Made by a program: the position numbers and the translations under genes. Positions 1 through 64,000 of a stretch of 64,000 nucleotides of DNA are shown piece after piece. The notes below the pieces were generated by a model. The model had not been told where the DNA came from, made no database searches, and saw only the letters and a list, made by a program, of their open reading frames with translations. Every line of letters begins with the position of its first letter. Within the stretch, counting starts at the first letter, position 1. This DNA is from Nitrospira sp. KM1 (GTDB lineage Bacteria > Nitrospirota > Nitrospiria > Nitrospirales > Nitrospiraceae): assembly GCF_011405515.1 (NCBI RefSeq), contig NZ_AP022671.1, positions 2,790,001 to 2,854,000 of the forward strand. Direction: 5' to 3'.

Positions 1-861
1 CGCATCGATCTATTCGCCGTCAAGGCCTTGGGTGCCACGGCAGAAGAGGCCGGACTCTATGGTGCGGCGCAGAATCTTGCATTGCTTCCGGCGCTCCTGA
101 GCATGTCGGCGGCGCCGCTGTTGCTGTCGAGTGTGAGCCGGGCGCTTTCGAGCGGAGATTCCAATCTCGCCAAGACAATGACGCGGCAGGCCATGCGGGG
201 TGTCCTGCCGTTATTCCCCCTTGCCGCAATGGTTGCAGGATCGGCCGATGAGATCGCGGTCTGTCTGTTCGGGGAGTCATTCCAAGGGACTGGGCGGTTT
301 CTCTCCTCACTCATCTTCGGAACTGCAGCAACGTTGCCGCTGTCGGTCGTGCTTACCGTGCTGATTGCGGATGGACACCCGCGAATGACGTTCGTGCTGA
401 CCGGACTCCTCGTTCCCCTCGCGCTGCTAGGACACGTCGTGGTGATCCCGCGATATGGTCCGTTCGGCGCCTCACTCGTCACCACCTCCGTGGAGTTCAT
501 CGGAATGGTGATCGGATTGGTCACCCTCGGCCGGCTCTGGGGTGTGACGCCGCCGCTTGGCACAGTGGTCCGCACGCTCGTTGTGAGCCTGATCGTGCTG
601 ACTGTGGCGCTGACGTGGCCGACTCCCGGCTTACTCGTCTTCGTCAAGCTGTGTGTACTGACCGGCTTGGTCATTGCCTGCTATTGGGCGTTTCAGGAAT
701 TTACAGGGGAGGAAATTGCCCTAGCCCGCTCCCTGGTCATGCGCAAGAGAACCGCGATGCCCTCGACCAACGAGACAGAGGGAGTCTCCGAGGCAGACCC
801 AATCAAGCACGAGGACTCCGGGTCAGCGAGAACTGTGCGCGGAAAGGCCGCTACGCCATGA
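1..861 (+). CDS. Polysaccharide flippase (Wzx/MATE-like), 5' truncated by window edge
   Basis: The frame is open from base 1 to the TGA at 859-861 and encodes the last 286 residues of an integral membrane protein. About seven hydrophobic segments are visible, for example around residues 25-50, 95-115, 120-145, 155-180 and 190-235, followed by a polar tail of about 40 residues. Segment pattern and composition fit the C-terminal half of the oligosaccharide flippase family, which moves lipid-linked sugar units across the inner membrane. The next gene, a membrane glycosyltransferase, starts with an ATGA overlap, so the two are probably cotranscribed and translationally coupled. The family is inferred from topology and context; another MATE-like exporter cannot be excluded because the N-terminal half lies outside the window. 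Confidence 0.7.
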   Translation, partial: RIDLFAVKALGATAEEAGLYGAAQNLALLPALLSMSAAPLLLSSVSRALSSGDSNLAKTMTRQAMRGVLPLFPLAAMVAGSADEIAVCLFGESFQGTGRFLSSLIFGTAATLPLSVVLTVLIADGHPRMTFVLTGLLVPLALLGHVVVIPRYGPFGASLVTTSVEFIGMVIGLVTLGRLWGVTPPLGTVVRTLVVSLIVLTVALTWPTPGLLVFVKLCVLTGLVIACYWAFQEFTGEEIALARSLVMRKRTAMPSTNETEGVSEADPIKHEDSGSARTVRGKAATP

Positions 862-2459
862 ACGTCGGATCGTCCGAAGGGAATAGGCAGCATCAGGCTT
901 CATTGGAGCAAGCCGTCCTACGGCCGGCACAGGATCGCCGATACGATCTGCTCGCAATGGCATTTTGTCTTTTCATTGCTGTTTTAGCACTATGGCTGGG
1001 GTCCTTCCGAGAAGTGGGAAATTGGGGAGTAGAGACCGACTTTTTCGAGCGAGATGTCATACAGGCCGCCCGGATCGTTGCCGGACAACCCTATACGAAC
1101 CACCACTATCCGCCTGGCTATGCGTATCTGCTCGCCCTATCGTCCCACTTCACGCACGACATGTTTACCGCGGGCAAGATCCTGACGGGTGTTTCGGTAG
1201 GTCTGATCGGCCTCGTGAGTTATCGTCTGCTGACGATCTTGTGGGGAAGGCGGCCGGCGCTTGCGGCCATCGTCCTGACACTGCTCGCGCTCCTGCCGTA
1301 TGCGGTTGTCGCATCGGCCGACATGGTCGTCAACCTTGCCCTGCTGGTATCGATGTGGATGCTGTTGCGACACGAAACCACACGGGCCGTCTGCGCGATG
1401 GCCGGCATCGCGGCGGGCGTCGCGTACCTTCTCCGCTACAACGCTCTCTTCGTACTCGTCGGGGCTCCCGTGGCGCTGCTGATTCTCGGCAAGGAAACCG
1501 ATTCTTGGAAGAAGAGACTGGGTAGGATCGGGGTGTTCTCAGGAGCAGCCCTGATCGTCATGGCGCCATGGCTGTTGGTGAATTGGCATCGAAATGGGAA
1601 TCCGTTTTCGAGCGATCTCTATCAGCAGGTCGCTGCGCACTTTTATCATCCGCAAGGGGATGGGTTCGGCCGGACGATTGCTGAAATGGGACAGCGCTTC
1701 ACCTCTCCATGGGATGTCATGGTCCATGATCCCTTGCGGATCGCGAAGAGGTTTTTCAAGGACGTGCTCTATACCAAGGCCGCTCACTTGACATGGCGGG
1801 TGATAGAGTTCCCGGCCGCTCTGTTTGCCGGCGCAGGGCTGTTGTTATATTTCCAGCGGATGACGAAAAAGCGGGCGGCGTTTTTGATCCTGTGCATGGC
1901 CGGATACCTGCTCCATGGGCTGGCCGGATTTGCCGTCCGTTTCTATTTCTTTCTGTTTCCACTCCTCTTTGCGCTGGTGGTGCTGCCGATATTTTATTTT
2001 GAGCGGATGCCAATTTCGGGACGCGTTGCCGGAAGAGAATGGGCCGTTGGGTGGTGGGTGTTCGGCCTCGTGGCGCTTGCCGCGACCTATAGTACCTATG
2101 TGAGTACGAGCCAGTTTCTGCGGCTTGAACCGAAACATCTCCTCGAAGCGGCCTCGATGATCAAATCCCGCGCAGTTGCAGGCGACCGGATCATGGCCAT
2201 TGAGCCACACCTGGCCCATTTGACTGGCTTGGAGGTGACGTCGGCAATGGTTGCTGATTCTCTAGACCAATATCTTGCAACCGTGGCGGGCGAACATATT
2301 CGGTTCCTCGTGTACAGCGAGCACGAAGAAGATTACTGGCCGGGACTGCACTCCTTGAGTCAACCGAATCAGCTCCCGAAAGGCTATCGGGTGATTTACC
2401 AGCATGGGCCGAGCCGGACCATTGTGTATGAGATCGAGGGGGCGGCTGCCAGCCCCTAA
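858..2459 (+). CDS. Membrane glycosyltransferase, GT39/PMT (ArnT-like) family
   Basis: This 533-residue protein has a short polar N-terminus, a first membrane segment near residues 32-50 and then about ten more hydrophobic segments. Right after the first segment comes an acidic periplasmic loop with ETDFFERD, followed by HHYPPGY. This is the layout of GT-C fold enzymes (PMT, ArnT, RgtA types) that take sugars from polyprenyl-phosphate donors on the outer face of the membrane. The ATG at 858 overlaps the stop of the flippase gene (ATGA), which decides the start; the frame is open further upstream, but that would overlap the flippase by more than 240 bases. The acceptor could be a surface polysaccharide, lipid A or protein, and the sequence does not say which. 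Confidence 0.8.
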   Translation: MNVGSSEGNRQHQASLEQAVLRPAQDRRYDLLAMAFCLFIAVLALWLGSFREVGNWGVETDFFERDVIQAARIVAGQPYTNHHYPPGYAYLLALSSHFTHDMFTAGKILTGVSVGLIGLVSYRLLTILWGRRPALAAIVLTLLALLPYAVVASADMVVNLALLVSMWMLLRHETTRAVCAMAGIAAGVAYLLRYNALFVLVGAPVALLILGKETDSWKKRLGRIGVFSGAALIVMAPWLLVNWHRNGNPFSSDLYQQVAAHFYHPQGDGFGRTIAEMGQRFTSPWDVMVHDPLRIAKRFFKDVLYTKAAHLTWRVIEFPAALFAGAGLLLYFQRMTKKRAAFLILCMAGYLLHGLAGFAVRFYFFLFPLLFALVVLPIFYFERMPISGRVAGREWAVGWWVFGLVALAATYSTYVSTSQFLRLEPKHLLEAASMIKSRAVAGDRIMAIEPHLAHLTGLEVTSAMVADSLDQYLATVAGEHIRFLVYSEHEEDYWPGLHSLSQPNQLPKGYRVIYQHGPSRTIVYEIEGAAASP

Positions 2460-2925
2460 GTCATAACTTTTCCATCCTTCGTCCTCTTGCACGAGCCTGG
2501 ACATGCGTGCCATCATCCCGCGGCGTTCTCGTCGGAGACTCCAGGAATGTTTTCAGATAGTCTCAAGCAGGAATAGAAGATCGTCCGCCACGTACAAGGG
2601 GCCGATCATGTCAGCTCTCACTCACCTCCACTCACTGTCCGAATGTCATCGGACTCGCTCGCTCATGAGTCCGGCTGACCCTTCACCGCTCTGCCACCAG
2701 AAGCCGGCAGGTGGTGTTCCGGTCTATTCCCAGCTCGATGAATCGGGAGATTCCGATCGAAAGAAAGGGGGGCGTCCGGTGACTTTCTTCCTCCCACGTA
2801 TGACATACGTGAAAAACGTAACCCACCGAAAACGGATCCCGACCGGTTTTTTCGGCATATGAGTATGAGTGCAATGGCGTCAGAAACTGTCGCTTGCGCC
2901 AGGCGTAGAGGCTGAGAGATCTTTC
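2460..2925. other. Intergenic region without a supported gene
   Basis: These 466 bases between the glycosyltransferase and the hydrolase carry no convincing gene. The longest frame (2503-2862, plus) is Arg/Ser/Pro-rich, lacks recognisable domains or a ribosome binding site, and reads like non-coding DNA. The notable content is a perfect 17-base palindrome at 2795-2811, followed by an imperfect A/T-rich inverted repeat (CCGAAAA at 2826-2832 with TTTTCGG at 2849-2855) just upstream of the hydrolase gene. Confidence 0.5.
2795..2811. repeat. Perfect 17-bp palindrome (possible operator)
   Basis: CACGTATG and CATACGTG flank a single central A, giving eight perfectly paired bases per arm. It lies 114 bases upstream of the hydrolase start. 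The size and symmetry fit a dimeric regulator site. No regulator gene is adjacent, so the role is inference only. Confidence 0.4.
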
Positions 2926-3951
2926 ATGATCAACCAGCCTCTCAAGAGGCTCTTTGTCGTCGCGGGTGTTCTACTCACCTCCCTCATTGCGCTCGAGGTC
3001 GCGGTCAGAAGTTGGGGGTTTTCTCAGCCACATATCTACGATCCCATTTATACGGCGTTTGACCGCCACGGAACCATTCCGTATGTCCATAAGCCCAATC
3101 TGGCACAAGCCAGGGCGCGCGGACTTGCCATCATTAACACCGATAGTCTCGGACTGCGGACGAAGACCGCAGGGTTATTGTATGGTCCCAAACAGCCGAA
3201 CGAATATCGTATCGCGATCGTCGGAGATTCCTGCACATTCGGCGAAGGTGTGCGAAACACCGCGGATACGTTCGCACAAGTATTGGAAGACGAACTGAAC
3301 GAGCCTCCACAGGCTCTCAAGGTGAAAGTGTTCAACTATGGTGCATCGGCGTATAGCGTCAAAGAGATGGCGGCGACACTGCAATACCGAATGTTGGACA
3401 TCGAGCCGGATCTGGTCATGATGGCCATCGTTCCCTCGGATTTCAACTTGGCTCGAACGCCTTTGATTGATGAGGCAGGCTATCTCATCAGTCATAGGAT
3501 GTCCTTTGTCAGTGGTCTGAGTTCGACGGCAAGCCAGGTTATACGGAATGCTCATCTTCTCTATGTTCTGAGAGCCTTTGCCGTCCCGTTGTTCATTAAG
3601 CCTGTCGATATCATGCAGGTGATGTCACGAGGAGAGATCCCCGAATCGTATCACTACATCAAGCACTTCAAGGAAACGGCAGAACAAGGCAGGCTCTCAT
3701 ACATGATCGTACTTCTTCCGCTCCTGGACAATTCGTGGGGACCTGTGCCGGACCAACTGACCCGCGACAGTATCGGCTATGTCGATCTGTCGTTCTTGGT
3801 GAAGGATTTTACGAGGGAGCAGTACAGGGCGAGCCCATTTGACCCACATCCGTCGGCTGCAGTGCACCGTCGAATCGGCCAAGAACTCGCAACGGTGTTA
3901 CAGCGCAGCGCATTCAGCGCTCGAGACCATCATGAAGACGGTAGGCAGTAG
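2926..3951 (+). CDS. Membrane-anchored SGNH/GDSL-type hydrolase
   Basis: The product has 341 residues. Residues 8-28 form a hydrophobic N-terminal anchor or signal segment. After about 70 residues comes VGDSCTFGEGV, with G100-D101-S102 as the block I nucleophile of SGNH hydrolases, then NYGASAYS as a block II-like turn, and near the C-terminus DPHPS with D306 and H308 as the likely remaining catalytic pair. Such proteins in polysaccharide clusters usually act as extracytoplasmic O-acetyl esterases or acetyltransferases on glycans; that role here is inferred from context. The ATG at 2926 was chosen because a purine-rich stretch (GAGAG) precedes it and the hydrophobic segment follows directly; the frame is open from 2869. 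The substrate is unknown. Confidence 0.7.
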   Translation: MINQPLKRLFVVAGVLLTSLIALEVAVRSWGFSQPHIYDPIYTAFDRHGTIPYVHKPNLAQARARGLAIINTDSLGLRTKTAGLLYGPKQPNEYRIAIVGDSCTFGEGVRNTADTFAQVLEDELNEPPQALKVKVFNYGASAYSVKEMAATLQYRMLDIEPDLVMMAIVPSDFNLARTPLIDEAGYLISHRMSFVSGLSSTASQVIRNAHLLYVLRAFAVPLFIKPVDIMQVMSRGEIPESYHYIKHFKETAEQGRLSYMIVLLPLLDNSWGPVPDQLTRDSIGYVDLSFLVKDFTREQYRASPFDPHPSAAVHRRIGQELATVLQRSAFSARDHHEDGRQ

Positions 3952-4053
3952 TTCCCGTCTTGCTCAGGTGAAAAACTTCCGACGTGTCCGTGCATTCCTC
4001 TTGGTCGTTGACCGTTGTGAGGGAAGGTCTTCGTAAGAACACTGTAGATCTCG

Positions 4054-4093
4054 GTGAGACTCCCTCTGTGATTCTGAAGGGAGGGTCACTTTT
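4054..4093 (+). terminator. Rho-independent terminator after the SGNH hydrolase gene
   Basis: The arms GTGA-GA-CTCCCT (4054-4065) and AGGGAG-GG-TCAC (4078-4089) pair with one two-base internal mismatch around a 12-base loop, and TTTT follows. It lies about 100 bases after the hydrolase stop, between two convergent genes. Confidence 0.55.
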
Positions 4094-4114
4094 CACGGCA
4101 GAAATGCGGGCAGG

Positions 4115-5392
4115 TTATTGCTCGAACTTATCGAAATTCACCGTCCACTGTAACCGTGGCCGAATCACACCTGGGATGGGACCACCGATGTGGCCGCGGG
4201 CGGAATGTTCGGTGTCACCTTCGACAATCTGCAGTACGAGGGCTTCGTACTCTTGTATGTCGACTTCTCGGCTGCGCAGCGTTCTACAATGGGCATTCAC
4301 AAAATAGGTGCCTTCAGTGAGCAGGTTGCCCGGTACGATGCCTCGGCTGACGTAGTTGCCGACCTCTCGGCGGCGCACGGTTTGGTCCGGTTCATAGGCG
4401 GTAAAGACCAGATCGCTCTTGTCGTTCACGAGGGCAAAGTGAGGTGCCAATACCAGCCCCGGGCGAAGCACCTCATATTCCAACTCCACGGCGAACGACT
4501 CCGTGGTATCCAGGACATTCTTGACCACCATCTGCTCATCGCGGATTCGTACTGCCCGTAGGCGAACGGCATCGTTTCCCGGAGCTATCCTACGATCCGT
4601 CCATTCACGCAAGCCTGAGGCCCCGGCGTGCAGACTGAGATACTGGCTCACGACCTCTCCCGCCTGGCCATCAGCGAGAATTCGCCCTTGGTCCATCAAA
4701 ATTGCCCTTTGGCACAACCGGGTTACCAAGGGCAAATTATGCGATACGAGCAAAACAGTTCTTCCTTGGCTGCCCATCTCTTCCATTTTGGCGGTGCATT
4801 TTTTCTGGAACTCACCGTCACCGACGGCGAAAATCTCGTCGAGAATCAATACTTGAGTCTCCAAATGCGCTGCGACGGCGAAGGCGAGGCGGACGTACAT
4901 GCCGCTCGAATAACGTTTAACGGGCGTATCGATAAATTGCTCGATTCCGGAAAACGCGACGATTTCATCGAACCGCCGCTTGATCTCATATTTTTTCATC
5001 CCGAGGATGATTCCGCTTAAATAGATGTTATCCCGCCCGGTCAACTCACCGTGAAAGCCTGTGCCGATCTCGAGTAAGACCCCTACTCGACCGTGTATGT
5101 AGGCTCGCCCGCTCGTGGGCTCCGTTATTCGAGATAGGATTTTCAGAAGAGTTGATTTCCCAGCTCCATTCCTTCCGATAATGCCCACCGCTTCTCCGAC
5201 TTTAATCTCAAAAGATACGTCTTGAAGAGACCACAATTCCTGTTGTGCCATGCGACGAGATGAAGCCGTGAGGCAGTTCCTGAAAAAATCGGATACTCGC
5301 TCTGACAGGTGTTCATGCGCCCCGTTGTTCTGTCGCTTTCCTAACGAAATGGTGTATTTCTTCTTCAGCTGTTCGGCCTTAATTGCAATCAT
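4115..5392 (-). CDS. ABC transporter ATPase, Wzt type, for polysaccharide export
   Basis: This 425-residue protein has an N-terminal nucleotide-binding domain with Walker A GRNGAGKS (73-80), signature YSSGM (161-165) and Walker B VLILDE (181-186), followed by H218 in the switch (VSHN). Residues from about 265 onward form a separate C-terminal domain of the size found in Wzt proteins, where it binds the modified end of the O-antigen chain before export. It belongs to the TagH/Wzt/RfbE group that works with an ABC-2 permease (Wzm). No permease is encoded upstream on this strand, where 700 bases are gene-free, nor downstream in the window. An ATG with GAGGTAG about eight bases upstream sets the start. 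It converges with the hydrolase gene. Confidence 0.85.
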   Translation of the reverse strand: MIAIKAEQLKKKYTISLGKRQNNGAHEHLSERVSDFFRNCLTASSRRMAQQELWSLQDVSFEIKVGEAVGIIGRNGAGKSTLLKILSRITEPTSGRAYIHGRVGVLLEIGTGFHGELTGRDNIYLSGIILGMKKYEIKRRFDEIVAFSGIEQFIDTPVKRYSSGMYVRLAFAVAAHLETQVLILDEIFAVGDGEFQKKCTAKMEEMGSQGRTVLLVSHNLPLVTRLCQRAILMDQGRILADGQAGEVVSQYLSLHAGASGLREWTDRRIAPGNDAVRLRAVRIRDEQMVVKNVLDTTESFAVELEYEVLRPGLVLAPHFALVNDKSDLVFTAYEPDQTVRRREVGNYVSRGIVPGNLLTEGTYFVNAHCRTLRSREVDIQEYEALVLQIVEGDTEHSARGHIGGPIPGVIRPRLQWTVNFDKFEQ

Positions 5393-6104
5393 AACTGCTA
5401 CCTCGACCCTCTATTTTAGTGGTTCTACAGCACTGACATGTTCAGTCTGAGCTACGCAGTCAGCTCTCCAAGAAGAACATCGATACAAGACTCCGTATCT
5501 TTAAAGCCGAGTATAATGGGCTGTGCACAGCTTACGCCAGGTGATTTCCCACATAGCCAGCTAGACAGTAGACGCGGCTCCTGATAGGCCCATGATCAGA
5601 TAAATGCTATAAAACACCAACTAGCCAGAGTATTTGTGGGCTCAACAGCAGGTTTCACAAATATATTTCGTTGCAGTCGCCGGTCAGACCTAGTGGACTG
5701 GCGAGTCAGTCAACTCGACCTTTGAGAATGCTACAACTTGAGCGCGTGCCTTAGGAAATGTATGGATCCTCATACGAATCGACACCTTGACGAGAGGCTA
5801 GTTCTTGGAGGGCAAGTTTTACAGACGAGGAAAGTCATTCTGCCCGACTTGAATGTAGACAACCGTTTTTGATCATCTTATTGGTTTACGAAAGATCACG
5901 TCGAGAAGGATGTGATTCCTTCATGTGGGGGGAACCGATTCATCCTTTCCTTTACCACAAAACCACTAAGAAGTTCATCCCCAGCAGGGCGGCACTCCCT
6001 TTGATAGGGCCGAGAATGGCAGTTGCCCTTTTTCTACCCATGTTCGCTGGAGCCATATTCCCGAACCACAACGACTCCGAAGTCTTCTGATTGAGAAGCC
6101 TGCA
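5393..6104. other. Gene-poor spacer
   Basis: About 710 bases without a convincing gene on either strand. It is visibly richer in A and T than its neighbours and its frames are short and low in coding character; a 73-residue frame at 5869-6090 lacks a ribosome binding site and any family resemblance. It may hold the promoter of the Wzt-type gene, but I could not pick a convincing -35/-10 pair. Confidence 0.4.
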
Positions 6105-6350
6105 TCACCGAGAATCAGAGAGCGATTGCCCTACTACCTTTCCATCAATGACTCGCTCCGCATACGCGATCCCATGCACATCGGCATCGGTTTCGGTTTG
6201 ATAGACCCCTTCCGGCGTGAAGTGCCGCACGGCTAAGGCAGATCCGGTTTCCCAAAAGATCGTAATGTCGGATAACCATTGCTGGGAATCCAGAACATGA
6301 ATGGGTTGGGATTTGATTCTGTAGTTCTTGTAAGACGCCTCTTTACTCAT
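6105..6350 (-). CDS. Small conserved-looking hypothetical protein, 81 aa
   Basis: From the ATG at 6350 this encodes 81 residues with a regular, soluble composition: an opening YKNYRIKSQP strand-like segment, WLSDITIFWE, and a C-terminal AERVIDGKVVG stretch. The pattern resembles small single-domain proteins of unknown function with a short beta-sheet followed by a helix; I do not recognise a named family with confidence. The frame remains open for 30 more codons upstream (to 6440) and would add a hydrophobic segment, so a longer exported form is possible; neither start has a strong ribosome binding site. It is isolated from other genes. Confidence 0.5.
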   Translation of the reverse strand: MSKEASYKNYRIKSQPIHVLDSQQWLSDITIFWETGSALAVRHFTPEGVYQTETDADVHGIAYAERVIDGKVVGQSLSDSR

Positions 6351-6440
6351 GAGGCGAGTGATGCCCGCTTTTCGCGAGATACACAAGAGCAAGATGGCCA
6401 GAGTAATACGCCAAGTGCATAGGGTCGGATGGCGGCACAT

Positions 6441-6757
6441 ATCGAGCGAGACGATGTGACGGCGTCAGCGGAGGGTCTAGTATCCAGGTGGCATGGCTGG
6501 TTTGTGTAAATGGCCTGAAACGCTAGCTAGATTGGACAAGTACGGATCTTCACTTCCTGTCGTGGCCATCGATATCCGCCGCCGCTATCTGGACAAGATT
6601 CTGGCTTTTCAAAATTCAATGCCTATCCAGTCCGGATCCTCGGTACGTGAGCGCGGAATTTTTCGCTGTTGCGTAATCGACCAGGACAGAACACGGACAA
6701 TTTCAGTCTTATGCGGTGATTGGTTGAAAGAGGAGAGCGGTAGCGAGTTGATTTGGT
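6441..6757. other. Spacer downstream of the initiator tRNA, no gene seen
   Basis: These 317 bases lie between the small hypothetical gene and the 3' end of tRNA-fMet. A plus-strand frame runs through them but continues into the tRNA antisense and has no ribosome binding site, so I do not call it. No clear terminator hairpin was found for the tRNA. Confidence 0.4.
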
Positions 6758-6834
<77 letters not shown>

Positions 6835-6839
6835 GGCGG

Positions 6840-6869
6840 AATCTAACAAAGCGTGGAACGGCAAGTCAA
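6840..6869 (-). promoter_or_regulatory. Promoter of tRNA-fMet
   Basis: On the minus strand TTGACT (6869-6864) is followed 18 bases later by TAGATT (6845-6840), ending five bases before the tRNA 5' end. The 14 bases after TTGAC lead into TTTGTTAG, a form shared with several other promoters in this window. Confidence 0.55.
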
Positions 6870-6923
6870 GCAAACCGGCTATGACTGTTGCATTCGTTTC
6901 CTCGCCGATGTTAAAGCCAGCGC

Positions 6924-7868
6924 ATGCGTATCGTATTTATGGGAACACCGGATTTTGCCGTGCCCTCGCTTGACGCTCTTTTGAAGTCGGATGACGAGGT
7001 AGTGGGAATCGTTACACAACCGGACCGCCCCAAAGGGCGCGGTCAGTCACTCGTATTTTCACCGGTCAAGCAACTGGCGGAACGTGAGCGCATTCCTCTC
7101 CTGCAACCGAGCAAGATGAAAGATCCGGATTTTCAGAAAAGTCTAGCTGCCTGGAAGCCGGATGTGATTGCGGTTGCCGCCTTCGGGCGCATCTTGCCGC
7201 AGTCGATCCTGATGCTTCCGTCCAAAGGATGTATCAATGTGCACGGCTCTCTGTTGCCGAAGTATCGCGGAGCCGGTCCCATTCAATGGGCGATCATCAA
7301 CGGCGAAACGGAAACCGGCATCACCACGATGCTGATGGATGAAGGTATGGATACCGGAGCCATGCTGCTTCAGGAGTCACTGATTATCGATCCGAGCGAT
7401 ACGGCGGGTAGCTTATCCCCAAAACTGGCTGCATTGGGCGGTCGATTATTGGTTGAAACGATCCATCGCTTGAAAGCCGGAACGTTGACTCCTATTCAAC
7501 AGGACCACAGCAAGGCGACGATGGCGCCTCTACTCAAAAAAGAAGATGGAGTAATCGATTGGAGCCTGAGCGCCAAGGACATTGCCAATCGAGTCCGCGG
7601 TCTGACGCCCTGGCCCGGCGCATATACGTTTCTGGGAGGAGAGCGTTTAATGGTATGGCGTGTACATCTCGCAGCCACCATCACGTCCGATGCTCCCGGA
7701 ACGATCACCGCGGTCAAAAAGGATGAAGTTCACATCGCGACCGGCGGAGGCACCCTGATCATGACGGAGCTCCAGAGCGCGAATGGGCGACGGATGACAG
7801 TTGGACAGTATCTTGCCGGACATCCACTTCAAGTCGGTGCACGTTTGGGAACAGAGACCGCGGCATAG
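6924..7868 (+). CDS. fmt: Methionyl-tRNA formyltransferase
   Basis: Transfers a formyl group from 10-formyltetrahydrofolate to Met-tRNA(fMet) in the cytoplasm so that it can start translation. The 314-residue length is normal. The N-terminal formyltransferase domain (about 1-185) shows INVHGSLLPKYRGAGPIQW with catalytic N105 and H107, and D143 in MDEGMDTGAM; the C-terminal OB-fold tRNA-binding domain covers about 205-305. The start ATG at 6924 opens the conserved MRIVFMGTPDFA. It heads a plus-strand run with rsmB, rpe, pheS and pheT. Its substrate tRNA is encoded divergently just upstream. Confidence 0.96.
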   Translation: MRIVFMGTPDFAVPSLDALLKSDDEVVGIVTQPDRPKGRGQSLVFSPVKQLAERERIPLLQPSKMKDPDFQKSLAAWKPDVIAVAAFGRILPQSILMLPSKGCINVHGSLLPKYRGAGPIQWAIINGETETGITTMLMDEGMDTGAMLLQESLIIDPSDTAGSLSPKLAALGGRLLVETIHRLKAGTLTPIQQDHSKATMAPLLKKEDGVIDWSLSAKDIANRVRGLTPWPGAYTFLGGERLMVWRVHLAATITSDAPGTITAVKKDEVHIATGGGTLIMTELQSANGRRMTVGQYLAGHPLQVGARLGTETAA

Positions 7869-7895
7869 GTCCTGTTCTCGACCTCACGGTCACTC

Positions 7896-9326
7896 ATGTC
7901 CAAAGGTTCCGGATCGGTATTCTTATCAGGCCGGCTTCAATCTGCACGGTCGGTCGCACTTGCCGTATTGATCCAATCGGTAGAATCCGGTGAGGGCGTC
8001 GACCTTCTGCTCGACCGCGCCCTCGACCATTCTTCATTGGATAAAAGAGATCGCGCGTTGATGATGGAACTTACCTATGGAGTCCTGAGGCGGCAGGGAA
8101 CGATCGACTGGCGGCTTACACCGGTGCTCGACAAACCGATGCGCCGGCTTCCTGTGATGGTCCAAATGCTGCTGAGAATGGCAACGTATCAGTTGCTATT
8201 TTTGGATCGCATTCCCCCCTCGGCGGCCGTGAACGAGTCTGTACGTCTGGCCAAGGCTGCCACAAAAACTTTGGGACGAGATTGGAGCGGGTTCGTCAAT
8301 GCCGTGCTGCGTTCATTGATTCGTGAGCCGGTACCTCCATGGCCATCGGTGGATGATGATCCGACTGCGGCCTTGGCCGTCCGGTATTCGGTGCCCGAAT
8401 GGCTGAGCCGCCGATGGATCGATCGGTTGGGGATCAGGGCCGCCGAGGCCTCCTGTGAGCAGGCCGGGACGATTCCTCCGGTCACGATCCGTGTGAATCG
8501 TCTGAGGACGACCCGGGATGAATTTCTCGGCCGGTTGATTGAAGCCGGCGTGAACGCCATTTCAACAATCGTCAGTCCGTGGGGGATTGTCCTGAAAGAC
8601 TGCGGCGCAATCCGATCGCTCCCGGGATTCGAGGAAGGGATGTTTTATGTCGAGGATGAAGGGGCGCAGATGATTCCTCTTGTGCTCGATCCCCGTCCCG
8701 GCGAGGCGGTTCTCGACGCCTGCGCGGCGCCGGGAGGAAAGGCGACCCATCTCGCGGAAATCATGAGCGACAACGGATTGATTTACGCAGTCGATCGACA
8801 CAAGGCGAGGGTCGATTTGCTAAAAGCCAATTGCCGCCGGCTGGGGATCAACAGCGTGATGCCGGTCGTCGGTGATGCCAGGCGGCAGTGCGAGTGGTCG
8901 GTGACCGAAGACGACAGAGGCGACGCGCGTCTTCCGGCGACCTTCGACCGCATTCTCGTTGATGCGCCATGCAGCGGGCTAGGTGTCTTGCGGCGACATC
9001 CGGAATCGAAGTGGCGCAAGCAGGATTCGAGCTTCGAGCGGCATCAACTTCTGCAGCTGGAAATACTGCGCTCAGCGGCCGTCAGCTTGCGACCCGGCGG
9101 GACGCTGGTCTATAGTACGTGTTCGACCGAGCCGGACGAAAACGAAATCGTGATCGAGAAATTTCTCTCTACCCACGGGGGGTTCCGGCGTGAGTCCGCG
9201 GCGCCGTGGCTTCCCGCCATCGCTCGGGATCATTTCCTGACACCCGGGGGTGCGTATTCGACTGAAGGGAATCTGTATTCCATGGATGTGTTTTTCGCCG
9301 CACGGCTCAGAAAGCGACTCGCATGA
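7896..9326 (+). CDS. rsmB: 16S rRNA m5C967 methyltransferase RsmB (Sun)
   Basis: Methylates cytosine 967 of 16S rRNA with S-adenosylmethionine. In the 476 residues an N-terminal NusB-like all-helical RNA-binding domain (about 15-150) precedes the Rossmann methyltransferase domain. The SAM loop is LDACAAPGGK (273-282); the two family cysteines are C359 in DAPCSG and C409 in YSTCS, the latter the nucleophile position in m5C enzymes. The protein is somewhat longer than the E. coli enzyme. The ATG at 7896 follows fmt by 27 bases and its stop overlaps the rpe start (ATGA), so translation is coupled. Confidence 0.95.
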   Translation: MSKGSGSVFLSGRLQSARSVALAVLIQSVESGEGVDLLLDRALDHSSLDKRDRALMMELTYGVLRRQGTIDWRLTPVLDKPMRRLPVMVQMLLRMATYQLLFLDRIPPSAAVNESVRLAKAATKTLGRDWSGFVNAVLRSLIREPVPPWPSVDDDPTAALAVRYSVPEWLSRRWIDRLGIRAAEASCEQAGTIPPVTIRVNRLRTTRDEFLGRLIEAGVNAISTIVSPWGIVLKDCGAIRSLPGFEEGMFYVEDEGAQMIPLVLDPRPGEAVLDACAAPGGKATHLAEIMSDNGLIYAVDRHKARVDLLKANCRRLGINSVMPVVGDARRQCEWSVTEDDRGDARLPATFDRILVDAPCSGLGVLRRHPESKWRKQDSSFERHQLLQLEILRSAAVSLRPGGTLVYSTCSTEPDENEIVIEKFLSTHGGFRRESAAPWLPAIARDHFLTPGGAYSTEGNLYSMDVFFAARLRKRLA

Positions 9327-10006
9327 CCCGATCCGTCCACATCGCTCCTTCGATCTTGTCCGCTGATTTTGCGCGGCTGGCAGAAGAGGTTGGCGCGGTC
9401 GAACGGGGCGGGGCCGACTTGCTGCACGTCGACGTCATGGACGGCCATTTTGTTCCCAACCTGACCGTGGGCCCTCCAATCGTCGAATCGTTGAGAAAAG
9501 TCACCAAGCTCCCGTTGGACGTGCATCTCATGATTACCAATGCCGATGCGTTCATTGCAGAGTTCGCTTCGGCCGGTGCGGACTACATGACGGTGCACGT
9601 GGAGGCCTGCCCTCATTTGCACCGGACGATCCAAGCCATCAAAGAACATGGCGTGAAGGCAGGGGTGACGCTCAATCCTGCCACCTCTCTGCACACAATC
9701 GAGGAAATTCTTCCCTACGTCGATCTCGTCCTCATCATGTCGGTCAATCCAGGCTTCGGCGGCCAACAGTTCATCGAGTCGTCTCTGCAGAAAATAGCGG
9801 CTGTCCGGCGAATGCTCGACGAGATCCAGAGCTCGGCGCTCTTGGAAGTGGACGGAGGAATTAAAGTCAACAATGCCGCTCAGATCCTGGCCGCCGGTGC
9901 AGAAGTCCTCGTGGCCGGTTCCGCTGTCTTTACGAGCCGTGACTACGGCGCCACGATTGCTGCGTTGCGCGGCGCGGCGCATCCGGCCGCCTCTGCGCAG
10001 CGATAG
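9323..10006 (+). CDS. rpe: Ribulose-phosphate 3-epimerase
   Basis: Interconverts ribulose 5-phosphate and xylulose 5-phosphate in the pentose phosphate or Calvin pathway. The 227-residue TIM barrel shows the family markers MDGHFVPNLTVGP (metal and catalytic Asp), DVHLMI, and MSVNPGFGGQ near residue 145, with the C-terminal phosphate-binding segment DGGIKVNNA. The start overlaps the rsmB stop by four bases (ATGA). The arrangement rsmB-rpe is common in bacteria. pheS begins seven bases downstream. Confidence 0.95.
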   Translation: MTRSVHIAPSILSADFARLAEEVGAVERGGADLLHVDVMDGHFVPNLTVGPPIVESLRKVTKLPLDVHLMITNADAFIAEFASAGADYMTVHVEACPHLHRTIQAIKEHGVKAGVTLNPATSLHTIEEILPYVDLVLIMSVNPGFGGQQFIESSLQKIAAVRRMLDEIQSSALLEVDGGIKVNNAAQILAAGAEVLVAGSAVFTSRDYGATIAALRGAAHPAASAQR

Positions 10007-10013
10007 GCTTTGG

Positions 10014-11582
10014 GTGGATATTTCATTACTCATCGACAGCCTGCATCCTCTCGAAATCCGCGTGCTGACCGCGTTCGGCCAGCGGGTTGTCGCGGCGACG
10101 CTCGACTCGGAACAGCTGGCCGAGGTGACGGGGCTGGAACCATCGCAACTGAGCATGGCCGTCGAATGGCTGCTGGCGAAGTCGCTTCTCGTCATCGACA
10201 AAGAGACGATCACTCCGGTCGTCTCAATCACTCCAATCGGACAACAGTACCTTGATGCCTCCTCCCCGCTCGAACGGGTGCTCGCGGCCGCCCGTCAAGG
10301 AGCCGAAACCGGCCATCGCGTGACGATACAGGCTCTTCAATCTCAGGACGGGCTCGATTCTTCCCTCGTCAGCAAAGCCGTTGGCCGGCTCAAGAAAGAA
10401 GGCGCGCTGCTGATCGTGCAGGGTGGTTGCATCGAATCGACGGGACGGCCAAGCCCCACTGCTGAGCGGCTTCGAAGCCTGTTCCAAGAACTGCGCCACA
10501 GTCCGCGAGAGCTGCAAAGTTTTCCGGAGCCGGAGCGCCACGTCATTGAAGACTATGCAGTCAAGCGAGGTAATGCGAAAGAGCCGTTTCGGATCGACGA
10601 ACGCGTGGCCCGGGTATTCAAGCTTTCGGCCGAAGGCGTCACCGCGTCGGAACACCTGGTTGCACAAGGCGTTGCCGAGGAAGTCTCCCAACTCAGCCCT
10701 GAACTCCTCAAGGACGGAGGCTGGCGCAACAAGCGCTTCAGAAAATACACCATCAGTCTTCGGCCTCCAAGGATCGGAACCGGGAAAAAGCATCCATACC
10801 GAGAGTTTCTCGATTCGGTCAAGACCAAGCTGGTCAGCATGGGCTTCCTCGAAATGCGCGGCTCGCTGGTCGAGACCGAATTCTGGAACATGGACGCCTT
10901 GTTCATGCCGCAGTTTCATCCCGCCCGTGACATTCATGACGTGTACTTCGTCAAAGAGCCGACACATGCCGGGCACATTGCCGAGCCGTTTCTGACTCGC
11001 GTCGGCCAGACGCATCAGAACGGGGGAACCACGACGGGGTCGACCGGATGGGGTTATCCGTTTGATGCCGAGCGGGCGAAGCGGTTGGTCTTGAGAAGCC
11101 AAGGGACGGCCGTTTCTGCGAGGACGTTGGCGGCTACTCCAGCGACGCCGGGGAAATACTTCTCGATCGCGCGCTGTTTCCGTTATGACCAGGTCGACGC
11201 GACGCACGCGACGGACTTTTTCCAGGTGGAGGGCATCGTGCTCGGAGCGGACATTAATTTTCGAACCCTGCTCGGCCTGTTGAATCTCTTCGCTCGCGAG
11301 GTCGCGCAGGCAAGGGAAGTCAAATTCCTTCCCGCGTATTTTCCATTTACCGAGCCGTCCGTGGAACTGCACGTGCGCCATCCCCGACTCGGCTGGATGG
11401 AGTTGGGCGGAGCCGGGCTCTTTAGGCCCGAAGTCACGTTGCCGCTCGGCGTTGGAGTTCCCGTCATAGCGTGGGGGCTGGGGCTCGATCGTATGGCCAT
11501 GGTGGCACTGGGAATTCACGACATTCGCGAGCTTTTCACCGACAATCTGGAATTGATCAGAACCACCAAGGTCCCGCTGTAA
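10014..11582 (+). CDS. pheS: Phenylalanine-tRNA ligase alpha subunit, archaeal type
   Basis: Charges tRNA-Phe together with PheT. It has 522 residues, against about 340 for the usual bacterial alpha subunit. The first 170 or so residues form winged-helix-like modules, as in archaeal and eukaryotic cytosolic enzymes. The class II catalytic domain follows, with TGSTGWGYPFDAERAKRLVL and TAVSAR (archaeal-style), motif 2 ARCFRYDQVDATHATDFFQ and motif 3 AWGLGLDRMAM. I place the start at the GTG of 10014, seven bases after rpe, because the reading frame otherwise overlaps rpe by over 130 bases; the ribosome binding site is weak. It lies beside, but opposite to, the infC-rpmI-rplT cluster. Confidence 0.9.
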   Translation: MDISLLIDSLHPLEIRVLTAFGQRVVAATLDSEQLAEVTGLEPSQLSMAVEWLLAKSLLVIDKETITPVVSITPIGQQYLDASSPLERVLAAARQGAETGHRVTIQALQSQDGLDSSLVSKAVGRLKKEGALLIVQGGCIESTGRPSPTAERLRSLFQELRHSPRELQSFPEPERHVIEDYAVKRGNAKEPFRIDERVARVFKLSAEGVTASEHLVAQGVAEEVSQLSPELLKDGGWRNKRFRKYTISLRPPRIGTGKKHPYREFLDSVKTKLVSMGFLEMRGSLVETEFWNMDALFMPQFHPARDIHDVYFVKEPTHAGHIAEPFLTRVGQTHQNGGTTTGSTGWGYPFDAERAKRLVLRSQGTAVSARTLAATPATPGKYFSIARCFRYDQVDATHATDFFQVEGIVLGADINFRTLLGLLNLFAREVAQAREVKFLPAYFPFTEPSVELHVRHPRLGWMELGGAGLFRPEVTLPLGVGVPVIAWGLGLDRMAMVALGIHDIRELFTDNLELIRTTKVPL

Positions 11583-11601
11583 TGTAGATCGGACTACCGG
11601 C

Positions 11602-13326
11602 ATGCCCACTATTTCCATCTTTAAGCACGATTTTGAATCGCTGATCTTCGGCTACAGCCACTCACGGAAGACCATGGCCTTGGATCAGATCGAAGAGTGG
11701 CTGATGCTCGTGAAAGGGGAGTTAAAGGGACACAATGCGGAGACCGGTGAACTCCGCATTGAGCTCCAGGACAGCAACCGGCCGGACTTGTGGTGCTGCG
11801 AAGGCATCGCCAGGCAGATCCGGACCAAGCAGAAGGGCCGTCCCGGTCCGTATCCGTTCCTGAAGCGAAGGACTTCCGTTTCACGGAAGATACACGTGGC
11901 GGCGGGCCTGCGAACTGTCAGGCCGTTTATCGCCGCGTGCACCGCCAAGGGCTATCGTGTTACTGCCGAGGGGCTGGCTCAGCTCATTCAGACTCAGGAA
12001 AAACTCGCCGATATCTTCGGCCGGAAACGAAAGACTCTGTCGATCGGGCTGTATCGGCTCGCGAACATTCGCTTTCCTGTGACCTATACCTTGGTCAATC
12101 CGGATCAGGCCCGGTTTACTCCGCTGGGCATGGAAACCGTCATGACGCTGTCAGAAATTCTGATGGTGCATCCCAAGGGAATCGAGCACGGGCACATCCT
12201 GCAAGGACATGACCGCGTCCCGCTCCTTCACGATGCCAACGAGCAGGCATTGTCGTTTCCGCCGATCATCAACAGCCGCGAGATCGGGGAAATTCAGGTC
12301 GGCGACGAAGAACTGTTCGTGGAAGTCACGGGGATGGATTTGCCGATGGTCATGCTCACGCTCAATATCCTTGCGGCCAACCTGTCGGATCGAGGAGCCG
12401 CGATCGAGCCGGTCGAGATTCGGTATCCCTCTAAAACGGCCGTGGGGAAATCCGTACTGACGCCGCAAGATCTCGGGCGTCCTCTGGTGCTTCCGGTGAA
12501 AACAATCGAGCAATCGCTCGGGCAACCGCTCGGTGGTCCTGCCGTCAAGAAGGCGCTGGAAGTATACGGCTACGATGTGCAGGTCCGAAATGGAAAAGTA
12601 AAGGCGAAGTTGCCGCCGTTCCGCCAGGATTTGCTCCACGCCATGGACGTCGTGGAGGACGTGGCGATCAGCCGAGGGTATGCCGACTTTCTCCCCGTCA
12701 TGCCGTCCCAGTTCACCGTTGGTGGCCTCTCGCAGATCGAACAGCTGTCCGATCGATCCCGTGAGCTGATGGTTGGGATGGGCTTTCAGGAAATCATTTC
12801 TAATATTTTGGGATCGCCCAATGCCTATCGGGATTCTATGCGACTCGCAGGGACGGAATGGGGACGAATGGTGGAGGTCGATAATACGATGTCCATCAGC
12901 TTCTCCTGCTTGCGCCAATGGATGATCCCATCTCTTCTCAGAGTTGAGGCGGCCTCCAACAGAGCCTTCTATCCGCATCGCATGTTCGAAAGCGGGGAGG
13001 TGGCGATACCGGACGATTCACATGAGGTGGGGTCAGTCACGGCAACAGTGCTGGGGGCGGTCATGGCGCATGCTGCGGCGCATTTCTCCGAGATTCACTC
13101 CTGTTTGGATACCCTGCTCTATCATCTTGATCGGCCGTATACGCTCCAGCCGTTGGCGCACCCGTCGTTTCTCGATGGACGGGCGGGAAGAATTCTCTTG
13201 GAGGAGATGCCCGTTGGTCTGATAGGAGAATTACATCCCGAGGTGTTGGAACGTTGGCAGATCGGGGTGCCCGTCGTGGCGTTCGAGATCAATCTATCCC
13301 GGCTGCTTTCAGCCGCAGGGCGATGA
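11602..13326 (+). CDS. pheT: Phenylalanine-tRNA ligase beta subunit, archaeal type
   Basis: The partner of PheS: it carries the B3/B4 editing domain and the catalytically inert class II-like fold. At 574 residues it has the archaeal/eukaryotic length, not the nearly 800 residues of bacterial beta subunits; it lacks the N-terminal EMAP-like tRNA-binding domain and the C-terminal anticodon-binding fold. The opening MPTISIFKHDFESLI followed by ELQDSNRPDLW (archaeal enzymes have a similar D-x-NRPDLL) supports the type, and the B5-like region is near 270-350. The gene starts 19 bases after pheS, so the two are cotranscribed. Transcription ends at a strong hairpin overlapping its stop codon. Confidence 0.9.
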   Translation: MPTISIFKHDFESLIFGYSHSRKTMALDQIEEWLMLVKGELKGHNAETGELRIELQDSNRPDLWCCEGIARQIRTKQKGRPGPYPFLKRRTSVSRKIHVAAGLRTVRPFIAACTAKGYRVTAEGLAQLIQTQEKLADIFGRKRKTLSIGLYRLANIRFPVTYTLVNPDQARFTPLGMETVMTLSEILMVHPKGIEHGHILQGHDRVPLLHDANEQALSFPPIINSREIGEIQVGDEELFVEVTGMDLPMVMLTLNILAANLSDRGAAIEPVEIRYPSKTAVGKSVLTPQDLGRPLVLPVKTIEQSLGQPLGGPAVKKALEVYGYDVQVRNGKVKAKLPPFRQDLLHAMDVVEDVAISRGYADFLPVMPSQFTVGGLSQIEQLSDRSRELMVGMGFQEIISNILGSPNAYRDSMRLAGTEWGRMVEVDNTMSISFSCLRQWMIPSLLRVEAASNRAFYPHRMFESGEVAIPDDSHEVGSVTATVLGAVMAHAAAHFSEIHSCLDTLLYHLDRPYTLQPLAHPSFLDGRAGRILLEEMPVGLIGELHPEVLERWQIGVPVVAFEINLSRLLSAAGR

Positions 13327-13358
13327 CGGAGAGCGGTCGAACCGTCGCTCCGTCATCG
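13321..13358. terminator. Hairpin between convergent pheT and rplT
   Basis: CGATGACGGAG (13321-13331) pairs perfectly with CTCCGTCATCG (13348-13358), and a further four pairs form inside. It includes the pheT stop codon and lies between genes that meet tail to tail, so it could end transcription from both sides. There is no T-run on either side, so factor-independent termination is not assured. Confidence 0.5.
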
Positions 13359-13393
13359 TGGATCCCGAATCGTGCAGCAGTGTTCCGTGCGAA

Positions 13394-13762
13394 CTACGCG
13401 GAGGCGGGAGTCAGGTGCTGCTTGGCTAAGCCGACAAGTTGTTCGAATCCCGGAGCATCCTTGATCGCCATGTCGGACAACACTTTCCTGTCGAGCAGGA
13501 CATTGGCCTTTTTCAACGCGTTGATGAACCGGCCGTAAGTCAGTCCGTGTGCTCTGGTCGCCGCGCTGATCCGTGCAATCCACAATTGCCGGAATTCCCG
13601 CTTACGATTCTTCCGTCCCGTGTACGCGTACTGTTGACCCTTGTCGACCGACTCCGTGGCTGATCGGAACAGACGGCTTTTTGCTCCGTACTGTCCCTTA
13701 GCCAGCTTCAGCCTCTTCTTACGTCTGGCCCGTGTTTTAGGTCCGCCTTTTGCGCGTGGCAT
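13394..13762 (-). CDS. rplT: 50S ribosomal protein L20
   Basis: L20 binds 23S rRNA early in large-subunit assembly and in many bacteria represses its own operon. The 122 residues show the basic N-terminal extension (MPRAKGGPKTRARRKKRLKL) and the globular domain with RKRREFRQLWI-like order (here KNRKREFRQLWIARISAA) and GLTYGRFINAL. The length is typical. It is the last gene of the thrS-infC-rpmI-rplT run and lies 49 bases after rpmI. The usual downstream bacterial pheST is absent on this strand. Confidence 0.97.
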   Translation of the reverse strand: MPRAKGGPKTRARRKKRLKLAKGQYGAKSRLFRSATESVDKGQQYAYTGRKNRKREFRQLWIARISAATRAHGLTYGRFINALKKANVLLDRKVLSDMAIKDAPGFEQLVGLAKQHLTPASA

Positions 13763-13811
13763 GACTCGTACTCCTTGTTAAGGACTGTCCCCAGTGAAAT
13801 GCATTGACCGC

Positions 13812-14006
13812 TTAGGCGTACGGTAACAACCGGCCCAAGGCGGCGGTTTTCGTGCTATCGACCACGACCGAGCCGCTCAAGCGCCGTTTACGCTCCCGGT
13901 TCTTGCTCGTGAGGATATGCCGTTTGCCGGCCTTCTTGCGTAAAAACTTTCCGGTTCCCGTTTTATGAAACCGCTTGCTCGCTCCGCTGTGGGACTTCAT
14001 TTTCAT
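13812..14006 (-). CDS. rpmI: 50S ribosomal protein L35
   Basis: A small, very basic large-subunit protein of 64 residues with the typical [20 protein letters not shown] opening and [14 protein letters not shown] core. It lies between infC and rplT in the conserved translational operon and has the normal length. Confidence 0.96.
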
Positions 14007-14045
14007 GGTCTACATTCCTTTGGTTAACGGTCAGGTCGGCACGGA

Positions 14046-14555
14046 TTAATTTTTGGGGGCGACGATCATGATGAGGCTGCGGCCTTCCATGCGGGGGGCG
14101 TATTCGATGGTACCCGTTTCCGAGAGCTCCTGAATGACGGCATTCATGACGGTGCGCCCCATCTCCTGATTGGCCATTTCACGGCCGCGATAGGTGAGCG
14201 TGACCTTCGTCTTATTCCCTTCTTCCAAAAACCCTTTGATCTGACGGACTTTGATTTCCAAATCGTGCTTGTCGGTACGCGGTCGGAGCTTGATCTCCTT
14301 GACCTGCGTGGATTTCTGGTGCCGTCGGCTTTGATGGTCCTTCTTGCTCAGCTCATACTTGTATTTTCCGTAGTCCATGATGCGACACACGGGTGGAACC
14401 GATGTGGGTGCAACCTCGACCAGGTCGTACCCATTCTCCTGCGCCTGCCTGAACGCCTCCGGTGTAGGAAGAATTCCAAGCTGTTCACCTTCTGCCCCGA
14501 TGACTCGGACTTCACGAACACGGATTTCGCGGTTCACGCGTAGTTTGGGGACGAT
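14046..14555 (-). CDS. infC: Translation initiation factor IF-3, probable AUC start
   Basis: IF-3 binds the 30S subunit and rejects wrong start codons and elongator tRNAs. From an ATC at 14555-14553 the product has 169 residues: basic N-terminus (VPKLRVNREIRVREVRVIG), N-domain to about 75, linker helix, and C-domain with GKYKYELSKK and LRPRTDKHD. I prefer the ATC because GAGAGGTGG sits at the right distance upstream, whereas the in-frame GTG six codons later (14537) has no ribosome binding site and would cut into the conserved LRVN-E-IR segment. A rare AUU/AUC-type start is the known basis of IF-3 autoregulation in other bacteria. thrS ends 10 bases upstream, so the genes are coupled. Confidence 0.93.
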   Translation of the reverse strand: MVPKLRVNREIRVREVRVIGAEGEQLGILPTPEAFRQAQENGYDLVEVAPTSVPPVCRIMDYGKYKYELSKKDHQSRRHQKSTQVKEIKLRPRTDKHDLEIKVRQIKGFLEEGNKTKVTLTYRGREMANQEMGRTVMNAVIQELSETGTIEYAPRMEGRSLIMIVAPKN

Positions 14556-14565
14556 AGGCCACCTC

Positions 14566-16500
14566 TCATGATGTGGGTGAATGTTGCTGTGTGGATCGAT
14601 TCGCTTCAGCTCTCAACAAGTCGAGGGCTCCGGCAATCGTCATGGTTCCGAGATTGGCGCCGCTGCGCCCGCGGACGGAAAGGCTCCGGCTCTGAACTTC
14701 GCGGTCGCCGACGACGAACATAAATGGAATCTTCGCCTTTTCCGCCTCTCGAATCTTCAGACCGATCTTCTCGTTGCGGAGGTCGGCTTCGACTCGCAAG
14801 CCGGCGGCCTTCATCTCGGCGACGACCGTACCGACGAACTCACGTTGCTGATCCGTGATCGACATGACAATGGCCTGGACCGGTGCGAGCCAGACGGGAA
14901 ACGCACCCCCGTAATGCTCGATCAAGATGCCGAAAAATCGCTCGATCGAACCCATAAGCGCCCGATGGATCATGATCGGCTGGTGAGGCTTTCCGTCTTC
15001 GCCGATGTACCGAAGTTCAAACCGCTCAGGATTGTTGAAGTCGATCTGAATGGTCGAGCACTGCCACGATCGTCCCAGGGCGTCCTTGATCTTGATGTCG
15101 ATTTTCGGGCCGTAAAAGGCCCCGCCCCCCGGGTCCAGATGAAAAGCGATCTCTCGTCCCTTGAGCGCCGCTTCAAGCGCGCTGGTAGCCAAAGTCCAAT
15201 GCTCGTCGGCGCCGACCGATTCCTTGGGTCTCGTAGACAGGAACACTTCGAACTCGTTGAACCCGAAGGTCCGCAGAATAAAGAACGTGAAATCCAGTAC
15301 GCGACTGACTTCGGTTTCAATTTGATCAGGCCGGCAAAACAGATGGGCGTCGTCCTGCGTGAAGCCTCGGACACGAAGCAGTCCGTGAAGCACACCCGTC
15401 CGTTCGTATCGGTAGACGGTTCCCAACTCACCGTAGCGGATGGGCAGGTCGCGATAACTGCGGAGGTGTGATTTATAGATCATGATGTGATAAGGGCAAT
15501 TCATCGGCTTCAACTGATACTCGCTGCCCTCAAGCTTCATGGACGCGAACATGTTTTCGCGGTAGTAGTCCACGTGACCGCTGGTTTTCCACAGATCCAG
15601 GCGCGCCACATGGGGCGAATACACCAGTTCGTATCCATCCTTGAGGTGCTGTTCACGCCAAAAATTCTCAATAAGCAACCGGATCGCAGCGCCCTTGGGA
15701 TGCCATAGGACCAAGCCCGGTCCGATTTCGTCTTGAACGGAAATCAGGTCCAGCTCCTTGCCGACCTTGCGGTGATCGCGCCGTTTGATCTCCTCCAGCC
15801 GGGCCATATGCGCATCGAGCTCGGTCTTGGTAGGAAACGACGTGCCATAGATCCGTTGCAGCATTGGATTGCGCTCGTCGCCACGCCAATAGGCACCGGC
15901 CGTCGTCAGAAGCTTGAAAGCCCCGATATGGCCTGTCGAGGGAAGGTGCGGACCGCGGCAGAGGTCGACGAAATCTCCCTGGGTGTAGGCTGAGATGGGT
16001 TCATGATCAGGGAAGCCTTTGATGAGTTCGACTTTGTAGTGTTCGCCCCGGGATTGAAAGAAGTCGATCGCTTCTTGTTTGGAAAATTCACGTCTGGAGA
16101 TCGGAAGCTTGCGCTTGGCGATCTCCAAGGCCCGGGCTTCGATCTTTTCCAAATCTTCAGGTGTGAACGGACGATCGAACGCGAAGTCGTAATAGAAGCT
16201 ATCTTCAAGCGCGGGACCGATGGTCAATTGGGCGTTTGGAAACAGTTCCTTGACTGCCTGAGCCATGAGGTGGGTGCTGCTGTGACGATAGACTTCACGG
16301 CCCTCGACACTGTTAAAATGTAGCGGGTCTATAACGGAATCGGCGGTCAGGACGGCGGACAGATCAGTCGGTTGACCGTTGACATTCGCGGCCAGAAGAT
16401 CCGAACCGACTGGGACGCCAGCCAGTGCGAGGGCCTGCGCGACCGTCTGGCCGCTGGGAACATCAAGGACCGCCCCGTTTTTAAAAGTCACTTTAGGCAC
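14566..16500 (-). CDS. thrS: Threonine-tRNA ligase
   Basis: Charges tRNA-Thr and edits Ser-tRNA(Thr). The 644 residues carry all the bacterial domains: TGS (about 1-62), the editing domain with HSSTHLMAQ near 73-81 and further His/Cys around 180-190, the zinc-dependent class II core with MNCPYH (zinc Cys), GTVYRYERTGVLHGLLRVRG (motif 2) and a motif 3 region, and the C-terminal anticodon-binding domain from about 540. The start is GTG at 16500 with GGAAAG upstream. It is the promoter-proximal gene of the thrS-infC-rpmI-rplT operon. Confidence 0.96.
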   Translation of the reverse strand: MPKVTFKNGAVLDVPSGQTVAQALALAGVPVGSDLLAANVNGQPTDLSAVLTADSVIDPLHFNSVEGREVYRHSSTHLMAQAVKELFPNAQLTIGPALEDSFYYDFAFDRPFTPEDLEKIEARALEIAKRKLPISRREFSKQEAIDFFQSRGEHYKVELIKGFPDHEPISAYTQGDFVDLCRGPHLPSTGHIGAFKLLTTAGAYWRGDERNPMLQRIYGTSFPTKTELDAHMARLEEIKRRDHRKVGKELDLISVQDEIGPGLVLWHPKGAAIRLLIENFWREQHLKDGYELVYSPHVARLDLWKTSGHVDYYRENMFASMKLEGSEYQLKPMNCPYHIMIYKSHLRSYRDLPIRYGELGTVYRYERTGVLHGLLRVRGFTQDDAHLFCRPDQIETEVSRVLDFTFFILRTFGFNEFEVFLSTRPKESVGADEHWTLATSALEAALKGREIAFHLDPGGGAFYGPKIDIKIKDALGRSWQCSTIQIDFNNPERFELRYIGEDGKPHQPIMIHRALMGSIERFFGILIEHYGGAFPVWLAPVQAIVMSITDQQREFVGTVVAEMKAAGLRVEADLRNEKIGLKIREAEKAKIPFMFVVGDREVQSRSLSVRGRSGANLGTMTIAGALDLLRAEANRSTQQHSPTS

Positions 16501-16582
16501 GAATTTTTACTTTCCGGTCTATTGCGCTGATGGAACGTGGCTTGGTGTATCAGAAACTAAAAACTAGGTATCCAGGGTGGAT

Positions 16583-16629
16583 GCAAAAATACGAAAGGCA
16601 CCCCCACCGCCCGCAGCGATCAGGTGCCT
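16583..16629 (-). terminator. Terminator after tRNA-Val
   Basis: On the minus strand AGGCACC (16629-16623) pairs with GGTGCCT (16602-16596) around a 20-base GC-rich loop, followed by TTCGTATTTTTGC. It lies directly after the 3' end of tRNA-Val and separates it from thrS. Confidence 0.6.
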
Positions 16630-16637
16630 CGGCTAGA

Positions 16638-16712
16638 TGGTAGGCGCGGACGGTCTTGAACCGTCGACCTCTACCGTGTCAAGGTAGCGCTCTCCCCCTG
16701 AGCTACGCGCCT
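16638..16712 (-). tRNA. tRNA-Val (GAC)
   Basis: A complete 75-nt cloverleaf with an encoded CCA (16638-16640). The acceptor stem AGGCGCG/CGCGCCT has seven perfect pairs, and the anticodon stem CTACC/GGTAG encloses TTGACAC, giving anticodon GAC. Confidence 0.95.
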
Positions 16713-16727
16713 ATCGTCCGAACGGGC

Positions 16728-16757
16728 ATGCTAATATAGGCCCGCACAAGGTGTCAA
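16728..16757 (-). promoter_or_regulatory. Promoter of tRNA-Val
   Basis: On the minus strand TTGACA (16757-16752) and TAGCAT (16733-16728) are 18 bases apart, and the -10 ends 15 bases before the tRNA. The intervening TATATTAG begins exactly 14 bases after TTGAC, as in the tRNA-fMet, mrp and yebC promoters. Confidence 0.65.
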
Positions 16758-16759
16758 GA

Positions 16760-16804
16760 AACACAAAAGAGAAGGAGCACCTTCGCCAATGCGGGCGAAG
16801 GTGC
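16760..16804 (-). terminator. Rho-independent terminator of the HU gene
   Basis: On the minus strand the arms GCACCTTCGCC (16804-16794) and GGCGAAGGTGC (16787-16777) pair perfectly over 11 bases with a six-base loop, then TCCTTCTCTTTTGTGTTTC follows. It lies 45 bases after the HU stop codon. Confidence 0.8.
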
Positions 16805-16848
16805 CGCCTCCTCTCTTGCTAACAGCAACGAAGTCCGGTCGTATGGTC

Positions 16849-17121
16849 TTATCGAACCGCCGACTTCAGCACTTTCCCGGCCGAGAATTTTGGAACCTTG
16901 GCAGCCGGAATCTTGAGCGCTTCGCCTGTCCGAGGATTCCGACCCATCCGGGCCTTTCTCTTGGAGATCGTAAACGTGCCGAAGTTGACCAGAGAGACAC
17001 GCTGTCCCTTCTTGAGCGACGAGGTCACCGCTCCTGTAAAAGCCTGGAGCGCATTCCCTGCAGCCACCTTCGTAATTCCGGCGGAGGCAGCCATCTTCGC
17101 GATCAGTTCTTCTTTCGTCAT
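16849..17121 (-). CDS. hup: HU-family nucleoid protein
   Basis: A dimeric DNA-bending protein of the nucleoid. The 90 residues match HU throughout: MTKEELIAKMA start, the VNFGTFTISKRKARMGRNPRTGE stretch of the beta-arm (residues about 46-66) and the C-terminal KIPAAKVPKFSAGK. The GGAGGAGG-like run just upstream (AAAGGAGGAGGAAAG) is a very strong ribosome binding site, in keeping with an abundant protein. It is transcribed alone, with its own terminator. Confidence 0.95.
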   Translation of the reverse strand: MTKEELIAKMAASAGITKVAAGNALQAFTGAVTSSLKKGQRVSLVNFGTFTISKRKARMGRNPRTGEALKIPAAKVPKFSAGKVLKSAVR

Positions 17122-17213
17122 TATCTTTCCTCCTCCTTTTATTTATAATGTGTGGGTTGATGCACCCGCCAACTTCCGATTCCTGCGCCGGTTTGAATGT
17201 GTTCGGTAAATTA

Positions 17214-17807
17214 TCAGGCCTCGCCAACCGCACGGCCCCGCTTCACAGGGATATGCAGATCATGAATTTTCTTGCGAAGAGTGTTCCGGTTGAGTCCGAG
17301 CAACTCGGCGGCCTGGATTTGATTGCCCTTTGTTTCCTGCAAGGCGCGAGTGATCAAAGGCCGTTCAATGGCCGAAATCAGGATTGGATGTAGATTACGG
17401 CCGGATCCATTCCGCATCCCTTTGACGAAGTCTCCCATTTTTGATTCCAAATATTCCTCCAGAGAGGAAGGGGCGCTGCCGTTCAACGCCGTGCCTTTAT
17501 CCCGTCCCATGCCCTGCATGAATTTTGACGCGCGTTTCAGAACGGACCTCGGGCCTGTCACCACCAAGGTCTGTGAGACGTCGATAGAAGGGGGAAGGCC
17601 GGGAGTTTGACCATGGATACCAGGCTTAGATTCGATAATGACGGCATCGTAGCTGCGCTTTGCGGCCTCGCGCGGAAGCGCACCCGCATCTTTTGCCACA
17701 GTCAAGTAGGCGTCCTTGAATGCATGCTTGAACTGATGCTGGATGTCTGCGTCGCCGCTCAGCAACAGAATACTGAACGAAGAAGAGAGTGTCATGAAGG
17801 TTGTCAC
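17214..17807 (-). CDS. Fis-type DNA-binding protein with degenerate N-terminal domain
   Basis: 197 residues. The C-terminal 45 (about 148-190) form a Fis/NtrC-type helix-turn-helix: ITRALQETKGNQIQAAELLG followed by LNRNTLRKKIHDL. The N-terminal half starts like a receiver domain (FSILLLSGDADIQHQFKHAF, then DAVIIES) but has lost the clear acidic triad and the phosphoacceptor site, and there is no AAA+ domain, so it is not a standard sigma-54 activator. It resembles stand-alone regulators left after loss of the central ATPase. It is transcribed away from the sulfur operon; the 349-base gap between them holds the operon promoter. Target genes are unknown. Confidence 0.7.
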   Translation of the reverse strand: MTTFMTLSSSFSILLLSGDADIQHQFKHAFKDAYLTVAKDAGALPREAAKRSYDAVIIESKPGIHGQTPGLPPSIDVSQTLVVTGPRSVLKRASKFMQGMGRDKGTALNGSAPSSLEEYLESKMGDFVKGMRNGSGRNLHPILISAIERPLITRALQETKGNQIQAAELLGLNRNTLRKKIHDLHIPVKRGRAVGEA

Positions 17808-18156
17808 CCGAAGAAGAGGGGCGGATTATTGCCCAGGGCCGATTTGATGTCAACGAAGAATTTGGCCCTGACGATCGTACCTAGTGGCATTGATTGAATG
17901 TCATCGCACAGTCCGCTTCTGATGACTGCGCAGAAGATGGCCACGTAGGCAATGACGTCATTTTACTGCGTGACGTGGAGTGCGAATAATAAAATTTTGA
18001 TGTGCCTGGACAACTGCGTTCTCAAAATATTGCGAACAAGGGCCATCACTCACTGATTTTCGGCAGGGTCGATTACATCACATCTGAGACTTGACATCAT
18101 AAGTGTAGGCCTGGTTATAATATCATTCGCTTTAATTCCGACCGGAATACTGAAGT
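17808..18156. other. Divergent regulatory region between the Fis-like and Rrf2 genes
   Basis: 349 bases with no gene. The right end holds a promoter-like pair for the sulfur operon (18091-18121). An A/T-rich stretch, AATAATAAAATTTTGATG, lies at about 17986-18003, and TGACGTCATTTTACTGCGTGACGT at about 17952-17975 contains two TGACGT words in a 24-base window, a possible operator. No hairpin with a T-run was seen. Confidence 0.45.
18091..18121 (+). promoter_or_regulatory. Promoter of the sulfate assimilation operon
   Basis: TTGACA (18091-18096) and a perfect TATAAT (18116-18121) are separated by 19 bases, two more than optimal. The long spacer with consensus hexamers is what is often seen at activator- or repressor-tuned promoters. 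The first gene, an Rrf2 regulator, starts 35 bases downstream. Confidence 0.6.
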
Positions 18157-18606
18157 ATGAAGGTATCTCTTCGATCTTCTTACGGAATCATGGCAGCAGT
18201 CGATCTAGCTATGCAGTCAGGCGCTTCACCAATACAGACGAAGTCTATCGCGAGGCGACAAGGTATTCCCGCCAGATTTCTCGAGCAGGTTCTGCACGCC
18301 ATGAAAAAGGCAGGACTTGTTTCCAGCTTGCGCGGAGCTCAGGGCGGATACATCTTGTCGAAGAAGCCCTCGCTTCTGACGGTCGCGGAAATTCTTGAAG
18401 CTCTCGAGGGACCCTCCTTGCCCGCTGCCGGTATGAACGGCCACAGCCCATCGAGGGGCCTCTCTAGAACGGAACAGTTGCTTGCCAAGGTCTGGGATCG
18501 CGTCAATGCCGCTCAGCGCGACGTGCTTCAGGGCATTACGGTAGAGGAGTTAGCCTCGCAGCAACGCCAACTCGAACAACAACGCTCTCTCATGTATCAC
18601 ATCTGA
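18157..18606 (+). CDS. Rrf2-family regulator without cluster cysteines (CymR-like role)
   Basis: 149 residues. The winged helix-turn-helix of the Rrf2 family spans about 1-85: MKVSLRSSYGIMAAVDLA, ARRQGIPARFLEQVLHAMK and the wing LRGAQGGYILSK. The region after the wing, where IscR and NsrR carry three cysteines for an iron-sulfur cluster, has none; the whole protein contains no Cys. Cluster-free Rrf2 members include CymR, the cysteine-metabolism repressor of Firmicutes. As it heads the sulfate assimilation operon, eight bases before the sulfite reductase gene, it probably senses sulfur status through a partner protein or metabolite; this is inference. The C-terminal helix ends in a Gln-rich segment. 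Confidence 0.85.
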   Translation: MKVSLRSSYGIMAAVDLAMQSGASPIQTKSIARRQGIPARFLEQVLHAMKKAGLVSSLRGAQGGYILSKKPSLLTVAEILEALEGPSLPAAGMNGHSPSRGLSRTEQLLAKVWDRVNAAQRDVLQGITVEELASQQRQLEQQRSLMYHI

Positions 18607-18614
18607 GGTCACGT

Positions 18615-21092
18615 ATGAGTCACACGACGACTGTCGATAACACCGTTCAAACTCAAGCGATTCCTCCCGAGATTCTCGAGGAAATCCAGACATTCGAAAC
18701 CGAGTCTCGCCGGCTCCTGTCAGGTGAAATCGTCAGCGATCTCTTCAAACCGTTCCGATTGCAATACGGCATCTATGGTCAACGGCAGCCTGGCGTGCAA
18801 ATGGTTCGCATCAAGATTCCGTTCGGAGGGATCACGGCCAATCAATTGCGACGGGTGGCCGAACTCGCCGATCGTTATGCCACGGGCGTAGGGCATGTCA
18901 CGACTCGCCAGGACATCCAGCTTCATTTCGTGGAATTAAAGGATGTGCCGACCATGATGCGCGGCCTGGCCGAAGTCGGACTCACCACCAGGGAAGCCTG
19001 CGCCAATACTGTTCGTAATGTCACCGGATGCCATCTCGCCGGTGTCTGCCCCGGCGAGGTTTTTGACATAACGCCCTATGCGAAAACCGTCGCCTATCAT
19101 CTGTTACGGAATCCGCTCAATCAGAGCCTTCCACGGAAATTCAAGATCGCATTTTCCGGGTGCAAAACGGACTGCGCCCTGACCCCTATCCATGATATCG
19201 GGTTGCTCGCCGCCAGGCGAGAAGACGGCACGATCGGCTTTCGCATGGTCGCGGGCGGCGGTCTCGGTTCCGCTCCTCGGATCGCGCAGGTTCTGAGGGA
19301 ATTCACCCCGATGGAAGAGTTGATTCCCAGCATCGAAGCGGTCATCAAGGTGTTCGACACCCTGGGCAACCGCAAAAACCGCAATAAGGCGCGGATGAAA
19401 TTCGTCATTGAAAAGCTCGGGTTTGCCGAATTCAAGCGGCGATGGGAACAGGCTTATACGGCAATGGGATGTGCCCGTCCCACGTCTGAACCATTGAAAC
19501 TGCTGCAGCACCGAGACGAGCCCATTCCACTGATCATGCCGACCTCTCCCGCAGGAAAGACAAAGCCGGCAGAAGGGAACGGCCATGTGAACGGGGCGCA
19601 TCACGAGACGCCGTTTGAGATGTGGAGCCGCACCAATGTGGTCCAACAAAAACAGGCGGGCTATGTATCGGCCGTCATCAAGCTCTTCATGGGTGACCTG
19701 ACGTCGAGTCAAATGTTGCTGGTAGCTGCCCTCGCCGATCGGTATTCCAACGGAAACATTCGCACGACCATCAATCAAAACATGATTATCCGATGGATAC
19801 CCGAATCGAGTGTCGGACCGTTATACGAGGAGCTCGCTTCACAGGGCCTATCGGATCCTGGGGCCGAGCTGGTCGAAGACATTATCGCCTGTCCCGGGAC
19901 GGATACGTGCGGCCTCGGGATCACGTCGTCCAAGGGCCTCGCCCGAGCGTTGGCAGAAGTATTTCCGGCCGGTAGAGTCCCTGCCGATTTGCGGGACGTC
20001 AGCGTCAAGATCAGCGGGTGTCACAATTCGTGCGCCCAGCATCACATTGCCACCATCGGGTTGCACGGGGTGGGGAAGCGCATAGGCGAACATACTGCGC
20101 CGTTTTACGAGCTGCATCTCGGTGGAAAGGTGAACGGGACAGCCAAGATCGGTCAGCTGGTGGTCAAGCTTCCAGCCAAGGCGGTGTCGGCGGCCATCAC
20201 CCACCTCATCGAGGTGTACCGGCGCGATCGAAAACCCGGCGAAGGCCTTCCGGCGTTCATCGATCGGGTCGGCAAGAATGCGTTGAAGGATGAATTGATT
20301 CCCTACACGATCGTTCCGACTTTTGCCGACGATCCCGGCTTCTACTACGACTGGGAGGGGGAAGAGGAATTCGTTCTGGAAGATCTGGGGCCGGGAGAGT
20401 GCGCCGGCGGCGCGCTCGAAATGATCGAGAACGGCATCCTGGAGGCCGACCAGGAGCTGTATCAGGCGAAGTTGTTGGCCGACAATCATCAATATTCCGT
20501 ATCGGTGAACAAGTCGTATCGCGCCGTCCTGGCCGCAGCCAAAGCACTTTTGGTCACCGAAGGTCTTGAGCCGTCGAGCGATGCGGAAACCTTTCAGGAA
20601 TTTGATGTGCGGATCGCAGACAAAGGCGTGGTGCCCGCTACCTATCGGCAATTGAGCCGGCAGGTGGGCGACCTGGGACCGAAGGACACCACTGCGGCCT
20701 CGGCATTGGAGAAGATGACCTTCGCCAAAGGGTTTGTCGACGCGTGCCGAATGGCGACCGATAGTATGGGGAAGGACCTCAAATTGGGCTCAGCCCATGA
20801 CATCAAGCCCGTTCCTCAGCAGGCCGCGGAAATCAAACCGGCTGCTTCCGTCCCAACAGGTGCTCCAGTCTATGACCTGCGCGGGGTGGCCTGCCCGCTC
20901 AATTATGTCAAGACGAAGCTCAAGCTCGAAATGATGGACAGCGGCGACCGCCTGGAGGTGTGGCTTGACGCCGGAGAGCCCATCAAGAATGTGCCCATGA
21001 GCCTCAAGAATGACGGACATAAAGTGCTGTTGCAAGAAGCGCTCGAGCCGCAAGCCGAACACTTTCGTGTGCTGGTCGAAAAAGTTGAATAA
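18615..21092 (+). CDS. Siroheme sulfite/nitrite reductase fused to a TusA domain
   Basis: Predicted six-electron reduction of sulfite to sulfide in the cytoplasm, probably with ferredoxin. The 825 residues have two pseudo-symmetric reductase halves (about 35-285 and 335-575), a helical linker (about 590-725) and a C-terminal TusA-like domain (752-823). Both halves carry a full cysteine quartet: C139, C145, C183, C187 and C426, C432, C469, C473, each as C-x5-C and C-x3-C. Characterised assimilatory enzymes keep the cluster and siroheme site in one half. The TusA part has DLRGVACPLNYVK with C760-P761, the persulfide site. Assignment to sulfite, not nitrite, rests on the cysH-cysDN operon context. 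A fusion of reductase with a sulfur carrier suggests the sulfide is handed on as a persulfide. Confidence 0.85.
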   Translation: MSHTTTVDNTVQTQAIPPEILEEIQTFETESRRLLSGEIVSDLFKPFRLQYGIYGQRQPGVQMVRIKIPFGGITANQLRRVAELADRYATGVGHVTTRQDIQLHFVELKDVPTMMRGLAEVGLTTREACANTVRNVTGCHLAGVCPGEVFDITPYAKTVAYHLLRNPLNQSLPRKFKIAFSGCKTDCALTPIHDIGLLAARREDGTIGFRMVAGGGLGSAPRIAQVLREFTPMEELIPSIEAVIKVFDTLGNRKNRNKARMKFVIEKLGFAEFKRRWEQAYTAMGCARPTSEPLKLLQHRDEPIPLIMPTSPAGKTKPAEGNGHVNGAHHETPFEMWSRTNVVQQKQAGYVSAVIKLFMGDLTSSQMLLVAALADRYSNGNIRTTINQNMIIRWIPESSVGPLYEELASQGLSDPGAELVEDIIACPGTDTCGLGITSSKGLARALAEVFPAGRVPADLRDVSVKISGCHNSCAQHHIATIGLHGVGKRIGEHTAPFYELHLGGKVNGTAKIGQLVVKLPAKAVSAAITHLIEVYRRDRKPGEGLPAFIDRVGKNALKDELIPYTIVPTFADDPGFYYDWEGEEEFVLEDLGPGECAGGALEMIENGILEADQELYQAKLLADNHQYSVSVNKSYRAVLAAAKALLVTEGLEPSSDAETFQEFDVRIADKGVVPATYRQLSRQVGDLGPKDTTAASALEKMTFAKGFVDACRMATDSMGKDLKLGSAHDIKPVPQQAAEIKPAASVPTGAPVYDLRGVACPLNYVKTKLKLEMMDSGDRLEVWLDAGEPIKNVPMSLKNDGHKVLLQEALEPQAEHFRVLVEKVE

Positions 21093-21114
21093 CGGGCTCG
21101 TGGAAGGGGAGTCG

Positions 21115-21822
21115 ATGACGGCCTTGCCAATCGAGGATATACGGAAGTGGGGAGACTCGTTCGATCTCCGCCAGCCGCAAGACATTTTGGCGTCGGCGAT
21201 CGAACGATATCACCCGAAAATCGTGCTGGCGTGCAGCTTCGGTGCGGAGGACGTGGTGCTTGTTGATATGATTCACCGCATCAATTCAGCCGTGCCGCTC
21301 TTCTATCTCGACACAGAGTTCCTGTTCCCTGAAACCTATCGGACACGCGATCGTATTATCGAACGTTATGGGCTCGAGCCGGCACAGGTCCATCGGGTGA
21401 CGTCTTTCCTCACGCCGCAGCAGCAAGCCGAACAATTCGGAGATGCCTTGTGGAGCCGCGATCCCGATCAGTGTTGCCAGCTTCGAAAGGTGGAACCGCT
21501 GACGCGCACTCTTAAGAATTTTGATGCGTGGATCACGGGCATCCGGAGGGATCAGTCGCCTACAAGAGCCGGTGCGCGAGTCATCGAATGGGATGAGAAG
21601 TTTCGTTTGGTCAAAGTCAATCCATTGGCTCGCTGGACGTGGACGGACGTGTGGACGTACATCACGGTCCATGAAGTTCCGTACAACGAGCTGCATGATC
21701 GCCATTATCCGAGTATCGGGTGTTCGCACTGCACGGCTCCGGTGATGCCCGGTGAAGACCAGAGGGCCGGACGCTGGAAAAATAACACCAAAACGGAATG
21801 TGGACTTCACAAGGCCTCATGA
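21115..21822 (+). CDS. cysH: Adenylyl-sulfate (APS) reductase, iron-sulfur type
   Basis: Reduces APS (possibly also PAPS) to sulfite with thioredoxin. The 235 residues show the PAPS-reductase fold with SFGAEDVVLVDM (P-loop-like, 41-52) and LDTEFLFPET. The pairs C120-C121 and C203-x2-C206 mark the [4Fe-4S] APS reductases, and C229 in ECGLH is the catalytic Cys. The ATG at 21115 is preceded by GGAAGGGGA and lies 22 bases after the reductase stop; the frame stays open upstream, but only within the previous gene. Its TGA overlaps the next start (ATGA). That the operon also makes an APS-kinase-like domain leaves open whether PAPS is used. Confidence 0.92.
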   Translation: MTALPIEDIRKWGDSFDLRQPQDILASAIERYHPKIVLACSFGAEDVVLVDMIHRINSAVPLFYLDTEFLFPETYRTRDRIIERYGLEPAQVHRVTSFLTPQQQAEQFGDALWSRDPDQCCQLRKVEPLTRTLKNFDAWITGIRRDQSPTRAGARVIEWDEKFRLVKVNPLARWTWTDVWTYITVHEVPYNELHDRHYPSIGCSHCTAPVMPGEDQRAGRWKNNTKTECGLHKAS

Positions 21823-22883
21823 TGTCGTTCCCCCTCCTCATCGCCAAAATCGCCAAAGGGCAGCGGGCCGCAAAAGACCTCACCTGGGATGAAGGCAAGC
21901 GCGCCATGAAGGCGCTGATCGAGGGAGAAGCCACTCCTGCGCAGGCCGGTGCGTTCTTGACGGCCATGCGCATCAAAATGGAATCGGTCACCGAATTGGC
22001 ATCGTTCGTCGCCACGGCCAGGTCCTATGTCGTTCCTCTTCCGATTCCCCGGGACAGCGGTGTCGTGGATGTGCCGTCGTATGCGGGGAAGCAGGACACC
22101 TTTCATGCGATCGTCGCCTCGTGTATCGTCGCCGCCTCAGCCGGTGCGCTCGTGCTGATGCATGGGTATGACGGCATACCTGGTCGGCCCGGCACGGCCG
22201 CCGTTTTGAAGGCACTCGGTATTCCGGTTGATAGTGAGCCACATGTCGTTGCCGACACGGTGACGCGGCAAGGGTTTGGTTACTTGGACATCGGCCTCTA
22301 TCATCCTCCTCTCTATCGATTCCTCGAGTTGCGAAAAGAATTGGGTGTTCGGAATGTCTTTCATCCGATCGCACGGCTCTTGAATCCTGCGCGCGCCTCG
22401 TCACAGGTCGTGGGTCTCACGCATCCTCCGCATTTTGAAAAGACGGCCGAGGTGTTGAGAATGTTGGGAACTCCTCGAGCACTTGTCGTGAGGGGAGTCG
22501 AAGGCGATCCTGAATTGTCGATCGCCATGGCGACGAAAGTATTGGAATTGCGCGATGAACGCATTACGCCATTGACGCTGGCCCCGAAAGATGTCGGCCT
22601 GCCATTGGGGACGTCCCGCGAGATGGCCGGATTTTCCGTCGATCAGCGCGGCAGGGAAGCGGAGTTGATCAAAGGCCTTCTCACCAACAAGATTCAAGGC
22701 GGACCCCAAAACTGGGTCATCCTGAACGCAGCCTTGCTTCTCTATGCGGCGAACAAAGAAGCATCGCTCGCTGCCTGTATTCCGCTGGCCCGCCGGGTGA
22801 TCGAGAATGGGACGGCGGCGAGGAAATTCGAAGAGTTGAGTCGGTCCCCCGTCGGGGCCGGTTCGGTGTCTCACATCGCATGA
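21819..22883 (+). CDS. Anthranilate phosphoribosyltransferase-like protein (TrpD/YbiB family) in sulfur operon
   Basis: 354 residues with the glycosyltransferase family 3 layout: an N-terminal helical domain with the LTWDEGKRAMKALIEGEATPAQ segment typical of TrpD (about 15-75), then the alpha/beta PRPP-binding domain. The hallmark GTGGD loop is replaced by PSYAGKQDTFHAI, and the KHGN/R-type loop reads LMHGYDG, so anthranilate and PRPP chemistry is doubtful. It is closer to the TrpD2/YbiB side group, whose member from E. coli binds nucleic acid. The start (ATGATG at 21819) overlaps the cysH stop. Position inside the operon suggests a link to sulfur or nucleotide sulfate metabolism that I cannot name. 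Confidence 0.75.
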   Translation: MMSFPLLIAKIAKGQRAAKDLTWDEGKRAMKALIEGEATPAQAGAFLTAMRIKMESVTELASFVATARSYVVPLPIPRDSGVVDVPSYAGKQDTFHAIVASCIVAASAGALVLMHGYDGIPGRPGTAAVLKALGIPVDSEPHVVADTVTRQGFGYLDIGLYHPPLYRFLELRKELGVRNVFHPIARLLNPARASSQVVGLTHPPHFEKTAEVLRMLGTPRALVVRGVEGDPELSIAMATKVLELRDERITPLTLAPKDVGLPLGTSREMAGFSVDQRGREAELIKGLLTNKIQGGPQNWVILNAALLLYAANKEASLAACIPLARRVIENGTAARKFEELSRSPVGAGSVSHIA

Positions 22884-22910
22884 GGGGAAACGGAAGAGAA
22901 GGAACAGGTC

Positions 22911-23708
22911 GTGAAACATCTGCGGCAGTTGGAAGATCAAAGCGTCTACATTCTTCGGGAAGCCTACAAGCATTTCGATAATCTTGCGATGCTTTGGTCG
23001 ATGGGCAAGGATTCGACCGTGCTGCTGTGGCTCGCACGCAAGGCCTTCTTCGGCCACGTTCCATTCCCTCTGCTCCATGTGGATACCAGTTATAAGATTC
23101 CGGCCATGATCGAGTATCGTGATCGGCTCGCCCGCGAATGGCATCTCAACCTCGTCGTGGGACAGAACAAGGAAGCCTTGGCTGCCGGGATGAATCACAC
23201 ACTGGGTCGTGTCACCTGCTGCACGGCATTGAAGACCAACGGACTGAAACAACTGTTGGAGCAAAAAGGCTATACCGGTGTCATTCTAGGAGTCCGTGCC
23301 GATGAAGAGGGGACGCGCGCCAAAGAGCGGTATTTCTCTCCGCGGGACAAGCACGGGGATTGGGACTTCCGCGACCAGCCGCCCGAATTGTGGGACCAAT
23401 TCAAAACGACGTTTCCTCCTGGTACGCACATCAGAATCCATCCGCTCCTTGATTGGACGGAGATCAATATTTGGGAATACATCAAGCTGGAAAATATCCC
23501 TTTTATCGATCTGTATCTCGATAAAGGCGACGGCACCCGCTATCGAAGCCTCGGCTGTGCCCCCTGTACCATGCCGATACAATCCAAGGCTAAGAATGTC
23601 GATGACATTATCGAAGAGCTGCGGCATACCACGGTGGCTGAGCGCTCTGGGCGTGCGCAGGACGAAGGGCGCGGGATGGAGTTGCTCAGAAAAGACGGAT
23701 ACATGTAA
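22911..23708 (+). CDS. cysD: Sulfate adenylyltransferase subunit 2
   Basis: The catalytic half of ATP sulfurylase, forming APS from ATP and sulfate with the GTPase CysN. It has 265 residues, somewhat short compared with about 300. Adenylation motifs: [12 protein letters not shown] (PP-loop, near 33-44), [17 protein letters not shown], and [20 protein letters not shown]. The start is GTG at 22911 after GGAAGAGAAGGAAC. 139 bases separate it from cysN, unusually many for this pair, but no other gene fits there. Confidence 0.94.
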
Positions 23709-23847
23709 GCCGATACCCGGAAGCTGCGGTCCGCTGCCGCACTGAGGGCAACTCCGTTGGTAATGAGACGACACGGGTTCTCTCTATATTCCCTTCACAG
23801 GCTGACTGAACGGTGACCGAGATCATTTGTAGAGGAGCTCCAGTACC

Positions 23848-25692
23848 ATGACGAGTGCACCGACCAAGCCGTCCGAACATCTCAACATCGTCATCGTCGG
23901 CCACGTCGACCACGGTAAATCCACTCTGCTCGGACGTCTCTATGCCGATACGGGATCGTTACCGGACGGCAAACTGGAAAAAGTGCAGGCCATCTGCCGG
24001 CAGCAAGGGAAGGAATTCGAGTACGCGTTTCTCTTCGATGCCTTTCTGGAAGAACAGGAGCAGGGCATCACCATCGACACGGCCAGAACCTTTTTCATAT
24101 GGAAAGGCCGCCAGTACATTATTATTGATGCACCGGGTCATAAGGAATTCTTGAAAAATATGATTTCCGGAGCGGCCAGGGCCGAGGCCGCTCTCCTTCT
24201 GATCGATGCCTTGGAAGGCGTGAAGGAACAATCCAAAAAGCACGGCTATCTTTTATCGCTGCTGGGCGTGCGTCAGTTCGCGGTCGTCGTCAATAAAATG
24301 GACCTTGTGGGTTATCGCCAGGATGTCTTCGATGGAATCGAAAAGGAGTATCGGGAGTTTTTGAGCCAGTTCGGGGCGACCCCGGAAACGGTCATCCCCG
24401 TCAGCGCGAAGTTGGGTGACAACATCGCGAATCGTAGCCAGGCCATGGCGTGGTATCAGGGTCCCACGGTGTTGGAGACGCTCAGCCTGTTTAAGAAGGA
24501 GACCGCCCGAACCGAGCAAGCGTTACGGTTTCCGATACAGGACGTCTACAAATTCGATGCCCGTCGCATCATCACCGGCCGCATCACGGCGGGACGACTG
24601 AAGATCGGCGACCACCTGGTATTTTCTCCTTCAAACAAGCGTGCCAACATCCGATCGGTCGAAGCCTTCAATATCGAGCCGGCCCCAACCGGCGCCGAGG
24701 CGGGGCAATCAGTCGGGATCACGCTCGACGAGCAGATTTTTGTGGAACGAGGAGAAGTGGCGACTCACCAAGACGAATTGCCGCTCGTCTCGACGGCGTT
24801 CCGCGCGAATCTTTTCTGGCTCGGACGTCGCCCGTTGGAGAAGGGACGCACCTATCTGCTGCGGGTGGCAACCAAGGAAGTCGACTGCGAAGTGGCAGCC
24901 ATTCACCGAATCATCGACACGATGCAATTGGACCAGCAACAAGACAGCACGTCCGTTGCAAGAAATCAGGTCGCGGAATTGACCCTGAGGACAAAGGCCC
25001 CGGTCGCGTTCGATCTCTCATCGTCGTTCGAATCGACGGGTCGATTCGTCTTGGTCGACGACTATGACATTTCCGGCGGCGGCATCGTGACCGAAATGGT
25101 TCATGACGACCAGGAACTTCTCCGCGAGGAGGCGCGTCGACGCGACTTCGCGTGGGTCAAAGGTGAAGTAGGTAACGAAGCGCGTGCGCAGCAATATGGT
25201 CACCGCGCGGCCATCGTGCTGGTTACGGGCGGGCGGCATGCCGGAAAATCGTTTCTTGCGAAGAAACTCGAAGCTCGGCTGGTCGCCGATGGACGTCATG
25301 CGTATCTTTTGGACGGAGAAAATCTCCGCCGCGGACTCGATGCCGATTTGTCGTCAGCTGAGCGGAATCACACGACTGAAATGGCGCGGCGCTATGGCGA
25401 AGTCGCCAGATTGTTGATTGATACAGGTCTGATCGTCGTCTCAACCACCAATCCGTTTGGGATGGGCTATACGGAGGCGGTTCAGGCGATACGGACGCTG
25501 GTGCACCCGGCTCCGGTCATTGCCGTCCATATGAGTAAGACACCGGAAGAGGTTCCGCCCGATACAGATATCGTGCTGGCCGGACCGACGGATTTCGACG
25601 ATTCCACGGAGCGGATCGTGGATGAACTGAAACGTCGGGGTGTCCTCGCGCACGCGATTGGAGCAAAACCCACGTTTCAATATTCGATTTGA
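23848..25692 (+). CDS. cysN: Sulfate adenylyltransferase GTPase subunit with APS-kinase-like C-terminal domain
   Basis: 614 residues. The EF-Tu-like GTPase part has GHVDHGKS (18-25), DAPGH in the G3 position and NKMDL (G4), followed by two beta-barrel domains to about 440. The C-terminal 160 residues resemble CysC: GGRHAGKS as P-loop at about 460-467, [15 protein letters not shown], and [19 protein letters not shown]. Beyond that point it diverges; the family stretch around the phosphorylated Ser (F-I-S-P-Y/F-R) reads TTNPFGMGY, and the lid segment is shorter. APS kinase activity is therefore uncertain. RBS GAGGAGC lies 13 bases before the ATG. This is the last gene of the operon. Confidence 0.9.
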
Positions 25693-25755
25693 TGTTGCTG
25701 GCCGGTATGCATTTTCAAACAACAATGTCGCCTGTGGACATCCTCTTCCGGTGGT

Positions 25756-25785
25756 TTGACTCCTCGGAAATCCTTATGTTAGCGT
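25756..25785 (+). promoter_or_regulatory. Promoter upstream of the Mrp-type gene
   Basis: TTGACT (25756-25761) is followed by TATGTTAGCGT; taking TAGCGT (25780-25785) as -10 gives an 18-base spacer. The arrangement TTGAC-14 bases-TATGTTAG is the same as upstream of yebC. Confidence 0.55.
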
Positions 25786-25828
25786 ACCTTCTCCACTAGT
25801 TCGCTGCGCAATATGAGGCCCTCTCTTC

Positions 25829-26749
25829 ATGGCTCCTGAGAAAGATTTAAAGACGATTTTGGGCAAGCTGAGGTATTCAGACGATGCCAAAGTCGTTCAG
25901 CAGATCACCGAGCAGATGCAGCAGGTCCAAGTCCGGATGGCCGGTATCCGGCACAAACTGGTCGTCATGAGTGGAAAAGGCGGCGTCGGGAAAAGTATGA
26001 CGACCGTGAACCTTGCCCTTGCGTTTGCCAGACAACATGCCCGTGTTGGATTGCTCGACGTCGACCTCAACGGACCATGTGTTCCCAGAATGTTAGGCCT
26101 TCATGGGCAGTCCTTGACGATGACACCGCAAGGAGCGGTCCCTCCGATCGGTCCGCTCGGAGTCAAAGTCGCGTCGATGGATTTCTTTTTAGGGGCTGCA
26201 TCGCCCGTACGGTGGAAAGGTCCTATGGATGTCAGTCCCGTCTGGCTCGGGCTGATGGAAATGAACGTCATTCGGGAGTTTCTTGCAGACGTGGCCTGGG
26301 GTGAACTCGATTATCTTCTCGCCGACCTCCCGCCGGGTGCGGCCGCCGATAAGCCGCCCGTGATGGCCGGGTTTATTCCCGATCTTGCCGGTGCAATCGT
26401 GGTGACCACGCCTTCCGAGGTTGCCTCTGATGTCGTTCAGAAGTCGGTGACGTATGCCCGCGACATGGGCATCAAGGTACTGGGTATTGTGGAAAACATG
26501 AGTGAATATCGATGTCCATCCTGTGGCGAGCAAAACGAATTATTCGAGGGTAATACCGAAGCCATGTGCGAGGTGTTGGACCTTCCTTTGCTCGGCCGCG
26601 TCCCCTTCGACCGGAAATTGGCTCGGACCTTTGATAAGGGTGAGCCGTTGTTGGATGAGACGTATCCGACCATTCAGCGGTATCAGGACATTGCCGGTCG
26701 CATACGAACATTGCTGGACTACAAGAAAGTCCTCGCCGAAAAATTGTGA
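25829..26749 (+). CDS. Mrp/NBP35-family iron-sulfur carrier ATPase
   Basis: A P-loop ATPase of the MinD/Mrp superfamily, 306 residues. The deviant Walker A is MSGKGGVGKSMTTVNLA (about 48-64), with DVDLNGP and the DLPPGA switch. C-terminal RCPSCG supplies the paired cysteines that bridge a [4Fe-4S] cluster between two subunits in Mrp/ApbC proteins, which deliver clusters to target enzymes. The N-terminal MIP18-like domain is reduced to about 40 residues. It has its own promoter and is followed 22 bases later by the zinc-ribbon/PCP_red protein, which may be a client or partner. Confidence 0.88.
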   Translation: MAPEKDLKTILGKLRYSDDAKVVQQITEQMQQVQVRMAGIRHKLVVMSGKGGVGKSMTTVNLALAFARQHARVGLLDVDLNGPCVPRMLGLHGQSLTMTPQGAVPPIGPLGVKVASMDFFLGAASPVRWKGPMDVSPVWLGLMEMNVIREFLADVAWGELDYLLADLPPGAAADKPPVMAGFIPDLAGAIVVTTPSEVASDVVQKSVTYARDMGIKVLGIVENMSEYRCPSCGEQNELFEGNTEAMCEVLDLPLLGRVPFDRKLARTFDKGEPLLDETYPTIQRYQDIAGRIRTLLDYKKVLAEKL

Positions 26750-26771
26750 CGCGCATCCAAGAGGAGTTGCC

Positions 26772-27524
26772 ATGAAATTTGTATGTCTGAACTGCGAAAC
26801 GTACATGAACTTTGAAAAAGTTGAAAAACCGGGAGAAGGTTCGCTCGGTGTGTTTTTCGGATGTCCCTCCTGCGGGGCCAAGTTTTCGATGGTGACCAAC
26901 CCCGGCGAGACTCAAATGGTCAGTTCCCTCGGCGTGAAACTGGGAGGGAGGACCGTGAGCGCGGAACCTTTTGAGATGACCAGAGGGACGTTAAAGGACG
27001 AAGCGTTGGCCGGCTCCGGGCAAATGGCAGCTTATCTGAACGAAAAAATCCAGGGCGGGCAACCGGCTGCCGCACCGGCCATGTCATCGACCAAGGCCGG
27101 TGAAAAATCCTCCAGCGGCTGTCCATTTTCCGCAATGGTGGCGGAAATGGGATTGACCTCGTCCGGAAAGCCTGCGAACGGCGGAGCCCAAAAGTCTGAA
27201 TTCACGTGGACAGCGGATGCAAAAGAGAAGCTGGACAAACTCCCCGTATTCGTTAAACCGATGGTGCAGAGCAGCGTTGAGTCGTATGCCCAGAAGCACG
27301 GATATTCGACCATCACGCTCCAAGTCATGGATGATTCGAAAAACGATTCTCCGAACGGGATGTCTTGGACCAAAGAAGCCGAGCAGCGGTTGGACAACAT
27401 CCCTGACTTCATCCGGCCAATGGCGCGGAAAGAAATCGAGCGGCTGGCCAAAGAGCGCGGGGTGGCCGCGATTACGGCTCAGGTCATGGATGACGCCAAG
27501 GACAAGTTCATGAAATTTATGTAG
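26772..27524 (+). CDS. Zinc-ribbon protein with two PCP_red (BchB C-terminal-like) domains
   Basis: 250 residues. The N-terminus is a zinc ribbon with C5-x2-C8 and C31-x2-C34, followed by a low-complexity linker (95-140). Two copies of the roughly 45-residue helical domain known from the C-terminus of light-independent protochlorophyllide reductase subunit B follow, at 144-188 and 198-245; both show W-T-x2-A-x4-L-x2-[LI]-P-x-F-[VI]-[KR]-P-M and end in Q-V-M-D-D. No other bacteriochlorophyll gene is in the window. It is likely cotranscribed with the Mrp-type ATPase, which suggests a role in handling an iron-sulfur or tetrapyrrole protein; this is inference. RBS AAGAGGAG precedes the ATG. Confidence 0.8.
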   Translation: MKFVCLNCETYMNFEKVEKPGEGSLGVFFGCPSCGAKFSMVTNPGETQMVSSLGVKLGGRTVSAEPFEMTRGTLKDEALAGSGQMAAYLNEKIQGGQPAAAPAMSSTKAGEKSSSGCPFSAMVAEMGLTSSGKPANGGAQKSEFTWTADAKEKLDKLPVFVKPMVQSSVESYAQKHGYSTITLQVMDDSKNDSPNGMSWTKEAEQRLDNIPDFIRPMARKEIERLAKERGVAAITAQVMDDAKDKFMKFM

Positions 27525-27554
27525 CGAACCACCACTGCAACGATTGAAAGCTCT

Positions 27555-27587
27555 GGGCCCATTCGGGACACCGAATGGGCCCTTCCC
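27555..27587 (+). terminator. Terminator after the PCP_red gene
   Basis: GGGCCCATTCGG (27555-27566) and CCGAATGGGCCC (27571-27582) form a perfect 12-bp stem with the loop GACA, followed by TTCCCTT. It stands 31 bases after the stop codon; its start argues against a TTG start at 27544 for the next gene. Confidence 0.7.
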
Positions 27588-27594
27588 TTGTCAG

Positions 27595-28392
27595 ATGCAC
27601 ATCGATCGTCTTCTGGTACGCCCCGGACTTCTCGCCGCGTTGCTTGTCGTGGCATCGCTGGCGGTCAGCCACGTGACCGGAATATTTTTTGTGTTTCCGT
27701 CCCATGCCCAGCACGGATCGCTCCCGCATTCGTCCACCCTCGAGGCTGATGCAGCGGGTCTGACCCATCATGGTCATGGCGGATCTCTGAATGGTTGGGA
27801 GGGTTCGTCCGAAGGCATTGCCTATTCGGAGCGCAATCACCATATCGCGGGATGGTTTGTCATTCTGATGGCCTTGACTGAACTCGGCCATGCGCTTCGA
27901 CTGCCGTACATTCGTTGGACCAAGCTGCTTTTGCCAACGGCCATGACCGGGATGGGTCTGTTTCTGCTCATCTGGAGCGACCACGAAGCCTGGCCGGTGG
28001 GCTCCATGAGCTTCACGCAGACGTTTTTCGGACATGATCAAGAGATTCTTCAGCACAAGGCCTATGGCGTCCTTGCCCTTCTCGTCGGTGGCGTCGAATT
28101 TCTCCGCCGCACCGGCTGTGTCGAGCATGTGGCATGGGCCATTCCACTGCCGACCATGGCCATCGTCGGAGGATTCATGCTCTTCGGCCATTCACATGGC
28201 ATCCATCCGTCCGCCGACTTGATTGCCGCGCATCATGCCATCATGGGTGCCCTCGCGATCAGTGCCGGCTCATCGAAGCTGTATTCCGGCTGGCAGTCCG
28301 GTGCATTGAAGACCGGAGGTTCCAGATGGGAAATCCTCTGGGCCGGGCTGATTCTTTTGATCGGCATGCAACTGCTTATCTATTCTGAATAA
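27595..28392 (+). CDS. His-rich polytopic membrane protein of unknown function
   Basis: 265 residues from the ATG at 27595. A first hydrophobic segment (10-32) is followed by a periplasmic-type loop with HHGHGG and NHH, then about five membrane segments (near 82-97, 105-125, 150-168, 178-195 and 240-262). Histidines recur at membrane borders: SDHEAW, FGHDQE, FGHSHGIHPS and AAHH. This is the pattern of metal-handling membrane proteins such as the CopD and cytochrome-like families, but I do not recognise the family. It lies alone behind a terminator hairpin; no promoter was identified. Confidence 0.6.
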   Translation: MHIDRLLVRPGLLAALLVVASLAVSHVTGIFFVFPSHAQHGSLPHSSTLEADAAGLTHHGHGGSLNGWEGSSEGIAYSERNHHIAGWFVILMALTELGHALRLPYIRWTKLLLPTAMTGMGLFLLIWSDHEAWPVGSMSFTQTFFGHDQEILQHKAYGVLALLVGGVEFLRRTGCVEHVAWAIPLPTMAIVGGFMLFGHSHGIHPSADLIAAHHAIMGALAISAGSSKLYSGWQSGALKTGGSRWEILWAGLILLIGMQLLIYSE

Positions 28393-28423
28393 ACCTCACG
28401 GCCGGGATTCGCTCCGCCTGTAA

Positions 28424-28453
28424 TTGACACCCCGCGAAGCGCTATGTTAGTGG
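28424..28453 (+). promoter_or_regulatory. Promoter of the yebC-ruvAB operon
   Basis: TTGACA (28424-28429) is followed by TATGTTAG at 28443-28450, exactly 14 bases after TTGAC. With an 18-base spacer the -10 would be TAGTGG. The weak -10 is offset by the shared TATGTTAG context. Confidence 0.5.
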
Positions 28454-28515
28454 TACAAAGTTAGGACTTATCTGAATTTGGCGGACGAGCCGCTATCTGG
28501 CATCGGAGTGACCAA

Positions 28516-29274
28516 ATGGGTGGACATAGTCACTGGGCAACGATCAAACGACATAAGTCTGCTCAGGATGCTAAGCGTGGGAAAATTTTCACGAGAATTA
28601 TCCGTGAGTTGACGATTGCGGCCCGTTCTGGGGGCGATCCTGACGGAAATCCACGTCTGCGTTTGGCGATCGCCAAGGCAAAAGAAGCCAACATGCCGGG
28701 CGATACCATGAAGAAGGCGATTCAGCGTGGGACGGGAGAGCTTCCCGGTGTTTCCTACGAAGAATTTACACTTGAAGGTTATGGGCCAGGAGGCACCGCG
28801 TTATTGCTCGAAATTACCAGCGACAACCGCAACCGAACGGTAGCCGAAATCCGCAGTCTCTTTACAAAAAATCATGGAAATATGGCAGAAGCCGGGGCAG
28901 TGGCCTGGCAGTTTCAAAAGAAGGGGCTGGTGACGATCGAGAAGGAAAAGATCAAGGAGGACGATTTGTTGACCCTTGCGCTTGACGCCGGCGCCGAGGA
29001 CGTCAAGGTCGGTGAGAAGACATTTGAGGTTGTCACGGAGACTCAGGCGTTCGACAGTGTAAAGAAAGCTCTCGCAGATGCCAAGATCGATACCTCGTTG
29101 GCCGAGATCACGTTCATCCCGCAAAATACCGTCAGGCTGGAAGAAAAAGACGCCGAGCAAATGCTCAAGCTCATGGAAATCATGGATGAGCATGACGATG
29201 TCCAAAAGACCCATGCGAATTTTGATATTTCGGACGAGGTGATGGAAAAAGTCGCCGCCGCGGCGGCCGGGTAG
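28516..29274 (+). CDS. yebC: YebC/PmpR-family protein
   Basis: 252 residues, the normal length. It opens with MGGHSHWATIKRHKSAQDAKRGKIFTRI in the family-specific order (GHSKW/SHW, KRGK), followed by RLAIAKAKEANMPGDTMKKAIQRGTGE and YEGYGPGG-like LEGYGPGGTALL. Members act as DNA-binding regulators, and in mitochondria and some bacteria as translation factors for proline-rich stretches. It is first in a run with ruvA and ruvB, the usual neighbourhood; the ruvC gene that often sits between yebC and ruvA is missing. Confidence 0.95.
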   Translation: MGGHSHWATIKRHKSAQDAKRGKIFTRIIRELTIAARSGGDPDGNPRLRLAIAKAKEANMPGDTMKKAIQRGTGELPGVSYEEFTLEGYGPGGTALLLEITSDNRNRTVAEIRSLFTKNHGNMAEAGAVAWQFQKKGLVTIEKEKIKEDDLLTLALDAGAEDVKVGEKTFEVVTETQAFDSVKKALADAKIDTSLAEITFIPQNTVRLEEKDAEQMLKLMEIMDEHDDVQKTHANFDISDEVMEKVAAAAAG

Positions 29275-29310
29275 GTCTTCTTTCTTTCAGCCCCAGTCCG
29301 ACACGATTGC

Positions 29311-29919
29311 ATGATCGCCCTCCTGACAGGCCGATTGGCCTCTAAGGCGCCGACGCACCTGGCGCTGGATGTCCACGGCGTCGGATACGAAGTCTTCATT
29401 CCCCTCAGTACCTATTATTCCCTTCCTAACCAGGGCGACACCGTGACGTTGAGCGTTCATACGCATGTGCGTGAGGACGCCTTCCAGCTCTTCGGATTCA
29501 TGACGCAATTGGAGAAGGAATCCTTCCTCTTGTTGACGACCGTGTCGGGTATTGGTCCCAAGACATCTCTGGGCATTCTCTCCGCTCTTCCGGTATCGGA
29601 TCTGATTGCCGCGATCCAAAATGCCGATGTGGACACCCTCGAAAGCATTCCCGGAATTGGAAAGAAATCGGCTGGACGCATCGTTCTTGAACTCAAAGAT
29701 AAAATGAGCAAGTTACGCTCGGGATCGGATATCCAGGACGAGGGGCGGCAAGACGGGCAGGACCGCACCGCCGAAGATGCCCTCTCTGCCCTGACCAACC
29801 TTGGCTACCGGGCACAAGATGCCAAGGAAGCGATGAAGAGAGCGAAACACCTGAATCCGGGAGCGGCGAGTTTACAGGAGATGATCCGCGAGACATTGAA
29901 AGAACTCGCGAGGAGGTAA
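29311..29919 (+). CDS. ruvA: Holliday junction branch migration protein RuvA
   Basis: The tetrameric junction-binding subunit of the RuvAB motor. The 202 residues show domain I (MIALLTGRL...GVGYEVFIP), two helix-hairpin-helix motifs in domain II (TVSGIGPKTSLGIL near 80 and SIPGIGKKSAGRIVLELKD near 115) and domain III at 155-202, which contacts RuvB. An acidic linker (DIQDEGRQDGQD) joins domains II and III. Its stop lies only two bases before the following Cys-rich gene, whose ribosome binding site AGGAGG is inside the ruvA end. Confidence 0.96.
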   Translation: MIALLTGRLASKAPTHLALDVHGVGYEVFIPLSTYYSLPNQGDTVTLSVHTHVREDAFQLFGFMTQLEKESFLLLTTVSGIGPKTSLGILSALPVSDLIAAIQNADVDTLESIPGIGKKSAGRIVLELKDKMSKLRSGSDIQDEGRQDGQDRTAEDALSALTNLGYRAQDAKEAMKRAKHLNPGAASLQEMIRETLKELARR

Positions 29920-29921
29920 GG

Positions 29922-30416
29922 ATGTGCATCGGCTTTGGGAATCAGCTGCTTCGATGGACGTTGACAGTGGGTATTGGCATCGGCGCCGTCGTCCCAATAT
30001 TGCCCGCCTCGGTTATGGCGGATGAGTCACCGGCAGAACCCAAGAGCATTCGGAAAACGTGCGGAACGTGCCCGGAAGGTTATGCAACGGTTGGCGTCAC
30101 GGATGCCCCGACGATCTGCAAAGATGGGGATCCCACATTGGTCCAATGCGTGCCCCTCGGTTCTAATGTACTGTCGGTCTGCGGGTCCTGCCCTGAAGGC
30201 TATCGTGAAATGGGCGGGTCTTCAGTTCCGGTACGCTGTGGAAACCGCGACGGAGGCAGGATGAGTCAATGTCAGTTGGAAAAGATGGGAAGCGAGCTTC
30301 CTGACCCGATGAAGGGAGGCAAGACTTGCCCTCCTGACTGCGGCAGTACCGCCGTGCCTGGCCAGGGAGCACTGCCTCCTCCTCCAAGATATCTGCCTGC
30401 TCCGGAGAATAAGTAG
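29922..30416 (+). CDS. Exported Cys-rich protein with two CGxCPEGY repeats
   Basis: 164 residues with a signal-peptide-like start (hydrophobic 10-28, then SVMADESP as a cleavage context). The mature part has two repeats of about 40 residues, each beginning CG-[TS]-CPEGY and containing two further cysteines, then a Pro-rich tail with CPPDCG. The regular Cys spacing suggests disulfide-bonded small modules outside the cytoplasm. I know no family for it. It is translated from an AGGAGG site inside ruvA and lies 16 bases before ruvB, so it is part of the same transcript even though its product should be in another compartment. Confidence 0.7.
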
Positions 30417-30432
30417 GATCTCGATCACCCGA

Positions 30433-31443
30433 ATGACGATGACCCCACGAACAGTCAGCCCGCAGCTAAGTGACGACGAACGGAGCACAGAGAACATCCT
30501 TCGTCCACAAACCCTTCAGGACTATGTCGGACAGTCCCGCATGAAGGATTCCCTTCGGATTTGCATCGATGCGGCTAAGCAGCGAGGCGAAACACTCGAT
30601 CATACAATCTTCTATGGCCCTCCTGGACTCGGGAAAACGACGATTGCGCATATCATCGCCCGTGAAATGGGTGGAACGCTGCGGGCGACGTCCGGATTGG
30701 TGCTGGCCCATGCGGGGGATCTCGCGGCAATTCTGACCAATCTTCAAGAGCGTGATGTGCTCTTCATCGATGAAATTCACCGTCTTCCCGCATCGGTTGA
30801 AGAGGCGTTGTATCCCGCCATGGAGGACTATCAGCTCGACTTAGTGGTCGGTCAGGGGCCGGCGGCCAGAACCGTCAAGTTGGATCTTCCACGGTTCACC
30901 TTGGTCGGTGCGACGACAAGAGCGGGGGCGTTGACGTCACCATTACGCGATCGGTTCGGCCTGGTTCATCGACTTGAATTCTATACCTCCGATGAGCTTC
31001 AAACCATCGTAACCCGTTCGGCCGGACTGCTTGGCATTTCGGTCGATGCGGCTGGCGCCGAGGAGATCTCCCGACGGGCGCGTGGAACACCAAGGATCGT
31101 CAATCGCCTGGTCAAACGCGTAAGAGACTATGCGCAAGTCAAAGCGGAAGGGCGTATTACAAAGGTCGTCGCTCAGGACGCCTTATCGTGGCTGGGAATC
31201 GATAGCGCCGGGTTCGATGAAATGGACCGCAAGATTCTCCTGACCATCATCGAGAAGTTCGGGGGCGGTCCAGTGGGCGTCGAGTCCCTTGCAGCGGCGG
31301 TCCAGGAGGATAAGAGCACGATCGAGGACGTCCATGAGCCCTACCTCATCCAAGCCGGTTATCTGGAACGCACCGGGCGGGGACGCCAGGTAACCAGAGA
31401 AACCCTCGACCACTTCAAGAAACCCACAAATCGGCTGTATTAA
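30433..31443 (+). CDS. ruvB: Holliday junction branch migration helicase RuvB
   Basis: The AAA+ motor of RuvAB. 336 residues: Walker [16 protein letters not shown] near 58-72, Walker [12 protein letters not shown], sensor 1 LVGATTRAG, arginine finger region [10 protein letters not shown], and the C-terminal winged helix. Length and motifs are complete. It is the last gene of the yebC operon, followed by a 174-base gap before pheA with no supported gene. Confidence 0.97.
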
Positions 31444-31617
31444 GCCACCACGTTTCACCTCATGCGGCGATCGGCGTGTGATGCGCAAGCTCCCGAAACT
31501 GTTGGGACTCCTTGCTTTCCACGGAATCATTCCTGTATCATTCCACACTTACTCACACCCGTTCCGCCTCTGGACGTCCCGTCCAACTCATGAGGCACGG
31601 GTGGAGGGGGTCAGTGC

Positions 31618-32694
31618 ATGTCCGAGGACCTTTCCGAACACCGGAAAGAGATCGATCGAATAGATGATGAGATCCTGCGTCTCCTCAATATTCGTTCACA
31701 GAGTGTCATCGAGATCGGCAAGCTCAAAAAGCAACAGGATGCAGGAGCTAATCTACACACTCCTGCACGGGAAGCTGCCATCTTTGATCGGTTAATCGCC
31801 AAGAATCCCGGTCCTTTTCCCACCGACGCCATCAGGCCCGTCTACCGGGAGATCATGTCAGCCTCGCTCTCGCTCGAGGGGCCGCAAAAGGTGGCCTACC
31901 TCGGACCCCGGGCCACGTTCACCCACATGGCATGCATGCAGAAATTCGGGTCATCGGCTCAGTACGTGCCGGTCAACAGCATCCGGGATGTGTTCAGCGA
32001 AGTGGAACGAGGCAGAGCCAACTTCGGCGTTGTCCCGATCGAAAATACGACCGAAGGAGTGGTCAATCACACGCTTGATATGTTTATCGATTCAAATCTA
32101 TTGATTTATGGTGAGGTCTTGCAGGAGGTGTCTCACCATCTGCTGTCGAGTTCCGGCGTGGCCGAGGCCGTCAAAAAGATTTGCTCGCATCCGCACGCGA
32201 TTGCCCAATGCCGCAATTGGCTAGAGGCCAACATGCCGCTGGTCCCGGTCTCGGAAGTCGCGAGTACGGCGCGCGCAGCAGAAATGTGTCTGGACGACCC
32301 GTCGATTGCCGCCATTGCATCCGAATTGGCCGCACAATTGTACGGATTGAAGATCCTCAAGTCCCGCATCGAAGACAACCTCAACAATATGACCCGCTTT
32401 CTCGTTTTATCGCAGAAGCCTCCGCAACGCACCGGGAAGGACAAGACCTCGCTCATGCTATCAATCAAGGACAAAGTCGGAGCGTTATATGACCTGCTTC
32501 GGCCGTTTGCCTCGCACGGGCTGAGTATGACGAAGATCGAGTCGCGGCCCTCCAGGCGAAAGGCCTGGGAATACATCTTCTTCGTCGATGTCGAAGGACA
32601 CATCGAAGAAGAGCGCGTCAAGAAGGCCGTTGAGGAAATTACCGGCCGGTGTCTGTTCATGAAAGTCCTGGGGTCATATCCGGCCCACACCTAA
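31618..32694 (+). CDS. pheA: Bifunctional chorismate mutase/prephenate dehydratase
   Basis: Converts chorismate through prephenate to phenylpyruvate. 358 residues: AroQ-type mutase domain (5-90, with R-x-EIDRIDDEILRLL), dehydratase domain (about 95-270, with YLGPRATFTH, PIENTTEGVVNHTLD and the catalytic NNMTRFLVL) and a C-terminal ACT domain (about 280-355) with the ESRPSRRKAWEYIFFVD signature for phenylalanine feedback. ATG at 31618 after GGAGGGGGTCAGTGC. It opens the aromatic operon pheA-hisC-aroF-tyrA-aroA. Confidence 0.95.
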   Translation: MSEDLSEHRKEIDRIDDEILRLLNIRSQSVIEIGKLKKQQDAGANLHTPAREAAIFDRLIAKNPGPFPTDAIRPVYREIMSASLSLEGPQKVAYLGPRATFTHMACMQKFGSSAQYVPVNSIRDVFSEVERGRANFGVVPIENTTEGVVNHTLDMFIDSNLLIYGEVLQEVSHHLLSSSGVAEAVKKICSHPHAIAQCRNWLEANMPLVPVSEVASTARAAEMCLDDPSIAAIASELAAQLYGLKILKSRIEDNLNNMTRFLVLSQKPPQRTGKDKTSLMLSIKDKVGALYDLLRPFASHGLSMTKIESRPSRRKAWEYIFFVDVEGHIEEERVKKAVEEITGRCLFMKVLGSYPAHT

Positions 32695-32699
32695 GCATT

Positions 32700-33782
32700 A
32701 TGACACTGCACGTCCATCCCGACATCGCCTCGTTACATCCGTACATCCCTGGCAAACCTGTTGAGGAACTGCAGCGAGAACTCGGCCTGACGCAAGTTGT
32801 CAAGCTGGCCTCCAATGAGAATCCGATCGGGCCGTCCCCTAAGGCGTTGGCTGCGCTTGGCGACGGAGCGGCCACCTTGCACCGGTATCCCGATGGCGGA
32901 GCATTTCGACTCCGTGAAGCCTTGGCCGATCGTTGGAAGGTCACCTCGGACCACATCATTCTCGGGAACGGCTCCGATGAAATTCTCGGCCTGTTGGCCA
33001 GGACGTTCCTCACCCCTGGCGATGAAGCGGTCATGGCGGACCATACGTTTGTCATCTATAAAATGGAAGTGACGGCCGCTCATGGCAGGACCATCGCGGT
33101 TCCACTGAAGCAATGGCGTCATGATCTGGCGGCTATGGTACGCGCGATTACTCCGAGGACGCGGCTGCTGTTCGTCTGCAACCCAAATAATCCAACCGGC
33201 ACCATGGTATCGGCGGACGAGGTGGCCCGATTCATGGCACTGGTGCCTGAACATGTGCTGGTGGTGTTCGATGAAGCCTATATCGAGTATGTCCGGAGCG
33301 CGGAGTTTCCCGACTCGCTGGCCTATGTGAAGGAGGGGCGCCATGTCATTGTGCTCAGAACGTTTTCGAAGATCTACGGTCTGGCGGGGCTGCGCATCGG
33401 ATATGGTGTGACGACGCCCGAAATCACTAATTACCTGAACCGGATTCGGCCTCCGTTCAATGCCAATAGTCTGGCACAGCGCGCCGCGTTGGCGGCGTTG
33501 AATGATGACGAGCATGTCTCGAAAAGTCGGGTGATGAATGCGACCGGCATGGAGCAGATGGTCACGGGGTTGCGGGCGCTTGGATTATCTCCGATTCCGA
33601 GTGAAGCCAACTTTATCTATGTCGATATCGGTCGGGACGGCCGACAGGTCTTCAATGCCTTGTTACGTCAGGGTGTGATCATTCGTCACATCGAGGGTCA
33701 GATGATACGGGTCACGGTCGGGCAGGCAAATGAGAATGAGGCATTTCTAGCCGCTCTGGTCCGCGTACTTCGGACAGATTGA
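32700..33782 (+). CDS. hisC: Histidinol-phosphate/aromatic aminotransferase
   Basis: A fold type I PLP enzyme of 360 residues. SNENPIGPSPKA opens the substrate pocket, ILGNGSDEIL and FVCNPNNPTGT are cofactor contacts, VVFDEAYIEYV carries the conserved Asp and Tyr, and TFSKIYGLAGLRIGYG holds the PLP lysine. HisC-type enzymes also transaminate phenylpyruvate and 4-hydroxyphenylpyruvate; its place between pheA and aroF argues for that job here, alone or besides histidine synthesis. I chose the ATG at 32700, five bases after the pheA stop, over a longer frame that overlaps pheA. Confidence 0.92.
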   Translation: MTLHVHPDIASLHPYIPGKPVEELQRELGLTQVVKLASNENPIGPSPKALAALGDGAATLHRYPDGGAFRLREALADRWKVTSDHIILGNGSDEILGLLARTFLTPGDEAVMADHTFVIYKMEVTAAHGRTIAVPLKQWRHDLAAMVRAITPRTRLLFVCNPNNPTGTMVSADEVARFMALVPEHVLVVFDEAYIEYVRSAEFPDSLAYVKEGRHVIVLRTFSKIYGLAGLRIGYGVTTPEITNYLNRIRPPFNANSLAQRAALAALNDDEHVSKSRVMNATGMEQMVTGLRALGLSPIPSEANFIYVDIGRDGRQVFNALLRQGVIIRHIEGQMIRVTVGQANENEAFLAALVRVLRTD

Positions 33783-33800
33783 ACCACAGGTGAGGAAGCC

Positions 33801-34814
33801 ATGATTATCGTGTTGAGACCGGATGCATCGGAACGTGAAGTCGACCATATCGTTGATCGGCTCCGCGAGCTCGGCCTGAAGTCCCAGCTGTCCACCGGCC
33901 AGGAACGGACGATCATCGGCGTCATCGGCGACGATCGGATTCTGCAGAATCAACCGCTCACGGCCTTGCCGGGCGTCGAAAGTGTACTGCCGATCCTCGC
34001 TCCATGGAAACTGGTCAGCCGCGAGTTTAAGAAAGACGGGACCGTCATCGACGTCGGCAGCGTCAAGATCGGCGGACACAAGTTGGCCATCATGGCGGGG
34101 CCGTGCGCTGTCGAGCGGCTCGAACTGACGGTCGGCATCGCCCACGAAGTGAAGGCGGCCGGTGCCAGCATCTTGAGAGGAGGAGCGTATAAGCCTCGGA
34201 CCTCGCCGTATTCGTTTCAGGGGCTGGGCCGTGAGGGGTTGGACTATTTGATCGAGGCGCGCAAGCAAACGGGGTTGCCCGTCGTGAGTGAAATTCTGGA
34301 CACCCGCGACATCGAGTTGTTCCTGGAGAAGGCCGACATTATCCAAATCGGTGCGCGCAACATGCAGAATTTCGAATTGCTGAAAGAAGTGGGCGCGTAC
34401 GACAAACCTGTGCTGCTCAAACGAGGCCTGTCCGCGACGATCAAAGAATTTCTGCTGTCGGCCGAATACATCATGTCACGCGGGAATCGGAACGTCATGC
34501 TGTGCGAACGGGGAATCAGAACCTTCGAAACCCAATATCGCAACACGCTCGATCTCGCTGCGATTCCGACCTTGAAAGAGTTGTCCCATCTTCCGGTCAT
34601 TGTCGATCCCAGCCATGCAACGGGCAGATGGAATCTCGTGGCCCCCATGTCCAAAGCCGCAGTGGCCGCCGGAGCTGATGGAATCTTGATCGAAGTGCAT
34701 TCCAATCCCGAATGTGCGCTGTGTGACGGAGAAGAATCGATTAAGCCCACGAAATTCAAGGAGCTCATGCAGGACATGAGAAAGATCGCGGTGGCCGTAG
34801 GGCGGGATTTGTAA
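33801..34814 (+). CDS. aroF: 3-deoxy-7-phosphoheptulonate synthase, type I beta
   Basis: The first enzyme of the shikimate pathway, joining phosphoenolpyruvate and erythrose 4-phosphate. 337 residues: an N-terminal ferredoxin-like regulatory domain (1-70, IIVLRPDASEREVDHIV) and the TIM barrel with IMAGPCAVE, RGGAYKPRTSPYSFQG, IGARNMQN and VDPSHATG. The extra N-terminal domain is the hallmark of feedback-sensitive type I beta enzymes. It follows hisC by 18 bases. Confidence 0.95.
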   Translation: MIIVLRPDASEREVDHIVDRLRELGLKSQLSTGQERTIIGVIGDDRILQNQPLTALPGVESVLPILAPWKLVSREFKKDGTVIDVGSVKIGGHKLAIMAGPCAVERLELTVGIAHEVKAAGASILRGGAYKPRTSPYSFQGLGREGLDYLIEARKQTGLPVVSEILDTRDIELFLEKADIIQIGARNMQNFELLKEVGAYDKPVLLKRGLSATIKEFLLSAEYIMSRGNRNVMLCERGIRTFETQYRNTLDLAAIPTLKELSHLPVIVDPSHATGRWNLVAPMSKAAVAAGADGILIEVHSNPECALCDGEESIKPTKFKELMQDMRKIAVAVGRDL

Positions 34815-34870
34815 TGACAGTCATGCGAATGAACGTGCTGTTTTCTGCGGTCTCCTCCGGCTGCTGACCG

Positions 34871-35761
34871 ATGGCCCCTCGTTTTACACAGGCTGCGATC
34901 GTTGGGGTTGGATTGATCGGCGGATCGCTCGGAATGATCCTTCGCCGCAGAGGTCTGGCGGCCAAGGTTGTCGGCGTGGGACGCCGGCTCGACAACCTCA
35001 AAACCGCGATCGAGGTCGGGGCCATCGACCGATACGTTGTCGATCCGGCTGAGGCGATCCAAGACGCGGACCTTGTCGTCCTCGCTACGCCGGTCGATAC
35101 CTACGACCGCCATTTGAAGGAATGGGCCTCGCGGTTGAAACCCGGCGCCATCGTGACCGACGTCGGGAGCGTAAAGGGGGCATTGGTTGAACAGTCGGAG
35201 AAGGCCATGCCCCCCGGCGTGCATTTCGTCGGCGCTCATCCGATCGCCGGGAAGGAAAAAACGGGCGCCGCCGCCGGTTCCGAAGACCTTTTTATGGGGG
35301 CCCGGTGCATTCTGACGCCGACCAGGCATACGACTCAGGAGGCACTCGAACGGGTGCGTGAAATATGGGAGGCCACAGGGTCGGTGGTTTTGACGATGGA
35401 TCCGCACATGCACGATCAAATACTCGGCGCGGTGAGCCACCTCCCCCACGTCGCGGCCTTTGCCCTGATCAATGCCCTGATCGACATTCGGGGCCAGCTG
35501 CCCGCGCTCGATCTGGTTGGCCATTCGGGTGGAGGGTTGAGGGATACCACCAGAATCGCCGCCAGCTCGCCGGAGATGTGGCGGGATATTTTCCTTTGGA
35601 ACCGGGACAATCTCGTGCGGTTCATCGAGTCATATGAACAGGCGTTGGGCAGATTGAAAGGTCTGATCCGGACCGGTGACGCATCCGGCATCGAAAAGGA
35701 ATTGGAGCGCGCCAAGCAGGAACGGGACAAATTTCCGGCTCGTCCGGCAACGAGATCGTAA
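34871..35761 (+). CDS. tyrA: Prephenate dehydrogenase
   Basis: Oxidative decarboxylation of prephenate (or arogenate) for tyrosine. 296 residues: N-terminal Rossmann domain with AIVGVGLIGGSLGMILR, TDVGSVKG, and the catalytic HFVGAHPIAGKE with its conserved His, then the all-helical dimerisation domain with AVSHLPHVAA and a C-terminal SPEMWRDIFLWN helix. No ACT domain is attached. It overlaps nothing but lies four bases before aroA. Confidence 0.95.
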   Translation: MAPRFTQAAIVGVGLIGGSLGMILRRRGLAAKVVGVGRRLDNLKTAIEVGAIDRYVVDPAEAIQDADLVVLATPVDTYDRHLKEWASRLKPGAIVTDVGSVKGALVEQSEKAMPPGVHFVGAHPIAGKEKTGAAAGSEDLFMGARCILTPTRHTTQEALERVREIWEATGSVVLTMDPHMHDQILGAVSHLPHVAAFALINALIDIRGQLPALDLVGHSGGGLRDTTRIAASSPEMWRDIFLWNRDNLVRFIESYEQALGRLKGLIRTGDASGIEKELERAKQERDKFPARPATRS

Positions 35762-35765
35762 TTCT

Positions 35766-37088
35766 ATGGCATTCATGACCATCACGCCCGGCCGACCGCT
35801 GCGAGGCACGATCACCGTCCCCGGCGACAAATCTATTACGCACCGGGCCATTATTCTGACCGCTCTAGCCGAGGGAGTAGGGCGGATCGTGCGCTACTGC
35901 CGAGGGCAGGACTGTCTCGACACTATGCGGGCGATGCGATCACTCGGGGTGAAAATCGAGGAGTCTCCAGACGAATTGATCGTGCATGGAAAGGGACTCT
36001 GGGGATTATGCGAGCCGAGTGACATTATCGATTGCGGAAATTCCGGTACGGGGATTCGACTGTTGACGGGCCTGCTGGCCGGTCAGGATTTTTTCTCGAT
36101 GCTGACGGGAGATGTCTCGATTCGTCGGCGGCCGATGGGACGGATCGTCAAACCACTGCGTGAAATGGGTGCGACGATCGCCGGGCGAAAGGGCGGCGAA
36201 CTCGCCCCCCTCGCCGTGACTGGGACCACCCTGCACGCGATTACCTATGCGTCACCGGTCGCCAGCGCACAGGTCAAGTCGTCATTATTACTGGCGGGGC
36301 TATTCGCCAAGGGCACGACGCGCATTACGGAGCCGCAGCTGTCCCGTGACCACACGGAGCGGATGTTTCAGTTCTATCAACTCCCGTTCACCCGTCAGGG
36401 ATTGACGCTCACATTGGAAGGCAGGCCATCGGTCGGATGGCCGGCGGCGCCGTCGATGACCGTTCCCGGCGATCTTTCCGCCGCGGCATTTTTTGTCGTG
36501 GGGGCCACGGTCATTCCCGGATCGGATGTCACCATCCAAGGCGTAGGAGTCAATCCGACCCGCACCGGTCTGTTGGATATCCTGAACAGGATGGGGGCAG
36601 ATATTCAGCTCCTCAATCCGCGCGAGGCAGGCGGAGAACCGATTGCTGACATCCGCGTGAAGTCGGCTAGACTGCGTGGCGTTACCATCGAACCGGATGT
36701 GATCCCCCAAACAATTGATGAATTTCCCGTCCTATGCGTGGCGGCCGCCGTGGCCGAAGGACGTACGACGGTTTCCGGGGCGGAAGAATTACGATTCAAG
36801 GAGAGTGACCGGATCGCGACGATGGCGAACGAACTACGGGCGATGGGGGCTGACATATCGGAGACGCCGGACGGGCTGACGATTAACGGACGCGGAGGCG
36901 CTTCGGAACATGGCCGACTGCTCGGCTCCCGCTGCCGAAGTCATGGCGACCATCGGGTGGCCATGTCGCTTGCAATCGGCGCGTTGACGGCCAGTACCGA
37001 GACGGTCATTGAAGAAACCGAATGTATTGAGACATCATTTCCCGAGTTCCATCAGACCTTGTTGAACCTCACCTCGGGGAACCCGTAA
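35766..37088 (+). CDS. aroA: 3-phosphoshikimate 1-carboxyvinyltransferase (EPSP synthase)
   Basis: 440 residues with the two-domain beta-prism fold. Substrate contacts are visible: PGDKSITHRAIILTALAEG (N-terminal lysine and arginine), DCGNSGTGIRLLTGLLAG, RRRPMGRIVKPLREMGA, QVKSSLLLAGL, the catalytic DEFPVLCVAAA and EELRFKESDRIA near 370, and GDHRVAMSLAIGAL. The ATG at 35766 directly follows tyrA; a second ATG three codons later is possible. Confidence 0.96.
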   Translation: MAFMTITPGRPLRGTITVPGDKSITHRAIILTALAEGVGRIVRYCRGQDCLDTMRAMRSLGVKIEESPDELIVHGKGLWGLCEPSDIIDCGNSGTGIRLLTGLLAGQDFFSMLTGDVSIRRRPMGRIVKPLREMGATIAGRKGGELAPLAVTGTTLHAITYASPVASAQVKSSLLLAGLFAKGTTRITEPQLSRDHTERMFQFYQLPFTRQGLTLTLEGRPSVGWPAAPSMTVPGDLSAAAFFVVGATVIPGSDVTIQGVGVNPTRTGLLDILNRMGADIQLLNPREAGGEPIADIRVKSARLRGVTIEPDVIPQTIDEFPVLCVAAAVAEGRTTVSGAEELRFKESDRIATMANELRAMGADISETPDGLTINGRGGASEHGRLLGSRCRSHGDHRVAMSLAIGALTASTETVIEETECIETSFPEFHQTLLNLTSGNP

Positions 37089-37135
37089 AGGGGTGAGGTG
37101 ATGACGTTGCGGGGGTTGGAAAGGATTTGCGCCCG

Positions 37136-37795
37136 ATGATCGTCGCGATTGATGGACCCGCGGGGGTCGGCAAGAGTACGGTCGCGAAGCTGCTCGCATC
37201 CAAACTCCGGTTTCTGTACTTGGATACGGGAAGTCTGTATCGGGCGGTGGCCTGGGCCGTCATCCGGAATCGTATCGATCCCGCGGATGCCGATGCTGTG
37301 TCGGCGATTCTTCCCGGCCTGTCCGTCCAAATGCGATTCGAGAATGGAACGGCGGTCGTAGAGGTGAATAGACAGGATATTTCGAACGAATTGCGGACTC
37401 CGGAGGTCTCGGCCGCTGCATCGGTCGTGTCGGCCATTCCTGCCGTACGTGCATGGCTGTTTCCCCTTCAGCGGGAAATCGGGCTTCAGGGTTCGGTCGT
37501 GGCCGAGGGTCGTGATATGGGCACGCACATATTTCCCGAGGCCGAGGTCAAGTTTTTTCTAGAGGCGGATCCCATGGTGCGGGCCGATCGTCGGCACCGC
37601 GAACTTGTGGCTGCCGGTCATTCGAGACAGATTGAACAAACGGCGTTGGACATCAGCACGCGCGATGGAAGGGATCGTTCTCGTGCCGTGGCTCCGCTCG
37701 TTCCGGCTGATGACGCGCACCATATCGATACATCGGCCATGTCTGCTGCAGAAGTTGTGGAACACATGATGGCGGTGGTGACGGCCAAGTTGTGA
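37136..37795 (+). CDS. cmk: Cytidylate kinase
   Basis: Phosphorylates CMP and dCMP. 219 residues with P-loop IDGPAGVGKSTVAKLLA (residues 5-21), LDTGSLYRAVAW, the NMP-binding insert from about 40-85, and GRDMGTHIFPEAEVKFFLEAD. The ATG at 37136 has AAAGGA ten bases upstream; a TTG three codons earlier is too close to that site. The stop overlaps the start of the next gene (GTGA). The order aroA-cmk-rpsA is widespread. Confidence 0.95.
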   Translation: MIVAIDGPAGVGKSTVAKLLASKLRFLYLDTGSLYRAVAWAVIRNRIDPADADAVSAILPGLSVQMRFENGTAVVEVNRQDISNELRTPEVSAAASVVSAIPAVRAWLFPLQREIGLQGSVVAEGRDMGTHIFPEAEVKFFLEADPMVRADRRHRELVAAGHSRQIEQTALDISTRDGRDRSRAVAPLVPADDAHHIDTSAMSAAEVVEHMMAVVTAKL

Positions 37796-38445
37796 GTGCA
37801 GTTCTATACGGTCTGTTATGGATTCTGGTCCGGCTCGTCGCCTGGATCTGTTTTCGGTATCGCGTCGTTGGAATCGTGCCGCGTCGCGGAGGTCTCTTGA
37901 TCGCGGCCAACCATGCGAGCTATTTTGACATTCCGCTGCTCGGCTGCGGGATGACGCGGCGCGCGTGGTATCTCGGGCGAAGCGATTTGTTCGTTCCGGT
38001 GCTCAAGCCGATCCTCCAGTGGCTGGGTTGGATCCCGTTGAAGCTGGGACGTCTGGATCGTAAGGCGTTCGATACGGCGATCGACCTTATCCGAAAGGGA
38101 AAGGTCGTCGTGATTTTCCCAGAAGGGGGACGGACGCTGGACGGACGGCTGCGGGAGGGAAAACACGGTTTGGGGATGATTGTCGCGCAAACCGGCTGTC
38201 CCGTCGTACCGGCGTATCTGAAAGGTACCTATGATGTGCTGCCAGCCGGAGCCACACGGCCCAGGCTGCATCCCGTCACCGTCATTTTCGGCGAGTCGTT
38301 ACAGTTTTCTCCGCCCGCCGCAGACGGTGAGATGAAGACATTCTATCAGGAAGTCAGCCGGACGGTGATGGAGCATGTCGCCGCCCTCGGTCAGGTTGAA
38401 TCGCCGAATCATCAACGGCAAGCCGGATTTCGCAACGCTGAGTGA
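37792..38445 (+). CDS. 1-acyl-glycerol-3-phosphate acyltransferase (PlsC family)
   Basis: Predicted membrane-bound acyltransferase making phosphatidic acid. 217 residues with an N-terminal hydrophobic segment (about 2-25), the catalytic NHASYFD (His-x4-Asp, near 40), and FPEGGRT (near 113) for the acceptor phosphate. It begins at the GTG overlapping the cmk stop and ends 56 bases before rpsA, so it is embedded in the cmk-rpsA operon. Position in that context is common. Whether it is the main PlsC or a paralogue cannot be told. Confidence 0.9.
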   Translation: MSAVLYGLLWILVRLVAWICFRYRVVGIVPRRGGLLIAANHASYFDIPLLGCGMTRRAWYLGRSDLFVPVLKPILQWLGWIPLKLGRLDRKAFDTAIDLIRKGKVVVIFPEGGRTLDGRLREGKHGLGMIVAQTGCPVVPAYLKGTYDVLPAGATRPRLHPVTVIFGESLQFSPPAADGEMKTFYQEVSRTVMEHVAALGQVESPNHQRQAGFRNAE

Positions 38446-38501
38446 GTTCCGGTGCAGTCCATATTCAGCACCCGACACGGTCGGAAGAGTAGGATGAACC
38501 C

Positions 38502-40220
38502 ATGAGCACGGTTTCGAACACCAACGAGCAGCAATTGGATCGCGATGCCCTGGCCGCCCTCTATGAGGAAACCTTCAAGAATTTGCAGGAGGGTACCATC
38601 ACGGAGGGCCGCGTCGTGGCTCTGACGAAGGATAAAGTTGTGGTCGACATCGGCTACAAGTCGGAGGGCATGATTCCCAGCGACCAATTCGCGAGCGAGG
38701 AGCTCCAGAACATCAAGATCGGCGACCGGCTACAGGTCTATATTGAAGAGTGCGAAGACGCCGACGGCAACCTGATTCTTTCCAAAGAAAAAGCCGACAA
38801 GATGAAGATCTGGGAAGAATTGGAAAAACTGTACAAGGACGAGAAAAGCATCGACGGCAAAGTCGTGTCGCGCATCAAGGGCGGCATGATGGTGGACATT
38901 GGGGTGAAGGCATTTCTGCCGGGTTCACAGATCGATCTGCACCCGGTGCGTGACTTGGACGGTCTCGTCGGTCGCACGTTTCCGATGAAGATCATCAAGA
39001 TCAATCATCGTCGCGGGAATGTCGTGGTGTCCCGCAGGGTGCTGCTCGAAGAGACGAGAGATAAGAAGCGGCAGACCACGCTGGCGACATTAAAAGAAGG
39101 TCAACTCATCCAGGGTACGGTCAAGAACATCACGGACTACGGAGCCTTCATCGATCTCGGCGGCATTGACGGGCTGCTCCACATCACCGACATGTCGTGG
39201 GGACGCGTGGGGCATCCGTCGGAGATGTTCAACGTCGGCGACCGCGTGGAAGTCAGCGTGCTCAAGTATGACCGGGAGACCGGCCGCATTTCCCTGGGGC
39301 TGAAGCAAAAGTCCGCAGATCCGTGGACCAACGTCGCCGGCAAGTATCCCATCGGCACGCGCGTGCGCGGAAAGGTCGTGAGCCTCACCGACTATGGAGC
39401 CTTTGTAGAACTCGAGCCGGGCGTCGAAGGGCTCGTGCACGTCTCGGAAATGTCCTGGACGCATGAGGTGCGGCATCCATCGCGGGTGGTGGCAATCGGC
39501 GACCAGGTCGAAGCGGCGGTGCTGAATGTGGATCCCGCCAGCCGCAAGATTTCACTCGGGATGAAGCAGACAGCGCCAAACCCATGGGATATGGTCGAGG
39601 GAAAATATCCGATCGGCACCCGTATCGAAGGCAAGGTCAAGAGCCTGACTGATTTCGGTGCGTTCATTGGCTTGGACGAGGGCATCGACGGATTGATCCA
39701 CATTTCCGACATGTCATGGACGAAGCACATCAAGCACCCGTCCGAGTTGTTTAAAAAAGCCCAGAAAGTCGAAGCCGTTGTGTTACGGATCGACAAAGAG
39801 AAGGAGCGGCTGTCTCTCGGATACAAGCAGTTGTCGCGTGATCCTTGGGACGACGAGATCCCCGGCCGGTATCGGGTTGGAGACTCCACGAGCGGCAAAG
39901 TCAGCAAGGTGGCAGACTTTGGAATCTTCGTCGAGTTAGACGGCGGCGTGGAAGGACTGATCCACATCAGCGAAGCGGGTCTGGACTCAAGCGTCAAGCT
40001 GGAAGACAAGTTCAAACTCCAGGACGAAGTCACGGCCAAGATCATCAAAGTCGATCGTGAGGAGCGGAAAATCGCGTTGAGTCTGCGCGACCATCAGCTG
40101 GACTCTGAGCGGCGCCATGTGGACGAATATCACGCCGCGCAGGGTGCTCCGGATCAAAGCTTGGGGCGTGCGGCAAAGCAGAGTCGTAAACGCGCTGCCG
40201 CCGAAGACGACGAACGGTAG
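38502..40220 (+). CDS. rpsA: 30S ribosomal protein S1
   Basis: 572 residues with six S1 (OB-fold) repeats, beginning near 30, 115, 200, 287, 374 and 461. Repeats 3-6 show the strong ITDYGAFIDLGG-IDGLLHITDMSW type sequence; the first two, which bind the ribosome, are more divergent, as is normal. The C-terminal tail is basic (KQSRKRAAAEDDER). It binds mRNA and helps initiation on structured leaders. A perfect 13-bp hairpin follows 11 bases after the stop. Confidence 0.97.
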   Translation: MSTVSNTNEQQLDRDALAALYEETFKNLQEGTITEGRVVALTKDKVVVDIGYKSEGMIPSDQFASEELQNIKIGDRLQVYIEECEDADGNLILSKEKADKMKIWEELEKLYKDEKSIDGKVVSRIKGGMMVDIGVKAFLPGSQIDLHPVRDLDGLVGRTFPMKIIKINHRRGNVVVSRRVLLEETRDKKRQTTLATLKEGQLIQGTVKNITDYGAFIDLGGIDGLLHITDMSWGRVGHPSEMFNVGDRVEVSVLKYDRETGRISLGLKQKSADPWTNVAGKYPIGTRVRGKVVSLTDYGAFVELEPGVEGLVHVSEMSWTHEVRHPSRVVAIGDQVEAAVLNVDPASRKISLGMKQTAPNPWDMVEGKYPIGTRIEGKVKSLTDFGAFIGLDEGIDGLIHISDMSWTKHIKHPSELFKKAQKVEAVVLRIDKEKERLSLGYKQLSRDPWDDEIPGRYRVGDSTSGKVSKVADFGIFVELDGGVEGLIHISEAGLDSSVKLEDKFKLQDEVTAKIIKVDREERKIALSLRDHQLDSERRHVDEYHAAQGAPDQSLGRAAKQSRKRAAAEDDER

Positions 40221-40231
40221 ACGTGAGAGGC

Positions 40232-40261
40232 GACAAGCAGCGTGATGGCACGCTGCTTGTC
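40232..40261 (+). terminator. Perfect hairpin between rpsA and sppA
   Basis: GACAAGCAGCGTG (40232-40244) and CACGCTGCTTGTC (40249-40261) pair without a mismatch around ATGG. No T-run follows, and sppA starts 12 bases later, so it may act as a partial terminator, an RNA-stability element or a translational control of sppA and not as a full stop. Confidence 0.5.
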
Positions 40262-40273
40262 GGATCACTCAAC

Positions 40274-41170
40274 ATGGCAGAGGCTGTCCAAGACAAACCG
40301 GTGAAGCGCTCACTTTTCCGAAAGGTACTGTGGCTGGTGGGCATTGGAATGATCGTGCTCATCCTCGTCAATGTCCTGTTCCCGGACCTGGACCTTTCAA
40401 CCGAGGATCGCGTAGCGTTAATTAGGGTCGAAGGCGTCATTCTCGACTCGCAATCGACTGTGACGGAATTGAGGCGGTTCGGAGAGAATCCATCCATCAA
40501 AGCGATTGTCTTACGCATCGACAGTCCCGGCGGAGGGGTCGTGCCGTCGCAGGAGATCTTCGACGCGGTCCAACGGGTGCGCAGCAAGAACAACAAGGCC
40601 GTGATCGCCTCGATGGGAACGGTGGCGGCGTCAGGAGGATATTATATCGCGGCGGCCACCGACCGGATCATCGCCAATCCCGGAACGTTGACCGGGAGCA
40701 TCGGTGTGATCATGGAAACTGCGAACATCGAAGGGCTCTTGAAAAAGATCGGCGTGGAGGGCATTGTCGTGAAAAGCGGGAAATTCAAAGACGTCGGTTC
40801 TCCGCTTCGGAAGATGAGCGATGAGGAGCACGCGCTGCTCCAATCCGTCATGGATGACGTGCATAAACAATTCATCGATGCCGTCGCCGCCGGTCGCGCG
40901 TTGGAGGTCACCGCAGTGCAGGCGCTGGCGGATGGCCGGATTTTTACGGGTAGACAGGCCAAGGATGCGAAACTCGTCGATGAATTGGGCAATCTGGACG
41001 ATGCCATTCAGTTGGCGGCGGATCTGGCGGGCATTGAAGGCGAGCCGAAAGTGGTCGAACCTCGCCGCCGGTTCTCGTTCAGAGAACTCATCGATTCGCG
41101 GTTTGCGGATATTTTCCCGAAAGTCGATTTTCATGCTGGGGTGAGCCTGAAGTATCTCATGGCGTTCTAA
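40274..41170 (+). CDS. sppA: Signal peptide peptidase SppA
   Basis: A membrane-anchored serine protease that degrades cleaved signal peptides. 298 residues: one membrane segment (about 17-36), then the ClpP-like fold with DSPGGGVVPSQEIF, the nucleophile serine in GTVAASGGYYIA, and the general-base Lys in VVKSGKFKDVGSPLR. This is the short, single-domain form. I use the ATG at 40274, just before the membrane segment; an earlier GTG (40223) would place the rpsA-sppA hairpin inside the coding region. Confidence 0.92.
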   Translation: MAEAVQDKPVKRSLFRKVLWLVGIGMIVLILVNVLFPDLDLSTEDRVALIRVEGVILDSQSTVTELRRFGENPSIKAIVLRIDSPGGGVVPSQEIFDAVQRVRSKNNKAVIASMGTVAASGGYYIAAATDRIIANPGTLTGSIGVIMETANIEGLLKKIGVEGIVVKSGKFKDVGSPLRKMSDEEHALLQSVMDDVHKQFIDAVAAGRALEVTAVQALADGRIFTGRQAKDAKLVDELGNLDDAIQLAADLAGIEGEPKVVEPRRRFSFRELIDSRFADIFPKVDFHAGVSLKYLMAF

Positions 41171-41220
41171 TTATCGGCGTGGCAGGCAGTCCACGCCCGG
41201 CAGCGAAAGGGGAATCGCAT

Positions 41221-41499
41221 ATGACGAAGGCCCAGATCATCGAACGCGTTTCCGAGCAGGTTACGACGCTGACGAAGCGCCAGGCGGAAATCGTCGTGAA
41301 TACGATTTTTGACTGCGTCAGAGATTCGTTGAAAAACGGAGACAAAACAGAGATTCGTGGGTTCGGAAGCTTTCGACTCCGGTCTCGCCGCATGAAGGAG
41401 GGGCGGAATCCAAAGACGGGAGCGACCGTCGCCGTTCCGGCCAAAAAGGTTCCATTCTTCAAAGCCGGCAAGGAACTCAAAGAACTTCTCAACCAGTAG
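41221..41499 (+). CDS. Integration host factor/HU-family protein
   Basis: 92 residues of the HU/IHF fold: MTKAQIIERVSEQV, then TEIRGFGSFRLRSRRMKEGRNPKTG (beta-arm), and PAKKVPFFKAGKELKELL. The FGSFR and KEGRNPKTG forms are nearer to IHF than to the HU encoded at 16849. The place after rpsA and sppA is the classic ihfB position. GAAAGGGG stands 9 bases before the ATG. Its stop is only seven bases before the next gene. Confidence 0.88.
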   Translation: MTKAQIIERVSEQVTTLTKRQAEIVVNTIFDCVRDSLKNGDKTEIRGFGSFRLRSRRMKEGRNPKTGATVAVPAKKVPFFKAGKELKELLNQ

Positions 41500-41506
41500 G
41501 AATGTT

Positions 41507-42508
41507 ATGACTGAATCAGATTCCGACTACGCAGCGGCCACCGATGTCAGGTGGACCGAGGGCGCCTTGAAACGTATGGAACGGGCGCCAATCTTCCTCA
41601 GGGGAATGGTGCGCAGGTTGGCGGAGAAAAAGGCCAGAGAATTGGGCTACGCGGAAATTACAGAGGAAACGCTTGACCGGTTCAAGAGCCAAATGATGGG
41701 CGGAATGGGGGGAGAAGCCGGCATGGCCGATGCCGCCGCTCAAATGGCTGCCGGGCACTTGCCATGGACCGCCGCCGCAAAGGCGCGACTGCAGAGCGTA
41801 CCGGAATTCATGCGGGGAATGATCCAGCAGATCGCTGAGGAGATTGCAAAAAAAGGCGGTCATATGGAAGTAAACATCGATCTCTTCGAACGGGTAGAAG
41901 CCATGGGCGACATTCGGGAAGAGTCGGTCTCCCCACTGCCATGGACACGTGGAGCTGTCGCGCAACTGCAGGAGAAGCTCAAACAGTCTCCGCCGATCGC
42001 GGTGGAGTTTGTCACTGACATGCTGAAGCGCGATACGGAAGATCTGGCGCGGGAAAAAGGCCTGACAGAAATTGACGAACACGCGCTCATTGAATTGTGG
42101 GAGGCTCCCCAGGAGCGTGTCCTATGGTCTGATGAGGCCTGGAAACGTCTTCAGACCTCCCCGGATTTCGTCCGGAGCGGCATCCGTAAGGCCGCCGAAC
42201 GCCGGGCACGCAAATTAGGGCTCAAAGAAATTGACTCCGAGCATCTCACCACCTTTCGGAATCAAGCGATGATGAAGGCGGTCAAACGAATTCGTTCGTT
42301 CGGCTATCAGGATCTCACCTTCGATGCGTTTGATACCGCTCTGAAAAAGACGAAGCGACTGCAGGGCAACGATCAGGCGGAAAAGCGTCTGGAAGAGATA
42401 CGCGGACACTTTGCCGATCCGAATACCAAGAAGCCCGAGGGAGGAACCCTGGGAGCGGACCTGATGGATCGGTTCCGGCGTTACCTTAAAGGGGAAGGCG
42501 CTCTGTAA
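41507..42508 (+). CDS. Protein of four PCP_red domains
   Basis: 333 residues. Four copies of the BchB C-terminal-like helical domain can be aligned at about 15-60, 86-131, 145-198 and 206-251, each starting with a Trp (RWTEGA, PWTAAA, PWTRGA, LWSDEA), followed by a run to P-x-[FA]-[VLM]-[RE] and an RRLAE/AREKG-type helix. The C-terminal 80 residues are charged and helical. The ATG is seven bases after the IHF-type gene, so both are on one transcript. A related two-domain protein lies at 26772. Function is unknown; in BchB this domain contributes to protochlorophyllide binding. Confidence 0.75.
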   Translation: MTESDSDYAAATDVRWTEGALKRMERAPIFLRGMVRRLAEKKARELGYAEITEETLDRFKSQMMGGMGGEAGMADAAAQMAAGHLPWTAAAKARLQSVPEFMRGMIQQIAEEIAKKGGHMEVNIDLFERVEAMGDIREESVSPLPWTRGAVAQLQEKLKQSPPIAVEFVTDMLKRDTEDLAREKGLTEIDEHALIELWEAPQERVLWSDEAWKRLQTSPDFVRSGIRKAAERRARKLGLKEIDSEHLTTFRNQAMMKAVKRIRSFGYQDLTFDAFDTALKKTKRLQGNDQAEKRLEEIRGHFADPNTKKPEGGTLGADLMDRFRRYLKGEGAL

Positions 42509-42588
42509 ACCGAGCCGAACTGTTCAGGTCCGGCTACGGTTCGATGTGTCATGAGGTGGTGGAATAGCCCAGGTAGTTGGGCGAGAGG

Positions 42589-42909
42589 CTAATGTGTGGC
42601 CGCCTGCTGAGGCCAGAATTTATGACGGATCTGGGGAAGCGGTTCGTTGTCGAAGTTCGGAATGTCGTACAGGCATCGGTCAATGAGCTCAACTTCTTCT
42701 TCGGTTAACTCCAGCGACACCTTCTTCTTCCAAAATTGGTCGAGTGTAAAATAATCACCCGACTGAGGCTTTTCGGCGAGAAATGCCTTCATCTTCTCGA
42801 ATCCCGCAGTGTCCACACCAGGAATACGACCTTTGTTCCGGTCATGACACCAATGCAGAACCTCGGCGATTCCATACATCGTAATATCAATCTTAACGGT
42901 TTTACCCAT
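42589..42909 (-). CDS. Hypothetical protein, 106 aa
   Basis: A soluble, mixed-charge protein opening MGKTVKIDITMYGIAEVLHW; the rest looks helical (FEKMKAFLAEKP, LTEEEVELIDRCLYDIP) and it has two Cys (in HWCHDR and DRCLYD). GGAGGCATCC gives a clear ribosome binding site before the ATG, and a promoter-like pair lies 24 bases further up. I do not recognise a family. It converges with the PCP_red gene and stands alone. Confidence 0.7.
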   Translation of the reverse strand: MGKTVKIDITMYGIAEVLHWCHDRNKGRIPGVDTAGFEKMKAFLAEKPQSGDYFTLDQFWKKKVSLELTEEEVELIDRCLYDIPNFDNEPLPQIRHKFWPQQAATH

Positions 42910-42933
42910 GGATGCCTCCTTGCGAAAGGTGCT

Positions 42934-42963
42934 AGTCTAACCCAGATTCAATCCAATTTTCAA
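42934..42963 (-). promoter_or_regulatory. Promoter of the 106-aa hypothetical gene
   Basis: On the minus strand TTGAAA (42963-42958) and TAGACT (42939-42934) are 18 bases apart; the sequence GGGTTAG precedes ACT, matching the NNNRTTAG context of the tRNA promoters. Confidence 0.5.
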
Positions 42964-43028
42964 AGCCTTCGTCAGCACGCGCTCGAGTGACTACGGTCCG
43001 TCGTCGCTCCAAGATCGGATCCACCGCA

Positions 43029-43058
43029 TTGCTACAGGAAAGACGGGATCGGTATACT
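43029..43058 (+). promoter_or_regulatory. Promoter of the FG-GAP lipoprotein gene
   Basis: TTGCTA (43029-43034) and TATACT (43053-43058) with an 18-base spacer, 82 bases before the start codon chosen. Confidence 0.4.
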
Positions 43059-43140
43059 GACACCTTCTCACCATGCCACCATCACGCTGCCAGTGCATTC
43101 GCTTGTCCGCCGTGACCGCATCCTCTCACGAGGCCGTTCG

Positions 43141-44343
43141 GTGAGGCTGCGACGGGATCTTCAGTGTCTTGCCGTGTCTTGCTGCTCCATCTCTCTGGGA
43201 GTGGTGTTCGTTCTGGCGATCGCCTGTTCGAAGCAGGATCCATACGTGCCGCCAGACCCGTTGTATTACTTTGCCAGTTATAAAGTCGGAAAGAATCCGA
43301 CCACAATCACCCCGTTCGACATCAACCTCGACGGGATCACAGATCTTGTCACGACTAATATCGCCAGCAATACGCTTTCTATCCTGATCGGCAACGGTGA
43401 TGGAACATTCCGGGACCAGGTTCAATTGCACGTGTGTCAAGAGCCTCGCTCCCTAGCCACAGGGTCGTTCAATGGAGATACGTATCCGGATATTGCTTTG
43501 GCATGCTCCGGAGGTGACCAGGTTGCCGTGATGTTCGGCCGGCCAGATGGAAAATTTGAAGAAGGACCGCAATATCCCGTTCACCGTACGCCGATCGCAA
43601 TTGCCAGCGACGATCTGAACGGGGACCATATTGCCGATCTCGTGGTGGCGCTTCGGAACGACAAAATCAAAGTGTTCATCGGTCTGGGCAATGGAGAATT
43701 CAAGCATGGGGTGCAATATGAATACGGAGATACTCCCACCTCCGTGGCCCTCTCCGATTTGAATGCGGACGGCGTGATCGATCTGGTCGTGACAAACGGC
43801 GGTCCCATGTCGAACGCCGTGTCCATCTGGTTGGGCAACGGAGACGGCACCTTCAAAACTCCTACCGACTATCGGTCCGGCAAAAGACCACTGGGAGTGA
43901 GCTTTGGGGATTTTAACAATGATCAGATCCGCGATCTGCTCGTAATCAATGGGGAGCGGGATAGTTTTTCGACGTTTCTGGGAAACGGGAACGGGACGTT
44001 CCAGGCTGGTCGTGATTCCGGAGCCGATGCCGGGCCGAACTTCGGACTCGCCAGGGATTTCAATGGCGATCGACGCACCGATGTGGCCATCGTGAACCTC
44101 CAGTCCAGCGACCTGTCAATCCTGTTTGGCCGCGGAGATGGGACGTTTGAATATCCGCCCAGGAATTACCGGACGAAACCCGGTCCTTTTGCCGTGGCGA
44201 CATACCGCGTGACGACAAAGGAGGTCGACGAGCCTGGGCTTGCCATTGCGGACAACGGAGACGGGTCCGTGTCGATTTTTCTGCATCGCGGACTCAAATC
44301 CATTTCGCCATCGAAGCCGCCTCCTTCGGACGGCAATGGGTAA
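43141..44343 (+). CDS. FG-GAP/VCBS repeat lipoprotein
   Basis: 400 residues from the GTG at 43141 (AGG seven bases upstream). A basic n-region and hydrophobic core end in VLAIAC, a plausible lipobox, so the protein is probably anchored in the outer or inner membrane. Six or seven repeats of about 60 residues follow, each with a calcium-loop-like D-x-[ND]-x-D-x3-D-[LIV] (for example DINLDGITDLV, DLNADGVIDLV, DFNGDRRTDVA) and a GNGDGTF turn, predicted to form a seven-bladed beta-propeller. Such proteins bind ligands or surfaces outside the cell. A longer start at 43093 has no ribosome binding site. Confidence 0.8.
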   Translation: MRLRRDLQCLAVSCCSISLGVVFVLAIACSKQDPYVPPDPLYYFASYKVGKNPTTITPFDINLDGITDLVTTNIASNTLSILIGNGDGTFRDQVQLHVCQEPRSLATGSFNGDTYPDIALACSGGDQVAVMFGRPDGKFEEGPQYPVHRTPIAIASDDLNGDHIADLVVALRNDKIKVFIGLGNGEFKHGVQYEYGDTPTSVALSDLNADGVIDLVVTNGGPMSNAVSIWLGNGDGTFKTPTDYRSGKRPLGVSFGDFNNDQIRDLLVINGERDSFSTFLGNGNGTFQAGRDSGADAGPNFGLARDFNGDRRTDVAIVNLQSSDLSILFGRGDGTFEYPPRNYRTKPGPFAVATYRVTTKEVDEPGLAIADNGDGSVSIFLHRGLKSISPSKPPPSDGNG

Positions 44344-44375
44344 CTCGGGCGGGTGTGAGCGAAAGGGGTGTCTGC

Positions 44376-44404
44376 TTGACAGTCCAAAACCCCTCGGCTA
44401 GATT
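44376..44404 (+). promoter_or_regulatory. Promoter upstream of the small membrane protein and dac genes
   Basis: TTGACA (44376-44381) and TAGATT (44399-44404) with a 17-base spacer. The first possible start codons lie 33-48 bases downstream. Confidence 0.6.
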
Positions 44405-44451
44405 GCCGGGAGAGGCACTATCCATCGCATGCCGCTGTGCGGCGGGGGTCT

Positions 44452-44652
44452 GTGAGATCGTTCGTTTGGTGGTTTAGCATCGGCACGCTCCTTACGTTGT
44501 CGGTCTTGATGGTGCAAGGTGGAGTGAGAGATCTACTGGACGGAGCTCATCCGGCCGCAGGAACGAGTCCCTATGTGTCATTTGGGACGACCATCTTCGG
44601 CGGCGGACTTCTAGCCGGATGCCTCGCACTCGTCATGAACCGGATTCGATGA
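44452..44652 (+). CDS. Small membrane protein, 66 aa
   Basis: Two hydrophobic segments (about 5-24 and 45-60) separated by a short loop with DLLDGAHPAAG. I use the GTG at 44452, which has GGGGG just upstream; a GTG at 44437 adds five residues. No family is recognised. A good promoter precedes it, and the zinc-ribbon and carboxypeptidase genes follow closely on the same strand, which supports it being real. Confidence 0.5.
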   Translation: MRSFVWWFSIGTLLTLSVLMVQGGVRDLLDGAHPAAGTSPYVSFGTTIFGGGLLAGCLALVMNRIR

Positions 44653-44680
44653 CAGGAGAACGTTTCGGCGGCTTCTAGGC

Positions 44681-44869
44681 ATGCATTGTCTCAAGTGCAA
44701 AGGATTCATGATGGTCGAGCGTCATTACACCCTGATGAACCGCCGTCTGTATGCGCGCTGCTTGAACTGCGGTTTCTGGATCGATTTGGCGGACCTACTC
44801 CGATTTTTTCACAAGGTCATCGACAGCGGATTCCGAGGACAGAAAGTCCGCGAATCGTTCACCCTCTGA
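44681..44869 (+). CDS. Small zinc-ribbon protein, 62 aa
   Basis: MHCLKCKGFMMVERHY begins with C3-x2-C6 and the second knuckle is C27-x2-C30 (RCLNCG), so a single zinc ribbon is predicted, followed by a short basic helix (FFHKVIDSGFRGQK). It lies 28 bases after the small membrane protein and 18 bases before the carboxypeptidase gene. It could be a DNA, RNA or protein adaptor; nothing decides this. Confidence 0.65.
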   Translation: MHCLKCKGFMMVERHYTLMNRRLYARCLNCGFWIDLADLLRFFHKVIDSGFRGQKVRESFTL

Positions 44870-44887
44870 TCCTGTTGGAATGCGTGA

Positions 44888-45802
44888 ATGACATTCTCTA
44901 AGATCTCGAAGACTCGATCCCCGATCATCGGAAAATGGTGCCTGGTGACAATGGTTCTTGGCGCCCTGATCGCTGCCACCCCGGGAGAAGGATATGCCAA
45001 GCGGACTTCGGGAGGGTCGCACCGGGTCCAGATGGTCAAGAGCAACAACGGCTCTTTACCCTGGAGACGCGCCCCGGCTCACAGCATTTTCATGAAGGAT
45101 CTCGCGAGCGGGCGCGTGTTGTATCAGCATGAATCCGAAAAACGCCTGTCTCCCGCCAGTCTGACGAAGATCATGTCCGCTCTCGTCATCCTCGAGAAAG
45201 GACAATTGGAAGATCTGGTCACTGTGAGCCCCACCGCTTCGCGTGCCCATAAAACGCATCTGCGGCTTAAGCCGGGACAAGTATTCAGACTCGATGACCT
45301 CTTGAAGGGCATGCTGATCATGTCGGCCAACGACGCCTGTCTCGCGGCGGTCGAGCATGTGGGCGGCGATGAAGCTCAATTCGTCACGCTGATGAATGCG
45401 AAAGCCGAAGAATTGGGATTGCGCGATACACATTTCAGCAATGCCTGCGGCTTCGATCATCCCGATCACTATTCTACGGCAGAGGATCTCGCGCGGCTGA
45501 GCGTGATTGCCCTCGGTCAACCCACGTTCCGTCAACTCGTGCGGGAAGAACGAGCGATCATTGTGCCTGTGAACGGTAGCCGTGCATATGTGTTGCACAA
45601 TACCAACCGGCTATTGGGTCGGATTCCTGGCGTCGAAGGAGTCAAGACAGGGTTTACGTCCAAAGCCGGACGTTGTCTCATTGCCAAAGTATCTCAGAAC
45701 GGCAGCGAACTGCTGCTCGTTATTCTGAACTCAAACCGTCGCTGGAACACCGCCGTCAGCCTCATCAACTACGGGTTACGGACGTCCGATACCATCCGAT
45801 AA
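44888..45802 (+). CDS. D-alanyl-D-alanine carboxypeptidase (PBP5/DacF family)
   Basis: Trims the terminal D-Ala of peptidoglycan stem peptides in the periplasm. 304 residues: signal peptide (about 15-37, ending GYAKR), then the three penicillin-binding motifs S91-L-T-K94, S145-A-N147 and K252-T-G254. It is shorter than E. coli PBP5 because the C-terminal beta-domain and amphipathic anchor are missing, so it is likely soluble in the periplasm. Confidence 0.92.
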   Translation: MTFSKISKTRSPIIGKWCLVTMVLGALIAATPGEGYAKRTSGGSHRVQMVKSNNGSLPWRRAPAHSIFMKDLASGRVLYQHESEKRLSPASLTKIMSALVILEKGQLEDLVTVSPTASRAHKTHLRLKPGQVFRLDDLLKGMLIMSANDACLAAVEHVGGDEAQFVTLMNAKAEELGLRDTHFSNACGFDHPDHYSTAEDLARLSVIALGQPTFRQLVREERAIIVPVNGSRAYVLHNTNRLLGRIPGVEGVKTGFTSKAGRCLIAKVSQNGSELLLVILNSNRRWNTAVSLINYGLRTSDTIR

Positions 45803-45928
45803 TTCGTCCGCGTCCGGCCCCCACTCGGTTCCTTCAAACGAGCCATCGGGACATTCTGGCCCTATATTTCAGAACTTACACCCGAGTACGGGGATCAGGA
45901 AGACTAGCGAGAGAGTGCGTGTGAGGAG

Positions 45929-46462
45929 CTATCGGAGTGGAGAAAACTCGATGTTTACGTCCTTCCCAAGATAGTTGATGACAAAACCTTGTTTATCGTA
46001 CGCAAGGACCGCCCCCATGACATTTTCATCCCCGTATTCTTCTTGGCCGAGAAGCTTCCGCACGTCTTCGGGACTCTCGCTGTTTAGCACGTTCCTAAAA
46101 ATTCCCCGCGTCTTGTAAGCGAACCGATTATTCACAAAGATCAGATCGACCTTGCCGTCCTGCACACGGACACCGGCCATCGGGCCGGTTGGTTTGCGCT
46201 GATCGAGCAGAAAGACGAAGAGCGCTTCTTGTTCGACCTTTATCCCTGGGATTTTTTCATTCACCAGCACATCGAGGACCTTCGCCTCACTGTCGCCTAG
46301 TTTAACACCGAACAAGGAGACATCTGGGCTCTTGATACCCTTGGGATCCATCACATCGTTCTTGCTGAGCTCATAGGGCTCAGCCAGTCCTGTCGATATA
46401 AAGATGCCAGCCAGGGTGAGCGACACGCAGATCGACAAGGCCGCTCGCAACATCACCTTCAT
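45929..46462 (-). CDS. Exported hypothetical protein, 177 aa
   Basis: Signal peptide at 1-27 (hydrophobic LSICVSLTLAGIFISTGLA then EPYE). The mature part has SLFGVKLGDSEAKVLDVL, a pattern often seen in periplasmic proteins with a small alpha/beta domain (SH3/SmpA-like turns), then repeated DxKxGVRV-type strands. No catalytic motif is visible. GGAGGAGGAATGA precedes the ATG and a good promoter lies upstream. Confidence 0.65.
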   Translation of the reverse strand: MKVMLRAALSICVSLTLAGIFISTGLAEPYELSKNDVMDPKGIKSPDVSLFGVKLGDSEAKVLDVLVNEKIPGIKVEQEALFVFLLDQRKPTGPMAGVRVQDGKVDLIFVNNRFAYKTRGIFRNVLNSESPEDVRKLLGQEEYGDENVMGAVLAYDKQGFVINYLGKDVNIEFSPLR

Positions 46463-46541
46463 TCATTCCTCCTCCAACATAATCCCTGATTCCGCGCCGG
46501 TATGAAAGCAGGCGTGCCGAATGGTGGGACACTGAGGGTGT

Positions 46542-46570
46542 ATTGTAGCGAAGGGTTGGCGAAGTTGCAA
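46542..46570 (-). promoter_or_regulatory. Promoter of the exported hypothetical protein
   Basis: On the minus strand TTGCAA (46570-46565) and TACAAT (46547-46542) with a 17-base spacer, 79 bases before the start codon. Confidence 0.55.
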
Positions 46571-46610
46571 GGAAGCACACGGCGGAACACCAGTCGTTGA
46601 CTGGTTCGCA

Positions 46611-47555
46611 TCAACGCCCGGATGGGTCGCCGACCCTGTCTCGAGCGGCCCGCGAGGACCTCACTGCGAGCAAACTATTCATCGTGGACCGGCACAGTAA
46701 ACCGAATTCCCTTGCCGCAAGATGTTGATGACGGCGGACTCGGTGGACCAAACCGACGGCATGTGAAGGAATGGGGTCGTAAAGATCGATCACCCGAAGC
46801 GCTTTGTGCGAGGACCGATGGCGGACATACAACTCGGGAAGAATGGTAAAGCCTGCTCCCTCGGCTACCGCTTCAAGTATGCCCTCCGGTGACGTCATCT
46901 CCAGCACCACCTGTGTCGTGATGCGCGCTTTTCCACATTCGCCCTCGATCATCCTTCGCAAACAATAATCGGCGGGCATTAAGACCAGTGGAAGACCTGC
47001 CATCTCCCGCATGCGCATACGCGACGGCTTCACTTTGTGCTGAGGCGGGCCGACAAGCACCAACCGTTCGTCAAACAGTGGAATAGTCGCAAGCTGAGCC
47101 TGGGACACCGGCAACAGGCAGATCCCGAGATCAAGGCGGTTCGCGATAAGCCCTTCGACAATGTCAGCCGAGGGCTGAGAATGGACTTGCAGGTGGATCG
47201 CGGGAAATCGTTGCTTAAAATGAGAGACCAGCGGGGGAATCAGATAGGAATTGACCGTCGCAAGCGTGCCGACGACCAGACGGCCACGCCGGGCTCCATG
47301 CAGGTCGCTGACGAGCTGCACGCCATGCTCGATTTCCCTGAGCGCCCGTTCGGCGTGCTCCTTGAATAGTGCGCCCGCCTGCGTTAAGAGCACCGAGCGG
47401 CCGAGCCGGTCGAACACCTTCATGCCCAGCTCATCTTCGAGCGCGCGTATCTGGACCGATAACGACGGCTGAGAGAGGTGCAGTGAGTCCGCCGCCCGAG
47501 TGAAATTTCCCGCCCGCGCAACCTCCAAAAAGTATCGAAGATGGCGTAGTTCCAT
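46611..47555 (-). CDS. LysR-family transcriptional regulator
   Basis: 314 residues. The N-terminal winged helix (1-60) is typical: MELRHLRYFLEVARAGNFTRAADSLHLSQPSLSVQIRALE shows the LysR order, split here only by the reading limit of my notation, followed by the linker helix and a two-lobed substrate-binding domain (about 90-295) of the CynR/CbbR size. It faces the exported globin gene across a 177-base region full of palindromes, so it most probably controls that gene and itself. The inducer is unknown. Confidence 0.9.
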   Translation of the reverse strand: MELRHLRYFLEVARAGNFTRAADSLHLSQPSLSVQIRALEDELGMKVFDRLGRSVLLTQAGALFKEHAERALREIEHGVQLVSDLHGARRGRLVVGTLATVNSYLIPPLVSHFKQRFPAIHLQVHSQPSADIVEGLIANRLDLGICLLPVSQAQLATIPLFDERLVLVGPPQHKVKPSRMRMREMAGLPLVLMPADYCLRRMIEGECGKARITTQVVLEMTSPEGILEAVAEGAGFTILPELYVRHRSSHKALRVIDLYDPIPSHAVGLVHRVRRHQHLAAREFGLLCRSTMNSLLAVRSSRAARDRVGDPSGR

Positions 47556-47574
47556 ATTCAGAGCATATATAATT

Positions 47575-47620
47575 TATAGCTATATATTGTATAGAAACAA
47601 TATATTGGATCTATTGATCC
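47575..47620. promoter_or_regulatory. Nested palindromes in the LysR/globin intergenic region
   Basis: Four overlapping symmetrical elements: TATAGCTATA (47575-47584), the 9-bp inverted repeat ATATATTGT-6 nt-ACAATATAT (47582-47605), CAATATATTG (47598-47607) and GGATC-TATT-GATCC (47607-47620). The T-rich/A-rich inverted repeats fit LysR operators (T-N11-A type). The strong A/T bias contrasts with the flanking DNA. Confidence 0.55.
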
Positions 47621-47732
47621 TAGCATCGGTAGCATGAGGCGTCAAATAGAGCGCGTTCGGAACGTCCACCGGCGCGGGAGTGCTATTTCATTGAGGCGGC
47701 AAGGCATCAAGGCCGCAAGAAGGAGGATGCAA

Positions 47733-48173
47733 ATGAGCAAACTGTGTGGGTTGGGGGTCGTGGCAATCGTGCTGGCGGGGGCAGTGACTGCGTATGCGGA
47801 AGCTCAGCCGGCAGGGAAATCACTGTATGAACGGTTGGGAGGAAAACCGGCCATCACCTCGGTGGTCAATCAATTCGTCAGCAATGTTGCGGCGGACGCG
47901 AGGATCAGCGGTAGATTCGCGACGACCGACATTCCTCAATTAAAGGCTCATCTCGTGGATCAAATTTGCTCGGCCGCAGGTGGACCCTGTTCATACAAAG
48001 GTCGTGATATGAAGACGACGCATGCCGGCATGCGCATTGCGAACGCTGACTTTGCGGCATTAGTCGAAGATCTCACCGGCGCCCTCACCCAGCATAAGGT
48101 GCCGCAGCGTGAACAACAGGAACTGCTCGGGCTGCTCGGGCCCATGAAAAAGGATATCGTCGAAGTTCCGTAG
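47733..48173 (+). CDS. Exported group 1 truncated hemoglobin
   Basis: 146 residues. Residues 1-23 form a signal peptide (hydrophobic LGVVAIVLAGAVTAYA), then a 2-on-2 globin starting SLYERLGGKPAITSVVNQF. The proximal heme ligand is H97 in THAGMRI; Phe at B-helix positions and the GGxxxI start are kept, and C79 and C86 could form a disulfide. The N-type (group 1) globins bind oxygen and NO. Export to the periplasm is unusual and suggests protection against NO or nitrite-derived species outside the cytoplasm; this is inference. The ATG at 47733 has AGGAGG six bases upstream. Confidence 0.88.
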   Translation: MSKLCGLGVVAIVLAGAVTAYAEAQPAGKSLYERLGGKPAITSVVNQFVSNVAADARISGRFATTDIPQLKAHLVDQICSAAGGPCSYKGRDMKTTHAGMRIANADFAALVEDLTGALTQHKVPQREQQELLGLLGPMKKDIVEVP

Positions 48174-48184
48174 GGCTTCGCAGG

Positions 48185-48215
48185 GCACGGGAGCTTTCCT
48201 CTACGGCTCCCGTGC
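48185..48215. terminator. Hairpin between convergent globin and 96-aa genes
   Basis: GCACGGGAGC (48185-48194) and GCTCCCGTGC (48206-48215) pair over ten bases with an 11-base loop containing TTTCCTCT. It starts 12 bases after the globin stop and ends two bases before the stop of the gene on the other strand. Confidence 0.5.
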
Positions 48216-48216
48216 A

Positions 48217-48507
48217 TCAGCCTGGCGCGGCAATCAGCAGCAGGGTTCCCAGTTCCCGTAGGCGCCGGAAGTATGGACGACTTTCTTCATCAAGGTCCGG
48301 CTCGAGAGATTCCAGATCGAGCAGGCAATCGCCAATGATCCCTCGCCGCTGCTCGTCGAGCCCGTCGGAACTGTCGAGATAATACACGACGCATCCTCCA
48401 ATGACCGTGTCCAAGGTCATCAGGGGACCTTCATGCTCGCTTGGCAGCTGTGGCCAGGTTTCTTCCTTATGTGCTTCCCACAAATCTGTAATCGTTTCTC
48501 GGTTCAT
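48217..48507 (-). CDS. Acidic hypothetical protein, 96 aa
   Basis: From the ATG at 48507 with GGTGGAG six bases upstream. The protein is acidic and helical (ESLEPDLDEESRPYFRRLRELG), with a hydrophobic central strand (GGCVVYYLDS). Similar short helical proteins often accompany membrane proteins. No family recognised. It is the last gene of the minus-strand run that begins at htrA. Confidence 0.6.
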   Translation of the reverse strand: MNRETITDLWEAHKEETWPQLPSEHEGPLMTLDTVIGGCVVYYLDSSDGLDEQRRGIIGDCLLDLESLEPDLDEESRPYFRRLRELGTLLLIAAPG

Positions 48508-48524
48508 CGCTCCACCATTCACGA

Positions 48525-48911
48525 TTACAATCTTCCAATCCACCCTATCGCATGCAGGAGAAGCAGTGCAAGCGCGCATTGACCCAGGCCCCAAAAGCGA
48601 TAATCCAGATCCTCGCGGTCCAGACACCAATCCAACAATGTATGCCGCCATCGAGCGGGAGCGAACCAAAAGACACCTCCTCCCGCGATCATCAGCAGAC
48701 CCACGGCAATCCACAGTCCGTGATAAGCGAGGTCCGATGCCGATATGAGGAGCATCGTGCCTCCAAGGACGGAGAGGAGTTCCCAACGGATGGGCGAAGA
48801 GCCGGCCGGCATGTCGCGAAGGCGGCTCACGATCAGACGTGGCGCGATGAGAAGGGCGGCTCCATCTGCGAGCCAGAGAAACGCCAGAGAGGCCAATGCA
48901 TAGAGTTTCAT
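48525..48911 (-). CDS. Small integral membrane protein, 128 aa
   Basis: Four hydrophobic segments (about 3-25, 44-60, 66-84 and 106-125). The loop after segment three contains FWFAPARWRH. The composition fits DUF-type four-helix inner-membrane proteins; function unknown. The ATG at 48911 is preferred over a TTG two codons upstream. It lies 55 bases after the gdh stop and 17 bases before the 96-aa gene, so all three may be cotranscribed. Confidence 0.65.
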   Translation of the reverse strand: MKLYALASLAFLWLADGAALLIAPRLIVSRLRDMPAGSSPIRWELLSVLGGTMLLISASDLAYHGLWIAVGLLMIAGGGVFWFAPARWRHTLLDWCLDREDLDYRFWGLGQCALALLLLHAIGWIGRL

Positions 48912-48966
48912 GCGCAATGTGCTACGGGAGGCAGCGAGGGGAGCATTTGGAGGCGGCCAGTGAATA

Positions 48967-50238
48967 TCAGGGGTACAGGCCGCGATGGGAATGCGCCTGG
49001 GCGACCTTATCGATTCCGCTCATGAGTGCCGCCATACGCATGGAGGTTCGTTTGAGAGCCGCAAATTCCATGGTGCGAGCGAATGCAGAGGTCATCAAGT
49101 CGCGTAGCCTGTTCTGAATATCCGAAGCTTTCCAAAAGAAACGTTGAGCATCCTGCACCCACTCGAAATAGGACACAATCACGCCTCCTGAATTGGCCAG
49201 GATATCCGGAATGACGAAGATCCCCATGTCCTGAATGATTCGATCCGCCTCCAACGTGGTCGGACCATTGGCGCCTTCGGAAAGGATGCGGCACTTCAGT
49301 CGGGTCGCATTCCGTTCGGTGATCTGTTCTGAGAGGGCTGCCGGAATGAGCACCGTACAGTCGAGTTGAAGCAGCTCATCGTTTGAAAGGGCCTCCCCTA
49401 GATTCATGGCGGCCAGAGAGCGTCCAGCATCTTTGTAACCCGCTAGCAGTGTGGGTATGTCGATGCCCTTGGGATTGTAGATGCCGCCATTCACATCGCT
49501 GACCGCCACGATGCGCGCCCCACACTCGTGCATGATTCTGGCGGTATGAGAACCCACGTTCCCGAATCCCTGAATGGCTACCGTTGTATTTCGGATGTCG
49601 AGATTCAAATGTCGTAGCGCTTCGAGCGTGACGTACACGACCCCGCGCCCCGTTGCCTCCTCACGTCCGAGGCTGCCTCCGATCGAAAGCGGTTTGCCCG
49701 TTACCACTCCGGGCACGGAGAATCCGACTTGCTGGCTGTACGTATCCATGATCCAGGCCATAACCTGCGCATCCGTTCCGACATCCGGTGCCGGAACGTC
49801 TTTGTCTGGGCCGATCAAAGGGAAAATCTCCGCGGCATAGCGCCGTGTCAGCCGCTGCAATTCCCCGCGTGATAACCGTTTGGGCGCAACCGCAACACCA
49901 CCCTTTGCTCCTCCGTACGGCAGATCGGCTAAGGCACATTTCCAGGTCATCCACATGGCGAGCGCCGCGACCTCACCGAGATTGACATCGGGGTGGAACC
50001 GGATTCCTCCTTTGGAAGGACCGCGAGAGGAGTCATGCTGAACGCGATATCCCGTGAACACCTCCACATGGCCGTCATCCATTCGAACGGGAACGCTGAC
50101 GGCGAGCGATCGTTGAGGAAATTTCAACCGTTCGCGCAGGTCGGGATCCAGCGCCATCAGCGAAGCCGCCTCATCGAATTGAGACATTGCCAATCGAAAC
50201 GTTGGAGTATCAAGTTCTCGCGACGGGAGTTGAGCCAT
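48967..50238 (-). CDS. Glutamate dehydrogenase (Glu/Leu/Phe/Val family)
   Basis: 423 residues, the length of hexameric glutamate dehydrogenases. Substrate site K-GGIRFHPDV and TWKCALADLPYGGAKGGV with the catalytic Lys; GPDKDVPAPDVGTD; dinucleotide-binding GFGNVGSHTARI. Interconverts glutamate with 2-oxoglutarate and ammonium; NAD or NADP preference cannot be read with certainty. The ATG at 50238 overlaps the lipB stop (TAATG), so translation is coupled; an upstream extension would run into lipB. Confidence 0.93.
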   Translation of the reverse strand: MAQLPSRELDTPTFRLAMSQFDEAASLMALDPDLRERLKFPQRSLAVSVPVRMDDGHVEVFTGYRVQHDSSRGPSKGGIRFHPDVNLGEVAALAMWMTWKCALADLPYGGAKGGVAVAPKRLSRGELQRLTRRYAAEIFPLIGPDKDVPAPDVGTDAQVMAWIMDTYSQQVGFSVPGVVTGKPLSIGGSLGREEATGRGVVYVTLEALRHLNLDIRNTTVAIQGFGNVGSHTARIMHECGARIVAVSDVNGGIYNPKGIDIPTLLAGYKDAGRSLAAMNLGEALSNDELLQLDCTVLIPAALSEQITERNATRLKCRILSEGANGPTTLEADRIIQDMGIFVIPDILANSGGVIVSYFEWVQDAQRFFWKASDIQNRLRDLMTSAFARTMEFAALKRTSMRMAALMSGIDKVAQAHSHRGLYP

Positions 50239-51002
50239 TAGAGATCCTCGGTAAAGACCGGCGCCGGGCATGGTCCGGGTCCGGTGGCTATGTCGTTTGT
50301 TTCAACCTGCACAGTCCAGCTCAGACCGAAGAGTTGGCCGAATATCCCGGAAACCTGGTGCGCGACGTTCGAGAATGAGACCGGCATTGCACTGAGCGAT
50401 GCGATGGAAGCCGTGCCGCATCCGGAGAGTCCGCAGGGAATAATACAGGAGAACCAACCGAGGTCAAGATCGAGATTCAGCGAAAATCCGTGCAACGTCA
50501 CACCCCGCTCCACACGTATGCCAATTGAAGCGATCTTTGCATCCCCTTCGGATCCACGAACAAAGACGCCCGGCTGGCGATGTATGCGATACGCTGGGAT
50601 ATCCCACAGGGATAAGGTCCGTATCACCGTCTCCTCAAGCAGCCAGACATACTTCCTCGGTCCCGGGGCATAATCCGACAACAGAAAAATGGGATATCCG
50701 ACCAATTGTCCCGGACCATGGAATGTGATCGAGCCTCCCCGGCTCACGTATTCGACGGTCGCACCCTTGCGCAACAATTCGATTTCCCCGCCAGGCAGGT
50801 GCGCCGGCGAAGTCCGTCGTCCTATGGTATAGACGGGCTCGTGTTGCAGAAGTAGCAGTGCGTCGCGGCGCCGGCCCTCAACGCGATCCTGATGCAGGCG
50901 TTGCTGGAGTGTCCAGCCGCGATGGAAGCTTATCGGAAGCAGAAACTGATACAGATCGGCCTGTTGCCTAAGATGAGCGGCCCCACCATTGTGTCGCGTC
51001 AC
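50238..51002 (-). CDS. lipB: Octanoyl-[ACP]:protein N-octanoyltransferase
   Basis: Moves octanoyl from acyl carrier protein to lipoyl domains, the first step of lipoate synthesis. 254 residues: RRRDALLLLQHEPVYTIGRR, RGGSITFHGPGQLVGYPI, catalytic K156 (DAKIASIG) and C190 (PCGLSG). I set the start at the GTG of 51002 because it overlaps the htrA stop as GTGA; the frame is open for 38 more codons upstream, but these would sit inside htrA and look unlike LipB. The C-terminal extension is Gly/Pro-rich. Confidence 0.92.
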   Translation of the reverse strand: MTRHNGGAAHLRQQADLYQFLLPISFHRGWTLQQRLHQDRVEGRRRDALLLLQHEPVYTIGRRTSPAHLPGGEIELLRKGATVEYVSRGGSITFHGPGQLVGYPIFLLSDYAPGPRKYVWLLEETVIRTLSLWDIPAYRIHRQPGVFVRGSEGDAKIASIGIRVERGVTLHGFSLNLDLDLGWFSCIIPCGLSGCGTASIASLSAMPVSFSNVAHQVSGIFGQLFGLSWTVQVETNDIATGPGPCPAPVFTEDL

Positions 51003-52051
51003 GGCGAGGTTCTCGGCTGGCTTGGCTTCGGGAGGTGTATCGTCAATTGTCCATTCTTCCGTTGAAGCGTGAGTTGGACGGCGCTCTGGTCTCCGTTCCG
51101 GAGCAGCGCATGCCAAAAATCTCCCATATTGTAAATTTGGTGTTGGTCAACCGCGGTGATCACATCGCCTTCCTGCAGTCCGCCCATACCGGCAGCCTGC
51201 GTCGTATCGACCTTAAGGGCCAACACTCCACGGTCACCTTCAAGCCCAAGGCTGGCCATGAGGCTTGGGGAGACGGTAAGAGGAGTAAAGCCCAAGTCAG
51301 GCCGATAAATCGAGCCTCTCACAATCATCGACTCGATGTGCGGATAGACGGCGTCCATTGAAATCGCGTAGCTGATAGCTTGAGCAGAGGGGGCGATGGC
51401 TACGTTGATACCGACCACACGACCGGACAAATCGACCAAAGGGCCGCCGCTGTTACCGGGATTGATGGCCGCGTCCGTTTGGATCAGATCGTAGAGGGTC
51501 TCTCCATCAGGTGTCAGCACGGACCGGTCGAGGGCGCTCACGACGCCAACCGTGACGGTCGATCCTCCCTTCAAGGCGAGAGGATTACCGATTGCCACTA
51601 CGGACTCACCGATTTCCAATGCAGGCGAGGGGCTGAGCGTTGCGGGAACCAGATCTTGCGCGTTGATCCTGACCAGCGCGAGATCCAGAAGAAAGTCCCG
51701 CGCGACGACTCGCCCGGGGGTAAGCCGTCCCGTGGAAAGACCGACGACGATGCTTTTCACACCGGCGACCAAATGATTGTTGGTCAGAATATATCCGGTC
51801 TGATCGATGATGACCCCCGATCCTGACCCTGATTGGTTTTGAGACGGAGCGGCGGGCATCCCGCGGGTGAGAATGGTGACGACGGAAGGGCGAACTTTGT
51901 TGACGACGGCCGGCACCGAAAGGGACTTGTCGGCTGCGGCTGAAACGATCGGCCCTGGATCTGCAAAGGCAGAAACGGATCCTCCGAAGGAGATCAAGAA
52001 CGCAAGACAAAGGATTGATCGATTAGGACGAGAAATGAGCGAGAAATTCAT
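50999..52051 (-). CDS. HtrA/DegP-type serine protease with one PDZ domain
   Basis: 350 residues: signal peptide (about 10-30, SVSAFADP), trypsin-like domain with H93 (NNHLV), D123 (DLALV) and S201 in NPGNSGGPL, then a single PDZ domain (about 250-335). Degrades or refolds damaged envelope proteins in the periplasm. It is followed by the coupled lipB and gdh genes. A hairpin and the end of the sigma-factor gene lie upstream, so its promoter must be in the short gap 52052-52112; I did not identify one. Confidence 0.92.
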   Translation of the reverse strand: MNFSLISRPNRSILCLAFLISFGGSVSAFADPGPIVSAAADKSLSVPAVVNKVRPSVVTILTRGMPAAPSQNQSGSGSGVIIDQTGYILTNNHLVAGVKSIVVGLSTGRLTPGRVVARDFLLDLALVRINAQDLVPATLSPSPALEIGESVVAIGNPLALKGGSTVTVGVVSALDRSVLTPDGETLYDLIQTDAAINPGNSGGPLVDLSGRVVGINVAIAPSAQAISYAISMDAVYPHIESMIVRGSIYRPDLGFTPLTVSPSLMASLGLEGDRGVLALKVDTTQAAGMGGLQEGDVITAVDQHQIYNMGDFWHALLRNGDQSAVQLTLQRKNGQLTIHLPKPSQPRTSP

Positions 52052-52112
52052 GAATCTGGTCCCTCACAGACCGCCCATTCTCCCATAAGTCTTGGCAGGC
52101 GGGAAAGCGGCG

Positions 52113-52150
52113 CCACAAACAAAAAGGGGCGAGGAATGATCCTCGCCCCT
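52113..52150 (-). terminator. Rho-independent terminator of the sigma factor gene
   Basis: On the minus strand AGGGGCGAGGA (52150-52140) pairs with TCCTCGCCCCT (52135-52125) around TCAT, followed by TTTTGTTTG. An 11-bp perfect stem with a T-rich tail, 26 bases after the stop codon. Confidence 0.9.
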
Positions 52151-52175
52151 GTGATGACCGCGCTGAACCGGAAGA

Positions 52176-53429
52176 TCATTGAATTGCAGCAAACATTTCC
52201 TTGATGGCCGGAGTTTTCAATTTCTTGAGCGCCTTGGCCTCGATCTGTCTAATGCGTTCCCTGGTGACCGATAGATTCTGGCCTACCTGCTCCAGCGTGG
52301 ATGGTTGGTCATGCCCGATGCCGAACCGAAGTCTGATGACCGTCTGCTCACGCGGCGTTAACGTACTCAAAATGCGATCCAGTTGATTCGCCATTTCCGT
52401 GCGATGAACATGAGCGTCAGGTGGAACCGCCTGCAAGTCCGGGAGGAGCTCCCCAAACTCGGTCGAGCCGTCACCGACCGGATGTTCCAGAGCCACCGGT
52501 TCCTGAAACGCCTGCACGGTTTCATGCAGCCGTTCCGGCCTCATTCTCAACACACTGGCGATCTCTTCCAGCCGCGCCGGACGCCCAAGCTGCTGTCCCA
52601 GCCGCCGGGTTACCCGAAGAATGCGATGTGACGCTTCGGTCTGGTGAACGGGTATCCTGATCGTCCTCGCCTGATCCGCGAGCGCCCGAGTGATTCCTTG
52701 CCTGATCCACCAGGTTGCATAAGTGCTGAACTTGAACCCTTTGCGGTATTGATAGCGTTCAGCGGCCTTCATCAATCCGATGTTGCCTTCCTGAACCAAA
52801 TCCAACAGGGTCAGCCCCCGCCTCGTATAATGTTTCGCGACATCTACGACGAGCCGAAGGTTGCATCGCACCAATTCATCCTTTGCCGATTCGAGGATCT
52901 TTCTGGCATCGCGAATCGCCGCGAGATGTTCCTTCAATTGCTTGGAGAGGCGACCAGCCGATTTGCCTGTGCCGACCCCGGAAATTAGCACGCCAGACAC
53001 GCTTGTCTCGACTTTATCGAGCACGCTGGCCGAGAGACCGCTGAGACGACGGATTTCCTGTAACGTGCGCTGGCTCTCCGCAACGACCTCGCTTCGTTTA
53101 ATCTTCGATAATACTTTGAGCAACTGATGCACGGCGCTCCGAACAAGCCGCGATCCCTGATCGATTCGCTTTGCCAGTTCAGTTTCTTCTTCACGCGTCA
53201 ACAGGGGTCGTTCGCCGAATGAGCGGAAGTACAAGGATTCCAGGAGAAATGGACCGGAAGCCGCCGCCTGCTTCTTCACTCTGACGGTCTCTTCCAGTTG
53301 GACTTCTTCAGATGAATCTTTACCGATCATGTCCAGAAGGTCGCTATCTTCAGGACGGTCTGCATCCATATCCTTCATCATCGATGGTTTCGTTTCCGAT
53401 TCGTCGACGGGGAACAAGTCGTCCTTCAT
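52176..53429 (-). CDS. RNA polymerase sigma-70 family factor, group 2 (RpoS/RpoD-like)
   Basis: 417 residues. After an acidic N-terminus (no full region 1.1) come region 1.2 (PLLTREEETELAKRID), region 2 with NLRLVVDVAKHYTRRGLTLLDLVQEGNIGLMKAAERY split into its 2.1-2.4 parts and FSTYATWWIRQGITRA, region 3 and region 4 with STLEQVGQNLSVTRERIRQIEAKAL. Regions 2.4 and 4.2 are close to those of primary sigma factors, so it should read promoters of the TTGACA/TATAAT type. Compared with a housekeeping RpoD it is short, which suggests a second, condition-specific factor. GGAGGAGGAGG precedes the ATG. Terminator follows. Confidence 0.93.
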   Translation of the reverse strand: MKDDLFPVDESETKPSMMKDMDADRPEDSDLLDMIGKDSSEEVQLEETVRVKKQAAASGPFLLESLYFRSFGERPLLTREEETELAKRIDQGSRLVRSAVHQLLKVLSKIKRSEVVAESQRTLQEIRRLSGLSASVLDKVETSVSGVLISGVGTGKSAGRLSKQLKEHLAAIRDARKILESAKDELVRCNLRLVVDVAKHYTRRGLTLLDLVQEGNIGLMKAAERYQYRKGFKFSTYATWWIRQGITRALADQARTIRIPVHQTEASHRILRVTRRLGQQLGRPARLEEIASVLRMRPERLHETVQAFQEPVALEHPVGDGSTEFGELLPDLQAVPPDAHVHRTEMANQLDRILSTLTPREQTVIRLRFGIGHDQPSTLEQVGQNLSVTRERIRQIEAKALKKLKTPAIKEMFAAIQ

Positions 53430-53816
53430 AGTATCCTCCTCCTCCCACGCCCATTGAAGTCATCCCATTTCGTAGCGTTTGGGTTACTCTGTAAGAGCCG
53501 GATTCACCAAAAACGATTCACCGCTCGACGTGGTCATTCAGATCTTTCTCTATGGTGTACTACGCAGCAATTCCTATGCTGGATTGATCATGAGAAAGGG
53601 AGAACGCGATCATACTGAAAAGCCGAATTTATTAGAGTTGCTTAATGAAGAGCTCGAAGCGATAGGTGAGGCAATCATGCTGCATCTGTGTAGGTAAAGG
53701 ATAGACAGTCCTCGTTTGCGCCACGAAGCCATGCCGTCCCCGGACTCCAATTCGATGAACGCGGGAGTGTCAACGTTGTTGAAAACTGGGGAGGCGCACT
53801 TCTAAAATGCCCCACC
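53430..53816. other. Intergenic region between the sigma factor and trmI
   Basis: 387 bases between divergent genes. A plus-strand frame (53479-53697) ends in an ATG-initiated 35-residue peptide (from 53590) without a clear ribosome binding site; I do not call it. No palindrome or convincing promoter pair stands out, though both flanking genes must be transcribed from here. Confidence 0.4.
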
Positions 53817-54683
53817 ATGTCGAAACTTGCCGACGGCGAACGCGTTCATCTGATCGACAAAAGAGGGCGGCAGTACGCCGTCAACCTCAAGGCCGGTGAG
53901 ACGTATCAGTTCAGCGGGCATAAAATTCTTCATGACGACCTGATCGGTCGGCCTGATGGATCGGTGGTCACGCTCTCGGGCGGACTCATGATGATGGCGC
54001 TGCGCCCCACCTTCGGCGAGTACGTTCTCAAGATGCCGCGAGGGGCTCAGGTCTTGTATCCGAAGGACCTTGCACTCATTCCGATGTGGGCGGACGTCTA
54101 TCCGGGTGCTCGGGTTTTCGAAGCCGGCACGGGTTCCGGTGCGTTGACCATGGCGCTGCTTCGTGCAACAGGTCCCCGCGGTCTGGTGGTCACCTACGAA
54201 CTCCGCGAGGATTTCTCCAGGACTGCGGCGATCAACATCGAGCGCTACATGGGGAGACCATCGAATCTGATTACGCTTCGGCGGGACGCCTATGAGGGCA
54301 TCGGTCTTCTCGAGGATGGGATCCCGTTCGACCGGCTCGTGCTGGATGTGCCGGAACCCTGGCAGGTAGTCCCTCACGCCGCAAGCGTGCTGCGATCGGG
54401 AGGCGTGTATCTGAGCTTTGTCCCGACGGTGCCGCAAATTCAAAAGACCGTGGAAGCGCTGGAGCAGACCAACGCATTTGCAATGATCGAAACATTTGAA
54501 ACGCTCTTGCGCACCTGGTCGATTCATGGACGCAGCGTTCGTCCCGATCACCGTATGGTTGCCCATTCCGGTTTTCTTACCGTCGCCAGGAAAGTCGAAC
54601 CTGGTTTTTGGGGACCTGTCCGGCATGGGGAAGAGGCAAGGGATGATTCGGAATCAGACGATAACCAGGAGGACATGACGTGA
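53817..54683 (+). CDS. trmI: tRNA (adenine-58-N1)-methyltransferase
   Basis: 288 residues. A small N-terminal beta domain (about 1-65, GERVHLIDKRGRQYAVNL) precedes the Rossmann domain with PMWADVYPGARVFEAGTGSG and VVTYELREDF, then DRLVLDVPEPW with the catalytic-site Asp-x-Pro-x-Pro. This is the pattern of TrmI, which methylates A58 in the T-loop. A C-terminal acidic tail (EEARDDSESDDNQED) is added. Its TGA overlaps the GTG of the next gene. Confidence 0.92.
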   Translation: MSKLADGERVHLIDKRGRQYAVNLKAGETYQFSGHKILHDDLIGRPDGSVVTLSGGLMMMALRPTFGEYVLKMPRGAQVLYPKDLALIPMWADVYPGARVFEAGTGSGALTMALLRATGPRGLVVTYELREDFSRTAAINIERYMGRPSNLITLRRDAYEGIGLLEDGIPFDRLVLDVPEPWQVVPHAASVLRSGGVYLSFVPTVPQIQKTVEALEQTNAFAMIETFETLLRTWSIHGRSVRPDHRMVAHSGFLTVARKVEPGFWGPVRHGEEARDDSESDDNQEDMT

Positions 54684-55438
54684 AACAGCGAATGGCCGGC
54701 AAGGTCGCGATTGTGACAGGAGGAAACGCCGGCATCGGCGAAGCCGTGGCCAAGCTGTTCGCGCAGGAAGGTGCATCGGTGGTGATCACCGGCCGCCGGC
54801 AGGGTGAACTGGACCGCGTCGTCGAAGCCATTGCACATGCCAAGGGAAAGGCTATCTCGGTCGCCGGGTCCGTTACCGACGAAGCGCATGCCCGCGAGAC
54901 GACGCGACGGACGCTGGAGACGTACGGGAGAATCGACGCGCTGGTGAACAATGCCGGCATCGGAGATTTTGGGAAGCGGCTTCATGAAGTGGATGATGCC
55001 ACCTGGTCTCACGTGCTCGACGTCAACGTGACCGGAGTCTTTCGGATGACCAGAGCCGTGCTGCCGCAGATGCTGAAACAGCGAAGCGGCTCGATCGTCA
55101 ATGTATCCTCTATTGCCAGCCTGGTCGGAATTCCATTGCTGCCGGCTTATGCCGCCTCGAAAGGCGCCCTGGACGCGTTGACCCGCGCGATGGCGATCGA
55201 CTATGCAACAGACGGCATCCGATGCAACGTCATCACGCCGGGTCTGACCGAAACGCCGATGGCTGCTCCTTTGATGGCAAATCCGAGCCAGCTGAATCCG
55301 ATTCTCGACAACTATCCGATCAGGCGTACGGGCAAACCCGAAGAGATCGCGCACATGGTCCTCTATCTGTCATGTGATGAGTCGACCTGGGTCACCGGCA
55401 GTACGTTGAGAATCGATGGGGGCATGACCGCACGCTGA
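54680..55438 (+). CDS. Short-chain dehydrogenase/reductase
   Basis: 252 residues of the classical SDR fold: TGGNAGIG cofactor loop, NNAG, the catalytic Ser in NVSSIASLVG and YAASKGAL with Tyr and Lys, then GLTETPM and the C-terminal GSTLRIDGGM. It overlaps trmI by GTGA. Basic residues after the second strand (TGRRQGE) suggest NADP(H). It could be a FabG-like ketoacyl reductase, but no fatty-acid gene is adjacent and the substrate is open. Confidence 0.9.
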   Translation: MKQRMAGKVAIVTGGNAGIGEAVAKLFAQEGASVVITGRRQGELDRVVEAIAHAKGKAISVAGSVTDEAHARETTRRTLETYGRIDALVNNAGIGDFGKRLHEVDDATWSHVLDVNVTGVFRMTRAVLPQMLKQRSGSIVNVSSIASLVGIPLLPAYAASKGALDALTRAMAIDYATDGIRCNVITPGLTETPMAAPLMANPSQLNPILDNYPIRRTGKPEEIAHMVLYLSCDESTWVTGSTLRIDGGMTAR

Positions 55439-55506
55439 AAGCCGACAGTCTGGTATTCGATGCGGGTCGCAGCATAACTGTACTGCTGCTCGAATAGACG
55501 ATAACG

Positions 55507-56361
55507 ATGGATGCCAACGTCAATACTCAGTTCTGCGGAATCATCGGTAATCCAGTGGAGCATTCGCTTTCACCCGCGATCCACAACGCGGCGTTTCAAA
55601 AACTCGGTCTGAACATGGTGTATCTGGCCTGGCGGGTTGAGTCGATCAAAGAGGCTCTTCAGGGTCTTCGGGCATTGGGCAATTTTCGCGGGGCCAGTGT
55701 GACGATCCCACACAAGGTCGCCGCCATGCCGTTCCTGGATCACGTCGATCCGACCGCGCGTCATATCGGCGCGATCAACACGATCGTTTCGGACGGTGGG
55801 ATGCTGACCGGCTACAATACCGATGCAACTGGGGCGTTACATGCGTTGAACCGGCAGGGGATATCGACCAAAAACGAAACGGTGACACTGTTGGGTTCGG
55901 GAGGCGCTGCGCGGGCCATCGCGTTTGCGTTGACGATGGGGGCACAGGTCGGCCGCCTGTATCTTCTGGGAATCGAGGAAAAAGAACGGGTGACATTGGC
56001 GGACGATGTCAGATCCAAAACGTCCACGAACGTGATCGATGCGTATCTCGACGAGGCGGTGCTCATACGCATCCTGCCCGAGACACGGGTCCTGATTCAT
56101 TGCACGCCGGTCGGCATGACGCCCAAAGTTGGAAAGACGTGCGTGCCGCCGCAGTTGCTGCACCCAAACCTCACCGTTATGGACATCGTCTATAATCCCC
56201 GCGAGACGCAATTGTTAAGAGATGCGCGTCATGCTGGATGCCGGACTGTCGAAGGTTTGGATATGTTCCTCTATCAGGCAGTTGCCCAGTTTGAATTGTG
56301 GACGGGCCGCTCCGCTCCGGCCGATGTCATGCGCGCGGTATTGGAGTCGAGATTCACATGA
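55507..56361 (+). CDS. aroE: Shikimate dehydrogenase
   Basis: 284 residues. SLSPAIHNAAFQKLG and VTIPHKVAAM with the catalytic Lys, NTDATG with the Asp, then the cofactor loop LLGSGGAARAIAFAL; the C-terminal VYNPRETQLLRDARHAG is typical. Reduces 3-dehydroshikimate. The stop overlaps the aroK start (ATGA), so the two shikimate genes form an operon apart from the aromatic cluster at 31.6-37 kb. Confidence 0.95.
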   Translation: MDANVNTQFCGIIGNPVEHSLSPAIHNAAFQKLGLNMVYLAWRVESIKEALQGLRALGNFRGASVTIPHKVAAMPFLDHVDPTARHIGAINTIVSDGGMLTGYNTDATGALHALNRQGISTKNETVTLLGSGGAARAIAFALTMGAQVGRLYLLGIEEKERVTLADDVRSKTSTNVIDAYLDEAVLIRILPETRVLIHCTPVGMTPKVGKTCVPPQLLHPNLTVMDIVYNPRETQLLRDARHAGCRTVEGLDMFLYQAVAQFELWTGRSAPADVMRAVLESRFT

Positions 56362-56867
56362 ACATCGTGCTCATCGGCTACCGGGGCACCGGCAAGAGTA
56401 CAGTCGGCCGATTGCTCGCCACACAACTCGGCCGCACGCTCATCTCAACCGACCAGGAAATCGTCAAGCGGACCGGACAATCCATCCCCGACCTGGTAGC
56501 GGCGCACGGATGGGAGCACTTCCGAGATGTGGAATCGGAAGTCTGCCAGGAAGTCGGTGTGCGGGAGCATCTTGTGATCGATACAGGCGGCGGCGCGATC
56601 CTCAGACCTCAGAACGTCGACGTGCTGAAATCCAAAGGACGGCTGTTCTGGATGACCGCCTCGGTCGACACGATCAGCGCCCGCATCGGCGGCGATACCC
56701 AGCGGCCGTCTCTGACGGGAACCCGGTCGTTCGTCGATGAAATTGCCGATGTGCTTCGGGAGCGGACACCTCGCTACCAGGCTGCCGCCGACGTGACTAT
56801 TTCGACCGATGGCATATCGCCCAGCGACCTCACCGTTACCATTCTCAATCATCTGGGAATGGCGTAG
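56358..56867 (+). CDS. aroK: Shikimate kinase
   Basis: 169 residues: P-loop GYRGTGKS (7-14), STDQEIVKRTGQSIPDLV for shikimate binding, GGGAILR, and a LID segment with RPSLTG. The ATG at 56358 is fused to the aroE stop. Size and motifs are normal. Confidence 0.94.
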   Translation: MNIVLIGYRGTGKSTVGRLLATQLGRTLISTDQEIVKRTGQSIPDLVAAHGWEHFRDVESEVCQEVGVREHLVIDTGGGAILRPQNVDVLKSKGRLFWMTASVDTISARIGGDTQRPSLTGTRSFVDEIADVLRERTPRYQAAADVTISTDGISPSDLTVTILNHLGMA

Positions 56868-56888
56868 GTCATTAGCCATCGCACGACC

Positions 56889-56920
56889 TTGACAATTTCT
56901 CCTGCAAAGTGCTTGAAATG
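56889..56920 (+). promoter_or_regulatory. Possible promoter of tRNA-Arg
   Basis: TTGACA (56889-56894) lies 34 bases before the tRNA. The -10 region is unclear; TTGAAA at 56913 is the nearest candidate at an 18-base spacing. Only the -35 is convincing. Confidence 0.3.
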
Positions 56921-56928
56921 AACCCTGT

Positions 56929-57005
56929 GCGCCCGTAGCTCAGTTGGATAGAGCGTCGGGCTTCGAACCCGCAGGTCGCAGGTTCAATTCCTGCCGGGCG
57001 CACCA
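56929..57005 (+). tRNA. tRNA-Arg (TCG)
   Basis: A complete 77-nt cloverleaf with encoded CCA (57003-57005). The acceptor stem GCGCCCG/CGGGCGC is perfect. Anticodon loop CTTCGAA gives TCG; the outermost anticodon-stem pair (position 27-43) is a T-C mismatch. The 3' end of this gene borders the remnants of a mobile element and may have served as its attachment site. Confidence 0.94.
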
Positions 57006-57125
57006 ATCTTTCAAGTACTTCCATCCCGCTTCAAAGTTGATAGAAACCCTCAAAGTGTCCGTGTCGAATTCATCACACCTCCTCGGAGCGTAAGAGCAAA
57101 TAGCTGTGGGCCGAATGCCGTGTGG

Positions 57126-57326
57126 CTATGTGGTTATAGATGGGGCGGGATCTGCTCGCGAGCTAATAGCGAGCATTGAGGGACCTACTTCCCCCTTCGG
57201 CAGTGTGAGCGACACACCCTTCCGTTCCAATTCCTTGAGGTGAGTTTCTAAGACTTCCAGCTTGTACTCCCGCATGGATTTGCGGTGAAGGGATGCTGCG
57301 ACCTTCAGCTTGTCCGCGGTCACCAT
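57126..57326 (-). CDS. Ribbon-helix-helix-like small protein, possible remnant
   Basis: From an ATG at 57326 the 66-residue product contains ADKLKVAASLHRKSMREYKL followed by a second helix ETHLKELERKG. This helix-turn-helix spacing resembles the two helices of CopG/Arc-type ribbon-helix-helix proteins (K-x-AA-x-x-H-x-KS-x-x-EY). The N-terminal beta strand that reads DNA is very short, so it may be truncated. The frame extends upstream over a segment that overlaps the integrase-like scrap on the other strand. Plasmid- and island-borne RHH regulators are common, which fits the context. Confidence 0.4.
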   Translation of the reverse strand: MVTADKLKVAASLHRKSMREYKLEVLETHLKELERKGVSLTLPKGEVGPSMLAISSRADPAPSITT

Positions 57327-57400
57327 TTCAAAGAAAGGCTTAGGACATGCCGATCTCAAGACGGCAACCGTGTATATCCAGACGATGGACAGTGCCACGG
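57310..57400 (+). pseudogene. Tyrosine recombinase C-terminal remnant
   Basis: The frame reads KGLGHADLKTATVYIQTMD. LGH followed by T-x2-Y at the right distance is the box II signature of tyrosine recombinases, holding the conserved His and the nucleophile Tyr. No upstream catalytic Arg or core domain is found in any frame here, and the sequence after it no longer looks like an integrase. It lies 305 bases from the tRNA-Arg 3' end, as expected of a decayed tRNA-targeted island. The match covers only about 19 residues. Confidence 0.35.
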
Positions 57401-57643
57401 CTTCCATGCATGGGCAACATGAAGCCAGACTCTTGAATGTGGCTGAGCCTAGACGGGCTGCGGTGAGGGCACCGTTTCAAGTACCTCTGCAGGCTCTCAG
57501 CCATCAGGTCTCCTCGCCACCCGTCAATCCACTCGTTGACGTGTCGCGCGTGCGACCACCTGAACCGGTTGACGTTGTGGCCACACCATCCTCCCCGCAC
57601 GAGGACCACTGGCAAGAGTGGCCAGGCTGAGCAGAGAGGATCT

Positions 57644-57893
57644 ATGGAGACGAAGGATCAGTGCGCACTCGCTGACTCCACGGTGAAGGAAGCCATGCAG
57701 ATGCTCGGCATGGCGAAGAGCGTCATGTATCGGGCTCACCAATCGGGTCAGCTGGAACCGGGTTGGGCCTCGCTACAGGATGCGCGTGCGCCGCACATCG
57801 GTCATGCGGAAGCTGGCAGAGAGACAGGCTCAAGAGCTGCCTAGTGGCGCGGTCTCGGCATATGGATCTGGAAGGATCGTTCAGAGGGGATAG
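57644..57893 (+). pseudogene. Excisionase/AlpA-like DNA-binding protein, frameshifted
   Basis: The frame opening at 57644 encodes ADSTVKEAMQMLGMAKSVMY followed by RAHQSGQLEP, the pattern of MerR-like excisionase helix-turn-helix domains (TVKEAAELLGVSRSTVY type). At the GGG of 57760-57762 the sense shifts: the continuation VGPRYRMRVRRTSVMRKLAE and a matching basic helix lie in the +1 frame and run to a stop at 57893. In the original frame the sequence after LEPG looks random. One extra G would explain it. Such small proteins control excision in integrative elements. Confidence 0.45.
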
Positions 57894-59017
57894 CTGTCTG
57901 CGACAGGAGGCTTGGCTTTCATGAAGAGCTGCCTGACAGCAGGGAAGGGGTTAAGGGCACCAAGCCTGCCAAAGGGCCTGAACACCAGGGCCCATGCGCG
58001 CCGGATATCCTCGGTGTTATTCGGGAGAGCTGCGTGCAGCGTCAACGGCGTGTGGATGGTCGCTGATCCAACAGACAGCGGACAAGGGACGGCTTGGGAG
58101 ATATCCACCTTGTCAGTTGTGATTGCGTACCGATCATGAGCATCTATCTGATAATGAGGAAACAACCCCTTCTGATGGCTGCCAGGGATAAAGTGGAGAC
58201 AGCCGTTGTATGCAGTGACAGGCTGCAGGGGAATCCAAAAATGTAAGGTGTTCATAGGAAAAAACCGGTTGCGAAAGGCTTGATCCTGATGCCAGCGCGT
58301 ACCATGCAGCTCATGGGGCCGTTTATAAAGAGCCTGATCAAATGAGGCATAATTGGTCATTCCCCCAAGTTGCTGAGCAATGCGATGACAGGACTGAAAA
58401 GCAGTAGTCTCACGAATGGCGGGAGCAATCCTTAGCACATGATCGATGACGCCAAATGGATGACCCAAGGACTTAAACAATGGATCGATAATTCTCTGAA
58501 GGTGGACAATGTCGCCAGGAGTCGTGAGATTGGAAACGCTGAGAAAACCGTCACGCTGGAAAGCTTCGATCTCTGCTGCAGTGAGGTGTCGTTGCCCAAC
58601 ATGCGATGGGATGGAGTCAGTTTCTTTCCCTTGCGGGGCTAGTTTCGCAAGGCCTCTTTCAATGGTAGTGACGAGCACATCCCCTGTGGTACAGGGTTTC
58701 CACAAGCAAGCATAGGCACCATTCTTTTTCGCGAGTTCCCAGATGTCGCGGTTGGCGACGCGGGTAAGTACAATAACTGGCAATTTGGGAGCACTCGCAG
58801 CGGATACCGCATTGGCCAGAATCTGGAAGCCCGACATATCGGGCAGATCGAGCTCGAGCACCAGACAATCGATGCGCTCGCGCCGCAGAATCTCACATCC
58901 GATGTTCCCGGAGTAGGCTTCGAGAATCTGGTCGTCAGGAAAGATTCGCTTTAGACGATGAACGAAGTATTTGTGGTCGTCGGTGTCCCCGTCGATAAAC
59001 AATATGTTTATCCCCAT
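57881..59017 (-). CDS. Receiver-like domain fused to a phytanoyl-CoA dioxygenase (PhyH) domain
   Basis: 378 residues. Residues 3-125 fold like a response-regulator receiver: acidic pair D9/D11 region (FIDGDTDD), switch T85 (VIVLTR) and K107 (LWKP). The phosphoacceptor position in VLELDLPDMSG is E55, not Asp, which mimics phosphorylation. After a short linker (128-143) comes an Fe(II)/2-oxoglutarate dioxygenase of the PhyH family: QRDGFLSV opening, H243-x-D245 and H328 as iron ligands, R339/R340 for 2-oxoglutarate, and the HFIPGSH turn. The enzyme part is thus predicted to be active. GGAGGTG gives a strong start at 59017. It stands between mobile-element debris and a chemotaxis receptor. Substrate unknown. 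Confidence 0.85.
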   Translation of the reverse strand: MGINILFIDGDTDDHKYFVHRLKRIFPDDQILEAYSGNIGCEILRRERIDCLVLELDLPDMSGFQILANAVSAASAPKLPVIVLTRVANRDIWELAKKNGAYACLWKPCTTGDVLVTTIERGLAKLAPQGKETDSIPSHVGQRHLTAAEIEAFQRDGFLSVSNLTTPGDIVHLQRIIDPLFKSLGHPFGVIDHVLRIAPAIRETTAFQSCHRIAQQLGGMTNYASFDQALYKRPHELHGTRWHQDQAFRNRFFPMNTLHFWIPLQPVTAYNGCLHFIPGSHQKGLFPHYQIDAHDRYAITTDKVDISQAVPCPLSVGSATIHTPLTLHAALPNNTEDIRRAWALVFRPFGRLGALNPFPAVRQLFMKAKPPVADSYPL

Positions 59018-59161
59018 GGTGCACCTCCACCGGAACATCAGTATCGACCATATGAGGGCCTGCTGCAACCAATTTGCGTATGACGCTAAAGTAGGGGGAA
59101 AAAGACTTTCTTCAGAATTATGGCCCGTTCTTCTGAGCCCAGGCATTCAGGAATGGCGATT

Positions 59162-59407
59162 TTAGCTATTTATTCCACCGGCACACTCTTGCACGGTATG
59201 GCAGTCTTCGAGGATGGGTTGTATCTCTCGTTCGTTGGCGGCAATCATCAACAGATGAATTCCATAAACCGTCGCAGTGATGAGAAGGACCAGAAGGGCC
59301 CCGCACATTCCTATTCTGACGAGGGACAGCCGCAGGACCATGACATCGGGTTGGTCCGATGCCGTCCTGAACGCGGCCCGGCGGTTCACCCATGACCAGA
59401 GTGCCAT
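59162..59407 (-). CDS. Small membrane protein, 81 aa
   Basis: A basic N-terminal region (NRRAAFRTASDQPDVMVLRL) is followed by one membrane helix (about 34-53, MCGALLVLLITATVYGIHLL) and a C-terminal periplasmic tail with two cysteines (C69 and C75, DCHTVQEC). AGAGGGG precedes the ATG. The pair of cysteines at six-residue spacing could form a disulfide. No family recognised. It reads toward, and ends 145 bases before, the receiver-dioxygenase gene. Confidence 0.5.
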   Translation of the reverse strand: MALWSWVNRRAAFRTASDQPDVMVLRLSLVRIGMCGALLVLLITATVYGIHLLMIAANEREIQPILEDCHTVQECAGGINS

Positions 59408-59722
59408 GGTGGATGCCCCCCTCTACTAATTAAGGACGCACGACATGACTCGGTTCCCCACTAGGGGGCATCTCCCGCAACCGTGAGGAGAAGGGATCAA
59501 CCGCCTAACCGATTGGATTATTGAGAATGTATTCACGATCCTCTCCGCTCCTCCGCAGCCGCGAAAACTCGGTACCATGAGCCTGTGAGGCGGCCCGTCA
59601 AACAGAATACTTAAGTTTGTGGGTTGGAGGACCGACGAAGAAGTAGAAACTTCCTAGAACTACCTGGAGGTCTAATACGGTTGTATCCTTTGTCGTGAGC
59701 CTTTCTCAGGGAGGAGCTGAAC
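59408..59722. other. Intergenic region upstream of the chemotaxis receptor
   Basis: 315 bases without a gene. The right third holds the sigma-28-like site (59611-59638) and a strong Shine-Dalgarno (GGGAGGAG) before the receptor. The left part contains CTAGGGGGCATCTCCC-type short inverted repeats without a clear role. Confidence 0.4.
59611..59638 (+). promoter_or_regulatory. Possible sigma-28 (FliA) promoter of the chemotaxis receptor
   Basis: TTAAGTTT (59611-59618) matches seven of eight bases of the sigma-28 -35 (TAAAGTTT); 12 bases later ACCGACGA matches five of eight of the -10 (GCCGATAA). It lies 84 bases upstream of the receptor start. The spacing is one longer than optimal. Confidence 0.35.
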
Positions 59723-61099
59723 ATGTGGAACCGTACGAGTAGTGTTAATGATCTAAAGGGAAAGGCTGAAGCGATCGACAAGGTCCAGGCAATCATCGAG
59801 TTCAACCTTGATGGCACCATACTGACCGCCAATGCCAACTTCTTACAAACCTTGGGCTATACCCTTAACGAGGTGAAAGGGCGACATCATCGCATGTTCT
59901 GCGATCCCACTTATGTCAGCAGTCACGAATACGTCGCGTTCTGGGAGAAGCTGAATCGAGGGGAGTTCGACACAGGCGTGTATCGTCGCCTTGGCAAGGG
60001 TGGTAAGGAAGTGTGGATCCAAGCGTCATATAACCCGATCAAAGGCGCGCGTGGGAAGGTCTATAAGGTCGTCAAATTTGCGACGGACATTACGGCTCAG
60101 AAAAGGGCGCAAGTTGAGTTGGAGTCCTGCATGGCCGAAGCGCAACACTCACTCGCGGCCTTGGCACAAGGCGATCTCACGCTACCCATGCAAGGGACCT
60201 ATCAAGGTGATCTGCAGAAACTCCAAGTGAGCGTCAATACGGCGCTGACCAATCTCAGCCACACAATGGTGGCAGTGAAAGTCGCCGTTGATGTCGTGGC
60301 TGCGGGATCCGAACAGATCACCAAAGGCAACGAACATCTCTCGCAGCGGACCACGGAGCAAGCATCGGCGCTGGAACAAACGTCGGCTTCTATTGAGGAG
60401 ATGACCTCGACAGTCAGACGCAATGCCGATAATTCCAAACAGGCCAGTCAACTGGCAGTCGCCTCTCAGAATGTTGCCAACCAAGGTGGCGCGATCACAA
60501 AGAAAGCCGTCGCAGCCATGGGCGAAATCAATGAAAGCAGTAAGAAAATCGCTGATATTATTACGGTCATCGATGAAATCGCCTTCCAAACCAACTTGTT
60601 GGCGCTCAATGCAGCTGTAGAGGCGGCTCGAGCGGGAGAACATGGAAGGGGATTCGCGGTAGTGGCTTCTGAGGTCAGGAATCTCGCGCAACGGTCCGCG
60701 ACGGCCGCGAAGGAAATCAAAGGTCTCATCAATGAATCGATCCAGCGAGTGGCAGACGGTACCCAGCTGGTCAATCAATCAGGGACGACTCTGGATGAGG
60801 TCATGAGCTCGGTCAAGCGTGTCACGGATATCATTGAAGAGATCACCGCGGCCTCACAGCAACAGGCGACGGGCATCGATCAGGTCAACAAAGCCATCGC
60901 GCAGATCGATGAGACCACGCAACAGAATGCTGCGCTGGTTGAAGAGACGACCGCGGCGAGCCAATCCATGAAAGACCAGGCTCAGGAGTTGACCCGTCAA
61001 GTCGAACAATTCAAAGTCCATCAGGTGAAATCGAATCACGCCACCCGCTTGGCGGGTAACTGGGACCAGCCTGAGGTACTGAGGAAGGCAGTCGCCTAA
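59723..61099 (+). CDS. Soluble methyl-accepting chemotaxis protein with PAS domain
   Basis: 458 residues and no membrane segment. An N-terminal PAS domain (about 20-130; AIIEFNLDGTILTANANFLQ, GYTLNEVKGRHHRMF) is followed by a short linker, a HAMP-like stretch (ALAQGDLTLPMQGTYQGDLQ) and the MCP signalling domain with the CheA-binding hairpin tip DEIAFQTNLLALNAAVEAAR and GEHGRGFAVVASEVRNLAQ. Methylation-type Glu/Gln pairs flank it. PAS receptors of this Aer-like group sense redox or oxygen through heme or FAD. No CheA or CheW gene is in the window. GGGAGGAGCTGAAC gives the start. Confidence 0.92.
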   Translation: MWNRTSSVNDLKGKAEAIDKVQAIIEFNLDGTILTANANFLQTLGYTLNEVKGRHHRMFCDPTYVSSHEYVAFWEKLNRGEFDTGVYRRLGKGGKEVWIQASYNPIKGARGKVYKVVKFATDITAQKRAQVELESCMAEAQHSLAALAQGDLTLPMQGTYQGDLQKLQVSVNTALTNLSHTMVAVKVAVDVVAAGSEQITKGNEHLSQRTTEQASALEQTSASIEEMTSTVRRNADNSKQASQLAVASQNVANQGGAITKKAVAAMGEINESSKKIADIITVIDEIAFQTNLLALNAAVEAARAGEHGRGFAVVASEVRNLAQRSATAAKEIKGLINESIQRVADGTQLVNQSGTTLDEVMSSVKRVTDIIEEITAASQQQATGIDQVNKAIAQIDETTQQNAALVEETTAASQSMKDQAQELTRQVEQFKVHQVKSNHATRLAGNWDQPEVLRKAVA

Positions 61100-62055
61100 C
61101 CACTTCATCATTCCCCCCACGTCCATCTCCCATGCGCCAGCTCTTGCTGGAAGTCGTTCAAGACAGCCGAAGATCCTATGTGCAATGCGGGTAGACGATT
61201 GATCTGATTGTCCTGAGCGCCGATTGTCTCGAAACCCCAGTCTTGCAAATAGATTTGGACAGGGGTGCCGTGGCCCAGGTTTTTGCGAAACGGCCCCATT
61301 ACAAGGTGACGGTGTCACGTCCCTTCTTCTCACCGCGAAATCTTATGCTCACGTACCGAGGATCCGGACTGAAAAAGGTTCTGCATTATGAAGGGCTCGG
61401 CGAGGCTTGTACCTGCACGGGTTCAGAGATCCGGCCTAACCGCTGCACCGTGTGCTGTGCCTTCCATCCCACAGAAGGGTATCAGTCTTTGGACGTGCTC
61501 GAAAATACGCTTCTGAAACCATGGTGCGCAAATAATGGTGAACGAACGGAAGTAGGAGGGAACCGACCTGGCAGTACCATCTTAGCTTATCCAGAATGCA
61601 TCCACGTTTCTTTATGGAGACGAGGAAGCGTCAAGGCTTCATCAAAACCGCCCCTGCCCCAAATGCGAGAGCTTTAAAAGGTCGATCGACAGGTCTTCAT
61701 TTCGTTCAGATCGCATCCAATTGGTGGGACCGTCGTTACCAAGCATAAGACGGACTCTGCAAACTGGATCTGTCAAGATTGCGGTCAAAAGTCGAGCGAA
61801 GACGATCGGTAGCACACAACATAAAAACCGGCCGGCCGCAACGAATCATAGGTCCAGGTGGGGCTGCCAAACCAACCGAGCGGTGATGAGTCGGACGAAG
61901 AGAGCACTTTTGCGCCGTCTCGTGTCACCTGCGGTTCCGACTGGCAAGGGACCGATGTTACACCGGCTGCCTCGGGGTATGCGGAATGGGCGGCGGCCAC
62001 CCTGAGGTGCCGCTATTCATGGCGGTAAGGGACAGGGTTGAAATCATGAGAGAGG
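61100..62055. other. Gene-poor kilobase
   Basis: 956 bases without a supported gene. Frames of up to 144 codons occur (61243-61677, plus), but they show no family motif, no ribosome binding site and irregular composition. On the minus strand a stretch near 61170-61270 (QIYLQDWGFETIGAQD) faintly resembles the start of a receiver domain and may be a relic. Decayed accessory DNA is the simplest reading. Confidence 0.4.
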
Positions 62056-63327
62056 CTACATGGCATTAATGGTCAATTGTGTAGGGGCGGATGAGCTTGT
62101 CTGCTGCACGGGGGAGCTGGAATCTCGCACGGTAAAGGTATGAGTGGTCGTCCCGTTGCTTCCGGAGAGTGGAATGCCGCTGATCACACCCGAAGAAGGA
62201 TTGAGAGTGAGACCGTTAGGAAGTGCAGGATTAACGGACCATGTATAGGGGCCAGTTCCACCGGTCGCCGCCAGTTGGATATTGGGATACGCCCGATTGA
62301 CAGTACCGGCGGGCAGTGCAAACGGATTAATAACAGGCGCAGAGACGGCGCCTTCTATGAGCAGTTGCAGATTTTTTGTGACGCTTTGGGGAGTGGGAAG
62401 CGTCTGATCGGTTACCGTTACGACTAGGGTCTGATCGCTTGCCGTGCTCGGCGTCCCGCTGATGAGGCCTGATGATGTATTGAGGGACAATCCGCTGGGC
62501 AACGGGGGTGAACTGTTGGACAGCCCCCATGTGTACCCCCCCGTCCCGCCGATCGCGACGAGCTGGGCACTATAGTTTTGGCCAGCAGTGCCCCGCGGCA
62601 AAGAATCCGTGCTGATTTGTAGGGACACCGCACTGATTGATAGCTGGAGCCCTCTTTCAATAGTCAGCGATGTCGCATCGGTCAACGTAAAGGTGTGTGT
62701 CTCGCTGCTGACGACCGTAGGCGTCCCGACAATGGCACCCGTTGAAGGAGATAGAGTGAGCCCGTTCGGCAGTGGAGCAGAGCCCGGTTTCAAACCCCAT
62801 GTGTACGGTGTCGTTCCTCCGTTTCCTCCTAGCGCCGTCGCATATGGTTGGTTGATGGTTCCAGGCGGGAGTGAAGAGGTCACAATCGTTAAGCTTGAAG
62901 GTGCCGTCCGGGTGGAAATGGCCAGGGATTTGGTAATGGCTTGCGAGCCGCCTTCCGTGGAATCCTGGACTCGAATGACGAGATCGACCGGTCCTCCGAT
63001 CCCCGTGGGTGTTCCGCTGATAATTCCGTTAGAGTTCAAGGTAAGGCCAGCGGGAGCCTGAGGGGAATCTGACGCAAGACTCCATGTGTAACCGGGTGTA
63101 CCCCCGGAAACCGCGAGGGCAACGTTGTATGGAACATTCACAGTCCCGTCCGGAAGCGGTGAGACGGTCAAGATGGTCAGGGGACCGGGCTGAGCCGGCT
63201 GGGCCGGGGGCGTGCCAGTGGAGACGTCATTACACCCGGAGATCCCAAGACAAGTTGCATATAGAAGGGGGCTTATGGCGATCATCTTGGTGATTGACCG
63301 AAGACTTCCCATGAAATTCTTTTCCAT
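62056..63327 (-). CDS. Lipoprotein with four Ig-like (He_PIG) repeats
   Basis: 423 residues from the ATG at 63327. A signal peptide ends at the lipobox LGISGC, so it is lipid-anchored after a TPPAQPAQPG spacer. Four repeats of about 90 residues follow; each begins with LP-x-GT-[VI]-N-x-[PA]-Y (third: LPRGTAGQNY), continues GGT-x-[GP]-YTW-[SG]-L and ends GLTLN-[SP]-[SN]-[ST]-G-[IV]-ISGTP. This is the putative-Ig/cadherin-like family of bacterial surface proteins, probably adhesive. The frame is open for 86 more codons upstream, but the signal peptide fixes the start. The repeats could cause assembly or recombination errors. Confidence 0.82.
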   Translation of the reverse strand: MEKNFMGSLRSITKMIAISPLLYATCLGISGCNDVSTGTPPAQPAQPGPLTILTVSPLPDGTVNVPYNVALAVSGGTPGYTWSLASDSPQAPAGLTLNSNGIISGTPTGIGGPVDLVIRVQDSTEGGSQAITKSLAISTRTAPSSLTIVTSSLPPGTINQPYATALGGNGGTTPYTWGLKPGSAPLPNGLTLSPSTGAIVGTPTVVSSETHTFTLTDATSLTIERGLQLSISAVSLQISTDSLPRGTAGQNYSAQLVAIGGTGGYTWGLSNSSPPLPSGLSLNTSSGLISGTPSTASDQTLVVTVTDQTLPTPQSVTKNLQLLIEGAVSAPVINPFALPAGTVNRAYPNIQLAATGGTGPYTWSVNPALPNGLTLNPSSGVISGIPLSGSNGTTTHTFTVRDSSSPVQQTSSSAPTQLTINAM

Positions 63328-63863
63328 TCTTAGATTCCGGCGCTCTGTTCCCTCCAAGAGTCTCAAACCTGGAGCTGGAACATGAGGAGTACACGCCGTG
63401 CACGATCCGCCTTGATCGAGAGAATGCTTCCGCTGTGTGACTGCCAGTGGACTGCTCAATGCCATAATCCGCTCATTGTGCGTGTCATCCAAATGCGTGG
63501 TCTTCGAGATCGACGTCATTCCCATCCATGTGTAGAGCACGAATTGGAGTGTCCCTAAACACAGTCGGAGCTTAGGGGCACACACTTGCCTTAAGCAAGT
63601 GGATGTATCCGGATATGAAATTGTGTGCTTCTACGTCTTGCGCTAGATCGGAGATGAAACGATAATCGCTGCCAAGACAAACGGGCGTATTGCGTAGTCG
63701 CTTCCAATGCCTCGGCGAGCGGTGAAAGCACGCTGCGAGGGGCAGCGCGTACACCTGTGCGGAATAGGCATACGGCAGGCGAGGTCTGAGTTTGCCAGCA
63801 TCGCTTTTTCGCCTTGAGAGGTGTACAAAGGCCTCTCTAGACTACTCGCGACCGGAGGAGCCG
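63328..63863. other. Intergenic region, no gene supported
   Basis: 536 bases upstream of two divergent genes. Short minus-strand frames (63572-63754, 63643-63966) have no ribosome binding site and look like chance frames. The promoter of the Ig-repeat gene must lie in the left part. Confidence 0.35.
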
Positions 63864-64000
63864 ATGTACGATTTTGACGCTCTGCTCTCATCATTCGAAG
63901 AGCCAGACTCGTCCAGTCGGGAAGACCTGTGCGACGTGTTCCTGGATCTGTGCCAGCAGAATGCACGTGTGAACGTCACGGAACGGGAAGAGCCTCCACT
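63864..64000 (+). CDS. Start of an unidentified gene cut by the window end
   Basis: An ATG at 63864 preceded by GGAGGAG four bases upstream opens a frame that runs to the last base: 45 residues beginning MYDFDALLSSFEEP and rich in acidic residues, with two Cys in LCDVFLDLCQQ. The strong ribosome binding site argues that it is real. The family cannot be named from this fragment. Confidence 0.5.
   Translation, partial: MYDFDALLSSFEEPDSSSREDLCDVFLDLCQQNARVNVTEREEPP

Follow-up and report, generated by a model that had tools for sequence, protein, structure and literature searches.

An archaeal-type phenylalanyl-tRNA synthetase is the sole PheRS of a Nitrospira genome and a trait of a deep Nitrospirota clade

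The window, a stretch of 64,000 nucleotides of the Nitrospira sp. KM1 chromosome, encodes a phenylalanyl-tRNA synthetase (PheRS) of the archaeal/eukaryal type, which is the sole PheRS of this genome. Very probably, it is the ordinary enzyme of the cell, and its history was one of archaeal acquisition, loss of the bacterial pheST and later transfer within the phylum.

The pheS-pheT pair lies on the forward strand and converges with the rplT-rpmI-infC-thrS block on the reverse strand:

9323..10006, + strand: rpe (TIGR01163, 312.8 bits), found upstream of pheST in many archaeal-type lineages
10014..11582, + strand: pheS, archaeal/eukaryal-type PheRS alpha subunit, 522 aa (NF003210, PF01409)
11602..13326, + strand: pheT, archaeal/eukaryal-type PheRS beta subunit, 574 aa (TIGR00471, 2cxi alignment)
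13321..13358, no strand assigned: terminator-like inverted repeat between pheT and rplT, overlapping the pheT stop (weak evidence, RNA fold)
13394..13762, - strand: rplT (L20; TIGR01032, 151.7 bits), convergent with pheT
13812..14006, - strand: rpmI (L35; TIGR00001, 82.2 bits)
14046..14537, - strand: infC (IF-3; TIGR00168, 223 bits)
14566..16500, - strand: thrS, threonine--tRNA ligase (TIGR00418, 723.6 bits)

The GTG start of pheS lies 7 bases past the stop codon of rpe. The resulting N-terminus, VDIS-LIDSLHPLE, is GTG-initiated in several Nitrospira relatives too, which supported this start. PheS matched the archaeal-type model NF003210 (NCBIfam) over its full length (552.6 bits, residues 9-520), and the class II core PF01409 (Pfam) was detected in it. 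PheT scored 449.6 bits over residues 1-569 against TIGR00471 (pheT_arch, NCBIfam), the cut-off being 282.65. Its match to pheT_bact, 103 bits, was far under the cut-off of 402.65 and covered the shared core only (profile positions 410-694).

B5 and CLM were the only Pfam domains above cut-off in PheT; Pfam found neither the EMAP-like tRNA-binding (B2) domain nor the C-terminal FDX-ACB (B8) domain. The chain of 2cxi, a structure of P. horikoshii PheT, aligned end to end (1-348) with PheT residues 1-360, PPIIN motif included. Because the alignment spans these residues, the B3/4 editing region appears to be present. The sequence-only reading, which had described an archaeal-type PheS of 522 and PheT of 574 residues with no EMAP-like or anticodon-binding extensions in PheT, was thus right about coordinates, sizes, type and domains.

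Judged from these matches, the pair encodes a complete PheRS, an ordinary member of the archaeal/eukaryal-type family. The subunit sizes also fit this family, in which PheS has about 500 aa with an N-terminal domain and PheT about 550-600 aa. PheS is predicted to carry the class II active site, and PheT the editing region and a catalytic-like domain. By analogy, the subunits would assemble as alpha2beta2. Aminoacylation of tRNA-Phe by this enzyme is the expected function of a sole copy in a conserved family.

The inverted repeat behind pheT may act as a terminator for both strands, pheT and rplT being convergent. RNA folding of positions 13318-13385 gave -29.5 kcal/mol (z -2.1), and 6 of 200 shuffles were equally stable.

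The genome is closed, a single contig of 4,509,223 bases (4.51 Mb). It contained one PheS catalytic core, the window's own, and the pheT_bact profile search found no bacterial-type pheT over cut-off. The second match to this profile (25 bits, in a 693-aa frame) was confined to the profile's tRNA-binding region. The failure to find a bacterial pheST in the rest of the genome supported the functional replacement that had been proposed from the sequence.

The pair might have been a spare or resistance-type second PheRS alongside a native bacterial enzyme, as such duplicates exist and two cyanobacteria carry both types. Since the genome has a single PheS core and lacks a bacterial pheT, no family among the 295 sampled Nitrospirota genomes holds both PheT types, and plasmids gave no archaeal-type match, we regard this as improbable to the point of being negligible; a spare second PheRS is ruled out for the Nitrospira genome, provided that the closed assembly is correct. 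All 10 plasmid matches to pheT were partial (41-50% of the query) with 23-25% identity, as would be expected from bacterial-type pheT. In viral contigs, a strict test for the exact PheRS motif found none. An origin of the pair in a mobile element was rejected on these two results.

The origin of the enzyme was examined in trees of archaeal sequences and of bacterial ones other than those of spirochaetes. In the concatenated PheS+PheT tree, the Nitrospirota, two Planctomycetota and the Fermentibacterota formed one clade (100/100), which joined Thermococcus, Methanofastidiosia, a DPANN lineage and Aenigmatarchaeota (100/100). When bacterial PheS served as the root, the PheS tree had the Nitrospirota clade within Archaea, as sister to relatives from Thermococcus, Methanofastidiosia and DPANN (100/100). 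The direction of transfer was therefore from archaea to bacteria. The archaeal origin claimed earlier was therefore borne out, and clustering with bacterial enzymes was not seen.

The clade could alternatively be an ancient bacterial PheRS that predates the bacterial/archaeal split, with no transfer at all. The unrooted trees, taken alone, are compatible with this. It is nevertheless very unlikely, since the bacterial-rooted PheS tree nests the clade in Archaea at several supported levels, and other Nitrospirota retain a bacterial pheST in the operon slot.

The archaeal-type sequences of WOR-3, the remaining archaeal-type Planctomycetota and the Myxococcota formed a second clade elsewhere in Archaea. 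A single clade of all bacterial rows was rejected (AU p = 1.6e-99). The enzyme of this second group was independently acquired, separately from the Nitrospirota type. The two Planctomycetota with a PheRS of the Nitrospirota kind differ from the other archaeal-type Planctomycetota, so that this phylum contains both archaeal-type clades. They were placed beside or inside the Nitrospirota clade, and a Nitrospirota-only grouping was not rejected (p 0.29). With this uncertain placement, the first bacterial recipient may have been other than the Nitrospirota ancestor.

The nearest genome by rpoB belongs to the same genus (97% identical), the window PheRS was placed among Nitrospira, including N. moscoviensis, and each of the 21 near-relative genomes had pheT_arch over cut-off. 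Across the Nitrospirota sample it was over cut-off in 164 of 295 genomes, and pheT_bact in 119 of 295. Archaeal-type families were f1-f12, which make up the window's class, and f13, f14, f17, f20, f21 and f38; bacterial-type families included f15, f16, f18, f22 and others. Archaeal-type PheRS is therefore a trait of a deep Nitrospirota clade, beyond one chromosome.

Elsewhere, pheT_arch was over cut-off in 37 of 42 Fermentibacterota genomes, in 18 of 119 Planctomycetota genomes (20 matching at E 1e-60 or better), and, in the phylum to which a Myxococcota-assigned genome belongs, in 7 of 140 genomes. The archaeal-type bacterial genomes that were checked had no bacterial pheT, two cyanobacteria excepted. 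The rarity in bacteria asserted by the sequence-only reading stood only in part. The type is patchy in its distribution rather than very rare.

In addition to an ordinary bacterial pheT, the two cyanobacteria, Tildeniella torsiva and Nodosilinea sp. P-1105, have genes for another PheS (about 509 aa) and PheT, which are archaeal-like and very divergent. The archaeal-like genes are on different contigs or far apart, and this second PheRS is possibly spare, resistance-type or changed in function. In most bacterial-type Nitrospirota families, PheT matched the profile from about position 157 of 798, in a frame of about 690-700 aa. These families thus seem to lack the tRNA-binding part at the N-terminus of PheT, which is present in f15 and f18.

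Gene order differed between the two types. In four bacterial-type Nitrospirota genomes from four families, rplT-pheS-pheT were co-directional, and two of the four had the whole thrS-infC-rpmI-rplT-pheS-pheT series within the stretch examined. No rplT was within reach of the bacterial-type pheST in f15. For most of the archaeal-type class, and for f14, f20 and f21, the arrangement was that of the window: pheST was convergent on rplT-rpmI-infC-thrS and often preceded by rpe, and by fmt-rsmB. Some archaeal-type genomes (in f4, f7, f8, f13 and f17) had no rplT within reach of pheST. In one archaeal-type genome rplT was split across two frames, by sequencing error or frameshift. The convergent arrangement is an old feature, as it is common to most of the class and these three families. 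The earlier placement of the pair as converging on rplT, near the ancestral place of pheST, held.

Family f38 was different. In both of its genomes, which like those of f17 are fragmented assemblies, thrS-infC-rpmI-rplT-pheS-pheT ran in one direction and contained the archaeal pair. The rpoB tree placed f38 outside the archaeal-type core, branching at the base, and f17 with the bacterial-type f15 and f18. One clade of all archaeal-type carriers was rejected on rpoB (p 8e-4). So was a grouping of f38, f17 and f20 (p 8.5e-50). The p values for all these groupings are a guide only, because the groups were chosen after the trees were seen.

In the pheST tree, on the other hand, f38, f17 and f20 were together (96/92), inside the core, and holding the core separate from f38 and f17 was rejected (p 0.0026, again as a guide). 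The f38 thrS, infC and rplT fell outside the core (99/97), like rpoB, and their grouping with f20 was rejected (p 0.006, with the same caution). With thrS, infC, rplT and rpoB native but pheST grouping with another family, we interpreted f38 as a case of in-place replacement, in which a foreign pheST appears to have displaced the native pair inside the native operon. The donor was most likely inside Nitrospirota, as judged from the tree.

A single early gain was considered as an alternative. The archaeal type would have entered a single time, in the common ancestor of f38 and all other lineages except the f16/f22-like ones, f15 and f18 would have regained the bacterial type, and the in-slot order of f38 would be ancestral. 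This is in keeping with the basal position of f38 on rpoB and with its pair in the canonical slot, and on rpoB it is about equally costly, with at least 3 changes needed. We consider it rather unlikely, however, in view of the position of f38 and f17 PheST with f20 inside the core, the rejection of a core separate from them, and the rejection of f38 with f20 by both rpoB and thrS/infC/rplT.

The sequence-only reading had taken the window's order as replacement near the original locus with inversion. Replacement and proximity stood; inversion is one possible route to an order that is old. A swap at the native pheST position with a subsequent local inversion is plausible, and we hold it tentatively, as somewhat doubtful. 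In its favour, pheS and pheT follow rplT in the same direction in the bacterial-type relatives, they lie next to rplT but inverted in the archaeal-type core, and f38 argues that the slot can be hit. Among the loci compared, however, no intermediates were seen, and f13 has rpe-pheST with no nearby rplT, so that pheST may have settled behind rpe first, the blocks meeting later. The f38 case is, moreover, a separate event: in-slot replacement probably did occur in the phylum, but in a family other than that of the window genome.

The tRNA was examined with the enzyme. Common determinants of tRNA-Phe are G34, A35, A36 and A73; yeast and A. pernix also use G20 for identity, and E. coli uses U20 and U59 (review of tRNA identity, PMC9976931). 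The tRNA-Phe(GAA) gene of the window's genome has G34, A35, A36, A73, U20 and U59, with the numbering assigned from sequence. In 29 of 30 genomes searched a tRNA-Phe was identified, with U at position 20, or C in f2 and f3. None of the 29 had G20 under either enzyme type. A genome whose sole PheRS is served by a U20/U59 tRNA-Phe suggested that the enzyme works without G20, and the Nitrospira PheRS is predicted to act on a bacterial tRNA-Phe.

Co-evolution of tRNA-Phe with enzyme type was rejected, as U20 is kept under both types. The anticodon stem 27-31 is CAGCC in f1-f3 and GAGGC in most other Nitrospirota. With CAGCC limited to f1-f3, this change does not follow the gain of the archaeal type.

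From the observed gene content, enzyme type, single copy, position in the trees, synteny and tRNA sequence we propose the following order of gains and losses, and a mechanism for the replacements. Long ago, pheS and pheT would have come jointly from a donor in the Thermococcus/Methanofastidiosia group of Archaea; the recipient would have been an ancestor of those Nitrospirota that include Nitrospira, or else a bacterial host before it. The bacterial pheST would then have been lost. In the Nitrospira lineage the archaeal pair would have ended up behind rpe, opposite thrS-infC-rpmI-rplT, and it would charge a tRNA-Phe retaining the bacterial U20 and U59. In a later transfer within the phylum, f38 would have received the pair at precisely the operon position of its bacterial pheST; f17 has the pair too.

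More broadly, we lean towards the view that within Nitrospirota the archaeal and bacterial PheRS can stand in for each other, like alleles of a single essential function. The archaeal pair would have moved sideways between families, once into the exact native slot (f38), with tRNA-Phe unchanged as the enzyme needs no G20.

Inter-domain displacement of aminoacyl-tRNA synthetase genes was already known, and inter-domain replacement of PheRS is commonly presented as a spirochaete story. Our literature search, with subscription papers outside its coverage, found no earlier report on Nitrospirota PheRS. The sequence-only reading is extended here by the distribution, the two origins and the unusually clear in-slot case of f38. 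In Nitrospirota and Fermentibacterota the swap of this essential two-gene synthetase is phylum-scale; in other bacteria it happened independently. PheRS type can therefore mark lineages, and pheS needs care as a vertical marker. With native thrS-infC-rpmI-rplT followed by an apparently foreign, co-directional pheST, f38 offers a clean natural experiment on in-place swap of an essential gene pair. The unchanged tRNA-Phe makes cross-recognition between enzyme and tRNA directly testable.

Compared with the bacterial-type PheRS of f15, f16, f18, f22 and other families, the window enzyme would catalyze the same reaction, and the rplT end of thrS-infC-rpmI-rplT is a shared genomic landmark in four of the families examined. 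The bacterial-type enzymes, in contrast, belong to the bacterial alpha/beta families and are co-directional with rplT where the block was found. The second bacterial clade (WOR-3, most archaeal-type Planctomycetota and Myxococcota) likewise has the archaeal type without a bacterial pheT in tested genomes, but from a separate origin.

Spirochaeta, Borrelia and Treponema have an archaeal-type PheRS, with subunits of 513-528 and 514-573 aa, closest to Thermococcales, and their phylum is divided between both PheRS types (Andam and Gogarten 2011, PMC3191353). The text of that paper mentions neither Nitrospira nor Leptospirillum. By its published description, the spirochaete system resembles the present one in both archaeal-type subunits, near sizes, Thermococcales affinity, a displaced bacterial enzyme and a split phylum; the phylum is a different one. 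The enzymes of Thermococcus and Methanofastidiosia share the two-subunit architecture and are the nearest archaeal relatives in the trees. Theirs, however, work in Archaea, and tRNA-Phe identity involves G20 in A. pernix, whereas tRNA-Phe of the Nitrospirota has U20 or C20.
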